Origin: Candidatus Kuenenia stuttgartensis
GTDB taxonomy: Bacteria > Planctomycetota > Planctomycetia > Pirellulales > UBA1268
Direction: 5' to 3'
Assembly (NCBI GenBank): GCA_945870505.1
Contig: CAMBSN010000015.1
Location: 1 to 44,908, forward strand
Length of the DNA: 44,908 nt
Positions 1-44,908 of this stretch are shown here, piece by piece. A program made the position numbers and the translations under genes. The notes beneath the pieces were generated by a model. The model searched no databases. It was not told where the DNA came from and saw only the letters and a list, made by a program, of their open reading frames with translations. The stretch's first letter is position 1, and the number at the start of each line of letters is the position of its first letter.

Positions 1-304
1 GGGCGGCGGCGGCATGGGCGGCGGCGGCATGGGCGGTGGTATGGGTGGCGGTGGTATGGGTGGCGGAGGCATGGGCATGTGCTGGGTTGCTCGCGAGGTC
101 TACGGCGAGTCGAACCCCAAATGGCTGCAGTTTCGCTCCTGGCTCCGCACCGACGCGCCGCAGTGGCTCCACGATCTCTACGCCGCCCACGGTGAGTCCT
201 TCGCGTTCTGGATCCACAACAAGCCGGCCACCAAGGCCGTGCTCCGCGTCCTCATGGACCGCGCGATCGCCGAGGCGGAGGTGCCATGCCCCGCTTCGGA
301 GTGA
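1..304 (+). CDS. Gly/Met-rich protein with C-terminal CFI-box-like domain (5' partial)
   Basis: The reading frame is open at the left edge, so the N-terminus lies outside the window. The visible start is a low-complexity run of GGGGM/GGGM units, followed by a compact domain that begins MCWVAREVYG and continues with FRSWLRTDAP and a Trp/Phe-rich helix ending in KAVLRVLMD. This order (Cys-hydrophobic-hydrophobic-A-x-x-x-YG, then an FR-x-LR segment, then a C-terminal helix) resembles the CFI-box C-terminal domain found behind low-complexity linkers in many bacterial proteins, here with CWVAREVYG in place of the usual CFIATAAYG. Function is unknown. The last 19 bases overlap the start of ispD, so the two are probably co-transcribed. 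The family assignment is by pattern only. Confidence 0.6.
   Translation, partial: GGGGMGGGGMGGGMGGGGMGGGGMGMCWVAREVYGESNPKWLQFRSWLRTDAPQWLHDLYAAHGESFAFWIHNKPATKAVLRVLMDRAIAEAEVPCPASE
2..79 (+). repeat. Tandem GGGGM-coding repeat
   Basis: About five imperfect 12-15 base units of the type (GGN)3-4 ATG encode Gly3-4-Met repeats. Third-position variation (ggc, ggt, gga) shows that the protein repeat is kept while the DNA drifts. The array is cut by the left edge, so its full length is unknown. Confidence 0.75.
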
Positions 305-1026
305 TTCTGGCGGCCGCCGGGCAGAGCAGCCGCTTTGAGGACGCCAACTACAAGAAGCCCTTCGCGCCGCTGGCTGGCCGGCCGGTCTGGTTGCACTCGG
401 CCGAGAAGTTCACCGACCGCGACGACGTCAAGCAGGTCGTCGTCGTGGTCTCGCCCGACGATCGGCAGGCCTTCGTTGAAAAGTTCGGCGCGAACCTCGC
501 CTTCATGGGCATCACGCTCGCCGAAGGAGGCGCCACGAGGGCGGAATCGGTCCGCAACGGTCTGGAGAAACTCGCCGACGATATCGACGTGGTCGCGATC
601 CACGACGCCGCCCGACCCTGCATCGCCCCGGCCTGGATCGACAAGGTATTCGCGGCCGGCAGCCGCACCGGCGCGGCGATCCTCGCGATCCCGGTAGTGG
701 GCACGCTCAAGCGTGTCGGGCCTGGCAACGTGATCACCGAGACCGTCGACCGGACTGGCCTCTGGGAAGCGCAGACCCCTCAGGTGTTCTCCCGCGAACT
801 GCTCGTGAAGGCCTTCGCCGCCCACCGCGATGGCGAGGCGACCGACGAGGCCTCGCTCATCGAGCGGATCGGGCACCCGGTCACCGTCGTGCCCGGCTCG
901 CCGATCAACCTCAAGATCACCTGCCGCGAAGACCTGAAACTAGCCGAGCAGGCGCTCAAGGCCCTCCCCAAGCCGAAGCTTGGCGGCCCCTCACACCCCT
1001 TCGCTGACGGCGACCTCTGGCGGTAG
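286..1026 (+). CDS. ispD: 2-C-methyl-D-erythritol 4-phosphate cytidylyltransferase
   Basis: IspD transfers CMP from CTP to 2-C-methyl-D-erythritol 4-phosphate, the third step of the cytosolic MEP isoprenoid pathway. The 246 residues match the usual family length. Visible motifs are the N-terminal nucleotide loop VILAAAGQSSRF with the following KPFAPLAGRPV, TRAESVRNGL, HDAARPCI in the active site, EAQTPQVF, and INLKITCREDL near the C-terminus with the substrate-binding lysine. The ATG lies inside the end of the preceding gene, and tyrS begins three bases after the stop codon, so the three genes look co-transcribed. Bifunctional IspDF is excluded because no IspF domain follows. Confidence 0.93.
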   Translation: MPRFGVILAAAGQSSRFEDANYKKPFAPLAGRPVWLHSAEKFTDRDDVKQVVVVVSPDDRQAFVEKFGANLAFMGITLAEGGATRAESVRNGLEKLADDIDVVAIHDAARPCIAPAWIDKVFAAGSRTGAAILAIPVVGTLKRVGPGNVITETVDRTGLWEAQTPQVFSRELLVKAFAAHRDGEATDEASLIERIGHPVTVVPGSPINLKITCREDLKLAEQALKALPKPKLGGPSHPFADGDLWR

Positions 1027-1029
1027 CGT

Positions 1030-2307
1030 ATGTCTTACGACCTTGTCACCGAGTTCGAGGCCCGCGGCCTCGTTCACCAGTCAACCGATGCCGCCGCCCT
1101 GCGGGAGTGGCTCGCCACACCCAGTCGCCGCGTCTATGCCGGGTTCGACCCCACGGCCGATAGCCTCCATGTGGGCCACCTCGTGGCCCTCGTGCTCCTG
1201 CGCCGCGTTGCCCGTGCCGGCCACGAACCGGTCGCCCTTGTCGGTGGTGCCACGGGAATGATCGGCGACCCGAGCGGCCGCAGCGACGAACGGAATCTTC
1301 TCTCGCCGGCGGAACTCGAGGCCAACATCGCTGGCGTGGGTCGGCAGATTCGGGCCGTGCTCGCCTCGGCCGGCGACCGCGTGCACGTCGTCAACAACGC
1401 CGACTGGATGCGGGGCGTGGGCTACCTCGAGTTCCTCCGCGACGTCGGCAAACACTTCCCGCTCTCGCAGATGCTTGCCAAGGACTCCGTGAAGAGCCGC
1501 CTCGAGCGAGACGGCGGCATCTCCTACACCGAGTTCAGCTACATGCTGCTCCAGGCGTGGGACTTCGTGCACCTCTCCGACGCGCTCGACTGCCGGGTCC
1601 AGATCGGTGGCAGCGACCAGTGGGGCAACATCACCGCCGGGATCGAACTCGGCCGCCGACTCCGATCCCGCGACCTCCACGGGATCACCTGCCCGCTGCT
1701 GACGAAATCGGACGGCACGAAGATGGGGAAGACGGCGTCGGGCGCCATCTGGCTCGACCCGAAGCGGACCAGCCCGTACCGCTTCTACCAATACTGGATC
1801 AACCTCGACGATGCCGACGCGGGCCGCTGCCTCCTGCGGCTGACGGAAGTCCCGCTTGGAGAGATCACCGACCTCGATACCCGACGAGCCGCCAATCCGG
1901 CTGCCCGCGACACCCAAAAGCGGCTTGCCGAGGAACTCACGCGGCTCGTGCACGGTGAGGCGGGCTTGGCATCGGCCAGGCAGGCCACGGAGATCTTCTT
2001 CGGTGCGGAGATCGCCAGCCTCGATGACGCGGCCCTCTCCGAGATCTTCGCCGACGTGCCCAGCCACGAATTTCCGCGTGCCTCACTCGACGGCGAGGGC
2101 CTACCGCTCGTCGAGGCCCTGAAGGCTACGGGTCTTGCCCAGACTGCAAGCGCCGCCCGCCGCACGATCGAGCAGGGAGGCGGCTACGTGAACAACCGCC
2201 GAGTCACCGACCCGGCCCACCGACTCACCGTCGGTGACCTCGTTGGGTCATCGACGCTCGTACTCCGCTCGGGAAAAAAGTCGTACGCTATTGCCCGATT
2301 TGTCTGA
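1030..2307 (+). CDS. tyrS: Tyrosyl-tRNA synthetase
   Basis: A class I aminoacyl-tRNA synthetase that charges tRNA-Tyr; 425 residues, the normal bacterial TyrS length. The HIGH signature is HVGH (residues 47-50) within YAGFDPTADSLHVGHL, and the KMSKS loop is KMGKT (231-235). The Tyr/tRNA pocket segments QIGGSDQWGNI and SYTEFSYMLLQAWDF are clear. The C-terminal 70 residues form an S4 RNA-binding domain (SAARRTIEQGGGYVNNRRV). It starts three bases after ispD ends. Confidence 0.97.
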   Translation: MSYDLVTEFEARGLVHQSTDAAALREWLATPSRRVYAGFDPTADSLHVGHLVALVLLRRVARAGHEPVALVGGATGMIGDPSGRSDERNLLSPAELEANIAGVGRQIRAVLASAGDRVHVVNNADWMRGVGYLEFLRDVGKHFPLSQMLAKDSVKSRLERDGGISYTEFSYMLLQAWDFVHLSDALDCRVQIGGSDQWGNITAGIELGRRLRSRDLHGITCPLLTKSDGTKMGKTASGAIWLDPKRTSPYRFYQYWINLDDADAGRCLLRLTEVPLGEITDLDTRRAANPAARDTQKRLAEELTRLVHGEAGLASARQATEIFFGAEIASLDDAALSEIFADVPSHEFPRASLDGEGLPLVEALKATGLAQTASAARRTIEQGGGYVNNRRVTDPAHRLTVGDLVGSSTLVLRSGKKSYAIARFV

Positions 2308-2330
2308 TCCCTCCACAGGAGCTCTCGCAT

Positions 2331-2654
2331 ATGGTTCGCCGTATCGCGATGGTCATGGCCGCTCTGTGCCTGATCAGCCCCGCTGGCCTCGGCCATGCTG
2401 AGTCGCCGGCAATGGAGCGCGGTGGCATCGCCGCACTCGAGGATCGCCTCAAGACCGGCCTCCGGGTCCAGGCCCCGCGGGATGTGAAGTTCATCGAGAC
2501 CGTGGCCAGCAAGGTCCGGGACGGACGCCTTCCCGAGAAACTCGTTGACTCCACCTACCTGTGGGCCGTGCGCCGCGGGAAGAAGTACCCCTTCCCCGCG
2601 TTTGAGCATGTGATTCGTCTCCAGGCTGAGAAACTCGGCGTGCCACTGGAGTAA
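2331..2654 (+). CDS. Small secreted hypothetical protein
   Basis: A 107-residue protein with a clear Sec signal peptide: MVRR, a hydrophobic stretch rich in Ala, Leu and Met, and a likely cleavage after GHAES or nearby. The mature part is about 85 residues, basic, with no Cys, and ends in a helical stretch around KYPFPAFEHVIRLQAEKLG. An AGGAG ribosome-binding site at 2318-2322 stands 8 bases before the ATG, which fixes the start and supports real translation. It follows tyrS by 23 bases and faces the membrane-protein gene on the other strand. I do not recognise the family. Confidence 0.75.
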   Translation: MVRRIAMVMAALCLISPAGLGHAESPAMERGGIAALEDRLKTGLRVQAPRDVKFIETVASKVRDGRLPEKLVDSTYLWAVRRGKKYPFPAFEHVIRLQAEKLGVPLE

Positions 2655-2670
2655 GCGCCGCTCCTCGGAC

Positions 2671-2721
2671 CGCAGGCTTCCAACCTGGGGATGCTTGTCG
2701 CAGGTTGAAAACCTGCGCTAC
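2671..2721. repeat. Inverted pair of family A hairpin repeats
   Basis: The right member (2699-2721) has arms CGCAGGTT and AACCTGCG around a GAA triloop, followed by CTAC. Compared with the copy at 8618-8640 (CACAGGTT/AACCTGTG), A to G in one arm is matched by T to C in the other, so pairing is kept. The left member (2671-2689) is a degraded copy in the opposite orientation (CGCAGGCT, TCC loop, AACCTGGG). The CTA at 2718-2720 is also the stop codon, read as TAG, of the minus-strand gene that ends here. Confidence 0.8.
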
Positions 2722-4349
2722 TTTGCCGGACGTTCTCCGGCCAACCGGTAGACCGCGTACGTGCTATTGGCGTGGAGCCGCTCGCCGGGAAACGACTCGA
2801 CGAGCGGGGCGTCGAGCGGCACGATGGCGTGGTCTGCGCCGTATCGCATCGCCACGTCGCGGAGCCGATCAGGGCCGAGTGAGATAGTGGATCGCTCCAT
2901 CTCCGTGAGCGAGCCGGATCGCGAGAAACAATCGATGATCCGCTTCCGCCACTCGACGAGCGATGCAGCGTCCTGCGGGCTGTTTTTCCACGACACCACC
3001 TCACGGCGGCCCGTCCGCCAGGTGAAGCTCGCCGATCCGCGGGGCGTGAGGAAGCAGGCTTCCGGGGGCGTGTGATCGGCCACCCAATCGCAGATGTCGG
3101 CCCAGGCTGCCGCCGCGAGTTTCGCGTCAGCCCTCGGCACGACCACGTCGCGGCCGGTCAGCGGCCAGTGAAGGGTCTGCAGGCCGAGATCGATTGCCAG
3201 CAGGCTGATCGCCACCGCCCGCAGCCATTGTGGCCTGCATGAGGCCACACGCGAGCAGGCCCCGCCGTCTTCCAACACCGCAGCGAGGGTCGTCGCCAGG
3301 GCAAACGGCACGGCCACATCGGCAAGCCGAAACCAGTAGTAGCGGAGGAGCGAATAGGTTGCACCCGGAGCCCATGGCTCGAGCAGTGACATGCCGATTC
3401 CGGCCGCGGAGATCCCCAGGGACGCCAGGGTGAATGTCGCGATCCGCCAACGCGGCACCGACGGCGGCAGGAGCCGCGTGAGCAGCCACCACGCCACGAC
3501 CGCGAGCAGGTGCCTTGCGATCATCCCATCCGCGAACGTCCGCGGCAGCAGGTGATGCGAAAGCCTGTCGACGACATACACCTTCGCGGCCGCGGCCCGC
3601 GTGACCGCATCAACACCCGCGGTGAGTCCAAGGGCCGGCACCACGCCGGTCGCCGCCGCAGCAACGCCCCCCGCCACGAGCGCGGCATGCCACCAGAAAG
3701 CCCATCCGCGTGAGCGGTGGCCGCCTGCTTCGAACCGTGCCGTCCACATGCCGCTCACGATCCACGTCACAGCCGTTGCGACCAGGGCCCAGCCGCCGAC
3801 GATGGGGTGAAACGCCGTGCCGATGCCCGCGAGGCACAACGCTGCGGGGAACCTCCCCGCGGCAACCTCGCCGAGGCCGCCAAGCACAAACGCCCAGGCA
3901 AACACCTTGGCCTCGCATCCACCGATCACCCACTCACCCGCCGCCGTCGTGTTGCGGAGGGCAAACGAGAACGCACACGCCGCCACGACACGAGCCCAGC
4001 CACACGAGAGGAGGGCCGCAGCCGCATGCCGGAAACCAGCCGCCAGCAACGCCCATCCGGCGATGCGGCCGATCCATGCGGTCTGCTCGAGCGACATGGC
4101 CGCAGCGATTGGTCCAGCGACCACATAGAAGATGCCATGGGCGTCGGGCGTCTCGAGGAAAAAGTCGCCGCGGCCCCACTGCGGATCGGCGGCGTGCCGC
4201 GCTTTCGTCAGGTAGACGGCCTCGTTGATGTCGGGCACGGGCCACGCGCCCGCCGCCGCGAAGACCGCCGCGATGAGAAGGCATTCGGCGGCCGCGCGGG
4301 CCCAGCCCGCCGTACCATCGCCGCCGCTTTCACCCGTCGCACCGTGCAT
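2718..4349 (-). CDS. Multi-spanning integral membrane protein of unknown function
   Basis: A 543-residue protein. The first two thirds contain roughly nine or ten hydrophobic segments rich in Ala, Gly, Val and Trp. After the first segment comes a loop with VPDINEAVYLTKARHAADPQWGR-like sequence and the motif DFFLETPDAHG. The last 150 residues are soluble and include CDWVADHTPPEACFLTPRGS and FTWRTGRREVVSWKNSPQD. The overall plan (an acidic motif in the first large loop, many helices, a soluble tail with a nucleotide-sugar-like Rossmann feel) recalls GT-C type glycosyltransferase-like proteins of planctomycetes, and DUF6798 may be the relevant family, but I cannot confirm either. The stop codon lies within a family A repeat. 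It is divergent from prpB with only 46 bases between the starts. Confidence 0.75.
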   Translation of the reverse strand: MHGATGESGGDGTAGWARAAAECLLIAAVFAAAGAWPVPDINEAVYLTKARHAADPQWGRGDFFLETPDAHGIFYVVAGPIAAAMSLEQTAWIGRIAGWALLAAGFRHAAAALLSCGWARVVAACAFSFALRNTTAAGEWVIGGCEAKVFAWAFVLGGLGEVAAGRFPAALCLAGIGTAFHPIVGGWALVATAVTWIVSGMWTARFEAGGHRSRGWAFWWHAALVAGGVAAAATGVVPALGLTAGVDAVTRAAAAKVYVVDRLSHHLLPRTFADGMIARHLLAVVAWWLLTRLLPPSVPRWRIATFTLASLGISAAGIGMSLLEPWAPGATYSLLRYYWFRLADVAVPFALATTLAAVLEDGGACSRVASCRPQWLRAVAISLLAIDLGLQTLHWPLTGRDVVVPRADAKLAAAAWADICDWVADHTPPEACFLTPRGSASFTWRTGRREVVSWKNSPQDAASLVEWRKRIIDCFSRSGSLTEMERSTISLGPDRLRDVAMRYGADHAIVPLDAPLVESFPGERLHANSTYAVYRLAGERPAK

Positions 4350-4356
4350 CTATAAA
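4328..4356 (+). promoter_or_regulatory. Possible sigma-70 type promoter for prpBC
   Basis: TATAAA at 4351-4356 is a good -10 element. The -35 position, 17 bases upstream, holds only TTTCAC, a poor match. Predicted initiation near 4363 would give a leader of about 30 bases before prpB. The site also overlaps the start of the divergent membrane-protein gene. Confidence 0.35.
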
Positions 4357-4395
4357 CGCCTCGCCGACTGACTCGTTCGCCTCTCAAGGATACCG

Positions 4396-5343
4396 ATGGC
4401 CGCCCCAGTACCTGCAGTTCTCAGCCCAGCTCCTGACGGCCCCGCGACCGCTCCCGGGGGAGCAGCCCTCCGCCGGGCCGCCACCACCGAGACGCTCGGC
4501 ATCGTCGGCGCCCCTTCCGCCCTCGCCGCCAAACTCGTGGAGTCGGCCGGATTCGATGCGATCTACCTCTCCGGAGCTGCGTTTTCCGCCGGGTCCCTTG
4601 GCGTCCCCGACATCGGCCTGTTCACCCGCGACCAACTCGTGGAACAGACCCGCATCCTCGCCCGTGCGGTCTCGATCCCGCTGGTCGTCGATGCCGACAC
4701 CGGCTTCGGGGGGCCACGGGAGGTTGAGGAGACCATTCGTTTGCTGGAGGCGGCCGGCGCCGCCGCGATCCAGCTCGAGGACCAACGCGGAGCCGACAAG
4801 CGGTGCGGCCATCTCGCCGGAAAGCAGGTGATCGAGGTGGCCGAGATGACGGAGAAGCTCGCCGCCGCCGCTGCCGGCCGCCGCGATCCCGGCACGGTGA
4901 TCATCGGCCGCTGCGACTCGCGGAGCGTGCACGGCCTCGACGACTGCCTCGCGCGGCTCCACGCCTACCGAGCCGCCGGCGCCGACTGGCTCTTCCCGGA
5001 GGCTCTCCAGTCACGAGACGAGTTCGGCCGGGTGGGCCGCGACTTTGCTGGCTCGATTCCGCTGCTCGCCAACATGACCGAGTTCGGCACGAGCCCCCTG
5101 CTTTCGATCCCCGACCTTGCCGGTCTCGGCTTCACCGCCGTGCTCTACCCCGTGACACTCATGCGGCTGTCGATGAAGGCCATGGAGGCCGGCCTCGCGA
5201 TGATCGCCGAGGAGGGCACGCAGGAGAGCCTGCTCGACCTGATGCAGTCGCGGGAGGAACTCTACGATCTCCTCGACTACGACCCCAAGCACCCGGAGCG
5301 GCATCGCTTCGCCCGGTCTCTGACTCCACAGGAGCCCACGTAA
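4396..5343 (+). CDS. prpB: Methylisocitrate lyase / PEP mutase family enzyme
   Basis: PrpB cleaves 2-methylisocitrate to pyruvate and succinate, the last step of the methylcitrate cycle for propionate. The 315-residue protein is an isocitrate-lyase-superfamily barrel. The catalytic-loop signature is KRCGH (residues 135-139) with Cys137, preceded by the Mg-binding VDADTGFGG and AAIQLEDQ segments and followed by IIGRCDS. The C-terminal YDLLDYDPKHPERHRFARS is typical of PrpB. The first 30 residues are an Ala/Pro-rich extension. AAGGA lies 7 bases before the ATG. The stop overlaps the prpC start (TAATG). Another member of the superfamily, such as oxaloacetate decarboxylase, is less likely because of the prpC partner. 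Confidence 0.9.
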   Translation: MAAPVPAVLSPAPDGPATAPGGAALRRAATTETLGIVGAPSALAAKLVESAGFDAIYLSGAAFSAGSLGVPDIGLFTRDQLVEQTRILARAVSIPLVVDADTGFGGPREVEETIRLLEAAGAAAIQLEDQRGADKRCGHLAGKQVIEVAEMTEKLAAAAAGRRDPGTVIIGRCDSRSVHGLDDCLARLHAYRAAGADWLFPEALQSRDEFGRVGRDFAGSIPLLANMTEFGTSPLLSIPDLAGLGFTAVLYPVTLMRLSMKAMEAGLAMIAEEGTQESLLDLMQSREELYDLLDYDPKHPERHRFARSLTPQEPT

Positions 5344-6509
5344 TGGCAGCCCCGCAGCCTGCGAGTCCACCCCCGGCCAGAGCCGCGACCGAGTTCGCCA
5401 AGGGACTCGCTGGCGTAATCGCTGGGCAGACTTCAATCTGCTCGCTCGACGGCACGCTCCGCTACCGTGGCTACGACATCGAACCCCTGGCGATGGCCGG
5501 CGATTTCGAGGAGGTGGCCTGGCTGCTGCTCCACGGGGATCTGCCGACCTGCGCCGAGCACGCCGCCTTCTCCGAGCGGCTCTCGCTGGCCGCCCGGTCA
5601 CTCGATCCCACGGTTCTCGACGCCCTTCATCGCCTCGCCTCGGCCAGCCCCCAGGCTTCGGTGATGGACGCGCTGCGAACAGGCATCAGCATGCTCGGCC
5701 TCGTCGAGCGGGACGACACGCCCGGCCCCCGGACGGCCCTGATCGCCCAGGCGGAGCGACTCCTCGGGCTTACACCAGCGATCCTTGCCGCCTGGATCGA
5801 TCTGACGAGCGGTCGCCCGCCGCAGCCTTGGCCCGAGGGCCCGATCGCCCGAGCTCTGCTCCAGCGGCTCACCGGCCGCGAGCCCTCGCCGGCCCAGGTG
5901 GCGATCTTCGGCACGACGCTCGTGCTCTACGCGGAGCACGAGTTCAACGCCTCCACGTTCGCGGCCCGCACCGTCGCTTCGACCGGATCCGACATGCACT
6001 CCGCCGTCACCGCAGCCATCGGCGCCCTCAAGGGGCCGCTCCACGGCGGGGCCAACGAGAAGGTGCTCGAGGTGCTCGGCGAGATCGGCTCCGCCGACCG
6101 GGCCGATGCCTGGGTGCACGAGCAGTTCGCCGCCAAGCGCGTGGTGATGGGATTCGGCCACCGCGTCTACAAGGACGGCGACGTGCGGGCGAAGCTGCTC
6201 GGCCGCATGTGCCGGACCATGGTCCGTGGCACCGATGCCGAACGGCTCGAGGAACTCGCCGATCGTGTCGAGCGGATCATGCTCGACAAGAAGGCCCTCA
6301 AGCCCAATCTCGACTGGCCGGCGGCCCGCGTCTACCACGCTCTTGGCCTGCCCGTGAAGGTGTTCACGCCGATCTTCGTGGTCGCCCGCATGAGCGGCTG
6401 GACCGCCCACGTGATCGAACAGATCGGCGACAACCGGATCATCAGGCCGCTGTCGGTCTACTCCGGAGCGGCGGCTCGCGACTACCTACCGCTGGCGACC
6501 CGCGGCTGA
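5343..6509 (+). CDS. prpC: 2-methylcitrate synthase / citrate synthase
   Basis: A citrate-synthase-family enzyme that condenses propionyl-CoA (or acetyl-CoA) with oxaloacetate. The 388-residue form begins at the ATG that overlaps the prpB stop; the frame is open further upstream, but this start is preferred because of translational coupling and because homologs begin just before the segment SICSLDGTLRYRGYDIE. Catalytic regions are visible: GPLHGGANEKVL with the first His, MGFGHRVYK with the second His, and LDWPAARVYHALG with the catalytic Asp. Coupling to prpB favours methylcitrate synthase, but dual citrate activity cannot be excluded. prpD or acnD is not in the window. The gene converges on a DUF1573 gene with a gap of six bases. 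Confidence 0.9.
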   Translation: MAAPQPASPPPARAATEFAKGLAGVIAGQTSICSLDGTLRYRGYDIEPLAMAGDFEEVAWLLLHGDLPTCAEHAAFSERLSLAARSLDPTVLDALHRLASASPQASVMDALRTGISMLGLVERDDTPGPRTALIAQAERLLGLTPAILAAWIDLTSGRPPQPWPEGPIARALLQRLTGREPSPAQVAIFGTTLVLYAEHEFNASTFAARTVASTGSDMHSAVTAAIGALKGPLHGGANEKVLEVLGEIGSADRADAWVHEQFAAKRVVMGFGHRVYKDGDVRAKLLGRMCRTMVRGTDAERLEELADRVERIMLDKKALKPNLDWPAARVYHALGLPVKVFTPIFVVARMSGWTAHVIEQIGDNRIIRPLSVYSGAAARDYLPLATRG

Positions 6510-6515
6510 CAGCCC

Positions 6516-7565
6516 CTACCGCACGCTCACCGACTGCTCAGCGGCCGCTGCAGCCGCCGCGGCCTCCACCTCGGCCTGCACGGTGACATTGGGCACGGCG
6601 CCCTCGCCAAGGTCGGTCGAGATCCTGAGCTGCTGCTCGACGCGGCCGGCCGCGTTTCCGGCCTGAAACGTCACCGGGAGGATGTGCACCTTGGCCGGCG
6701 TCGTCCGCGGCTCGCAGGTCAGGCAGCCATCCTCGCAGGCAACGCCGGTGATGCAGAAATCACGGTTCGCTCGAACGACCACGTTCTTGGTGATCGTGCC
6801 GCCGCACTTCACGGCGCCCATCGAGAGCAACTGCGGGCTCACGGTCACCGCGGCCACCACGCGGCCCTCGACGTCCATCGGGATCTGCGTGGCCCGGGGG
6901 TCGGTTGTGATCAGGATCAGTTGGCCCTTCACGTAGCCCGCCGGCGATTCGGGCTTGAGCCGCATCGTCAGGTCGTAGGAGGTCTGCGACGGCGTCCGCG
7001 TCGGCTTCGACAGGCTGACTTCGAAACTTGGGTTGGCACTGCGGACATCACTGATGTCCCAGGCGGCGCTGCCGACCCGGGTGACCCGCACCTGCCGCTC
7101 GGCCCCCGCGCCGAGATCGACGTTGCCGAGATCGACGAACGGCGGCTCGAAGGTTACGTCGCCGCGGATGTTGCCCGCGACCCGGAGCTGAATCTCCGCG
7201 TGAAACGGCTTGTCGAAGGTGACCGTCAGCGTGGCGCCATGCTGGCCGAGGAAGGTCCGGGTGTTGAACTTCGCGACGACCTCCCCCGTCTCGTGAGTCT
7301 TGAGGTCGTGCCGCGTGATCTCGGGCGAGGTGCAGCCGCAGCTCGTCCGCACGCCGACGACGTGCAGGTCTTCCTTGTAGATGTTACGGAAGACGAACCG
7401 ATACTCCGTCTTGGCTCCCTTGGCCACGGTGCCGAAGTTGTGGCTCGTCACCGTGAACATCTTTTTGGCCCACTCTTGGGCCGAAGCCGTCGAGCCGCAG
7501 CACGCGACAACCACCGCGATGCCACACGCAACCGCGCGGCCGAAACCAACTGGCGAACGAAACAT
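6516..7565 (-). CDS. DUF1573 domain protein, exported
   Basis: A 349-residue exported protein. The N-terminus (MFRSPVGFGRAVACGIAVVV, then ACCGSTASA) is a signal peptide; VVAC could also act as a lipobox, so lipid anchoring is possible. The DUF1573 signature follows: FGTVAKGAKTEYRFVFRN, then VRTSCGCTSPEI with the paired Cys, in an Ig-like beta fold. Two or three further beta-sandwich repeats follow, the last with CGGTITKNVVVRAN and a Cys-rich CEDGCLTCEP, ending in an Ala-rich tail. The family is abundant in planctomycetes and thought to act at the cell envelope; no enzymatic role is known. The frame is open upstream to 7775, but the ATG at 7565 places the signal peptide at the N-terminus. Confidence 0.85.
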   Translation of the reverse strand: MFRSPVGFGRAVACGIAVVVACCGSTASAQEWAKKMFTVTSHNFGTVAKGAKTEYRFVFRNIYKEDLHVVGVRTSCGCTSPEITRHDLKTHETGEVVAKFNTRTFLGQHGATLTVTFDKPFHAEIQLRVAGNIRGDVTFEPPFVDLGNVDLGAGAERQVRVTRVGSAAWDISDVRSANPSFEVSLSKPTRTPSQTSYDLTMRLKPESPAGYVKGQLILITTDPRATQIPMDVEGRVVAAVTVSPQLLSMGAVKCGGTITKNVVVRANRDFCITGVACEDGCLTCEPRTTPAKVHILPVTFQAGNAAGRVEQQLRISTDLGEGAVPNVTVQAEVEAAAAAAAAEQSVSVR

Positions 7566-7928
7566 GGGAAGGCCTGAAGAAGAGGGGGCGGCGACCGTGG
7601 AACACGCGGTCCGCAACGGCCAAGAGAAGAGTACGAGTGCCATGGGAGGAGCGTCAACGAGAGGATGAAAAGGGGGCCGGCCAGCCGCCACGTCCGGGCC
7701 GGAGCCCGACGGTCGTCTCCTTCCAGTATTCACCCGGAGGGGTGTCGGTTCGGGCCATGGACCCCATTTTTTCAAGGAAATGAAGGCCGCCGTTCGGCAC
7801 GACCGATACAGCCCTTGAGGTTTCGTACAATGGTTTCGTCCACGCTCGACGGTGGCGGCCGTGAGGCCGTCCGGGTGGTGGACACCTGCCGGCAGTCTTT
7901 CAGACTGCTGGGATTCACAAACCAGACG
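7566..7928. other. Spacer between DUF1573 gene and tmRNA
   Basis: About 360 bases without a credible protein gene. It must hold the start signals of the minus-strand DUF1573 gene and of the plus-strand tmRNA. A TACAAT at 7826-7831 could be a -10 element for ssrA, with a leader of about 90 bases to be processed, but no good -35 accompanies it. A hairpin at 7889-7911 is listed separately. Confidence 0.5.
7889..7911 (-). repeat. Family A-like GAA-triloop hairpin just upstream of tmRNA
   Basis: Arms CCGGCAGTCT and AGACTGCTGG pair over 10 bp (one wobble) around TTC, which reads GAA on the minus strand. Architecture matches the family A repeats but with a different stem sequence and without CTAC. 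It ends 17 bases before the mature tmRNA 5' end. Confidence 0.6.
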
Positions 7929-8282
7929 GGGGCGTACCGGTATCGACCGGATGGCAAGAGGCCCGGATTGCGTGTCGTGGTTGGTCGGCTGGCCACGTTA
8001 AAAGTCGACCAAGCTTCAATTGCCGAAGCTCAGTTTTCTCTGGCTGCTTAACTAAGCAACCCCGAGCGATGGTCCCAGTCGGAAGGGCCTCCCAATCGGT
8101 CGCCAAATCCGACTCGCCCCGGTTCACCGCCTAGTACGGCCGGGGCTAAAAAAGTTCCGGGCTGGCCCATGACGCACCCTGTCGGCCGGGGACGCGTGGG
8201 CGAGATGCAAATCGACCGGACACACACGTAGACGTTCGTGCTGAAACATCACGGGACAGGGGTTCGACTCCCCTCGCCTCCA
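7929..8282 (+). ncRNA. ssrA: tmRNA (transfer-messenger RNA)
   Basis: tmRNA rescues stalled ribosomes with SmpB and tags the nascent peptide for proteolysis. The 5' end GGGGGCG (7929-7935) pairs over 7 bp with CGCCTCC (8275-8281) to form the acceptor stem. The T arm is AGGGG, TTCGACT loop, CCCCT. The 5' part has the tRNA-like D region (ACCGGTATCGACCGG). The tag frame ends at TAA 8049-8051 with the residues AEAQFSLAA, the usual hydrophobic LAA end. The resume codon is either GCC at 8022, giving AEAQFSLAA, or GAC at 8007 after AAAGTC, giving a 14-residue tag; I prefer the former by likeness to other planctomycete tags as I recall them. CCA is not encoded: ACT follows the acceptor stem. Confidence 0.93.
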
Positions 8283-8288
8283 CTCCAC

Positions 8289-8325
8289 GCCCGCCGGGCC
8301 ATCCATGGCCCCGGCGGGCTTTTTT
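8289..8325 (+). terminator. Rho-independent terminator of tmRNA
   Basis: GCCCGCCGGG (8289-8298) pairs perfectly with CCCGGCGGGC (8310-8319), followed by six T. It starts seven bases after the tmRNA 3' end. Its right arm is also the beginning of the family D repeat array. Confidence 0.85.
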
Positions 8326-8447
8326 GTGCGCTCGCCCTCCAGGCGAGCAGCCGATAGCGCTGCAGGCATCCATGGCCCCGGCGGGCTTTTTTTGTGCGCT
8401 CGCCCTCTAGGCGAGCAGCCGATAGCGCTGCCGGCATCCATGGCCCC
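8301..8447 (+). repeat. Family D tandem double-hairpin array (67-68 bp period)
   Basis: Two near-identical units start at 8301 and 8368, and a truncated third at 8436. Each holds the right arm of the hairpin ending CCCCGGCGGGC, a T6 or T7 run, the hairpin GCTCGCC-CTCCA/CTCTA-GGCGAGC, and a linker with CCGATAGCGCTG. The first unit with its left flank forms the tmRNA terminator. The same two-hairpin order recurs at 16011-16178. Confidence 0.85.
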
Positions 8448-8463
8448 ACTGACCGAGGCTGCC

Positions 8464-8600
8464 GCGAGGGGCTGTCCGTGCCCCGCCGCCGGCGTTGCTG
8501 ACCAGCGAAGCCATGGATGGCGAAGCGCAGGCAGCATCGAGTGAGCGAGGGCAGGATGCCCGAAGCAAACGTCCGGCGGTGGGGCATGGACAGCCCCGAG
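8464..8600 (+). repeat. Family B structured repeat, copy 1
   Basis: The ends form a long imperfect stem of about 33 bp: GAGGGGCTGTCC continuing through GCCCC and GCCGCCGG pairs with CCGGCGG, GGGGC and GGACAGCCCC at the right end, with G-T wobbles. Inside are two smaller hairpins: a TGCTG-to-CAGCA stem and GGGCA-GGA-TGCCC. The order and fold are shared with 11104-11265. No protein gene is credible here. Confidence 0.8.
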
Positions 8601-8617
8601 CCGCCATGATCGACAGA

Positions 8618-8640
8618 CACAGGTTGAAAACCTGTGCTAC
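8618..8640 (+). repeat. Family A hairpin repeat
   Basis: Perfect 8 bp arms CACAGGTT / AACCTGTG around GAA, then CTAC. It stands 15 bases beyond the stop codon of the minus-strand DUF4432 gene and 17 bases after the family B element. Confidence 0.9.
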
Positions 8641-8655
8641 GTGGGGAGCCGCAAT

Positions 8656-9804
8656 CTACGAATGGCTCCAGCCAGCCTTCGGCTGCGGATGGATCGTCGG
8701 CACTGGAGCCACGGCCCCCGTCACCCGCCTCCGTTCGGCGTCGATCGCAGGCGCGGAGAAATGCTCGATCGCGAGGTCAAACCGCACGCTCGCCCCCGGA
8801 GCCAATGGCACCACGCGGCCCTGAGACTCCTCGAAGGACCGCGGATTCGGGTAGTTCGTGCCCGGTTCCAGACCCGTCACGTAGCCATCGGCGAGCCCGC
8901 CCTGGTTCTTCCAGAGCGAGAAACAGGGGAGCGTGTCGGCCCGCCAGGACAGGCTGGCGGCATTGCGGGCGTCGGGCCCGACGAGCAGCGCCGTGGCGAT
9001 TCCGTCGGCCGCGGGCTTCAGCCTCGCGAAGTGCACCTGCTCGCCGCGGCCCGCCTGCGGCGACACGTAGCGGCTCCAGGTCGGCACGTCGGACACCGCC
9101 GCCGCATCCCGCGGCGCCAACTCTTCGACCGTAGCCACGAGTTCGCTCCCCGGCCCAAGCAGCGGCGGCCCGAAGTTGACGTGGTAGAGCATCTGGACCG
9201 TCGTGGGCCGGTCCGAGATGTTCTTCACGATGTCGGTCCAGGACACCCGGTGGCGGTCGGCATGGAGCGTGAGCGACGTCGTCATCCGCAGCGACTGGAA
9301 GAGGAACCGGGTCTCGTCCACGGCGCCGGTCAGCGTGATCGTGCCGGCGGCCTCGTCGAGCGTGACATCGAGATGATGGGCCGGAAGATTCGCAATCCGC
9401 CCGTGCAACCCATGGAGGAGCCGGCCGGAGGCGTCGAAGTCCGGCGCGCCGTTGCTCACCAGGCCGCAGCGGGCGACGAGTTCGTCGAAGCCGTCGAGCC
9501 AGCCCAGCCCCGACGGCTCCGAGAGCGGCACGAACCGCGGATTCACCGGGCCGTGCACCGGCGACTGCCAGCCGAGTTCCACGCCACCCGCCATGATCTT
9601 CCAGATGCCGAGCCCCCGGTCGGGAAGGACCAGCACCTTCGTGTCGCCGGCGACGAGTTCCACCAGCATCACCCCCTCCCGGAGGCCGCCCGAGAGCCGC
9701 CGCGTGCGGACGGCAAGCCGACCCAAGGCCACGTCGACCCGGTCGGCGGCGAAAAACGACACTCCTCGGTGAGAAGTGATCAGTTGCAGCGTCTGTGACG
9801 ACAT
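8656..9804 (-). CDS. DUF4432 / aldose 1-epimerase-like protein
   Basis: A 382-residue beta-sandwich protein of the galactose-mutarotase-like superfamily, DUF4432 type. Segments that suggest this are GVMLVELVAGDTKVLVLPDR, then GLGIWKIMAGG, the HGRIANLP stretch with His, NISDRPTTVQMLYHVNFGPP (a mutarotase-like YHxN), and CFSLWKNQGG with YVTGLEPGTNYPNPRSFEE near the C-terminus. Likely substrate is a sugar or sugar-like compound; the reaction is not known. The frame is open far upstream, antisense to prs, but the ATG at 9804 is the sensible start because homology begins there. It is divergent from prs. Confidence 0.8.
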   Translation of the reverse strand: MSSQTLQLITSHRGVSFFAADRVDVALGRLAVRTRRLSGGLREGVMLVELVAGDTKVLVLPDRGLGIWKIMAGGVELGWQSPVHGPVNPRFVPLSEPSGLGWLDGFDELVARCGLVSNGAPDFDASGRLLHGLHGRIANLPAHHLDVTLDEAAGTITLTGAVDETRFLFQSLRMTTSLTLHADRHRVSWTDIVKNISDRPTTVQMLYHVNFGPPLLGPGSELVATVEELAPRDAAAVSDVPTWSRYVSPQAGRGEQVHFARLKPAADGIATALLVGPDARNAASLSWRADTLPCFSLWKNQGGLADGYVTGLEPGTNYPNPRSFEESQGRVVPLAPGASVRFDLAIEHFSAPAIDAERRRVTGAVAPVPTIHPQPKAGWSHS

Positions 9805-9972
9805 CGTCCGGCTCCCTTCGTCTCCTACGGCTTCCCTCAGGCGAACACAGGCAGGATACCGTGCCGATGCCGGTCCACGCAGCCCGCTTGATGCAACCCC
9901 GCCGCGCGGGCAAAGTTGTCGGTTCCGGGCCGCGGGCAACCGCAGCCTCCCCGTCGCCTCCAGAGCGATCCA

Positions 9973-10917
9973 ATGAACGACCTGAAGATTTTTAGCGGGC
10001 CGGCCAACCCTGCGCTCACGCAGGACATCTGCCGCTACCTCAACCTCCCCATGGGCAAAATCTCGCTGGGGCGGTTCCCCGACGGCGAGATCTCCTGCAA
10101 GATCGACGAGGACGTCCGCGGCCGCGACGTGTTCATCGTCCAGTCGACCTGCCCGCCGGTCAACGAGCACATCATGGAGTTGCTCGTGATGATCGACAGC
10201 TTCAAGCGGGCAAGTTCGTTTCGGATCACGGCGGTGATCCCCTACTTTGGCTACGCCCGGCAGGACCGCAAGGACTCGGGCCGCGTGCCGATCACCGCCA
10301 AACTCGTCGCCAACCTGATCACCCGGGCGGGTGCCGACCGCGTCCTCGCGATGGACCTGCACGCCGCGCAGATCCAGGGGTTCTTCGACGTGCCGGTGGA
10401 CCACCTCTACGCCGCTCCGGTTCTCAACAACCACCTCCACTCGCTCGACATTCCCAAGGACGACATCGTGGTCGTGAGTGCCGACGAAGGAGGCATCAAG
10501 CGGGCCGTGGGCCACGCCAACCGGATTGGCGCCCCGCTCGGCATCATCGACAAGAGACGGCTCTCCGTCGACACGACCAGGAGCACCACGATCATCGGCG
10601 CGAGCGTCGAGGGGAAGACCGCGATCCTGTTCGATGACATGATCAGCACCGCGGGCTCGATCTGCGGAGCCGCCGAGGTGCTCCACAAACACGGCGCCAA
10701 GGCGATCTACGCGGCAGCCACGCACGGTCTGTTGGTCGGCCCAGCAATCGAACGGCTCCGGCAGGCCCCGTTCAAACAGATCATCATCACCGACTCGATC
10801 CCGCTCACACCCGGCAAGATGCTCCCCAACGTCTCCGTGCTCTCCGTCGCCAGCCTCCTCGGCCAGGCGATCAAGCGGATCCACCGCAACGAGTCGGTGA
10901 GCATGATGTTTCAGTAG
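9973..10917 (+). CDS. prs: Ribose-phosphate pyrophosphokinase
   Basis: Prs makes PRPP from ribose 5-phosphate and ATP for nucleotide, His and Trp synthesis. The 314 residues equal the standard class I length. Motifs: the N-terminal KIFSGPANP, FPDGEISCKI, the PYFGYARQDRK flexible loop, MDLHAAQIQGFFDVPVDHL for ATP/Mg binding, and the PRPP loop ILFDDMISTAGS. The ATG at 9973 gives the canonical MNDLKIFSG N-terminus; the frame is open 57 bases further upstream but that extension is Pro/Arg-rich and unlike the family. It is followed by a hairpin and a repeat-rich spacer, then rplY. Confidence 0.95.
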   Translation: MNDLKIFSGPANPALTQDICRYLNLPMGKISLGRFPDGEISCKIDEDVRGRDVFIVQSTCPPVNEHIMELLVMIDSFKRASSFRITAVIPYFGYARQDRKDSGRVPITAKLVANLITRAGADRVLAMDLHAAQIQGFFDVPVDHLYAAPVLNNHLHSLDIPKDDIVVVSADEGGIKRAVGHANRIGAPLGIIDKRRLSVDTTRSTTIIGASVEGKTAILFDDMISTAGSICGAAEVLHKHGAKAIYAAATHGLLVGPAIERLRQAPFKQIIITDSIPLTPGKMLPNVSVLSVASLLGQAIKRIHRNESVSMMFQ

Positions 10918-10949
10918 ACACGCCGGCTCGCCATCCTGGCTCGCGACAC

Positions 10950-10979
10950 GCCGGCAATGCCATCCTGGCCATTGCCGGC
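10950..10979 (+). terminator. Hairpin downstream of prs
   Basis: GCCGGCAATG (10950-10959) pairs perfectly with CATTGCCGGC (10970-10979) around a CCATCCTGGC-like loop. No T run follows, so it is a possible transcript end or stabiliser, not a standard intrinsic terminator. A CCATCCTGG core also occurs just upstream at 10931 and in the family D array near 16022. Confidence 0.45.
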
Positions 10980-11069
10980 TGTTACGGTTCACACTTGATT
11001 CTGTCGTGTCGTCGCGGCACCGCAGCCGGCCGGAAGGACACCGGAGTTCCATAGCGAACCTGGAAGACA

Positions 11070-11092
11070 CACAGGTTAAAAACCTGTGCTAC
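11070..11092 (+). repeat. Family A hairpin repeat (AAA loop)
   Basis: Arms CACAGGTT / AACCTGTG as in the copy at 8618, with loop AAA instead of GAA, followed by CTAC. It lies 11 bases before the second family B element. Confidence 0.88.
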
Positions 11093-11103
11093 AGGGGAGA
11101 GCA

Positions 11104-11265
11104 GCGAGGGGCTGCCCGTGCCCGGGAGCCGGCGTTGCTGACAAGCGCAGCCGCGACCAATCCGCCTGCGGCGGATCGGTGCCCGGCGGAGCGCAGTCAG
11201 CATCGAGCGAGCGAAGGGCCGGAGCCCGGAGCGAGCGTCCGGCGACGGGCGCGGGCAGCCCCGAG
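11104..11265 (+). repeat. Family B structured repeat, copy 2
   Basis: Same plan as 8464-8600. The closing stem uses GGGGCTGCCC / GGGCAGCCCC where copy 1 has GGGGCTGTCC / GGACAGCCCC, and GCCCG / CGGGC where copy 1 has GCCCC / GGGGC: two compensated changes. Inner hairpins are TGCTGAC / GTCAGCA and GGGC-CGGA-GCCC. The central loop is longer by about 25 bases and carries an extra hairpin ATCCGCC-TGC-GGCGGAT. Confidence 0.8.
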
Positions 11266-11492
11266 CCTCCTCGTCAAAGCGAGAGGATCAAGTGGGGGCC
11301 GTATGAGGCCCCGCGGAGCGACGCCAAGGTTCGCCGGAGCAGTTCTCCCAGCCGACGGCTTTTTCCGAGCCCGGCGAGCGGCCATTCGCGTGTCGTGCGG
11401 CCGGAAAGCGGTGATCTTGCGAAAGCGGCTGCGGATGGCACACTTGTGGGCTTTCCACGCTTTCCCCGCCGCGTATCCCGCAGAGTTTTTCC
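11266..11492. other. Spacer before rplY
   Basis: No credible gene. It holds a short motif, TCGCTCCG-YGGGGC on the minus strand at about 11305-11322, that recurs upstream of the DEAD-box gene near 34468-34488, and presumably the rplY promoter, which I cannot place with confidence. A TTTTT run precedes the rplY ATG by two bases, and no Shine-Dalgarno sequence is visible. Confidence 0.4.
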
Positions 11493-12131
11493 ATGAGCGA
11501 CACGTTCGAAGTTTCCCTCCGCAACGGCAAGGGCTCCCGCGACAGCCAACGGCTCCGCAGGCAGGGCCTCGTGCCCGCCATCCTGTACGGTCACGGGGAA
11601 AAGTCTGTCAGCCTCTCGGCCACCTGCGAGGCGATCAAGGCCGCTGTCCGGCACGGGAGCCGGGTGGTAAACCTGACCGGCGCCGTGAAGACGTCCGCCC
11701 TCGTCCGCGAACTCCAGTGGGACACCTACGGCGTCGAGCCCATCCACATCGATTTCCTGCGGGTCAGCGCCTCGGACCGCATCCGCGTGAAGGTGCCGGT
11801 GCACGTCAAGGGCGAGTGCCCCGGGCAGCGGGCCGGAGGGCTCGTGAACCTCGTGATGCACGAGGTCGAGTTGCAGTGCACTGCCGATCACGTGCCCGAG
11901 TTCGTGTACGCCAACGTTGGTCATCTTGAGCTTGGACACACCATCAAGGTGAAGGACCTCGAACTTCTCCACGGCGCGACGCCCGCTGCCGAACTGGAAG
12001 AGACGGTCGTGACGTGCTTGATCCCAGGCAAGAAGGCCGAAGAGCTTGCGACGCCGACAGGTGGTGTCGAACCCGAGGTCATTGGCCGCAAGGCTGCCGA
12101 GGAAGGAGAGGCGGAAGCGGGGAAGGAATGA
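11493..12131 (+). CDS. rplY: 50S ribosomal protein bL25 (Ctc type)
   Basis: bL25 binds 5S rRNA in the large ribosomal subunit. The 212 residues correspond to the long Ctc form: an N-terminal L25 beta-barrel (EVSLRNGKGSRDSQRLRRQG, VPAILYGHG) and a C-terminal TL5-like beta domain (RVKVPVHVKGECPGQRAGG, CTADHVPEFVYANV, IKVKDLELLHG), ending with an acidic low-complexity tail rich in Glu and Ala. It is the first gene of rplY-pth-rpsF-ssb-rplI-dnaB; prs-rplY-pth is a common bacterial order. Confidence 0.93.
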   Translation: MSDTFEVSLRNGKGSRDSQRLRRQGLVPAILYGHGEKSVSLSATCEAIKAAVRHGSRVVNLTGAVKTSALVRELQWDTYGVEPIHIDFLRVSASDRIRVKVPVHVKGECPGQRAGGLVNLVMHEVELQCTADHVPEFVYANVGHLELGHTIKVKDLELLHGATPAAELEETVVTCLIPGKKAEELATPTGGVEPEVIGRKAAEEGEAEAGKE

Positions 12132-12209
12132 GGCATGCTCCGGCGGCCTGAGGCCGACCGGGACGCCCGCCCGTTCACCCCACAGAGCCCGGGAGACCGC
12201 CGATCGACC

Positions 12210-12767
12210 GTGAAACTCCTCGTCGGCCTTGGCAACCCGGGGCATGCCTACCGTGACACGCGCCACAACGTGGGCTTCGAGGTGCTGGACGTGCTCGCCC
12301 GAAGGGCAGGCTCCCCGGCCCGGAAGCAGCGGTTCCAAGGAGATGTGGCTCAGGCCACGATCCGGGGGGTGCCCGTCCTGCTGCTCTGGCCCCTCACCTG
12401 GATGAATCTCAGCGGTTCCAGCGTGCTGGCGGCGAGGGACTTCTACAAGATCCCGGATTCTGACATGATCATGATCTGCGACGACTTCAATCTGCCGCTC
12501 GATACCATTCGGCTCCGGCCGGGCGGATCGGCCGGTGGCCAAAACGGGTTGGCCGACGTGCTCTCCCGGCTCGGCACGACGACGATCCCGCGACTGCGGC
12601 TCGGCATCGGCCCGGTGCTGGCAGGCTGGAATGTGGCCGACTTCGTGCTCGGTAAGTTCCCGAAGGCCGAACGGGAGCAGGTCGGCGTAGTGATCGAACG
12701 GGCGGCCGACGCCGCTGAAGATTGGGTCGCCCTGGGCATCCAGGCGGCCATGAATGCATACAACTGA
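12210..12767 (+). CDS. pth: Peptidyl-tRNA hydrolase
   Basis: Pth recycles peptidyl-tRNA dropped from ribosomes. With the GTG start the protein is 185 residues and begins MKLLVGLGNPG, the family N-terminus; an in-frame ATG at 12135 would add 25 Arg/Pro-rich residues and is less likely. The catalytic His is H19 in DTRHNVGFE, Asn is N66 in TWMNLSG, and Asp is D91 in MICDDFNLP. The conserved segment usually read GGHNGL is GGQNGL here, so the His that corresponds to E. coli H113 is Gln111. LRLGIGP and FVLGKF near the end are typical. Confidence 0.93.
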   Translation: MKLLVGLGNPGHAYRDTRHNVGFEVLDVLARRAGSPARKQRFQGDVAQATIRGVPVLLLWPLTWMNLSGSSVLAARDFYKIPDSDMIMICDDFNLPLDTIRLRPGGSAGGQNGLADVLSRLGTTTIPRLRLGIGPVLAGWNVADFVLGKFPKAEREQVGVVIERAADAAEDWVALGIQAAMNAYN

Positions 12768-12864
12768 CGCGTCGGGTGCGCGGCAGACGATTGATTCAAG
12801 ACTCGACTCATACCACAACAACTCAGAGCACTCTCCAACAGCACTTTCAAGGAGTTCGACAGTC

Positions 12865-13245
12865 ATGGCGGTGTACGAAGGCATGTTTATCCTCGATCCG
12901 GCAAAGTTTTCCCGCGATCCCGGAGCTGCGGCCCAGCAGGTGGCCGACCTGATCACGGGCCACGGCGGCACCGTGCTCGCGGCGCGACTCTGGGATGAGC
13001 GGAAACTCGCCTACCCCATCAAGGGCCATAAGAAGGGCATCTACTGGCTGACCTACTTCAAGATGCCGGGCGGAAACCTCACGGCCCTGGAGCGGCAGTG
13101 CGAGATCACCGACGAAATCATCCGCAAACTCGTGCTCAAGGTAGACGACCGGATCGCCGACGCCCTCGTGCAGCACGCCCTGGCGGGTGAGGCGACCGTC
13201 AAGCGTTCCACGACGACTCCAGCCCCGGCGGCTCCCGCCCAGTAG
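12865..13245 (+). CDS. rpsF: 30S ribosomal protein bS6
   Basis: bS6 is a small-subunit protein that normally pairs with bS18 on the platform. The 126-residue form begins MAVYEGMFILDP, with the typical YPIKGHKKGIYWLTYFKMPG and a C-terminal Ala/Pro/Thr tail. AAGGAG at 12849-12854 stands 10 bases before the ATG and settles the start over an upstream in-frame ATG at 12754. ssb follows at 86 bases. Confidence 0.93.
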   Translation: MAVYEGMFILDPAKFSRDPGAAAQQVADLITGHGGTVLAARLWDERKLAYPIKGHKKGIYWLTYFKMPGGNLTALERQCEITDEIIRKLVLKVDDRIADALVQHALAGEATVKRSTTTPAPAAPAQ

Positions 13246-13331
13246 TTCGCCCCGACCTTGCAGCCTCCCGTCAGGGGGGCTACGATCGGGGAAGTGAACA
13301 GGTGTTCATGTTCCAACTGGAGGTATGAGCC

Positions 13332-13820
13332 ATGGCGAGTTTCAACAAGGTGGTCCTGCTCGGCAACGTGACCCGCGATCCGGAGCTCCGGTACATCTCG
13401 AACGGCACTGCCGTCACCGAGATCGGACTGGCCGTCAACGACCGCCGCAAGACAGCATCAGGTGAATGGGTCGAGGAGACCACCTTCGTCGACGTGACGC
13501 TTTGGGGACGGACGGCCGAAATCGCCGGCGAATACGTCACAAAGGGCGCCCCGCTGATGATCGAGGGCCGGCTGAAACTCGACACCTGGGAGAAGGACGG
13601 CAAGAAGAACTCCAAACTCCGCGTCGTCGGCGAGAAGATGGTCCTGCTCGGCTCCAAGGGCGAAGGCTCTCGGGGTGGCGGTCAGAGCCGGCCCGCTCGG
13701 GCGCCAGCGGGCGGTCGGCCGCCGGCAGCGGGCGGAGAGGACTACAGCCAGTCCGAGCCCGATTATGATGGTGGCCAGCCATCGGGCGGCGTGGCCGCCG
13801 ACGACGACATTCCCTTCTGA
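13332..13820 (+). CDS. ssb: Single-stranded DNA-binding protein
   Basis: SSB coats single-stranded DNA and recruits partners through its C-terminal tip. The 162 residues comprise an OB fold of about 110 residues (MASFNKVVLLGNVTRDPELR, then FVDVTLWGRTAEI, GAPLMIEGRLKLDTWEKDG), a Gly/Arg/Pro-rich linker, and the canonical acidic tip DDDIPF. A GGAGGTATGAGCC context precedes the ATG. It sits between rpsF and rplI in the position where rpsR often also lies. Confidence 0.96.
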   Translation: MASFNKVVLLGNVTRDPELRYISNGTAVTEIGLAVNDRRKTASGEWVEETTFVDVTLWGRTAEIAGEYVTKGAPLMIEGRLKLDTWEKDGKKNSKLRVVGEKMVLLGSKGEGSRGGGQSRPARAPAGGRPPAAGGEDYSQSEPDYDGGQPSGGVAADDDIPF

Positions 13821-13902
13821 GAGGTCGGCTCTCGGGCCGGCCCCATCAGCCATCACCGCTTCGATCATCAACTCACCCATTTCCAGCGTTAGGAGACGAA
13901 CC

Positions 13903-14436
13903 ATGCCCACCAAAGAAGCCCCTCTCATCGAGGCCACCGGTCGCCGCCTGCCCAAAGGCAACCGAGGCGGCGTCGAGTTGCTCCTCATCCACACCGTCGA
14001 GCACCTCGGCAAGCAGGGAGAGGTCGTCGAGGTGAAGCGTGGCTACGCCTTCAACTACCTGCTCCCGCAGGGGATGGCGACCCTCGCGACCGACCACCAC
14101 AAGCGAATGGTCGAAAAGCACCGCGCGAAGCTCGAGGAGATCGCCCGCGAGCGGCTCGCGGGGCTCCGGACGGTTCTCCAGGAACTGGTCCGCACCAGTG
14201 TCACCATCGAGGCCAACGCGAACGACGAGGGCCATCTCTACGGGTCAGTCGGTGCCCCGGAAATCTCGCGGTCGCTGAAGCAGCAGGACCTCATGGTCTC
14301 GCCGGAGCAGATCATCCTCCAGGGACCGCTGAAGGAGGTTGGCCTCTACACCGTGAAGGTGAAGTTGGCGCCGGAGGTCGAAGGCGATCTCAAGGTCTGG
14401 GTGGTGCCGAGCAGCAGCGAAGGCGGCGCGAAGTAG
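13903..14436 (+). CDS. rplI: 50S ribosomal protein bL9
   Basis: bL9 binds 23S rRNA at the base of the L1 stalk. The 177-residue protein begins with a 25-residue extension (MPTKEAPLIEATGRRLPKGN) that the family lacks; then the N-domain follows: VELLLIHTVEHLGKQGEVVEVKRGYAFNYLLPQG, a long helix, and the C-domain (LYGSVGAPEI, ILQGPLKEVGLYTVKVKL). AGGAG at 13891 stands 7 bases before the ATG and supports this start. The frame is open further upstream through ssb, which I treat as a shadow. Confidence 0.94.
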   Translation: MPTKEAPLIEATGRRLPKGNRGGVELLLIHTVEHLGKQGEVVEVKRGYAFNYLLPQGMATLATDHHKRMVEKHRAKLEEIARERLAGLRTVLQELVRTSVTIEANANDEGHLYGSVGAPEISRSLKQQDLMVSPEQIILQGPLKEVGLYTVKVKLAPEVEGDLKVWVVPSSSEGGAK

Positions 14437-14538
14437 CGGTTCGCCGCATCGTCAAGTCGCTCCCTGGCGCAGCTGCGTCGGAGTCGCGGTTGGTAGTCGG
14501 ATCGGAACCAGAGGTGGCTCGCGAACGGAGGCGCGTCG

Positions 14539-16005
14539 ATGGCTGGACCGACTGACGGCGGCAGGGGCAACGGAGACCGCGAACGACGCCGGCCGCGCCG
14601 TGATGGCCACAGTCAGCCGGCGGTAGCGTCTCTGCTCGACCCGCGAGACCGGCCTGCCAACGTCGACGCCGAACGGGCCGTGCTCGGCAGCATTCTGCTC
14701 AAGCCCGACGTGTGCGACGACATCGCACTGGTCGTGCGGGCGGAGGATTTCTCCGACGAGTCGCACCAGCTTCTCTATCGTCACCTCCTCGACCTTCACG
14801 ACTCCGGGAAGCGGATCGACGCCACCATTGTCGTCGAGCGGCTCAAGACACAGGGCGACTTCGAACGGATCGGCGGCGCGGCGGCCCTCGCCGACGTTGT
14901 GCAGGCCGTCCCACACGCAGCCCACGCCACTCACTACGCCGCGATCGTTCGCGACAAGGCGCTGCTGCGCTCGCTCATTGATGCCGGCACCGACATTCTC
15001 CGCGACGCCTACGACGCGTCGGACGAACCCCGGCAGCTGCTGGCCCGCGCTGAAGAAAAGATCTTTTCGATTCTCGAACGCCGCAGTTCGGCAGAGGCGA
15101 AGCCGATCCAGTCCGTGCTTGAAGAGGTGATGGTGCGGATGGACGCCCGCATGAAGCACGAGCACACGATCGGCGGCGTGGAGACGGGCTTCACCGACCT
15201 CGACCAACTCTGCGGCGGCCTTCACAACTCGGAACTGGTGATCCTGGCGGCCCGCCCAAGTATGGGCAAGACGGCCTTCGCGATGAATATCGCGGAGCAT
15301 GCGGCGATCAACCTCAAGCAGCCCGTGCTGTTTGTGAGCCTCGAAATGGCGGCCCTCGAACTCGCCGACCGACTGCTCTGCTCCGCCGCCCAGGTCAACG
15401 GCCACCGGCTCCGCAACGGCACGATCTCTCAGGAAGACAGGCGCCGCCTCGTGCAGAAGTCGTCCGAGATCGGGTCGGCGCCGCTGTTCATCGACGACAC
15501 ACCGAGCCGCACGCTCACCGAAATCGCCGCGGTGGCGCGCCGGCTCAAGCGGAAGCAAGGGCTGTCGATGATCGTGATCGACTACCTCCAACTGATCGAG
15601 CCTGACAATCCGCGGGATCCACGTCAGGAGCAGGTGGCGAGGATCGCGCGGCGGCTGAAGGGGATGTCCCGCGAACTCGACATCCCGGTGCTCTGCCTGG
15701 CGCAGCTCAACCGGCAGGCGGAGGTGTCTCGCGACAACCGGCCCCGGCTCAATCACCTTCGCGAATCCGGCGCCATCGAACAGGACGCCGACGTGGTGAT
15801 GTTCGTCCACCGCGAGGAGTACTACCAGACCAACGACGAGGATCGAGAGCGAGTCCGCGGGCAGGCCGAGATCATCATCGCCAAGCAGCGAAACGGGCCG
15901 ATCGGTGACGTGAAACTGCTCTGGCAGCACGACTTCACGCGGTTTGTGAACCTCGAGCATCGGCCGTACGACGAGTTTGAGCAGTTCGGCTCAACGGGGT
16001 TCTGA
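14539..16005 (+). CDS. dnaB: Replicative DNA helicase
   Basis: DnaB is the hexameric fork helicase. The 488 residues comprise a basic N-terminal tail of about 40 residues, the DnaB N-domain (NVDAERAVLGSILLKPDVCD), a linker helix, and the RecA-like C-domain. Walker A is ARPSMGKT (238-245), Walker B is MIVIDYLQLIEP, and the arginine-finger/H4 region is visible in SRDNRPRLNHLRESGAIEQDADVV with its preceding LAQLNRQ. No intein interrupts the gene. It is the last of the rpsF-ssb-rplI-dnaB series and converges on tsaD. Confidence 0.97.
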   Translation: MAGPTDGGRGNGDRERRRPRRDGHSQPAVASLLDPRDRPANVDAERAVLGSILLKPDVCDDIALVVRAEDFSDESHQLLYRHLLDLHDSGKRIDATIVVERLKTQGDFERIGGAAALADVVQAVPHAAHATHYAAIVRDKALLRSLIDAGTDILRDAYDASDEPRQLLARAEEKIFSILERRSSAEAKPIQSVLEEVMVRMDARMKHEHTIGGVETGFTDLDQLCGGLHNSELVILAARPSMGKTAFAMNIAEHAAINLKQPVLFVSLEMAALELADRLLCSAAQVNGHRLRNGTISQEDRRRLVQKSSEIGSAPLFIDDTPSRTLTEIAAVARRLKRKQGLSMIVIDYLQLIEPDNPRDPRQEQVARIARRLKGMSRELDIPVLCLAQLNRQAEVSRDNRPRLNHLRESGAIEQDADVVMFVHREEYYQTNDEDRERVRGQAEIIIAKQRNGPIGDVKLLWQHDFTRFVNLEHRPYDEFEQFGSTGF

Positions 16006-16010
16006 ACATA

Positions 16011-16178
16011 CGGCCGCCGGGCCATCCTGGCCCCGGCCGCCTGAGTTTGAGGGCTCGCCTTCCGGGCGAGCGATCCTGTGCACGGCCGCCGGGCCATCGT
16101 GGCCCCGGCGGCCTGAATTTGAGGGCTCGCCTTCCGGGCGAGCGATCCTGTGCACGGCCGCCGGGCCATCGTGGCCCC
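16011..16178 (+). repeat. Family D tandem double-hairpin array (72 bp period)
   Basis: Units begin at 16011 and 16083, with a truncated third at 16155. Each has a GCCGCCGGG...CCCGGCGGC hairpin around CCATCNTGG, an A/T-rich linker (TGAATTTGAGG), then GCTCGCC-TTCCG-GGCGAGC and GATCCTGTGCA. The plan equals that of 8301-8447, with C-G to G-C exchange in the outer pair of hairpin 1. It starts five bases after the dnaB stop. Confidence 0.87.
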
Positions 16179-16180
16179 CC

Positions 16181-16249
16181 GTAGCACAGGTTTTCAACCT
16201 GTGTCTGTCCATCGCGGCGGCTCGGGCACAGGTTGAAAACCTGTGCTAC
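16181..16249. repeat. Inverted pair of family A hairpins
   Basis: A minus-oriented copy (16181-16203: GTAG, CACAGGTT, TTC, AACCTGTG) faces a plus-oriented copy (16227-16249: CACAGGTT, GAA, AACCTGTG, CTAC). The two are 23 bases apart and can pair with each other as a 23 bp stem. The CTA at 16246-16248 is the TAG stop codon of tsaD. Confidence 0.9.
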
Positions 16250-17301
16250 GGGAAGAGGCGCGTGGCGGCCCGTGCCGCGGCGGCGCGATCGGTGCCGGGC
16301 GTGACATCGAGCGCGAAGCCGTCGTCGTCGCCCCTCTCGAGACGCTCCCAGGCGATCGCCCCCATGGCGGCGTTGTCGGTGCAGAGCGACCGTGGCGGTA
16401 TGAAGACCGCGACCCTTCGCCGGCGACCAAGGACCTCCAGCGACTCTCGCAACAGCGTATTGGCCGCTACGCCCCCTCCCACCGCCACGGCACGGCAGCC
16501 AGTGCGAGCGAGGGCGAGCTCAACCTTGGCGAGGATCGAGTCGACCACCGCCTGCTGGAACGACGCGGCGAGATTGGCCAGCGGCCGACCCACCGGGGGA
16601 GGCACGTCGACCACCGCATTCGGCGGTCGCACGAGGTAGCGAAGGGCGGTCTTTAATCCGCTGAAGCTCAAATCGAGCCGGTCGCGATCGGTGGCCAGCG
16701 GCCTCGGAAGGCGATGGGCCTTGGGATCGCCTCCGGCAGCAGCCCGTTCGATCTCGGGGCCGCCCGGATAACCGAGCCCCAGCAGGCTGGCGGCCTTGTC
16801 GAAGGCCTCGCCTGCGGCATCGTCGATCGTGCCGCCGAGCCGCTCAGCATCGAGCGGGCCATGAACGTGAAACAGCGAGGTGTGGCCGCCACTCGCGACG
16901 AGGCCGACGCACGGATACGTGAACCGCTCACCGAAGGCGAGGCGACACGCATAGAGGTGTGCCAGGATGTGGTCGTAGCCCACGATCGGTACGCCGAGGG
17001 CGGCGGCGATCGCCTTGCCAGCGGAGAGCCCGACGAGCAGCGAGCCCACCAGACCGGGGCGGACGGCCACGCCCACACCCTCGATGTCGCGCTTCGTGAT
17101 CCCGGCACGTGCGACCGCCTCGTCGATGACGGGGATGATCCGCTCGACATGCGCCCGCGAGGCCACCTCAGGCACGACACCCCGCCACCGCGCATGCAAC
17201 TGCTCCTGGGTGGCGACCACGCTCGAGAGCACATCGCGGCTCCGAGAAATCACCGCGGCCGCAGTCTCGTCGCAGGTGGATTCAATCGCGAGGAGGGGCA
17301 T
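16246..17301 (-). CDS. tsaD: tRNA N6-adenosine threonylcarbamoyltransferase
   Basis: TsaD moves the threonylcarbamoyl group from TC-AMP to A37 of ANN-decoding tRNAs, with TsaB and TsaE. The 351 residues match the family. Metal ligands H111 and H115 (GYDHILAHLYA) and D309 (LCTDNAAMG) are present, with LAIESTCDETAAAV at the N-terminus, PEVASRAH, GLVASGGHTSL, DDAAGEAFDKAASLLGLGYP and the VGGGVAAN glycine loop. The TAG stop lies inside a family A repeat. tsaB and tsaE are not in the window. It follows the DUF1207 gene by 71 bases on the same strand. Confidence 0.96.
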   Translation of the reverse strand: MPLLAIESTCDETAAAVISRSRDVLSSVVATQEQLHARWRGVVPEVASRAHVERIIPVIDEAVARAGITKRDIEGVGVAVRPGLVGSLLVGLSAGKAIAAALGVPIVGYDHILAHLYACRLAFGERFTYPCVGLVASGGHTSLFHVHGPLDAERLGGTIDDAAGEAFDKAASLLGLGYPGGPEIERAAAGGDPKAHRLPRPLATDRDRLDLSFSGLKTALRYLVRPPNAVVDVPPPVGRPLANLAASFQQAVVDSILAKVELALARTGCRAVAVGGGVAANTLLRESLEVLGRRRRVAVFIPPRSLCTDNAAMGAIAWERLERGDDDGFALDVTPGTDRAAAARAATRLFP

Positions 17302-17372
17302 CGTTTCGGGCGCGGTCGTGTTTGGAGTGGGCGCTGGTTGTCAGCCGGCCCCAGAGCCCACGCTGCCTGGGA

Positions 17373-18515
17373 TCAGAAGTCGTACCACATCCCAATACCG
17401 CAGCGGTTTTGGTTGTAGTAGACGAACTCATACTGCGGATCCGAGCCCTGGAGGTACTCGAAGCCGATGCGAAAGAGCTTCTCGCTGCGGTCGCCGCGCC
17501 AGGCCCAGCCGGTCTGCACGCAGACGTTGCCTCCCCAGTCGAGTTCTTGCCGCGACATCCCATTGATCGCGAAGAAGGGAGCACCGTGGATGCCGGTGGC
17601 GCGAGCCTGGATCAGTTCGGTGCCGTACTGGAACTCCCAGGGCTGGGAGCCGCCGGAGTTGAAGAAAGCATAACCAACCTCGCCGTACAGCCGCATCCAG
17701 TCGAAGAGATAGTAGGAGTTGCCCCAGACGAAGCAGTCGCGGACGTAGTTCACCCGGGTGAAATCGGGGTGCTTGAGCATCGCCTCGTCGCCAAGGTGAG
17801 CGCTGTTGTGGTAGTAGGCGAGCTTCGTCTGCCAGCGGCCGATGCCGTAGACGATCGGCACGCCGAAGCGGTAGTCGGCAGAGCGGAGGTCGCGATCCTC
17901 CTGTGGATCGAGCCGCACGAACGCCGCGCCTTCGATCTGAACCTCAAATCCCTGCGGATGCAAGACCGGGTCGGAACCGTATCGCAGAATCGACGCCCGG
18001 CCGCCGAGCGTCGAGTCCCAGAGCCAGCCGTTCTGAGTCGATGGGTTGAGCGGATCAGGATCGGTATCGTCGTACCAGACGGAGGCGAAGCGAGGCTCCT
18101 TCGGCCCAGCAAGGTAGCTCGTGTAGATCAGGTTGTTGGGCAGGATGTGCCATCCCCATGGTCGCGGCGCCCAAAGGTCGTCGAAACACTCGGGATAGCC
18201 GCTTGCCGATGGGCAGCCATCGGTGCACGACGCCCCGGGCGGACACTCGCCGTCAAGGATCACAGGCCCGCTTGGTCTGGTTGGCGGCAGGCTCTGGATA
18301 TCAGCCGGCCCTGAGTAGAAGCCGTCGTCGGGCAGCATGAGCGGCGGCAGGGCCTCGCGTAGAGCCTGCGGGGGGGGCTGAGCGACGGCCGCCCCGGCCC
18401 AGAAGAGCACCGCGAGGGTCGCTACCACCAGCCGCGCCCGGCGACAGGGCGGCGCGGAGCGACACCGACAGCGCAGACGAACCGCGGGCGATTCGGCGAG
18501 AGATGCGAACGGCAT
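17373..18515 (-). CDS. DUF1207 family secreted/outer-membrane protein
   Basis: A 380-residue protein with an N-terminal Arg-rich region, a hydrophobic segment (LVVATLAVLFWAGAAVAQ) and likely signal cleavage after AVA or AVAQ. The mature part begins with a Pro-rich stretch and a Cys-containing segment, then shows the DUF1207 core: WHILPNNLIYTSYLAGPKEP, then RFASVWYDD, ILRYGS, FEVQIEGAAFVRLD, RVNYVRDCFVWGNSYYL, YGEVGYAFF. Alternating beta strands rich in aromatic residues suggest an outer-membrane-type barrel, but this is inference. Several in-frame ATGs exist upstream (18638, 18548); I chose the one that keeps the signal peptide close to the N-terminus. Function unknown. Confidence 0.75.
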   Translation of the reverse strand: MPFASLAESPAVRLRCRCRSAPPCRRARLVVATLAVLFWAGAAVAQPPPQALREALPPLMLPDDGFYSGPADIQSLPPTRPSGPVILDGECPPGASCTDGCPSASGYPECFDDLWAPRPWGWHILPNNLIYTSYLAGPKEPRFASVWYDDTDPDPLNPSTQNGWLWDSTLGGRASILRYGSDPVLHPQGFEVQIEGAAFVRLDPQEDRDLRSADYRFGVPIVYGIGRWQTKLAYYHNSAHLGDEAMLKHPDFTRVNYVRDCFVWGNSYYLFDWMRLYGEVGYAFFNSGGSQPWEFQYGTELIQARATGIHGAPFFAINGMSRQELDWGGNVCVQTGWAWRGDRSEKLFRIGFEYLQGSDPQYEFVYYNQNRCGIGMWYDF

Positions 18516-18770
18516 GACGGGGATCGGGATCAGCGGCAGTTCCAGCATGGGCGGACGCGTGGGCGTGGCTTGCGAACCCGCATCGCCGCGGCGACACTCT
18601 ACGGTTCGTGCCCGTGGCATCCACAGAGTGATCGGCACACCGACCCCGTTTCCGAAAGGACGTCGGCCGATCGATCATGAGTTCTTCCGCGGCGCGGAAG
18701 GCGGGGCAAGATCGCGAAGCCGAAGCCTCGCCATCCCACCGCGATTACCGAGACCACCACCATCACGCCA

Positions 18771-19262
18771 ATGCAGCCATCCACCCAGCCTGACTCCGTC
18801 GCCGTCGATGCTGGCATCGCCGCCGCTCTTGGACGCATCCCGAGCGGGCTGTTCGTTCTGGCCTGGCGCGATGGCGATGCGGACCGCTGCATGCTCGCGA
18901 GTTGGGTGATGCAGGCCGGCTTTGTGCCGCCCCAGGTGAGCGTGGCGGTGGCCTCGACGCGGGATCTCCTCGCAGCCCTCGATCGAGGCGCGACGTTCGC
19001 CGTGAACATTCTCGCCGAGTCGCAGCGGGCACTCCTGGCCCGCTTCGGAAAGCCCACTGCCGACGCCTTCGCAGGCCTCGATTTGCACCGCACGGCAACT
19101 GGCACCGCCGTGCTCGCCGACGCGGCCGCCTGGCTCGACTGCCGTCCCAAGGCCCGTGCCACCCACGGCGACCATGTGCTCGTGCTGGCGGAGGTCGTCG
19201 CCGCCGGTGGCACCGGAGCAGAGCCCGCCATTCACGTCCGGAAGAACGGCCTGCGATACTGA
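18771..19262 (+). CDS. Flavin reductase-like domain protein
   Basis: A 163-residue FMN-binding split-barrel protein. It opens with ALGRIPSGLFVLAWRDGD and has MLASWVMQAGFVPPQVSVAV, FAVNILAESQRALLARFGK and DCRPKARATHGDHVLVLAEVV, the usual order of the flavin reductase domain with the FMN phosphate region in the SWV/QAS-like segment. It probably reduces flavin or uses FMN in a small oxidoreductase; the partner is unknown. It is 22 bases upstream of the ABC-importer genes and could be co-transcribed with them. Confidence 0.8.
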   Translation: MQPSTQPDSVAVDAGIAAALGRIPSGLFVLAWRDGDADRCMLASWVMQAGFVPPQVSVAVASTRDLLAALDRGATFAVNILAESQRALLARFGKPTADAFAGLDLHRTATGTAVLADAAAWLDCRPKARATHGDHVLVLAEVVAAGGTGAEPAIHVRKNGLRY

Positions 19263-19284
19263 TCACCACGCCTGGAGGACTTCC

Positions 19285-20442
19285 ATGTCCGTCATCACGA
19301 TGAGAGCGCACCGGTTCCCCATTCTCCTATCGATGATCTCAGCGATCCTGGCGGTGGGGTGCTCGAGCGACCGAAAGCCCGCAGCCCACGTCGCAGGCGT
19401 TGCAGCCGATACGCCTGCGGAGGCGTCCGCAACGAAGCCCCAGCGACTCATCTTCATCACCAACGGCGACGATCCGTTTTGGGACGCGCTGCTGAGCGGT
19501 CTCAAAGAAGGCGAGCAGCGCTTCGGCTGTGCGGCTGCCGGGATCACCGTCGCCCGCGACGTCAACAATGGTTCTGCCGAAGGGCAGATTGAGCGGCTCC
19601 GGCAGTACGCCACGCAGGACGACGTCGCCGGCATCGCCATCAGCGTGATCCAGGCCGATAACCAGTCGATCGTGGAAGAGATGAAGAAACTTCGGGCGAA
19701 GGGCGTGAAGGTGATCACCGTCGACGGCGATGTGAATCGTGACACTTTCCGGGACGCCCGTTCCTATTACATCGGCACCGACAACGTGGTTGGCGGTCGC
19801 ACGCTCGGCACCGCGACCCGGGCCCTCCTCGAAGCCAGGGGCGCAAAGGAAGGAGGCTACGTGCAATTCGCCGGCTTCACTGATAACGACAACGCCCGGA
19901 GCCGAATGAACGGCGTCAAGGAGACAATCGGACCGGCCTACACAGAACGAGATCGGATGGCCGACGAGATGGACCTCCCCCGCGCCCGCGACAACGTTCG
20001 CAACGCCACCCAGAATCACAAAGACCTCGCAGCGCTCGTGGGCATCTGGGCCTACAACGCACCGGCGATCGCCGATGTGGTCACGGCGAGCGGCACCCGC
20101 GACAAGTACGTGATCGCCACCTTCGACGCTCAGGATCTCGCGATCGGCCACATGGAGAAGGGCCGGATCGACGTGATGGTGGTCCAGAACCCATTCGAAA
20201 TGGGCGTGCGGACCGTTCGGCTCCTGAAGGCGATGGTCGAGGATGACAAGCGGGTGCTTGATGAGATGTTCCCGTCCGCGGCCAGCGCCGGCGGCGACAT
20301 CCACACCACGGGCCTGCGGGTCGTGGTGCCCGACGCGACGTCGCCCGTGAAAGCCGATCTCTTCGATCCACAGGTGGTCGAGTTCATGTCCCTGCCCGAC
20401 TTCAAGGCGTGGCTGGCGAAATACAACCTCACCAGCTCTTGA
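19285..20442 (+). CDS. Sugar ABC transporter substrate-binding lipoprotein
   Basis: A periplasmic-binding protein of the RbsB type, 385 residues. The signal peptide ends in the lipobox LAVGC with Cys26, so the protein is lipid-anchored. The mature protein shows the two-lobe pattern: RLIFITNGDDPFWDALLSGL, the QIERLRQYATQDDVAGIAISV segment, VITVDGDVNRD, YIGTDNVVGGRTLG, IATFDAQDLAIGHMEKGRIDV and VVQNPFEMG. The ligand is likely a monosaccharide or polyol, not resolvable here. GGAGG precedes the ATG by 6 bases. It is followed by permease and ATPase genes, with two bases to the permease start. Confidence 0.9.
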   Translation: MSVITMRAHRFPILLSMISAILAVGCSSDRKPAAHVAGVAADTPAEASATKPQRLIFITNGDDPFWDALLSGLKEGEQRFGCAAAGITVARDVNNGSAEGQIERLRQYATQDDVAGIAISVIQADNQSIVEEMKKLRAKGVKVITVDGDVNRDTFRDARSYYIGTDNVVGGRTLGTATRALLEARGAKEGGYVQFAGFTDNDNARSRMNGVKETIGPAYTERDRMADEMDLPRARDNVRNATQNHKDLAALVGIWAYNAPAIADVVTASGTRDKYVIATFDAQDLAIGHMEKGRIDVMVVQNPFEMGVRTVRLLKAMVEDDKRVLDEMFPSAASAGGDIHTTGLRVVVPDATSPVKADLFDPQVVEFMSLPDFKAWLAKYNLTSS

Positions 20443-20444
20443 TC

Positions 20445-21683
20445 ATGAACTCCCCTGGCAACGCAGGCGGTGGCTGGCGGATGCCCCGTCACGAACTCGC
20501 GATCCTCGCCGCGACGGTGGCGGTATTCGTGGTCACTGGCTGGCTCGACCCAAACCACACCTACTTCGCCAACTGGGCGGAGAGCCGTGACATCATCCTC
20601 AGAAACACGGCACTGCTCGGGATCATCGCGCTGGGCGCCTCGGTCGTGATCATTGCCGGTGGGATCGATCTTTCGGCGGGATCGATGGTGGCCTTCAGTG
20701 CCACGACCTGTGCCCTGGTGCTCACGCTCTGTGCGGCGCCCGACGACCGGCGACTCGTGACCGTGGGGCCGGCGGGCATCGCGGCGGCGGTCGGGGCGGC
20801 ACTCCTCTCCGGGTTGCTCGTCGGCACGCTTCACACCTGGCTGATCACGGCGATCCGCCTGCCGCCGTTCATCGCCACGCTGGCAACCCTCGTGGGGCTG
20901 CGGAGTTTCGCCCGGGCGATGTGCTTGTTCGTCACCAAGGAGCGGTGGGGGAGCGAGTCGCAGCAGATCAACGTCAACACGCCCTTCTTTGCCTGGCTGA
21001 AGGAGCACAACGTCTGGATCATGACGGGTACGTTTCTCGTGCTTGCCGTCGTCACCTGGCTGATCCTCTCTCGGACGGTCCTGGGCCGTCACCTCTACGC
21101 CCTCGGCGGCAACGAGCAGGCAGCACGCCTGAGCGGCATCCGCACTGAGAACGTGAAATGGTTCGCCTACTGCTTTGGCAGCCTGACGGCCGCCCTGGCC
21201 GGCATCTTCCTGATGGCCGACAGCAGCGTGGCCCAGCCCGGCACCCTCGCGCGGGGCTACGAACTCAACGCGATCGCCGCGGCGGTCGTCGGCGGCTGCA
21301 GCCTCCAAGGGGGCGTGGGCACCGTTCCAGGCACCGTGCTTGGGGCGCTCTTCCTGCGGCTCGTGATTGACGCCGTCTCGAAGCTCATCAAGGCGAGCGC
21401 CGACGTCTATGAGGGGATGATCGTGGGGATCATCGTGGCCCTTGCGGTCACGTTCACGCAGGTCGGCCGCCGCGGCCAGTCCGGCCACTCGCTCTTCTCG
21501 GGTGCCCGAGGACTCGCGGCCATTCCGACCATCGCGATCTTTACCGCACTGCTGGCCACGATGGCGGCCGGGAATGTGGCGGCACTCCAGGGACGGACCG
21601 GGCTGTTCGGCATCGGCGTGGGCGGTGCCACGCTTCTCACCCTGGCGGTAGTCCGACGGCTTGAAAGCCGCCACGCATCATGA
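20445..21683 (+). CDS. Ribose-type ABC transporter permease
   Basis: A 412-residue membrane protein of the RbsC/BPD_transp_2 family with about ten hydrophobic helices. Typical elements are LGIIALGASVVIIAGGIDLSAGS, the ATLVGLRSFARA helix, LYALGGNEQAARLSGI (the cytoplasmic EAA-like loop for the ATPase), and AIAAAVVGGCSLQGGVGTVPGTVLGAL. The C-terminus has two extra helices after the core. The start is two bases after the SBP stop, and its stop overlaps the start of the ATPase gene by four bases (ATGA). Confidence 0.92.
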   Translation: MNSPGNAGGGWRMPRHELAILAATVAVFVVTGWLDPNHTYFANWAESRDIILRNTALLGIIALGASVVIIAGGIDLSAGSMVAFSATTCALVLTLCAAPDDRRLVTVGPAGIAAAVGAALLSGLLVGTLHTWLITAIRLPPFIATLATLVGLRSFARAMCLFVTKERWGSESQQINVNTPFFAWLKEHNVWIMTGTFLVLAVVTWLILSRTVLGRHLYALGGNEQAARLSGIRTENVKWFAYCFGSLTAALAGIFLMADSSVAQPGTLARGYELNAIAAAVVGGCSLQGGVGTVPGTVLGALFLRLVIDAVSKLIKASADVYEGMIVGIIVALAVTFTQVGRRGQSGHSLFSGARGLAAIPTIAIFTALLATMAAGNVAALQGRTGLFGIGVGGATLLTLAVVRRLESRHAS

Positions 21684-23206
21684 CCCCCATCGTCGCCTTT
21701 CGCGGGGTCGGCAAGCAGTTCCCTGGCGTCGTTGCCCTCGAGGGCGTCTCATTCGAGCTGATGCCGGGGGAGTGCCACGCGATCTGCGGCGAGAACGGCG
21801 CCGGCAAGAGCACACTCATGAAGCTGCTCTCCGGCGTGCTCACCGACTACGAAGGCGAGATTCTCGTCCGGGGCGAGCCGGTACGGTTTCGCGGCACCCG
21901 CGACGCAGAGGCCGCTGGAATCGCGATCATCCACCAGGAGCTGAATCTGGTGGAGCAGCTTTCTGCTGCCGCCAATATCTTCCTCGGCCGCGAGCGACGA
22001 ACGGCCGTGGGCCTGCTCGACGACGCCGCGATGGAGCGGGAGGCCGCCACGCTCCTGGCCGAACTCGAGTGCCCAGTCGATCCACGAACGCCTGCCGGCA
22101 GCCTCCGGGTGGGCGACCAGCAGCTCCTCGAAATCGCCAAGGCCGTCTCACTGGCCAGTGATGTCCTCATCATGGACGAGCCGACCAGCGCCCTCACCGA
22201 TGCCGAGGTGGCCCGGCTCGACCGCGTCATCGTCCGCCTCCGCGGCCGGGGTGTCACGATCCTGTATATCTCCCACAAGATGGACGAGGTGTTTCGCCTC
22301 GCTGACCGGATCACGGTGCTGCGGGACGGCCGGGTTGTGACCACGGTCGACCGCTCCCGCACCACACCTCGTGAGATCACCGGCTGGATGGTCGGTCGCG
22401 ACATTGCCAGCCACGACTTCCACGGCTCGCGGACGCCTGGCGCGACGGTGCTGGAGCTTCGCGGTCTCACGCTCCCCTGGCCCGGGCATCCCCGCGGCTA
22501 CCGTCTGAAGAACGTGTCGCTCGAGCTTCGGGCCGGCGAGGTCCTCGGCGTCGCGGGCTTGATGGGGGCGGGTCGTACCGAACTGCTGGAAACGATCTTC
22601 GGGGCCGCCGAGCCGACCTGGTCGGGCGAGATTCTCCTCCACGGCCAGGCCGTTCGCTTCGCGCATCCCGCCGAGGCCTGCGCCGCCGGCATCGCGATGG
22701 TGACGGAGGACCGCAAGCGGCTCGGGCTGTTTCCCGACCTCGACGTCGCCGCCAACGTGAGCCTCTGTAGCCTCAATGAGGCGGTGCGAAGCGGCCTGCT
22801 CTCTCGCAGTCGCGAGGAGGCGCTCGTCGCGGGCCCGCTCCGCGAGACGGGCGTGAAGACGCCAGGGCCGCACGCGGCGATCACGGGTCTCTCAGGCGGC
22901 AACCAACAGAAGTGCATCATCGGCCGCTGGTTGCTGGTGAAGCCACAGATCCTCCTCCTCGACGATCCCACTCGCGGCATCGACGTTGGGGCAAAAGCCG
23001 AACTCTACACCCTCATCGACCGGCTCTGCCGTGACGGCCTCGCGGTCATCCTCACGTCGAGCGAGTTGCCAGAACTGCTGACCCTTGCCGACCGGATCAT
23101 CGTGCTCGCCGAGGGCCGCCTCACCGCCGAGTTCCCCCGCGCCGCCGCGACCGAGCAGAAGATCATGGAAGCTGCGACCGGGGCGACAACCCACGCACCC
23201 GCCTGA
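21680..23206 (+). CDS. Ribose-type ABC transporter, duplicated ATPase
   Basis: A 508-residue protein with two ATP-binding domains of the RbsA/MglA type. Domain 1 has Walker A GENGAGKST, a non-canonical signature LRVGDQQLLEIAKAVS and Walker B VLIMDEPTSAL. Domain 2 has the degenerate Walker A GLMGAGRTE, the signature LSGGNQQKCIIGRWL and ILLLDDPTRGIDVGAK. Such asymmetry is normal in the family. It completes a three-gene importer with the lipoprotein and permease. The next gene faces it across a repeat. Confidence 0.93.
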   Translation: MTPIVAFRGVGKQFPGVVALEGVSFELMPGECHAICGENGAGKSTLMKLLSGVLTDYEGEILVRGEPVRFRGTRDAEAAGIAIIHQELNLVEQLSAAANIFLGRERRTAVGLLDDAAMEREAATLLAELECPVDPRTPAGSLRVGDQQLLEIAKAVSLASDVLIMDEPTSALTDAEVARLDRVIVRLRGRGVTILYISHKMDEVFRLADRITVLRDGRVVTTVDRSRTTPREITGWMVGRDIASHDFHGSRTPGATVLELRGLTLPWPGHPRGYRLKNVSLELRAGEVLGVAGLMGAGRTELLETIFGAAEPTWSGEILLHGQAVRFAHPAEACAAGIAMVTEDRKRLGLFPDLDVAANVSLCSLNEAVRSGLLSRSREEALVAGPLRETGVKTPGPHAAITGLSGGNQQKCIIGRWLLVKPQILLLDDPTRGIDVGAKAELYTLIDRLCRDGLAVILTSSELPELLTLADRIIVLAEGRLTAEFPRAAATEQKIMEAATGATTHAPA

Positions 23207-23238
23207 GCCCAAGAAAGTCTCTGCCCCAAGGCCCACCA

Positions 23239-23312
23239 GCCAGGCAGGCGAAGGGATCGGTGCGAGGATGGCGAGCGTCGGCTATCCTGCCGTTCGCGAG
23301 CCAACTCGTACC
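23239..23312 (+). repeat. Family C dispersed repeat, copy 1 (74 bp core)
   Basis: The core is 92% identical (68 of 74 bases) to 30000-30073. It holds a GGATGGC / GCTATCC hairpin (with a G-T pair) and a CGAG-CCAA-CTCG hairpin. Weaker likeness continues to about 23358 with TTTGC / GCAAA arms. It lies between convergent genes (ABC ATPase and ThiF-like). Confidence 0.85.
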
Positions 23313-23369
23313 GTCTCTGAGCCGGGTTTTGCTAGTAGGCGATGCGGCGTTGCCGAAGGCAAAGTACCT

Positions 23370-24404
23370 CTACGCGCCAAGATACCGCGACACGATGCCG
23401 CGAGCTTTCGCCTCGTCGCGAGTGCCCGACACGATCGCCCGACCGTCGGCGAAAACCGAGAGTTGGATGCCGGCTTCGACGTCGGCCCGCACGATCCAGC
23501 GGTTGGCCACGACTGCCCCCACGGTCGCAAGCCGCTCGGCCAACGCTGCGAGATCGACACCGCCGCCCGCCGACGGCACCTGCACGGCGTCGCGTCCGCA
23601 GAGTGGCGACGGCCGCCCGCCGAGCCGACCGTCGAGCCACGGATAGTCGGATTGCCGACAGGTCGGACAACCAGCCGCCACCAGGGGAGAAAGGTCGACG
23701 GTCCGCCAGATACTGTCCCAGAGGTCGCAGACGAGCAACCGGCCGACGGTGCCGTGATTGCCGCTGACGATCAGTTTGATCGCTTCGGCCGCCTCGACCG
23801 CACCGACCACGAGTGCGGCCGGCCCGATGATGCCGGCAGTCTCGCAGGTGGGAAGCGATCCCGGTGCCGGAGGCTCTGGAATCAGGCACCGCAGGCAGGC
23901 GGTCTTCCCAGGAATGATCGAGAGCACGCGGCCTTCGGCACCAAGCGCGCCGCCGTGGACCCACGGGATACGATGCCGGCAAGCGACCTCGTTGACGAGG
24001 AACCTCGCCTCGAAGTTATCGGTACCGTCGATGATCACATCGATGCCGTCGAGAAGATCCGTCGCGTTCGCTGCCGTCAGGTCGGCAACGACCGGCTCGA
24101 TGGCGATTGCGGAGTTGATTCGGGCGAGGCAGCCCGCAGCAGCGACGGACTTGGGCAACCCCGCGGCCACGTCAGCCTCGTCGAAGAGCACCTGCCGCGG
24201 GAGGTTCGACCGCTCCGGAAGGTCCCGGTCGATGAGCCTCAGGAACCCTAGCCCCGCGCGGGCGAGCGCCATGGCGACCACGCCGCCGAGGGCACCGCAG
24301 CCCACCACCGCGACGCGCGCGGCCGCCAGTCGTTCCTGGCCAGCGGGCCCCAGCGGAGCGAAGCGGGTCTGCCGCGAGTAGCGGTCGGCGTCGTAGGCGG
24401 GCAT
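23370..24404 (-). CDS. ThiF/MoeB/E1-like adenylyltransferase
   Basis: A 344-residue E1-like enzyme that would adenylate the C-terminal Gly-Gly of a ubiquitin-like sulphur carrier. Nucleotide loop VVGCGALGG (33-41), the adenylation Arg/Asp region RLIDRDLPERSNLPRQ, DGTDNFEARF, zinc pairs C170/C173 and C246/C249, and a catalytic-type Cys187 in PTCETAGIIGP. After the second zinc pair comes a 90-residue C-terminal domain (SPLCGRDAVQV, FADGRAIVSGTRD, YLGA) seen in some ThiF-like proteins. No ThiS or MoaD gene is near. It starts 26 bases after the GH2-like gene ends. Exact carrier unknown, so no symbol is assigned. Confidence 0.88.
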   Translation of the reverse strand: MPAYDADRYSRQTRFAPLGPAGQERLAAARVAVVGCGALGGVVAMALARAGLGFLRLIDRDLPERSNLPRQVLFDEADVAAGLPKSVAAAGCLARINSAIAIEPVVADLTAANATDLLDGIDVIIDGTDNFEARFLVNEVACRHRIPWVHGGALGAEGRVLSIIPGKTACLRCLIPEPPAPGSLPTCETAGIIGPAALVVGAVEAAEAIKLIVSGNHGTVGRLLVCDLWDSIWRTVDLSPLVAAGCPTCRQSDYPWLDGRLGGRPSPLCGRDAVQVPSAGGGVDLAALAERLATVGAVVANRWIVRADVEAGIQLSVFADGRAIVSGTRDEAKARGIVSRYLGA

Positions 24405-24430
24405 GTCCGCAGTGTACCCCGACTGCACCT

Positions 24431-25354
24431 CTAGCCGACGAGATAGCCGGCCCAGTCCCACGGGGGCGCATCACCGCGGGCGAGCCCCCAGAGGGCGAGA
24501 TCCCGCTGCAGCGCGGCGCACGCCGCGCGTCCGCCCGCCACCGTCACGTGACCGGTCGTTCGCCACGCAACCAGCGGCCGCGGCGGCAGGCTGCGCCAGC
24601 CATCGTGCGGCAGGCCATGGGCCGGCAGTGTCAGGACCAGGAAGTCGGCTCCCTCGGCGACTGCCGGCGGTGGACGGGAACCGTCCACCGCCATCCCGAG
24701 CAGGAGCGTGCCCTTCACGCTGCGGACTGCCGCGACCCGATTGGCGAGGTCATCCACCACGTCGGCGGCAAGCACCGCGAGCATCGCCGATGGATGGCAT
24801 GCGATCGCGGCGATCCGGGCCGCGGTCAGCATGCCGGCATCGAGCAGCGATACCACTGCCACGCCGATCTCGTCTGCCCGTGCGAGCAAGTCGTCGGCGG
24901 GCGACTCGGTCGCGAGGCCAACCTCCGCTTCCTTCGCCGCGGCGAGGTCACCCGACCCAACCACCACCCGCGGCACCCATCGTCGCCCATCCAACCAGAA
25001 CGAGCGGCCGCGGATGCCGAGCCGCCGTAGGCCGATCCAGGCATCGGCGGTCCACGAGTCGCCGCCCTGTGGCTCGAGCCTCGCCTCAACGCGGTAGAGG
25101 TTCGGAAGATCGGGTGTCCAGAACGCCGGCTCGGTGAGAATCGCCCGCGACGCGGGCCCGGTCGCCGCCGTATCGGACAGCGGCACGAGCCGCGATGTCA
25201 CAGGAAGGGTGGTATCGCGGCCGCGACGCGGACCGGTGAGCGAGCCCACGATCGTTGATCCCAGAGGCACATGGCCCGCCGGTCGCACGTAGACCTCCGC
25301 CCGCATGTCGTCGCAGGACCCGAGCGTGACGAAGATTCCAGGTACGGCCGTCAC
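24431..25354 (-). CDS. GH2-like beta-sandwich protein of unknown function
   Basis: A 307-residue protein, read from a GTG that overlaps the end of the upstream ligase gene (GTGA). Residues around 75-120 resemble the end of a glycoside hydrolase family 2 sandwich domain and the entry to the barrel: EPAFWTPDLPNLYRVEARL, then IGLRRLGIRGRSFWLDGRRW. The remaining 180 residues are Ala- and Val-rich with alternating beta and alpha pattern but without the NEHY/NE catalytic glutamate motif of GH2. It may be an inactive barrel-like protein. Its close packing between an acyl-AMP ligase and an E1-like enzyme suggests a shared role that I cannot name. Confidence 0.7.
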   Translation of the reverse strand: MTAVPGIFVTLGSCDDMRAEVYVRPAGHVPLGSTIVGSLTGPRRGRDTTLPVTSRLVPLSDTAATGPASRAILTEPAFWTPDLPNLYRVEARLEPQGGDSWTADAWIGLRRLGIRGRSFWLDGRRWVPRVVVGSGDLAAAKEAEVGLATESPADDLLARADEIGVAVVSLLDAGMLTAARIAAIACHPSAMLAVLAADVVDDLANRVAAVRSVKGTLLLGMAVDGSRPPPAVAEGADFLVLTLPAHGLPHDGWRSLPPRPLVAWRTTGHVTVAGGRAACAALQRDLALWGLARGDAPPWDWAGYLVG

Positions 25355-26970
25355 GCGTCGCGGGCCTCAGTAAACCGTTCGCGGGCCATCTCGGCGAGTC
25401 GCCTGAGATCGAGTTTGCCCGACCCGAGCATCGGCAGCTCGGGGATCTCGGCGAAGGCGTCGGCTCCGGGAATCCAGAGGTTGGGTAGGCCTCGTTCCTG
25501 GAGACGGCGCACGATGTCCTTTGGGGCGTGAGCCGTCGGAACATGGAACACGATCAGCCGTTCGCCCTTCGCGCGGTCTGGCACCGCCGTCACCACGGCG
25601 AGGAGCTCCCCGTCCGCAGCGCCACACTCCGCATTGATCGCCTCTTCAACGGAGAGATGCGGCACCATCTCACCGCCAATCTTCGAGAACCGGCTCTCGC
25701 GGCCCGTAATGGTGATGAAGCCCTCCGTGTCGAGCCGGGCGATATCACCGGTGCAGTACCAGCCGTCCGTCACCACCTTGGCCGTGAGGTCGGGCCGGTC
25801 GAGGTATCCCTGCATGACGTTCGGGCCCGCCACCCAGAGCAGGCCATCCTGGCCGACCGGCAGTTCGTGGCCACCCTCTCGGTCGGTGATCCGGGCCCGG
25901 CAGCCGAGGATCGGCTTGCCGACCGTGCCCTCTCGCGCGTCGCTGGGCCGGCCCGGCACATGACGCGATGCCGGCACGTTGGCAGCGACGAGCGGTGAGA
26001 GTTCGGTCGCGCCGTAGGCCTCACTGGGACGGGCGCCGAACTTCTTCTCGAAGGCGTCGCAAACATCTTTGGGAAGCTTCTCGGCCGCTCCGAATACGCA
26101 CTCGAGCGTCGAAAAATCCTCGGCGGGCGTCCGCCGCGCGTAAATCCGCAGGAAGGTGGGGGTGGCCATCAGGAGCGTGGCGTGGTGCTCGCGGGCGAGT
26201 CGGCCCACCACTTGGGCGTCCCGGGGATCGGTGTGATAGACGACGGCGGGGTCGAGCGTCAGCGGCGTCCAGAGCGTGGTCGTGTAGCCGTACGAATGGA
26301 AGAAGGGCAGTACGCCGAGGGCGACGTCGCTGGGCGAGAGATGGAGGAGGTGGTCGATCGCCCGCACATTCGAACCGACGTTTTCCTGCGAGAGCACAAC
26401 GCCCTTCGGATCGCCGGTGGAACCCGACGTGAAGATGATCGTGAGCGGATCGTCCGGCCGGATCCGCTCGAGGCCGAGTATCGACTCAAGCATGCCGAGC
26501 GGCATCAGTCGCGCCTGCACGAATCCGATTCCCTTATCAAACGCCGTCGCCTGCTTCCGCAGCCCTCCTGCATCAAGCAGTCGGGAGCCGACGTCGAGTT
26601 TCACGCGAGCCAGGAATGCCGGACTTGAGATCACGTGCCGCAGTCCCGCCCGCTCGATGCAGACGTCGAGGATCGACTGGCTGGAGGTGTAGTTGAGGTT
26701 CACCGCCACGCGGCCCGACAGGGCCAGCGCCGCATTGACCACCGCGCCCCCGACCGTCGGCGGAAGCATCACGCCGACCCGTTGCTCATCGGCAGCTAAG
26801 AGGCGGTCGAGCACCCGCTTGACGACCAGCATCGCGAGGAGCAGGTCCCGGCCAGTCAAGCGTGTGCCGAGCGAATCGGCCACCTTCAACCGGCTGCCGG
26901 CGCTGCGACAGGCCCGCAGCATCTGCCGCTGGAGCACAAGGGGGCCTGAGGTCGGGTCGGAGCCTGCCAT
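25351..26970 (-). CDS. Acyl-AMP ligase (Aas/acyl-ACP synthetase-like)
   Basis: A 539-residue ANL-superfamily enzyme that adenylates a carboxylate, probably a fatty acid, for transfer to CoA, ACP or a lipid. P-loop TSGSTGDPKG (181-190), then FFHSYGYTTTLWTPL, YGATELSPLV, DGWYCTGDIARLD, the hinge GRESRFSKIGGEMV, and the C-terminal catalytic lysine in GSGKLDLR. The sequence is closest in style to the ligase half of Aas (acyl-ACP/2-acyl-GPE synthetase), without the acyltransferase half. The frame is open upstream to 27480, but the ATG at 26970 yields the expected N-terminus. First gene of a three-gene minus-strand set, divergent from leuS. Confidence 0.87.
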   Translation of the reverse strand: MAGSDPTSGPLVLQRQMLRACRSAGSRLKVADSLGTRLTGRDLLLAMLVVKRVLDRLLAADEQRVGVMLPPTVGGAVVNAALALSGRVAVNLNYTSSQSILDVCIERAGLRHVISSPAFLARVKLDVGSRLLDAGGLRKQATAFDKGIGFVQARLMPLGMLESILGLERIRPDDPLTIIFTSGSTGDPKGVVLSQENVGSNVRAIDHLLHLSPSDVALGVLPFFHSYGYTTTLWTPLTLDPAVVYHTDPRDAQVVGRLAREHHATLLMATPTFLRIYARRTPAEDFSTLECVFGAAEKLPKDVCDAFEKKFGARPSEAYGATELSPLVAANVPASRHVPGRPSDAREGTVGKPILGCRARITDREGGHELPVGQDGLLWVAGPNVMQGYLDRPDLTAKVVTDGWYCTGDIARLDTEGFITITGRESRFSKIGGEMVPHLSVEEAINAECGAADGELLAVVTAVPDRAKGERLIVFHVPTAHAPKDIVRRLQERGLPNLWIPGADAFAEIPELPMLGSGKLDLRRLAEMARERFTEARDA

Positions 26971-27161
26971 GATCGCTCGCGGTTGGCTGGGAATCGGGAA
27001 TGGCCGTGGTTCGTTGCCCCGGCGTCGATGGCCATTAGAATCGCGGCACGTCGGCGCGACCAGGGAAAAACCTCGGTGATTCCGCTTCTTTTCGGCATGG
27101 AGCCGAAACTGGGTGGCGTCCTGTCCTCCGGCTGACGATTCCCTCGAGATACGAGCGCAGG

Positions 27162-29954
27162 ATGCCCCGCTACCAGCCATCGCGGATCGAGCCGAAGTGG
27201 CAGGACTGGTGGGCAGCCCATGCCACGTTCGCCGCACAACATCTGCCGTCGGGCCGCAAGACCTACGTGCTCGACATGTTTCCCTATCCGAGCGGTGACG
27301 GCCTGCACGTCGGCCACCCTGAGGGATACACCGCCACCGACATCGTCTCCCGGTTCGAGCGGATGCGGGGCACGAGCGTGATGCACCCGATGGGCTTCGA
27401 CGCCTTCGGACTGCCCGCCGAGGAGCACGCGATCCGCACCGGCACGCCACCGCGGGAGAGCACCGAGAAGAACATCGCAACCTTCACCCGACAGTTGAAG
27501 ATGCTCGGCTTTAGCTACGACTGGGATCGTGCGCTGGCCACGACCGACCCCGAGTACGTCCGCTGGACGCAGTGGATTTTCCTCGTCCTCTTTGACACCT
27601 GGTTCGACCCAGCCGTCCAGAAGGGCCGCCCGATTGCCGAACTCCCGATCCCGGCCGACGTTGCGGCAGCCGGCGAGGACGCGGTCGCGACGTATCGTGA
27701 TGGCCACCGCCTCGCCTATCAGTCGGAGGCGCCGGTGAACTGGTGCCCCGCGCTCGGCACGGTGCTCGCCAACGAGGAGGTGATCGGGGGCGTGAGCGAG
27801 CGGGGCGGGCATCCTGTGGTCCGGATTCCGCTCCGGCAGTGGATGCTGCGGATCACCGCCTACGCTGATCGGCTGGAGCGGGAACTCGAGGGCCTCGAAT
27901 GGCCCACAAGCATTAAGAAACTGCAGTGCGACTGGATCGGCCGAAGCACCGGAGCCGAGGTCGACTTCCTGATTCCGCCGAGTGGCGGTGCTGCCGAGGC
28001 CTTCGACGATTGGAAGCGGACCCGGGAAGGCTCCGGGTTTCCGGAGAAGCCCGGCAGCGACGTGCTGCGAATCTACACGACGCGTCCTGACACGCTCTAC
28101 GGCGTGACCTACATGGTCGTGGCCCCGGAGCATCCGCTGCTCGACGTACTCGCCGCCCCCGCTCAGCGCGAGGCGATCGCCGCCTATCGCGAGGGTGCCG
28201 CCCGCAAGAGTGACCTCGACCGTACCGATCTGGCACGCGAGAAGACGGGCGTGTTCACCGGCTCACACGTGATCCACCCGCTCACGGGCAAACCAGTGCC
28301 GGTCTGGGTGGCAGACTACGTCCTCGCCACCTACGGCACTGGCGCCATCATGGCGGTGCCGGCCCACGACGACCGCGACTTCGAGTTTGCGAAGACCTTC
28401 GGGCTCGACGTGATCACGGTCGTCGAGCCGCCGGACGGCGCCGCGAAGCCCGGTGAACTCTTCGCCGGCAACGGCCGCGCCTTGAACTCGGGGCCCTACA
28501 CGGGCCTCGCCACCGGCGAGTTCCTTGAGCGGGTCGGCGGCGACCTCAAGGCGGCCGGCCTCGGCCGGCCGGCGGTCAACTATAAGCTTCGCGACTGGCT
28601 CTTCAGCCGGCAGCGGTTCTGGGGAGAACCATTTCCGATCCTGCACGAACTCGATGCGCAGGGAAACCTGAGCGGGGCGATCAGGGCTGTCGATCCGGCA
28701 GACCTTCCGGTGAATCTTCCTCACCTCACCAACTTCAAGCCCGGCGACACGCCCGATCCGCCGCTGTCACGGTCTCCCGCCGACTGGCTCTTCGTCGAGC
28801 GGGACGGCAAGCGATACAAGCGGGAAACCAACACGATGCCGCAGTGGGCCGGCTCGTGCTGGTACTACCTGCGGTTCCTCGACCCGCACAACACCTCGCG
28901 GTTCATCGATCCTGAGGTCGAGAAGGCCTGGATGCCGGTCGATCTCTACATCGGCGGCGCCGAGCACGCGGTCCTCCACCTCCTCTACTCGCGGTTCTGG
29001 CACAAGGTGCTCTACGACCGCGGCCACGTCTCGCATCCCGAGCCATTCGGCAAACTCGTGAACCAGGGAATGATCCTGGGCGAGATGGAGTTCACCGGCT
29101 ACCGGAGCACCAAGGGGGGCTGGGTGTCGGCCGAGAAGAGGACTGCGGAGGACATCCCGTCCAAGGTGCCCGCTGACCAGGTCGAAAAACAGGGTGAGCA
29201 CTTCGTGCTTCGCGATGCCCCGAAGATCCGTGTCGAGAGCCGCGCCTACAAGATGTCGAAGAGCCGCGGCAACGTGGTCAACCCCGACCAGGTGGTCCGC
29301 GACTACGGGGCCGACTCACTCCGGCTCTACGAGATGTTCATGGGGCCGCTCGAGGCCACAAAGCCCTGGAGCACGGCCGGCGTGAGCGGCGTCCGCGGCT
29401 TCCTCGACCGCTGCTGGCGGCTGGTCGTCGACGAACGGGCCGACGAGCTCGCGCTGGCTCCGCAGGTTTGCGACGACCCGCCATCCGACGACCAGCTCCG
29501 CGAAATCCATCGCACGATCGACAAGGTGACCCGCGACATCCAAGCCCTCTCGTTCAACACCGCGATCGCACGGATGATGGAGTTCGTCAACGTCTGCACG
29601 CCGCTGGAACGGCGGCCACGGGCGATCCTCGAACCCTTCGTGGCGATCCTCGCACCCTTCGCCCCTCACCTCGCCGAGGAGCTCTGGGAACTCCTCGGCA
29701 AACCGGCACCTGTCTCACTCGCGGTCTGGCCGGCGGTCGAGGAAAGGTGGCTCAAGGACGACACGGTCGAGATCCCGGTGCAGATTCAAGGAAAGCTCCG
29801 CGGCCGCGTGGTGGTGCCGGCCGACGCCGATGCCGAGGCGACGAAGGCGGCGGCCCTCGCCGACCCGAAGATCGCCGAGCAGCTCGCTGGCAGGGAGATC
29901 GTGAAGGTCGTCGCAGTCCCCGGCCGCCTCGTGAACTTCGTGGTCAAGGGCTGA
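27162..29954 (+). CDS. leuS: Leucyl-tRNA synthetase
   Basis: A class I synthetase of 930 residues, somewhat longer than the 860 of E. coli. HIGH is HVGH (49-52) in [25 protein letters not shown] is K697-S701 in [15 protein letters not shown]. The CP1 editing domain is present ([38 protein letters not shown]). Extra length is spread over insertions before the KMSKS loop ([16 protein letters not shown]) and within CP1. The anticodon-binding domain and a C-terminal domain ([20 protein letters not shown]) complete it. It is divergent from the acyl-AMP ligase. Confidence 0.97.
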
Positions 29955-29965
29955 CCGCGACTGTC

Positions 29966-29987
29966 GCAGCCCCAAGCTCGGGGCTGC
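29966..29987 (+). terminator. Hairpin 3' of leuS
   Basis: GCAGCCCC (29966-29973) pairs perfectly with GGGGCTGC (29980-29987) around AAGCTC, eleven bases after the leuS stop. There is no T run, so termination is not certain. A family C repeat follows at once. Confidence 0.5.
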
Positions 29988-29999
29988 CCGAGGCCAACT

Positions 30000-30073
30000 G
30001 CCAGGGAGGCGGCGGGATCGGGGCGAGGATGGCGAGCGTCGGCTATCCTGCCGTTGGCGAGCCAACTCGTCCC
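30000..30073 (+). repeat. Family C dispersed repeat, copy 2 (74 bp core)
   Basis: Core as at 23239-23312. It is followed by a nested hairpin up to about 30121: CCGGCTT pairs with AAGCCGG, and inside TGGCGG pairs with CCGCCA around CGCA. The copy lies between leuS and glgC, which run in the same direction. Confidence 0.85.
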
Positions 30074-30205
30074 TTCCCGCCGCCGGCTTTCGCTCTGTGG
30101 CGGCGCACCGCCAGAAGCCGGGCTGGGAATCGTCTTTCTGTGGCATGGCAGGTTCCCGTAGCATGGTGACTCCTGGAAGGCGGCGGGCATCCTGAGGAGC
30201 GATCC

Positions 30206-31522
30206 ATGTCGGTGAAGCGAGTTCTGGCCCTGGTTCTCGGCGGCGGCCGCGGCACGCGGCTTTATCCGCTCACCCGCGACCGCTCCAAGCCCGCGGTGCC
30301 GCTGGCTGGTAAATACCGGATCATCGACGTGCCGCTGTCGAACTGCATCAACAGTGGCGTGCAGCGGATCTACGTGCTCACGCAGTTCAACTCCGTGAGC
30401 CTCCACCGCCACATCCGCCGCACCTACACGTTCGACCCGTTCAGCGGCGGGTTCGTCGAGATCCTTGCGGCCCAGCAGACGCTCGACAACTCTGGCTGGT
30501 ATCAGGGCACGGCCGACGCGGTCCGGCAAAACATCCGCTACCTGCAGCAGCCCGACATCAAGCACGTGCTGATCCTTTCGGGCGACCAGCTCTACCGGAT
30601 GAACTACGCCGACATGCTCGCCACGCACATGACCCACAAGGCCGATGTGACGATCGCAGGCATCCCGGTCAAGGATGACGCCGCCTCGGGCCTGGGCGTC
30701 ATGCGGCTCGACGGCGAGGGCCGAGTGGAGGGCTTCCTCGAGAAGCCGCAAACTCCACAAGAGCTCGACATGGTGCGAACCGATCCGGCATGGATCGAGG
30801 CACAGGGCATCGCCGCCCATGGCCGGTCGCTGATGGCGAGCATGGGAATCTATCTCTTCGACCGTGACTGCCTCCTCGACCTCCTGACGAAAACCGACTA
30901 CCAAGACTTCGGCAAGGAGGTGTTCCCGGCGTCGATCCGCGCGAAGCACGTCCAACTCCACCCCTTCGACGGTTACTGGGAGGACATCGGGACGATCCGC
31001 TCCTACTTCCAATGCAACCGGGAACTCGCGAGCGCGTCGCCGCCGTTCGACCTCGTCAACGCCGAGGCGCCGATCTACTCCCGCGGACGGTTCCTGCCGC
31101 CGTCGCGGCTCGGCGGGGCGAGCATCCGCAACAGCCTGGTGTCCGACGGCTGCGTGATCGAGTCGGGAGCCGTGATCGAGAACAGCGTGATCGGACTGCG
31201 GTGCCGGATTGGCCGCAACGTCGTGATCCGCGACTCCGTGATTCTCGGCAACGACTACTACGAGAGCGAGCACGGTCTCGCCGACGACGTGGCCCGCGGC
31301 CTGCCGCCACTGGGTATCGGCGACGACAGCATCGTCGCCGGGGCGATCATCGACAAGAACGTCCGCATCGGCCGCCGCGTGCGGATTGTCAACGAGCACG
31401 GCTGGGTCGATACGGCCGACGACGACCGATTCACGATCCGCGACGGCGTGGCCGTGGTCCCCAAGGACGCCGTGATCCCCGATGGCTGGGTCCCGGAGCC
31501 GGCATTCGTCCACCCGGTCTGA
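30206..31522 (+). CDS. glgC: Glucose-1-phosphate adenylyltransferase
   Basis: GlgC makes ADP-glucose from ATP and glucose 1-phosphate, the committed step of bacterial glycogen synthesis. The 438 residues comprise the nucleotidyltransferase domain (LALVLGGGRGTRLYPLTRDR, then SKPAVPLAGKYRIIDVPLSN, the YQGTADAVRQN region, LILSGDQLYRMNYADM) and a left-handed beta-helix C-terminus (IRNSLVSDGCVIESGAVIEN, SVIGLRCRIGRN). A GGAG precedes the ATG by 7 bases. glgA, glgB or other glycogen genes are not in the window. It converges with a lipoprotein gene, two bases between the stops. Confidence 0.95.
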   Translation: MSVKRVLALVLGGGRGTRLYPLTRDRSKPAVPLAGKYRIIDVPLSNCINSGVQRIYVLTQFNSVSLHRHIRRTYTFDPFSGGFVEILAAQQTLDNSGWYQGTADAVRQNIRYLQQPDIKHVLILSGDQLYRMNYADMLATHMTHKADVTIAGIPVKDDAASGLGVMRLDGEGRVEGFLEKPQTPQELDMVRTDPAWIEAQGIAAHGRSLMASMGIYLFDRDCLLDLLTKTDYQDFGKEVFPASIRAKHVQLHPFDGYWEDIGTIRSYFQCNRELASASPPFDLVNAEAPIYSRGRFLPPSRLGGASIRNSLVSDGCVIESGAVIENSVIGLRCRIGRNVVIRDSVILGNDYYESEHGLADDVARGLPPLGIGDDSIVAGAIIDKNVRIGRRVRIVNEHGWVDTADDDRFTIRDGVAVVPKDAVIPDGWVPEPAFVHPV

Positions 31523-31524
31523 CG

Positions 31525-32145
31525 TCAACGGGCCTGCCGCGGCCGCCAGCCCGGGGTCTCGGCGAGCGCAGGCATCTCGACCCTCAACTCGACGGGTGCG
31601 GGCGATATCGCTTGCGACAACGCCGCCGACGCGGCCTCCGAGCGTTCACCGACCGCGGCGTCCTCGCCTGCAGGCGACTCCTCGCCTACCTCGCCAGCTT
31701 CGCCAATGACCGGGATCACGTGGTCTGACTCGGTGGCCAACGGCTCCGCGGTGGCTTCCTCGGCCGCGGCGGTCACCAGCACGCTCGTCGGCTCAATCTG
31801 AGCCCCAGCGTCGTCGCCGGCGGCTGTCGCCACGGCCGGATCGGCAAGCGTCGGAGCGGCATTCTGCCCCTCGTGGCCGCTCTGATGGCCGGCGAGCCGG
31901 GGACCATCGCGACCCTCCGTCCCGCTCGCCTTGACGATCGGCGGCCATGGCACTGGAGCGGCGCCGATGGGATGGATGCCGTTGCTGCGGGCTCGAAAGT
32001 TGTTTTGCGGGGATGAGCCGTTGGGCACCGGCCCCGAGTAGTCGTACGGGTCCGGGCACATCGTGCAGCCGGTCAGCAGCGCCGCAGCCACCATCGTGGC
32101 GAAGCGGCCCCACGGGCTCGCGGCGGTTCGGCTTAGACGATCCAT
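31525..32145 (-). CDS. Acidic low-complexity lipoprotein
   Basis: A 206-residue protein with a lipobox LLTGC (Cys27) after a basic, hydrophobic leader; the mature N-terminus reads CTMCPDPYDYSGPVPNG. The next part has a short conserved-looking block (RARSNGIHPIGAAPVPWPP), and the rest is Ala/Glu-rich and largely disordered. A Cys-x-x-Cys-Pro-Tyr/Asp opening followed by a Tyr-rich stretch is common among small planctomycete lipoproteins, so I expect a lineage-specific envelope protein of unknown role. Confidence 0.75.
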   Translation of the reverse strand: MDRLSRTAASPWGRFATMVAAALLTGCTMCPDPYDYSGPVPNGSSPQNNFRARSNGIHPIGAAPVPWPPIVKASGTEGRDGPRLAGHQSGHEGQNAAPTLADPAVATAAGDDAGAQIEPTSVLVTAAAEEATAEPLATESDHVIPVIGEAGEVGEESPAGEDAAVGERSEAASAALSQAISPAPVELRVEMPALAETPGWRPRQAR

Positions 32146-32305
32146 CGGACCCCGAACTCTCTCCGCGAAGCGGGCCGGCCGGGTTGCCCCGGCTCGACCC
32201 CGCCCGCAGTCAGCGGCTGTTCCCCTCCCCCACGACCCGTACCAATGATCGGATCGCCACGACCCGACTCTTCAGCAAATCCGGGATCACCGGGACACGG
32301 TGGGG

Positions 32306-33037
32306 TCAGAGTTCGACGCCCATGTCGGCCATCATGACCTTCATGTCGTCCCAGACATCGCGTTTGGCTGCGGGATTTCGCAGCAGGTAGGAGGGGTGAT
32401 ACGTACAGATCACTTTGGCGGTGCCATACGTGAACCAGCGCTTTCGCAGGCGGCCGATCGGCTCGGTCGTCTCCAGAAGGTTCTGTGCGGCAGTCGTGCC
32501 CAGGCAGCAGATGTACTCGGGCGAAATCGCCGCAAACTGCCGCTCAAAGTAGCCACGACAGTGGGCCACCTCGTCGGGCAGGGGCGTGCGATTGCCGGGG
32601 GGGCGGCACTTGAGCACGTTGAGGATGTAGACGTCCTCGCGGCGTAGATGGCAGGCTTCGATGATCTTGGTGAGGAGCTCACCGGCCCGCCCCACGAACG
32701 GCTCTCCCGTAGCATCCTCATCGGCGCCCGGCGCCTCGCCGAAAAAGCAGATTTGCGCATCGCGCGGGCCGACACCGAAGACCGTATTCGTTCGCGTCGC
32801 AGCCAGCTCCGCGCACCGCGTGCATCCCGCCACTTCCTCGGCCAGCAGCCGCAGCGGATGAGCGCGGTCGTCTGTGGCTGCGCCGGGCAGTGCGGGCGTC
32901 GACACCCGTGATGGGCCGGTGACGGCTCTCGTCACCAAGGGCTGCGGCTGGCGGCCAAGGCCTGAGGACTTCGGGATCTGAGTGACACCCGCCGCCTCAA
33001 GGCTTTCCAGCCGCTGCCTCATCGCCCGAGAGTTCAT
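32306..33037 (-). CDS. Family 4 uracil-DNA glycosylase (iron-sulphur)
   Basis: Removes uracil from DNA in base excision repair. The 243 residues begin with a non-conserved 60-residue extension. Cluster ligands are C72, C75, C144 and C160 (CTRC, VLKC and HC). The catalytic motif 1 is GEAPGADED (100-108), followed by [20 protein letters not shown] and motif 2 HPSYLLR with His214. The start overlaps the helicase stop by four bases (ATGA), so the two genes are translationally coupled. Confidence 0.94.
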
Positions 33038-34428
33038 AGTGCCCTGCGGTGCCGCTTGGGACCTCGGCCCTTACCCAACAGCGTCGCCGCCGGAGGCCGC
33101 TTGGGAGCGTCCGCAGCCGGTTCAGCCTCGGCCTCGGCTGCTGGGGCAGCGGCACGGTGGAAATCGCCCGTGGGCACGTGCTCGATGGGGGCCGGCTTGG
33201 GGCGACGATCAAAGGCGTCGAAGCCCTCGATCTCGTCCCGCTTGAGGAGCCGCTCGATCCGCATCTCGATCCTCGTGAGCTGCGGCCCCTCCTCCGGCGA
33301 CACGAACGTGAAGGCAATGCCCTCACGGCCCATGCGGCCGGTGCGGCCCACACGGTGGACGTAGTCGTCGCAGAACTCCGGGATGTCGTAGTTGACGATG
33401 TGGGACACACTCGACACGTCGATCCCGCGACCCACCACGTCGGTGGCCACGAGAATTCTCGCGCTTCCCTCGCGAAACTGCCGCATCACCCGGTCGCGGA
33501 CGCTCTGCGCGAGGTCGCCATGAATGCAGGCCACTTCGTCGGCCTGGAGGGACCGGCGGCGAGAGAGCTTTTCGTGAATCTTGTCGGTGCCCCGTTTGGT
33601 GCGGCAGAAGACAATCACCTGCCGTGGATTCTCCCGCTCCAGCAGCCGCACGAGGAGATCGAACTTCCGCGTCGGGTCGACCGTGAAGTACCGCTGCTCG
33701 ATCGTCTCGACTGCCAGTTCGTTCGTCGAGAAGTCCATGATCTCGGGATCGCGCATATACCGCGCGGCGATCTTCTGCACCGGCGGCGGCACGGTGGCCG
33801 ACAAGAGCAGCGTCTGGCGGCTTTCCGGACAGCGGCGGAGGATCTTTTCGATGTCAGGACGAAACCCGATATCGAGCATCCGATCGGCCTCATCGAGCGT
33901 GACCATGTCGAGGGCCGAGAACGAGATCGTGCCCCTGCTCATGTGGTCGAGCACGCGGCCCGGCGTGCCTACGACCACCGCCGGATGCTTGGCGAGTTTG
34001 TCGATCTGCCCTTTGATCGGCTTGCCACCGTAGACGGCGACGCAATGAATCTTCGAGCCGTGGGCGAGTTTCTCGAACTCGTCCTTGACCTGCACGGCGA
34101 GTTCCCGCGTGGGCACGAGCACGAGCGCCCGAGGCCCGCCGGCGCGGCCCGGTTGCAGCATCCGCTCCAGGATCGGCAGCACGAACGATGCCGTCTTGCC
34201 GGTGCCCGTCCGGGCTTGGCCGAGCACGTCGACGCCGGCGATCGCTCGCGGGATCAATCCCGCTTGGACCGGCGTGGGTGTCGTGTAGCCCGCACGATCG
34301 ACGGCGGCGAGTGTCGCCGCGGAGAGGCCCAGATTCCGAAAACTGTCTGCCGCCTGCGGGGCGGACGCCCCGCAAACCGGCTCGGCGGGAGCACCCGTCT
34401 CCGCCGGATGCCCTGCCGTGTTGTCCAT
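33034..34428 (-). CDS. DEAD-box ATP-dependent RNA helicase
   Basis: A 464-residue DEAD-box helicase. Q motif at TTPTPVQAGLIP, Walker A ARTGTGKT (72-79), PTREL, TPGR, DEAD at 179-182, SAT in LLLSATVPPP, then domain 2 with IVFCRTKRGTDKIHEKL, LVATDVVGRGIDVSSV and HRVGRTGRMGREG. The C-terminus is a Pro/Ala-rich basic tail ([12 protein letters not shown]), typical of RhlE/CsdA-like members. The frame runs upstream to 34656, but the ATG at 34428 gives the expected N-terminus with a 28-residue leader. A motif repeated near rplY lies about 40-60 bases upstream. Role probably RNA remodelling; which of the paralogues it is cannot be said. Confidence 0.93.
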   Translation of the reverse strand: MDNTAGHPAETGAPAEPVCGASAPQAADSFRNLGLSAATLAAVDRAGYTTPTPVQAGLIPRAIAGVDVLGQARTGTGKTASFVLPILERMLQPGRAGGPRALVLVPTRELAVQVKDEFEKLAHGSKIHCVAVYGGKPIKGQIDKLAKHPAVVVGTPGRVLDHMSRGTISFSALDMVTLDEADRMLDIGFRPDIEKILRRCPESRQTLLLSATVPPPVQKIAARYMRDPEIMDFSTNELAVETIEQRYFTVDPTRKFDLLVRLLERENPRQVIVFCRTKRGTDKIHEKLSRRRSLQADEVACIHGDLAQSVRDRVMRQFREGSARILVATDVVGRGIDVSSVSHIVNYDIPEFCDDYVHRVGRTGRMGREGIAFTFVSPEEGPQLTRIEMRIERLLKRDEIEGFDAFDRRPKPAPIEHVPTGDFHRAAAPAAEAEAEPAADAPKRPPAATLLGKGRGPKRHRRAL

Positions 34429-34645
34429 GAACACTCGTTGCCTCGTTGCTTCCTCGAAACGTCGTCCGCATCGCTCCGTGGGGCGTCCTGATGCCCGCAT
34501 CGGAAGGCGGACATCAGCCCTTGGCTGGTGCCCGCACAGCGGTTGGCGGCGTGTGAGAAAGCCGCCCCTGTCAATGCGTGAACGGTACCACGCCCCGCCC
34601 ATACCGGCAAACACCGCGAACGTGATCGCACCGAACGGGCATGTT

Positions 34646-35536
34646 TTACCGGTCAAACAGCTTCTTCAGCGCCCAGACCGTCGCTGCGCGGCCGGCGCGG
34701 GCGATCGAACGAGTCAGCGGAATCCGCTTCGGACACACGGCCACGCAGTTCTGCGCGTTGCCGCACATCTGGATGCCCCCCTGCCGCGTCAGCGCCTCCA
34801 TCCGCTCGTCGGCGATCATGCGGCCGGTGGGATGGGCATTGAAAAGCACCGCCTGGCTGATCGCATGGGCCCCGACGAAGCCCGTGTCGAATGCGGACTT
34901 CCTCCGCTTCTCAAAATCGGCCTCGGACTCGTCGTCGCGACGCACTGTCTCCACCTTCGTGTACTGCGGGCACGCCTCCAGGCAGCAGCCACAGCTCATG
35001 CACTCCGACAGGGGATAGGCGTCTTCCTGCTCCTCCGGAGAGATCCGCGGGCCGGGGCCAAGGTCGTAGGAGCCTTCCACGGGCACCCACGCCTTCACCT
35101 TTTCGAGCCCACGGAACACCCGCCGTCGATCCACCACGAGGTCGCGGACCACCGGAAACTTCGACATCGGCCGCAGTTCGATCTCATCGCCGTTCTCGGC
35201 CTGCAGCCGATCGACGAGCGCCGAGCAGGCCATTCGCGTGCGGCCGTTGATCAGCATCGTGCAGGAGCCACAGACCTCCTCGAGGCAGTTGCAGTCCCAG
35301 GCGACGGGAGCCACCTTCCGGCCATCCTGCGACCGGGCCTGCGCCGCGATCTTCTGGAGAACGCTGATGACGTTCATGTTCGGCTCGTAGGAAACCTCAA
35401 ACCGCTCCCAATAGCTCTCGCCGCCGGCCACGTCCTGCCGCAACACGCGAACCCGTACGACCGAACGAGCCGTGCCGTGGCCATCGCCGCCAGCCCCGTG
35501 CACGAGGTCCGCGGCTGAATCAGCTGCCTTGATCAT
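34646..35536 (-). CDS. sdhB: Succinate dehydrogenase / fumarate reductase iron-sulphur subunit
   Basis: A 296-residue subunit that carries the three Fe-S clusters between SdhA and the membrane. The 2Fe-2S motif is WDCNCLEEVCGSCTMLINGR with a fourth Cys in MACSAL. The other clusters are at CMSCGCCLEACP and CGNAQNCVAVCPK. It is about 50 residues longer than usual, chiefly at the N-terminus (GGDGHGTARSVVRV) and in the YTKVETVRRDDESEADFEKRR stretch. It is the last gene of sdhCAB, 28 bases after sdhA. Confidence 0.94.
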   Translation of the reverse strand: MIKAADSAADLVHGAGGDGHGTARSVVRVRVLRQDVAGGESYWERFEVSYEPNMNVISVLQKIAAQARSQDGRKVAPVAWDCNCLEEVCGSCTMLINGRTRMACSALVDRLQAENGDEIELRPMSKFPVVRDLVVDRRRVFRGLEKVKAWVPVEGSYDLGPGPRISPEEQEDAYPLSECMSCGCCLEACPQYTKVETVRRDDESEADFEKRRKSAFDTGFVGAHAISQAVLFNAHPTGRMIADERMEALTRQGGIQMCGNAQNCVAVCPKRIPLTRSIARAGRAATVWALKKLFDR

Positions 35537-35564
35537 TGGGTCTTCTCCCTCGAGTTTCCGCGTG

Positions 35565-37556
35565 TCATGCCCCGGCGCCGGCCGGCTGGCCCTTCTCCGC
35601 GACCTGACCGGCCGCCTTCGCCGCCCGATCCTTCCAGGCCTCCTCGATCGCGTCGCCCCCGACAAGACCGTAGAGCCGCGGCCGGGGCGGGATCAGCGAT
35701 GTGTCGATGTCCTGGTACGAGATCTCCGGATCGCCGTTCGGTCCACAGGTCGCGATCGTTGATTTCAGCCACTTTCGCGTATTGGCCTCGAAGGCGTCGC
35801 ACCACTGCTCGGCCTCGCGCCGCTTGCCCTCGGGATCGGTCGCCTTCAGACCCGGCATCGAGAAGGCCGGCTTGAAGTGGGCGCCGCGGCACTCGTCACG
35901 GAGCAGTGCTCCCTTGAGGATCAGCTTCGCGATCGGGAACATGTCGCCGAGTGCTTTCGTGAACACGACGTTCTGGTTCGTCCAGTTGCCCGTGTCAGAC
36001 ACGGCGCACCGTTTCCACCGCTCGGCCATCCGGCAGGCCTCGTTGTAGGCCGCCGTGAGCTGGTCGTTGCGGCGAACGACCGTGGCCACGCGCGTCATCA
36101 GGTTGCCGAGTTCCTGGTGGAGCGTGTACGGATTTTCGTCGCCAGCGGTCCGCGCGAGCAGTTCGCGATGCCGCTCCTCGTGGCGACGGATCTCCGCGTC
36201 AAACAGCCGGGTCTGATCGCCCGCCGCCTTCGTAGCCGCACCGCAGACGTTGGCGAGCGTCGGGGCCACAAACAAGCCGCTGAAGATGCAGGAGAGGAGC
36301 GAATTGGCCCCCAGGCGGTTGGCGCCGTGGTACTGGTAGTCGCACTCGCCGATTGCGTAGAGGCCGGGGAGGCTCGTCTGCTGGTTGCGGAGCGAGCCCT
36401 CCGCCAGGCCTCCCGAGCCGCTCTTCTCGTAGTCCACCCACAACCCGCCCATCGAATAGTGGACGGCGGGGAAGATCTTCATCGGCGTCACCCGAGGATC
36501 AACGCCCTGAAACTTCTCATAAATCTCGAGAATCCCACCGAGCTTGCGGTCGAGCGTCTCCTTCGGGATGTGCGTCAGATCGAGGTAGACGCAGAGCCGG
36601 TCCTTTTCGACAGAGAGGCCGTCGGTCGTGCAGATGTCAAAGATCTCGCGGGTCGCGATGTCGCGGGGCACGAGGTTGCCGTACTTCGGATACCGCTCCT
36701 CGAGGAAGTAGGACCGCTCGGCTTCGGGAATGCTTCGTGGATCACGCTGGTCCTGCGGCTTCCGCGGCACCCACACCCGGCCCCCCTCGCCGCGGGCGCT
36801 CTCGCTCATCAGCCGCAGTTTGTCGGCGCCAGGGATGGCGGTGGGGTGCACCTGGATGAACTCGCCGTTTCCATAGCAGGCCCCAGCCTGATAGGCGCGG
36901 CTCACGGCACTGCCGGTGCAGACCATCGACATCGTCGAGCGTCCGTAGATCAGTCCGTTGCCACCCGTGGCAAGCACCACCGCGTCGGCCGCAAAGGCCT
37001 TGAACTGCATGGTGACGAGGTCTTGGCAGATGGCGCCGCGGCACCGACCGGCTTCGTCGAGCACGGGCCCCAGGAAGTCCCAGAACTCCCACTTCTTGAC
37101 CTTTCCCTCCACCTCCCAGCGGCGGACCTGTTCGTCGAGGGCGTAGAGGAGTTGCTGACCGGTCGTGGCGCCGGCGAAGGCAGTCCGTTTGTAGAGCGTG
37201 CCGCCGAACCGTCGCTGGTCACGAAAACCCTCCGACGTGCGATTGAATGGCACGCCGAGCCGGTCCATGAGGTCGATGATCTTCGGGCCCCAGTCGGCCA
37301 TCTCCTTGACGGGCGGCTGGTGCTGGAGGAAGTCACCCCCGTAGACGGTGTCGTCGAGGTGCTTCCACTCGCTGTCGCCCTGCTGCCGCGTGAGGGCGTT
37401 GACGCTGTTGATGCCCCCCTGGGCGCAGACGCTGTGCGACCGTTTGACCGGCACGAGGCTGACGAGGTCGACATCGATCCCGAGTTCGGCAAGCCGCATG
37501 GTGGCCGCAAGGCCTGCAAGACCGCCGCCGACGACGAGAACCCTCGGTTGAGCCAT
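35565..37556 (-). CDS. sdhA: Succinate dehydrogenase / fumarate reductase flavoprotein subunit
   Basis: The 663-residue catalytic flavoprotein oxidises succinate to fumarate. The FAD loop is VVGGGLAGLAA near residues 8-18, and the covalent FAD His is H41 in KRSHSVCAQGG. The dicarboxylate site is visible in HPTAIPGADKLRLMSESARG with downstream RGEGGRVW, and a C-terminal helical domain and cap are present (NLMTRVATVVRRNDQL). The QHQPPVKEM and GVPFNRTSEG segments are typical of the B-type enzymes with cytochrome b558. Middle gene of sdhCAB. Confidence 0.96.
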   Translation of the reverse strand: MAQPRVLVVGGGLAGLAATMRLAELGIDVDLVSLVPVKRSHSVCAQGGINSVNALTRQQGDSEWKHLDDTVYGGDFLQHQPPVKEMADWGPKIIDLMDRLGVPFNRTSEGFRDQRRFGGTLYKRTAFAGATTGQQLLYALDEQVRRWEVEGKVKKWEFWDFLGPVLDEAGRCRGAICQDLVTMQFKAFAADAVVLATGGNGLIYGRSTMSMVCTGSAVSRAYQAGACYGNGEFIQVHPTAIPGADKLRLMSESARGEGGRVWVPRKPQDQRDPRSIPEAERSYFLEERYPKYGNLVPRDIATREIFDICTTDGLSVEKDRLCVYLDLTHIPKETLDRKLGGILEIYEKFQGVDPRVTPMKIFPAVHYSMGGLWVDYEKSGSGGLAEGSLRNQQTSLPGLYAIGECDYQYHGANRLGANSLLSCIFSGLFVAPTLANVCGAATKAAGDQTRLFDAEIRRHEERHRELLARTAGDENPYTLHQELGNLMTRVATVVRRNDQLTAAYNEACRMAERWKRCAVSDTGNWTNQNVVFTKALGDMFPIAKLILKGALLRDECRGAHFKPAFSMPGLKATDPEGKRREAEQWCDAFEANTRKWLKSTIATCGPNGDPEISYQDIDTSLIPPRPRLYGLVGGDAIEEAWKDRAAKAAGQVAEKGQPAGAGA

Positions 37557-37579
37557 GGGTAGAAATCCTGCGTGATGGA

Positions 37580-38350
37580 TCAGTGGGTGGATGCGGGAAT
37601 CGGTGCCGGGGCTACGGCACCACCGGGCATGGAGAGGGCCCGCTTCTGCTTTTCAGTCCAGACCTCGGCCTCCTGGGCCTTGGGCACGTCGAGCGAACGG
37701 AAGCCACCGAGCGCTCCGAGGCCAGCAGCCGCGAGTCCGAGACCGACGACGATGCTGACCACGTTGGCCCGCCGCATGGCGGCCGGGCTCGTCCACAGGC
37801 CCCACGTGATGCCGAGCGTCCAGAGGCCGTTGGAGAAATGGAACACCGTCGAGAGGATGCCGATCGTATAAAGAATCGCGGTCAGCGTCGGCTGCAGCGC
37901 CGTGGCGGCGGTGCTGGCGGCATAGTGAGGGTCGAACCGTCCCCCGCCAAACGGCTTGCCCAGCCAGTGCAGTTGCATGATGTGCCAGACGATGAAGGCG
38001 AAGGCGATCATGCCGGTCGCCCGCTGGAGCGTGTATCGGACGTTCCCGACGTAGGCATACGACCCCACATTCGGCAGGCCGTTCGCGATGATCACGAAGC
38101 CCACCGCCGCGTGAAACAGCATCGGCAGGAAGATGAAAGCCACCTCGACCGGCACCAAGAGCGGGCCGAGCGAATGGATCATGTCCACCCGCGACTGGAA
38201 CGTACGGCCATCATCCCCGGCAAGGATGGAGGCATTCGTCAGCAGGTGGACGGCCAGAAACGCGCCGACCGGAATCAGGCCCGACAGCGAGAACAGCCGA
38301 TAGATGAGGAACTGGTGGCGTTCCAGGAACGACGGGGATGACTCGCTCAC
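37580..38350 (-). CDS. sdhC: Succinate dehydrogenase cytochrome b558 subunit
   Basis: A membrane anchor of about 256 residues with five predicted helices, the single-subunit type B form, and no separate SdhD. Candidate haem and quinone His residues occur in RHQFLIYRLFSLSG, AVHLLTNAS, FHAAVGFVI, IVWHIMQLHWLG and STVFHFSNGLW. The GTG at 38350, with GAGG 8 bases upstream, is preferred because it yields a start at SESSPSFLERHQ as in homologs; an ATG at 38380 would add ten residues. It is the first gene of sdhCAB and faces the PAS-GAF-REC gene. Confidence 0.88.
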   Translation of the reverse strand: MSESSPSFLERHQFLIYRLFSLSGLIPVGAFLAVHLLTNASILAGDDGRTFQSRVDMIHSLGPLLVPVEVAFIFLPMLFHAAVGFVIIANGLPNVGSYAYVGNVRYTLQRATGMIAFAFIVWHIMQLHWLGKPFGGGRFDPHYAASTAATALQPTLTAILYTIGILSTVFHFSNGLWTLGITWGLWTSPAAMRRANVVSIVVGLGLAAAGLGALGGFRSLDVPKAQEAEVWTEKQKRALSMPGGAVAPAPIPASTH

Positions 38351-38438
38351 GATCGGCCTCAGGGAGCGGCACTGCCGCATTGGGGGGGCGGGGAGCAGGC
38401 CGCCGGATGGCGACAGCGCTGGCTCGTCAACCTTGGGG

Positions 38439-38466
38439 AGTATAGGTCTGCTCCGCCACGCGACAA
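38439..38466 (-). promoter_or_regulatory. Probable promoter of sdhCAB
   Basis: On the minus strand, TTGTCG (38466-38461) and TATACT (38444-38439) are spaced by 16 bases, a fair sigma-70 type match. Initiation near 38431 would give a leader of about 80 bases before sdhC. Confidence 0.6.
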
Positions 38467-38480
38467 CGCCACACGACGAT

Positions 38481-38509
38481 TTGGCGGCCGGATGGAGCGG
38501 TTTTATACT
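38481..38509 (+). promoter_or_regulatory. Probable promoter of the PAS-GAF-REC gene
   Basis: TTGGCG (38481-38486) and TATACT (38504-38509) are spaced by 17 bases. Initiation near 38516 would place an ATG at 38492 upstream of the transcript, so it cannot be the translation start. A GGAGAG at 38534-38539 then precedes the GTG at 38546 by 6 bases. Confidence 0.65.
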
Positions 38510-38545
38510 CGGGGCTTGGTGCCTGTCGGCTACGGAGAGTGGCTG

Positions 38546-40138
38546 GTGACGCAGAGCGACGACGAACTGGCCGATCCGACCGCGACACGGCATCGTGAGC
38601 ACGAGCTCGTCGAGCACCTTCCCGATGGGGTGGCGGTTCTCGATTCCGGCGGCGGCATCACCTGGGCCAACGAACGGCTCGAAGGCTGGTGCGGGCAGGG
38701 CGACCTCCGCGGCCGCGACTTTCTCAGTTCGCTGGCCGGCTGGGCGACCGAGCACCGACCGACAGAGCTGAGTGATTTCCACGAGGCCCTGCTCGCCGGT
38801 CGGCCGCGATCCGCGATTCTCAAGACGGCTGGCAACCGCTTCTTCGCCGTCCACGCCTCGGCGGCCTTCAGTCCCGCCGACATTGCCTCCGGGCCACGGA
38901 CCGTCGTCACCGTCCGCGATGTCACCCAGACGATCCTCGAGCAACAGAAGCGAGCGGCGATCCACGCGGCAGGGCAGACGCTTGCCGATCTATCTCCAGT
39001 GGAACTCGCCGACATGACCGTGAGCGAGCGGATCGAGCTGCTCAAGAGCAACATCATCCACTACTCCAAAGACCTGCTGAAGTTCGACGTGCTCGAGATC
39101 CGGCTCCTCGACCGACAGACCGGGCGTCTCGAACCGCTGCTTGCCGAAGGCATGCAGCCCGAGGCCGAAGTGAGGATCCTTCACGCGAAGCCGGAGCACA
39201 ACGGCGTCACCGGCTACGTGGCCGCCACCGGCCACGCCTACTGGTGCAGCGACACCACCAAGGATCCGCTCTACCTGGAGGGCTGTAAGGGAGCCAAGAG
39301 CTCGATCACCGTGCCGCTCATGCTCCACGATCAGGTGATCGGCACGTTCAACGTGGAGAGCCCTGAGCCCGGCGGGTTTGACGCCACCGACCTGCAGTTC
39401 CTCGAGATCTTTTCCCGCGACGTGGCCGCGGCCCTCAACACGCTCGAACTCCTCGTCGCCGAAAAGGCGACGACAGCGGCGGAGAGCATCGAGGCGATCC
39501 ACGGAGCCGTCGCCCTGCCGGTGGACGACATCCTCAACGACGCCGTGAGCGTCATGGAGAAGTACATTGGCCACGACGCCGACGTCGTGGAGCGGCTCCA
39601 GCGGATCCTGAAGAACGCCCGCGACATCAAGCAGGTGATCCAGAAAGTCGGCGAACAGATGGCCCCGAGTTCGGCCCACACGCAGCGGCGGCAGGGCGAC
39701 CGCCGCCGGGCCCTGGTGGCCAAACGGATTCTCGTCGTTGATTCCGACGAGCAGGTGCGGCAAGCGGCCCACGCCCTGCTCGAACGGTCGGGCTGCACGG
39801 TGGAAACCGCCCGGGACGGCGGCGAGGCCGCGTCGATGGTGCGGGCCTGCCGCGGTGAATGCTACGACGCGATCATCGCCGACATCCGTCTTCCCGACAT
39901 GAGCGGCCACCAACTCCTCCTGCGGCTCCAGGAGATTCTCGACCCGGTGCCGCTGATCCTGATGACCGGTTTTGGTTACGACCCCGGCCACTCGATCGTG
40001 AAGGCCCGGCAGGCCGGCATCGATCTGGTGCTCTTTAAGCCCTTCCGGATCGACCAACTCCTCGACACCGTCGAAAAGTCGATCATGCGCCGGCAGGCCC
40101 CGCCCGTGGCTGCCGCCGACCCGTCAGGCCAGGCCTGA
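38546..40138 (+). CDS. PAS-GAF-receiver signalling protein
   Basis: A 530-residue protein. Residues 18-130 form a PAS domain (VEHLPDGVAVLDSGGGITWANERL, ending in VTVRDVTQTILEQQ). Residues 160-305 are a GAF domain (LKFDVLEIRLLDRQTGRLEPL, GVTGYVAATGHAYWC, ITVPLMLHDQVIGTFNVES). Residues 310-375 are helical and DHp-like, but lack a histidine-kinase ATP domain. Residues 393-520 are a receiver with D399, D401, phospho-acceptor D446 (IIADIRLPD), and Lys498 (LFKPF). It must take its phosphate from a partner kinase. The start is chosen from the promoter and GGAGAG described next to it. It is divergent from sdhCAB and 138 bases upstream of the secretin gene. Confidence 0.87.
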   Translation: MTQSDDELADPTATRHREHELVEHLPDGVAVLDSGGGITWANERLEGWCGQGDLRGRDFLSSLAGWATEHRPTELSDFHEALLAGRPRSAILKTAGNRFFAVHASAAFSPADIASGPRTVVTVRDVTQTILEQQKRAAIHAAGQTLADLSPVELADMTVSERIELLKSNIIHYSKDLLKFDVLEIRLLDRQTGRLEPLLAEGMQPEAEVRILHAKPEHNGVTGYVAATGHAYWCSDTTKDPLYLEGCKGAKSSITVPLMLHDQVIGTFNVESPEPGGFDATDLQFLEIFSRDVAAALNTLELLVAEKATTAAESIEAIHGAVALPVDDILNDAVSVMEKYIGHDADVVERLQRILKNARDIKQVIQKVGEQMAPSSAHTQRRQGDRRRALVAKRILVVDSDEQVRQAAHALLERSGCTVETARDGGEAASMVRACRGECYDAIIADIRLPDMSGHQLLLRLQEILDPVPLILMTGFGYDPGHSIVKARQAGIDLVLFKPFRIDQLLDTVEKSIMRRQAPPVAAADPSGQA

Positions 40139-40170
40139 CGATCCAGGGTGGCCCTCCACCCCCGAAATCA

Positions 40171-40189
40171 CCCCGTTTGCCGGGGTTTT
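40171..40189 (+). terminator. Rho-independent terminator
   Basis: CCCCG (40171-40175), loop TTTGC, CGGGG (40181-40185), then TTTT. It lies between the PAS-GAF-REC gene and the secretin gene, and isolates the two. The 10-base word TCCAGGGTGG occurs on both sides. Confidence 0.7.
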
Positions 40190-40276
40190 CCAGGGTGGAC
40201 GTGGCCTTGACCCGCGATGACGCACGCGGGTACTTCTCCCACCCCACGGATCGTTTCCCGCATAAGGAATCCGCGA

Positions 40277-43129
40277 ATGTCACGCTGCCCCTCCCTGCGA
40301 CCCGCGTTCGGCCCGCGCCGACCCGCGCCGGCCTGTCATGGCCGTCTCGTCGCCGTGGCGGCGGTCTTGTTCGCATGCGGGTGGGCACGCGCCGAGGATC
40401 TTCCAGCCCCTGACGAGGCAAAGCCGCTTGATGAAAAGGCGGCCCGCAGAGTGATCGAGGACGCGATTAGCCAGGCGGCCAATCCAGCAGCCGCGAGCCC
40501 GTCCGCGAAGCCCGCCCCGACAAACGCTGCCGCCGCCGACAGCCTCCTGGTGGCCCGCATCTCGGCCGAGGTGGCCGCCAAGCAGCTCGAGGCCAAGCGG
40601 CTCTCGCAGAAGTCGCCGGCGGATGCCCTCGACCTGCTCGACATCACGGCCAAGGGGCTCGACGACCAGCCGCTGCCGGAGGAAACCAAGACCCAGATCC
40701 TCCGGAGGATCGAGCGCACCCGCCGCGACATCGAGGAAGCCACCGGCAAGCGGCGCAACGAACTCGCCCTCGAGAAGCAGGCGAGCCAGGTCGAGGCTCA
40801 GATCGACCGCGAGCGGTCGCAGAAGGTGGAGGTTGACCAGCGAATCGGCATGCTCATCGAGGAATACAACACGCTCGTGGACGAGCGGCGGTTCGCCGAG
40901 GCCGAAGCGATCGCCAAGAAGGCCGGACAACTCGCCCCCGATAACGCCGTGGTGCGGCAGCTACTCGCCCAGAGCCGGATGATTCGTCGCCTCGACGCCC
41001 AGAAGTCGATCGATGGCGAGCGACAGGCTGGGTTTCTCGATGTCGCCGAGGATATAGAAGCGTCGGCGGCGCCGTTTGCCGGACCGATCAAGTTTCCCGA
41101 GACGAAGGATTGGCAGGACCTGACGAAGTCGCGGTCGCAGCGGATGGCGGAAGGTCGCTCGCGGGCAACGGCGGCCGAGGTCGCCATTCACAAGAAGCTC
41201 GACATCCAAGTAAAGCCCGGCTACCGCGGCCAGCCGCTGGCCGTCGTGATCGACTCCCTGGCGAAGCAGGCCGACGTCGCGATTCATCTCGATATGGTCG
41301 GCCTTGATCAGGAGGCGGTCCGCAGCGACACCCCGGTCACCCTCTCGCTCGACCAGTCGATCTCGCTGAAGAGTGCCCTCAAGCTTCTGCTCGAGCCGCT
41401 CCACCTCAGTTACGTCGTCAGGGACGAGGTCCTGAAGGTCACGAGCCCGCGGCTCGTGAAGGGAGACGTTTACGCCGTCACCTATCCCGTGGCCGACCTC
41501 GTGCTGCCGATTCCCAACTTCTCCTCCGACGGTCTCGGCATCACTGGTGCCCTTCGCGACGGTTACAACCAGGTCGCGATGCGGAACAATCTTGCCGTGC
41601 AGGTCGGCCCGGCCCCCGCCGGCATCAATGCCGCTCGGGCAGGTGGCGACGGCACGCTCGATGCTGCGTCGCTCGCCCAGCTGCAACTGGGCGGTGGCGG
41701 CCCGCCGGTGACCGGCTCAACGCCGTCGATTCCGTTCGGCCCGCCGTCGGCAGGTGGCGGACAGCAGAACTTTCAGCCGCTCATCGACCTGATCCAGAGC
41801 ACGGTCGCCCAGGAGACCTGGGATACGCAGGGCGGCCCCGGCGCGATCCGGCCTTTCGAGACCAACCTGAGCCTCGTCGTCAGCCAGACGCAGGAAGTGC
41901 ACGAGGAGATCGCGAACCTCCTCGAACAGCTCCGCCGCCTGCAAGACCTCCAGGTGACGATTGAGGTGCGGTTCATCACGCTCGCCGACACGTTCTTCGA
42001 GCGGATTGGGGTCGATTTCGACTTCAATATTCAGTCGGGAGTCAATGCCCCACTCAACATGACTGCGATTCCGACGCAGAGCAACGGCTCGGTGTCGCCG
42101 TTCGCGCAGGGCATCAACGCCGTGCCCGGTGGCCGTTCGCAGACGATCGGCCTCGACAACTCAGGCAACCCGGGCGTGGCCCTCTACAACTCAGGCGGCG
42201 TTGGGAACGCCGGTAACGGTGCAAACGGGGTGGGTGGTGTCGGCGGTGTCGGCGGTGTCGGAAACGGCACGACCGCATCCACTGGCCAAAACTTTTTTTC
42301 GATCCCCTTCCGCCAAAACAGCTTCGGCAGCGCCACCGTACCGAGCCTCCCGGGCCTCCCCGACCCGGCCACGAGCGCCGCGAACTTCGGCTTCGCGATC
42401 CTCTCGGACATCGAGGCCTACTTCCTGATCCAGGCGGCCCAGGGCAACACGCGGTCCAACGTGATGCAGGCTCCGAAGGTCACGCTCTTCAATGGCCAGC
42501 AGGCCTTCGTGTCCGACACCCGCCAGCGGCCGTTCGTGACCGCGGTCGTCCCTGTCGTGGGCGACTTCGCAGCGGCACAGCAGCCGGTGATCACGGTGCT
42601 CAACGAGGGCACGGCGGTCAACGTGCAGGCGGTGGTGTCGAACGACCGGCGGTTCGTCCGGCTCACGCTCGTACCGTTCTTCTCGCAGATCGGCAAAGTC
42701 GAGCAGTTCCAGTTCGAAGGCTCGCGGTCCACGAAGTCGAAGACCAGCGACGAGAAGAGCGGCGCCGACGTCAAGGTGCCGGGTGCCGATGGCCTCATCG
42801 GCGTGACGAACGGAGCCGCCGCGACGGGTGAACTCGAACTGCAGTCCAACGGCACCACGATCCAGTTGCCGGAGTTCCTCTTCACGACCGTGACCACGAC
42901 GGTGAGCGTGCCCGACGGCGGCACCGTGCTGCTCGGCGGCATCAAGCGTCTCCGCGAGGGCCGCAACGAGTTCGGCGTGCCGATCCTCTCGAAGGTCCCC
43001 TACATCAACCGCCTCTTCAAGAACGTCGGCCTCGGCCGCACGACCGACAGCCTCATGCTGATGGTCACGCCGCGGATCATCATCCAGGAGGAAGAGGAAG
43101 AGAAGCTCCTGGGGACGACGCGGCCGTGA
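40277..43129 (+). CDS. Secretin (type II / type IV pilus outer-membrane channel family)
   Basis: A 950-residue exported protein. Signal peptide cleavage is expected after ARA (residue 39). Residues 60-320 are helical and charged, with TPR-like character (NTLVDERRFAEAEAIAKKAG). An N0/STN-like domain follows (KLDIQVKPGYRGQPLAVVIDSLAKQ, VTLSLDQSISLKSALKLLL), then an N1-like domain, and the secretin core: LQVTIEVRFITLADTFFERIG, a Gly/Val-rich insertion, APKVTLFNGQQAFV, then FTTVTTTVSVPDGGTVLLGGI and VPILSKVPYINRLFKN. AAGGA precedes the ATG by 8 bases. The partner machinery is not in the window. Its stop overlaps the next gene's start (GTGA). Confidence 0.88.
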   Translation: MSRCPSLRPAFGPRRPAPACHGRLVAVAAVLFACGWARAEDLPAPDEAKPLDEKAARRVIEDAISQAANPAAASPSAKPAPTNAAAADSLLVARISAEVAAKQLEAKRLSQKSPADALDLLDITAKGLDDQPLPEETKTQILRRIERTRRDIEEATGKRRNELALEKQASQVEAQIDRERSQKVEVDQRIGMLIEEYNTLVDERRFAEAEAIAKKAGQLAPDNAVVRQLLAQSRMIRRLDAQKSIDGERQAGFLDVAEDIEASAAPFAGPIKFPETKDWQDLTKSRSQRMAEGRSRATAAEVAIHKKLDIQVKPGYRGQPLAVVIDSLAKQADVAIHLDMVGLDQEAVRSDTPVTLSLDQSISLKSALKLLLEPLHLSYVVRDEVLKVTSPRLVKGDVYAVTYPVADLVLPIPNFSSDGLGITGALRDGYNQVAMRNNLAVQVGPAPAGINAARAGGDGTLDAASLAQLQLGGGGPPVTGSTPSIPFGPPSAGGGQQNFQPLIDLIQSTVAQETWDTQGGPGAIRPFETNLSLVVSQTQEVHEEIANLLEQLRRLQDLQVTIEVRFITLADTFFERIGVDFDFNIQSGVNAPLNMTAIPTQSNGSVSPFAQGINAVPGGRSQTIGLDNSGNPGVALYNSGGVGNAGNGANGVGGVGGVGGVGNGTTASTGQNFFSIPFRQNSFGSATVPSLPGLPDPATSAANFGFAILSDIEAYFLIQAAQGNTRSNVMQAPKVTLFNGQQAFVSDTRQRPFVTAVVPVVGDFAAAQQPVITVLNEGTAVNVQAVVSNDRRFVRLTLVPFFSQIGKVEQFQFEGSRSTKSKTSDEKSGADVKVPGADGLIGVTNGAAATGELELQSNGTTIQLPEFLFTTVTTTVSVPDGGTVLLGGIKRLREGRNEFGVPILSKVPYINRLFKNVGLGRTTDSLMLMVTPRIIIQEEEEEKLLGTTRP

Positions 43130-43515
43130 CGAACATCGTGCGGTTTGCCATCGTCGCCGGAGCGATCCTCGGCGGTGTGTCGGTGGCTGGCGGAGCGTTT
43201 GGCGCCCACGGTCTGAAGGCCGTGCTCGAGGCCACCGGCCAGGCTGGCAACTGGGAAACGGCGGCGCGATATGGCCTATTTCACGCGCTGGCGCTCGTGA
43301 CCGTCGGATTGCTGGCGGCAGTGCGGCCGGATGCGATGGGGCTCGCCACCGCCGCCTGGTGCTTCCTGGTGGGCACGCTGATTTTCAGCGGATGCCTCGC
43401 CGCCCTCGCCCTCACGGGCGTAAAACTGCTCGGCGCGATCGTGCCGATCGGCGGCGTGCTCTTGATCGCCGGCTGGGCCCGGCTCGCACTCGCCGCGGCT
43501 CGGCTCGCGGGCTGA
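43126..43515 (+). CDS. DUF423 membrane protein
   Basis: A 129-residue protein with four hydrophobic helices and the family signature GGAFGAHGLKAVLEATGQ, then NWETAARYGLFHALALV. The GTG start overlaps the stop of the secretin gene, so the two are translationally coupled. Its C-terminus meets the converging TPR-like gene with 14 bases between. DUF423 (YgdD type) has no established function. Confidence 0.88.
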   Translation: MTNIVRFAIVAGAILGGVSVAGGAFGAHGLKAVLEATGQAGNWETAARYGLFHALALVTVGLLAAVRPDAMGLATAAWCFLVGTLIFSGCLAALALTGVKLLGAIVPIGGVLLIAGWARLALAAARLAG

Positions 43516-43529
43516 CGACAAGGCGACTC

Positions 43530-44348
43530 TCAGCGGGCGGCTTCGAACTCCTGCTGGGCATCCCGCTGCTCGAGCGTGTTTTCAAACTCGGTCGCCTCGC
43601 GCTCCAGGCGACCATCGGTCTGCTCGGCGACATTTTCCCGGCTCGAGGCCCGCAGTTCGTCGCGGGCGTCCTGCCGAGAGTTGGCGCTGGGCGCGAAGGG
43701 ATCGTCGGAGGCGGGAGCCGGCTCGGCGGCAGGCTCCGGCATCTCCTCGGTCCGCGGCTTCCAGCCGGGCTGCGGAGCGTCGGTGGTCGCCGGCGCCGGC
43801 ACATCCTCGACGCGACCCTCGAAGGGATTCGCCTCGTCGAGGCGGCGATCCACGATCGGCCTGCGGGAGCGGAGCACCTCGGGCTTGGCTCGTTCGACGT
43901 CAAGATAGCGGAGTTCACCGCGGCGCCGGTCCTCCTGGATCTGGGCGACGCGGGCCCGCGTCCGATGGCGTTCCAGCTTGAGCCGGTCGCAGCCCTGCAC
44001 CCGCTCGAGCGACTTCGCGACCGGCCACGCACCGGTGCCCTCAGCCTCGCGAGACGCGCCGGCGGAGAAATCGGCTTCGGCCTCGTCGGTGCGACCGAGT
44101 TTGAGGGCCGTGAGGCCACGGTAGTACCAGGCCCGCGGATCGATGGTGCCCCCCTCGATCGACTGCGAGAGTTCGTCGTAGGCCCGCTGGTAGTCGCCTG
44201 CGAAGTAGGAGTGGACGCCGCTGCCGTAGGCGGCCGCCAGCGGCAGGCTCTCGATGGTGGGAGCGGCCAACGCCGTCGCACCGTATGCGGCCAGGCACGC
44301 GGCCACGAGTCCGCCCGTTCGCCACCGCCGCCCCATCCACGCTGCCAT
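43530..44348 (-). CDS. TPR-like exported protein
   Basis: A 272-residue protein with signal peptide MAAWMGRRWRTGGLVAACLA and cleavage near ALAAP. Residues 30-110 hold about two TPR-like helical pairs (SGVHSYFAGDYQRAYDELSQSI, then DPRAWYYRGLTALKLGRTDEAEADF), so protein binding is likely. The rest is Arg/Glu- and Pro-rich (VERVQGCDRLKLERHRTRAR, EANPFEGRVEDVPAPATTD) and probably coiled or disordered. The ATG at 44348 is chosen over the upstream ATG at 44363 because GAGGAA, which lies within that upstream codon context, is 7 bases before it. Function unknown. Confidence 0.78.
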   Translation of the reverse strand: MAAWMGRRWRTGGLVAACLAAYGATALAAPTIESLPLAAAYGSGVHSYFAGDYQRAYDELSQSIEGGTIDPRAWYYRGLTALKLGRTDEAEADFSAGASREAEGTGAWPVAKSLERVQGCDRLKLERHRTRARVAQIQEDRRRGELRYLDVERAKPEVLRSRRPIVDRRLDEANPFEGRVEDVPAPATTDAPQPGWKPRTEEMPEPAAEPAPASDDPFAPSANSRQDARDELRASSRENVAEQTDGRLEREATEFENTLEQRDAQQEFEAAR

Positions 44349-44479
44349 GGTTTCGTTCCTCATGCATTCGGCCCCTGGCCCGCCACGGGGCCGATCCACC
44401 ACCTCGGTCATCGGCCGATTCTAGCCTCGCGGACGGGCCGGCCCCGGCCGTGCCGGCACAACCGCCACCACCCCACCCC

Positions 44480-44908
44480 TCAGGCTGGCCGCAGGGTTTT
44501 CCCGTCCCCGACAAGGCCCCGGGCCGCGGCGTGGCGCCGGAACGTGGCTTCGTCGAGAAACGTGGCCGACCGAACGAGTTGCATCATCAGTGGCTGGCCC
44601 GGCCAGCCGAACGCCCCCAGCAGCCGGTCGAACTCTACCGGCGGACAGCTCCCCTTGAGGTCCACCAGCACCACCCGGCCGGCGCGTTCGTAGGCATTCC
44701 CGTCCACCTGCCACCAGGTCGGTGCCGCTCCGTCTCCTGTGCGGGAGCACGTCCACACGAACGAGCCATCGGGTTCCGCGTAGAGCCGCTCAATGGCAGC
44801 CAGCCGCTCGAACGCCGCATCGAAACCGATCGCCATCGGTGATGCGAGCGACTCCTTGGGCACATCGAGCGTGTTCCACGAGCCCCATGCGTCGGTGAGC
44901 GTCGGTCC
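44480..44908 (-). CDS. Hypothetical protein (5' partial)
   Basis: The frame is open past the right edge (beginning GPTLTDAWGSWNTLDVPKES in the window), so this is the last 142 residues. It has a mixed alpha/beta pattern with RLYAEPDGSFVWTCSR, then TWWQVDGNAYERAGRVVLVDLKG, FDRLLGAFGWPGQPLMMQLV and VRSATFLDEATFRRHAAARG. I read it as a planctomycete-type hypothetical family with no assigned role. An internal GTG at 44863 is unlikely to be the true start because conserved-looking sequence continues upstream. Confidence 0.65.
   Translation of the reverse strand, partial: GPTLTDAWGSWNTLDVPKESLASPMAIGFDAAFERLAAIERLYAEPDGSFVWTCSRTGDGAAPTWWQVDGNAYERAGRVVLVDLKGSCPPVEFDRLLGAFGWPGQPLMMQLVRSATFLDEATFRRHAAARGLVGDGKTLRPA

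Follow-up and report, generated by a model that had tools for sequence, protein, structure and literature searches.

The analysed window is a 44,908-nt stretch of a 3.35-Mb planctomycete genome that holds two copies of a structured intergenic element, here termed B. B is about 138 nt long and consists of a long base stem, a three-way junction and two hairpin arms. Copy 2 is not free-standing but sits within a 321-bp inverted-repeat element. The features of the locus are:

8464..8600, plus strand: B element copy 1, 137 nt (sequence, fold; covariance-model hit of 147.1 bits), built of the base stem GCGAGGGGCTGTCC.../...GGACAGCCCCGAG, a three-way junction and two hairpin arms
8617..8640, minus strand: REP palindrome with a GTAG tag, GTAGCACAGGTTTTCAACCTGTGT, some 17 nt past copy 1 (pattern search, spacing)
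10980..10982, no strand: left target trinucleotide TGT, differing from TGA by one change as judged from the empty site and the right flank
10983..11303, plus strand: miniature inverted-repeat element (MITE), 321 bp, carrying a REP and B copy 2 (terminal inverted repeat pair TACGG...CCGTA)
10983..11008, plus strand: left terminal inverted repeat (TIR) TACGGTTCACACTTGATTC...
11069..11092, minus strand: REP palindrome with a GTAG tag, lying within the MITE and 11 nt ahead of B copy 2
11104..11265, plus strand: B element copy 2, 162 nt (covariance-model hit of 113.0 bits)
11157..11179, plus strand: additional hairpin CCAATCCGCCTGCGGCGGATCGG nested within arm 1 of copy 2 (insertion in alignment A1, fold, letters)
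11278..11303, minus strand: right TIR of the MITE, beginning 12 nt past B
11304..11306, no strand: right target trinucleotide TGA

An earlier note on this DNA had described two segments with compensated stem changes, and both are present at these coordinates, with the compensations as described, in sequence, folds and alignment. The nested hairpin that it assigned to copy 2 is real as well and appears as a 26-column insertion in the alignment. The base stem exists but is not the clean 33 bp that had been proposed, the family consensus having about 22 pairs (17 + 5). As RNA, copy 1 folds with -102 kcal/mol (z -9.3), a value equalled by none of 200 shuffles, and its minus strand folds well too (-91, z -7.2). 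The DNA fold of copy 2 has a z of -5.1 and is likewise equalled by none of 200 shuffles.

A sequence search recovered 48 B matches in the same genome, 41 of them near-full, and a covariance model yielded at least 150 hits, a lower bound since 150 is the number scored. Because 136 of these hits span the whole model, the two copies noted before are indeed in the window but belong to a genome with at least 136 model-length copies. Within the family, B was found in 34 of the 37 genomes sampled, the other three being without a hit, and it was seen in none of 23 others. Its occurrence is thus wide, contrary to the possibility raised earlier that it might be absent outside the window pair. In a second set it was found in 32 of 36 family genomes and in none of 160 other genomes of the order, 144 of which are not listed singly. 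The family genomes that gave no hit are G022, G023, G034 and G070. The plasmid records searched contained no B match. The viral contigs gave one pattern hit, which is not B: it lies within a reading frame and matches the profile weakly, over 38 positions (E 1e-4). At one non-planctomycete 20-mer hit (locus L281 in a Polyangiaceae MAG) the element is absent. When the window was searched against Rfam, tmRNA was the only match, and the best match around copy 1 was weak (E 0.078, far under its cutoff); at gathering score the database thus bears out the statement that no described family matches. Among the titles of open-access papers that deal with repeats, MITEs or structured RNAs in planctomycetes, none was about B.

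To analyse the fold we used an alignment (A2) of 38 copies, comprising 37 that are less than 86% identical to each other, plus window copy 1. In these divergent copies 94.9% of the cells pair, and double-sided changes are seen in 30 of 46 pairs, compared to 15.3 ± 2.0 in shuffles (168 versus 43 double-change cells). None of 500 shuffles reached the observed covariation, and slid registers gave 11 to 14 pairs, a comparison that favours the true register, as the structure was derived from the same 38 copies. Whole helices are swapped with their complementarity intact (TGCTGAC..GTCAGCA, GCTTTCTCCG..CGGAGAAAGC), and the GGA loop and the G-A loop residues, all of them unpaired, are among the most conserved columns. 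The fold of B thus looks selected rather than drifting, as the earlier note had held, and the significant covariation on which that view depended is found over many aligned copies. Of its suggestion of an RNA or single-stranded DNA fold, the selected fold stands, but B is a dispersed repeat of mobile type and not a two-copy RNA gene.

The two strands differ in how well they keep this fold. For a test blind to structure, 55 copies were taken from loci picked by a 20-mer and G-U was left out of the pair definition, so that the same 48 pairs are obtained from either strand. These pairs contain 80 G·T and 15 A·C cells (26 versus 4 pairs; p = 6e-5). A larger set shows 181 G·T versus 23 A·C; it was reduced from 180 profile matches to 137 distinct ones by removing duplicates and partials, and to 131 by removing six outside 128-146 nt. 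Since the 131 include copies picked by model score, the separate 55-copy test was made. Copy 2 and other long variants lie outside the strand and covariation counts, owing to the composition of A2 and the 128-146 nt selection. The excess of G·T over A·C indicates that the fold of the plus strand is the one kept. Mutation is a partial alternative explanation for this bias, since unpaired columns also have an excess of C>T changes relative to G>A (2.7-fold) and of A>G relative to T>C (2.6-fold); in paired columns the ratios, calculated like the others from counts, are 7.0-fold and 4.1-fold, respectively. The good fold of the minus strand of copy 1 also speaks against the favoured reading. To see if the fold is kept by widespread variants only, rare mismatches were compared with common ones, with a mixed result on which we do not rely: in the 131 copies the rare ones were 13 G·T to 13 A·C and the common ones 15 to 3 (p = 0.03), whereas in 47 own-genome copies the rare changes were biased too (16 to 2).

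We then surveyed the surroundings of B, calling neighbouring genes with a home-made codon scorer. Both neighbours could be called for 125 copies, of which 57 lie in convergent, 60 in tandem and 8 in divergent gaps; the gene-context sets of 95 and 158 copies include loci picked by B model score, and the later set (158) takes in most loci of the earlier one. Background gaps of at least 200 bp in long loci, those holding B included, were convergent in 22, tandem in 45 and divergent in 33 of 100 cases. B copies also differ between close relatives. The aligned place downstream of prs is empty in the relatives G015 and G021, while G018 has a different B copy in its prs locus (L125); this comparison covered 18 loci, several of them too diverged or cut to judge. 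At a C16 site, the arrangement REP-B-REP-REP-REP stands against a single REP in G015. The 20-kb stretch concerned holds four B copies, three of which were aligned to relatives, two being informative and the third unreadable. For B alone, the compared sites (prs gap, C16) showed neither a target duplication nor a clean empty site, and its independent movement is therefore something we infer. In 20 copies from the genome G028, conservation drops about 9 nt off B on either side. Seven of them share another palindromic module upstream, so B is not always alone even there.

Copy 2 and other copies lie within elements of 287-546 bp that have matching TIRs and TNA flanks. The unit at 10983-11303 is bounded by TIRs and shows target-site duplication: the flanking TNA trinucleotides are identical in 6 of 13 such elements and different in 7, the window copy having TGT/TGA, and the empty site GGCTGAGG is found in G015, whose aligned prs-downstream gap lacks the 321-bp MITE. 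Related TIRs occur at 40 places in the own genome (up to three mismatches; control 0), and the right TIR flanks 12 of 48 own copies, a count biased upward because it includes loci selected for holding a TIR. Between the same ends, two relatives carry HTH_33 and DDE_3 domains over cutoff (L173, 1157 bp; L197, 1378 bp; searched as separate pieces), with HTH_32 over cutoff in L197 only. Judging from these domains, such IS630-like transposons are the apparent parents of the MITE; an IS5-type transposase, first considered because of the TNA flanks, was rejected, as the domains found are IS630-like. IS630 elements duplicate TA, whereas the repeated flank of the window-type MITEs is TNA.

These carriers might suggest that B is nothing more than an arm of an IS630-type MITE, with no other way of moving, as the TIR-bounded elements and the transposase domains between the same ends would allow. 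However, the present data argue against MITE transposition as the sole route, and we regard this reading as highly improbable. Whereas B was found in 34 of 37 family genomes, only 14 of 60 have the MITE ends (up to two mismatches). G028 has 51 B hits and G032 has 49 (54 scored), yet neither has a MITE end at this threshold, and so many copies without the ends indicate that B is a unit of its own. Conversely, six MITEs of 167-169 bp lack B, and window copy 1 has no TIR. The second carrier, the GTAG REP, has 426 places in the own genome (up to one mismatch; reversed pattern 0) and lies within 160 nt of 34 of 42 own-genome B copies (up to three mismatches), mostly either 7-24 nt ahead of B or 13-23 nt past it, with the relative orientation unchanged. 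Moreover, the genome has a RAYT (NF047646, 81.3 bits, cutoff 80) that is flanked by a variant of this REP. B could thus form the core of a REP/BIME-type unit that a RAYT mobilises by recognising the adjoining GTAG palindromes, but this we consider quite unlikely. Neither of the two RAYT types searched matched in six B-rich genomes (G009, G012, G017, G019, G020, G029), though more distant RAYTs may occur there, and other palindromes adjoin B in G032, where a different one follows it, and in the 7 of 20 G028 copies. In most of 31 aligned copies B ends with GCGA...GAG(C) or TCG(C), and in none with a GTAG/CGTC tag. At 137-162 nt and with a 46-pair multi-helix consensus, B exceeds the 20-40 bp single hairpin of a REP, and no cognate RAYT flanked by B was found: the flanks examined of two own-genome RAYT-like genes carry other palindromes, and no B end is present in the 4.5 kb examined for a third candidate, a Y1 fragment on C19 that scores weakly (20.7 bits, under its cutoff). 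Two candidate movers were rejected. The RAYT-like gene on C13 has its own palindrome, GGTGCCAGCCACC, on both sides, and its distribution does not follow that of B: 23 of 60 genomes have matches, and G022 has four matching places but no B. The RAYT on C107 is matched strongly (E < 1e-20) in no more than 8 of the 60 family genomes.

Two further explanations concern the fold itself. B might act in place as RNA in mRNA 3' regions, as an exonuclease barrier, RNase site or terminator, with each copy kept by the host. Its scarcity in divergent gaps and the tolerance of G-U on the plus strand are consistent with this, as is the altered mRNA decay described for a 3'-end ERIC in Yersinia (PMC10969869). 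In tandem gaps, however, 36 copies are sense and 24 antisense (p = 0.155), and without a significant orientation bias a role in sense mRNA gains no support. B copies are also gained or lost among close relatives and three of 37 family genomes gave no hit, so that we judge this explanation unlikely. Alternatively, pairing could be kept without selection if template switching copied the palindrome arm to arm and produced false compensatory changes, for which the whole-helix replacements in A2 would speak. Such copying predicts strand symmetry, in contrast to the 80 G·T versus 15 A·C observed, and the high conservation of unpaired loop residues likewise counts against it, making it very unlikely.

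We therefore favour the reading that B is a non-autonomous ERIC/BIME-like repeat whose folded plus strand is under selection, probably because it serves the spread of the repeat itself, and we think it likely to be correct. B would spread also by itself, apart from MITE carriers, because what the G028 copies have in common is B and no more than about 9 nt of flank per side. The spreading machinery may recognise the folded single strand, either replication-exposed DNA or RNA, which would be why the plus-strand fold is kept, and copies at gene 3' ends would survive best. More tentatively, B is possibly a transposable element that has as its substrate the three-way junction of the folded plus strand (single-stranded DNA or RNA), recognised by an enzyme through its shape. 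If so, its arms could be swapped wholesale while pairing and the unpaired G-A residues stay, unlike REPs (a tag plus a hairpin) or TIR-bounded MITEs. No enzyme was found to co-occur with B. The integron attC site is a folded, strand-specific recombination site and serves here as an analogy only.

B is a new element of a known general class, the small mobile intergenic repeats like ERIC and BIMEs. No transposase is known for ERIC. ERIC is a 127-bp intergenic long palindrome with tens to hundreds of copies, restricted to Enterobacteriaceae and Vibrionaceae (PMC10969869, PMC2267715), and thus resembles B in size, location, palindromic build and copy number, but it folds into one long stem-loop (PMC2267715) and not a three-way junction. 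B shares the long terminal inverted repeats and the intergenic, dispersed and family-restricted occurrence of the ERIC type, but is no homologue of ERIC by blastn against 20,395 E. coli records (no match at E <= 1e-5). REP/BIME repeats (PMC3733652) resemble B in being palindromic, high in copy number, located in convergent and tandem gaps and often part of mosaics, and B often lies beside GTAG REPs. REPs are 20-40 bp with one tagged hairpin, the GTAG types going with RAYT, whereas B is about 138 nt, multi-helix and untagged. Like IS630-type MITEs, the unit at 10983-11303 has TIRs and TNA flanks, and relatives carry apparent parents that share its ends, but B occurs without such ends also. The bcr1-type repeats of the Bacillus cereus group are considered mobile. 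They are likened to B by description and not by sequence, as similarly long (147 bp in PMC2267715), structured and dispersed repeats of a different host.

How ERIC/BIME-like repeats move, and whether their folds benefit host or repeat, is an old open question. B provides a large data set for it, with many divergent copies per genome throughout a family, helix-by-helix covariation and a measurable strand bias, and since one strand's fold is much better kept, B is a good test case for the spread of such repeats. It also cautions that covariation in a repeat is not proof of a functional RNA gene. Finally, its nested carriers, the REP and the IS630-type MITE, allow independent movement of B to be separated from hitchhiking.

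We found both segments described in the earlier note, and the compensatory differences it had named between them are real. The element, a folded repeat of about 138 nt that we term B, lies at 8464-8600 (copy 1) and 11104-11265 (copy 2) of the window. The additional nested hairpin of copy 2 was confirmed by folding and by alignment. Copy 1 as RNA (z -9.3) and copy 2 as DNA (z -5.1) fold far better than shuffles, and the minus strand of copy 1 also gives a good fold (z -7.2). Other features of the window near B, or near REP, a GTAG-tagged palindrome found close to B, are:

7928-8285 (+), tmRNA gene (RF00023, 148.8 bits), immediately 5' of B copy 1
8287-8426, two near-copies of a repeat of ~68-72 nt between the tmRNA gene and B copy 1, each resembling a terminator, with a T-run after a G+C hairpin
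8595-8646 and 16175-16226, 52-nt inverted repeat (92%) consisting of 'CCCGAGCCGCC...' and REP
16010-16180, 72-nt repeat unit, 2 to 3 times in tandem, adjoining an inverted REP pair at 16178-16252

The 52-nt repeat is a second REP context that starts with the last bases of B; at 16175 it is present, and no B is among the model-search hits listed there.

In an alignment of 38 divergent copies (37 plus copy 1), 94.9% of the cells are paired in a 46-pair structure comprising a base stem, a junction, arm 1 with an inner hairpin and arm 2 with a hairpin, which was obtained by RNAalifold on this same alignment with six pairs added by hand. Double-sided changes occur at 30 pairs compared to 15.3 in shuffles, a contrast inflated by the relatedness of the copies. 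Slid registers yield only 11 to 14 such pairs, a comparison that leans towards the structure because it was derived from the same alignment. In several copies arm 1 is swapped wholesale with its pairing retained. Read by eye, the alignment also shows strikingly conserved unpaired residues, namely hairpin loops reading GGA and internal loops rich in G-A. Because loops of this type stack well both as DNA and as RNA, they do not discriminate between the two.

If the fold were equally important on both strands, or on neither, one would expect as many G·T as A·C mismatches. Among 131 copies, read on the strand of the window copies (+), we counted 181 G·T and 23 A·C cells, or 117 and 20 when only one-sided changes were considered and one pair with a G·T consensus was removed. 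As a control for circularity, we used 55 copies from loci found with a 20-mer and pairs from a consensus fold without G-U, which gives the same 48 pairs on either strand; here 80 G·T cells stand against 15 A·C cells, and 26 pairs against 4 (p = 6e-5). Predicted consensus folding energies agree with these counts on the favoured strand (-65 on + versus -19 kcal/mol on - for the 131 copies, -68 versus -42 kcal/mol for the 38). Since C>T and A>G are also in excess, though less strongly, at unpaired columns, part of the bias may stem from mutational exposure of the + strand. Whether filtering acts on widespread variants only was tested, with a mixed outcome.

B is dispersed within one family of planctomycetes. 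The own assembly (3.35 Mb, 180 contigs, 87% complete), in which the window is contig C15, holds 48 matches by sequence search, 41 of them near-full, and a covariance model built on 31 copies scored at least 150 hits, at least 136 across the whole model. With stricter filters, under which weak matches are lost, B was detected in 34 of 37 same-family genomes (own included) and in none of 23 from other families. An order-wide search of 196 genomes, filtered likewise, recovered it in 32, all among the 36 listed from B's family, and in none of the remaining 160, 144 of which are not listed singly. Finally, an exact 20-mer of B scanned over an 84,980-species collection returned 55 stretches, 54 of which bear the element and come from MAGs labelled Planctomycetota, Planctomycetia, Planctomycetaceae, 'bacterium' or Kuenenia (the last label doubtful); a stretch from a Polyangiaceae MAG has the 20-mer without B.

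Of 158 copies, 2 lie within called genes. Where both neighbouring genes were called, 57 of 125 copies occupy convergent, 60 tandem and 8 divergent gaps, compared to 22, 45 and 33 of 100 gaps of at least 200 bp from 52 long loci, B-holding gaps counted in. Within tandem gaps orientation is not significantly biased (36 sense, 24 antisense). REP occurs at 426 places in the own genome. Allowing up to 3 mismatches, 34 of 42 own copies of B have one no more than 160 nt away, commonly 7-24 nt upstream or 13-23 nt downstream. One relative (G032) has a different palindrome downstream of B. In another (G028, 20 copies), conservation stops about 9 nt from B, and a shared palindromic module of another kind precedes B in 7 of these copies.

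Two genes resembling RAYTs, the REP-associated transposase type, were characterised in the own genome as candidate movers. The one on contig C13, flanked by its own palindrome, matches Y1_Tnp above (42.7 bits) and NF047646 below the cutoff (70.5 bits). The one on C107 exceeds the NF047646 cutoff (81.3 bits), gave no match in a Pfam search and has on its flanks a variant of the REP that occurs near B:

L109:1474-2199 (-), own genome, C107, RAYT (NF047646) with CGCAGGTTGGYAACCTGCG-GTRC copies on both sides

Four CGCAGGTTGGYAACCTGCG-GTRC copies 97 nt apart all lie on one side of this gene. Neither gene tracks B: six B-rich genomes (G009, G012, G017, G019, G020 and G029; 85-95% complete, 33 to 54 hits) match neither.

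Downstream of prs, at the aligned place, the unit around copy 2 is absent from the relatives G015 and G021. The insert relative to G015 (window 10983-11303) is larger than B alone and is flanked by inverted repeats TACGG...CCGTA, as in a miniature inverted-repeat element (MITE). The same ends enclose elements of 287-546 bp that contain B, REP or their remnants, six 167-169 bp elements without B and, in two relatives, elements of 1157 and 1378 bp, predicted to be IS630-like by their HTH_33 and DDE_3 domains. Of 13 pairs of TNA trinucleotides flanking the MITEs, 6 are identical and 7 are not. Given the unit, its shared ends and the IS630-like elements, copy 2 was very probably brought in as the cargo of a MITE. 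As a general explanation of B this route is unlikely, since the ends, searched at up to 2 mismatches, were detected in no more than 14 of the 60 family genomes. At one site on contig C16 the own genome has REP-B-REP-REP-REP and G015 a single REP. At a second, B sits at the same stop codon in both, and G021 has none:

L239:3220-3356 (own) against L245 (G015), B pair at an orthologous stop codon, different arm-1 subtypes

The differing subtypes suggest conversion between copies or repeated insertion. B comprises structured repeats that are dispersed and non-autonomous, an apparently new member of the ERIC/BIME-like kind, and its fold conservation is unusually strong and strand-biased. The searches made found no description of this sequence family. 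A selfish role of the fold in propagation best matches the gain and loss of copies and their weak bias in gene orientation; that the fold serves the host as RNA is less likely.

The 167-169 bp MITE family (L143, L150, L154, L158, L159, L171) shares its left end with the MITEs that carry B. A further MITE (L165:1501-1817) has only one B end (GGCTCGGGGCTGCC) ahead of REP, and B looks to have been deleted there between short GCTGCC direct repeats.
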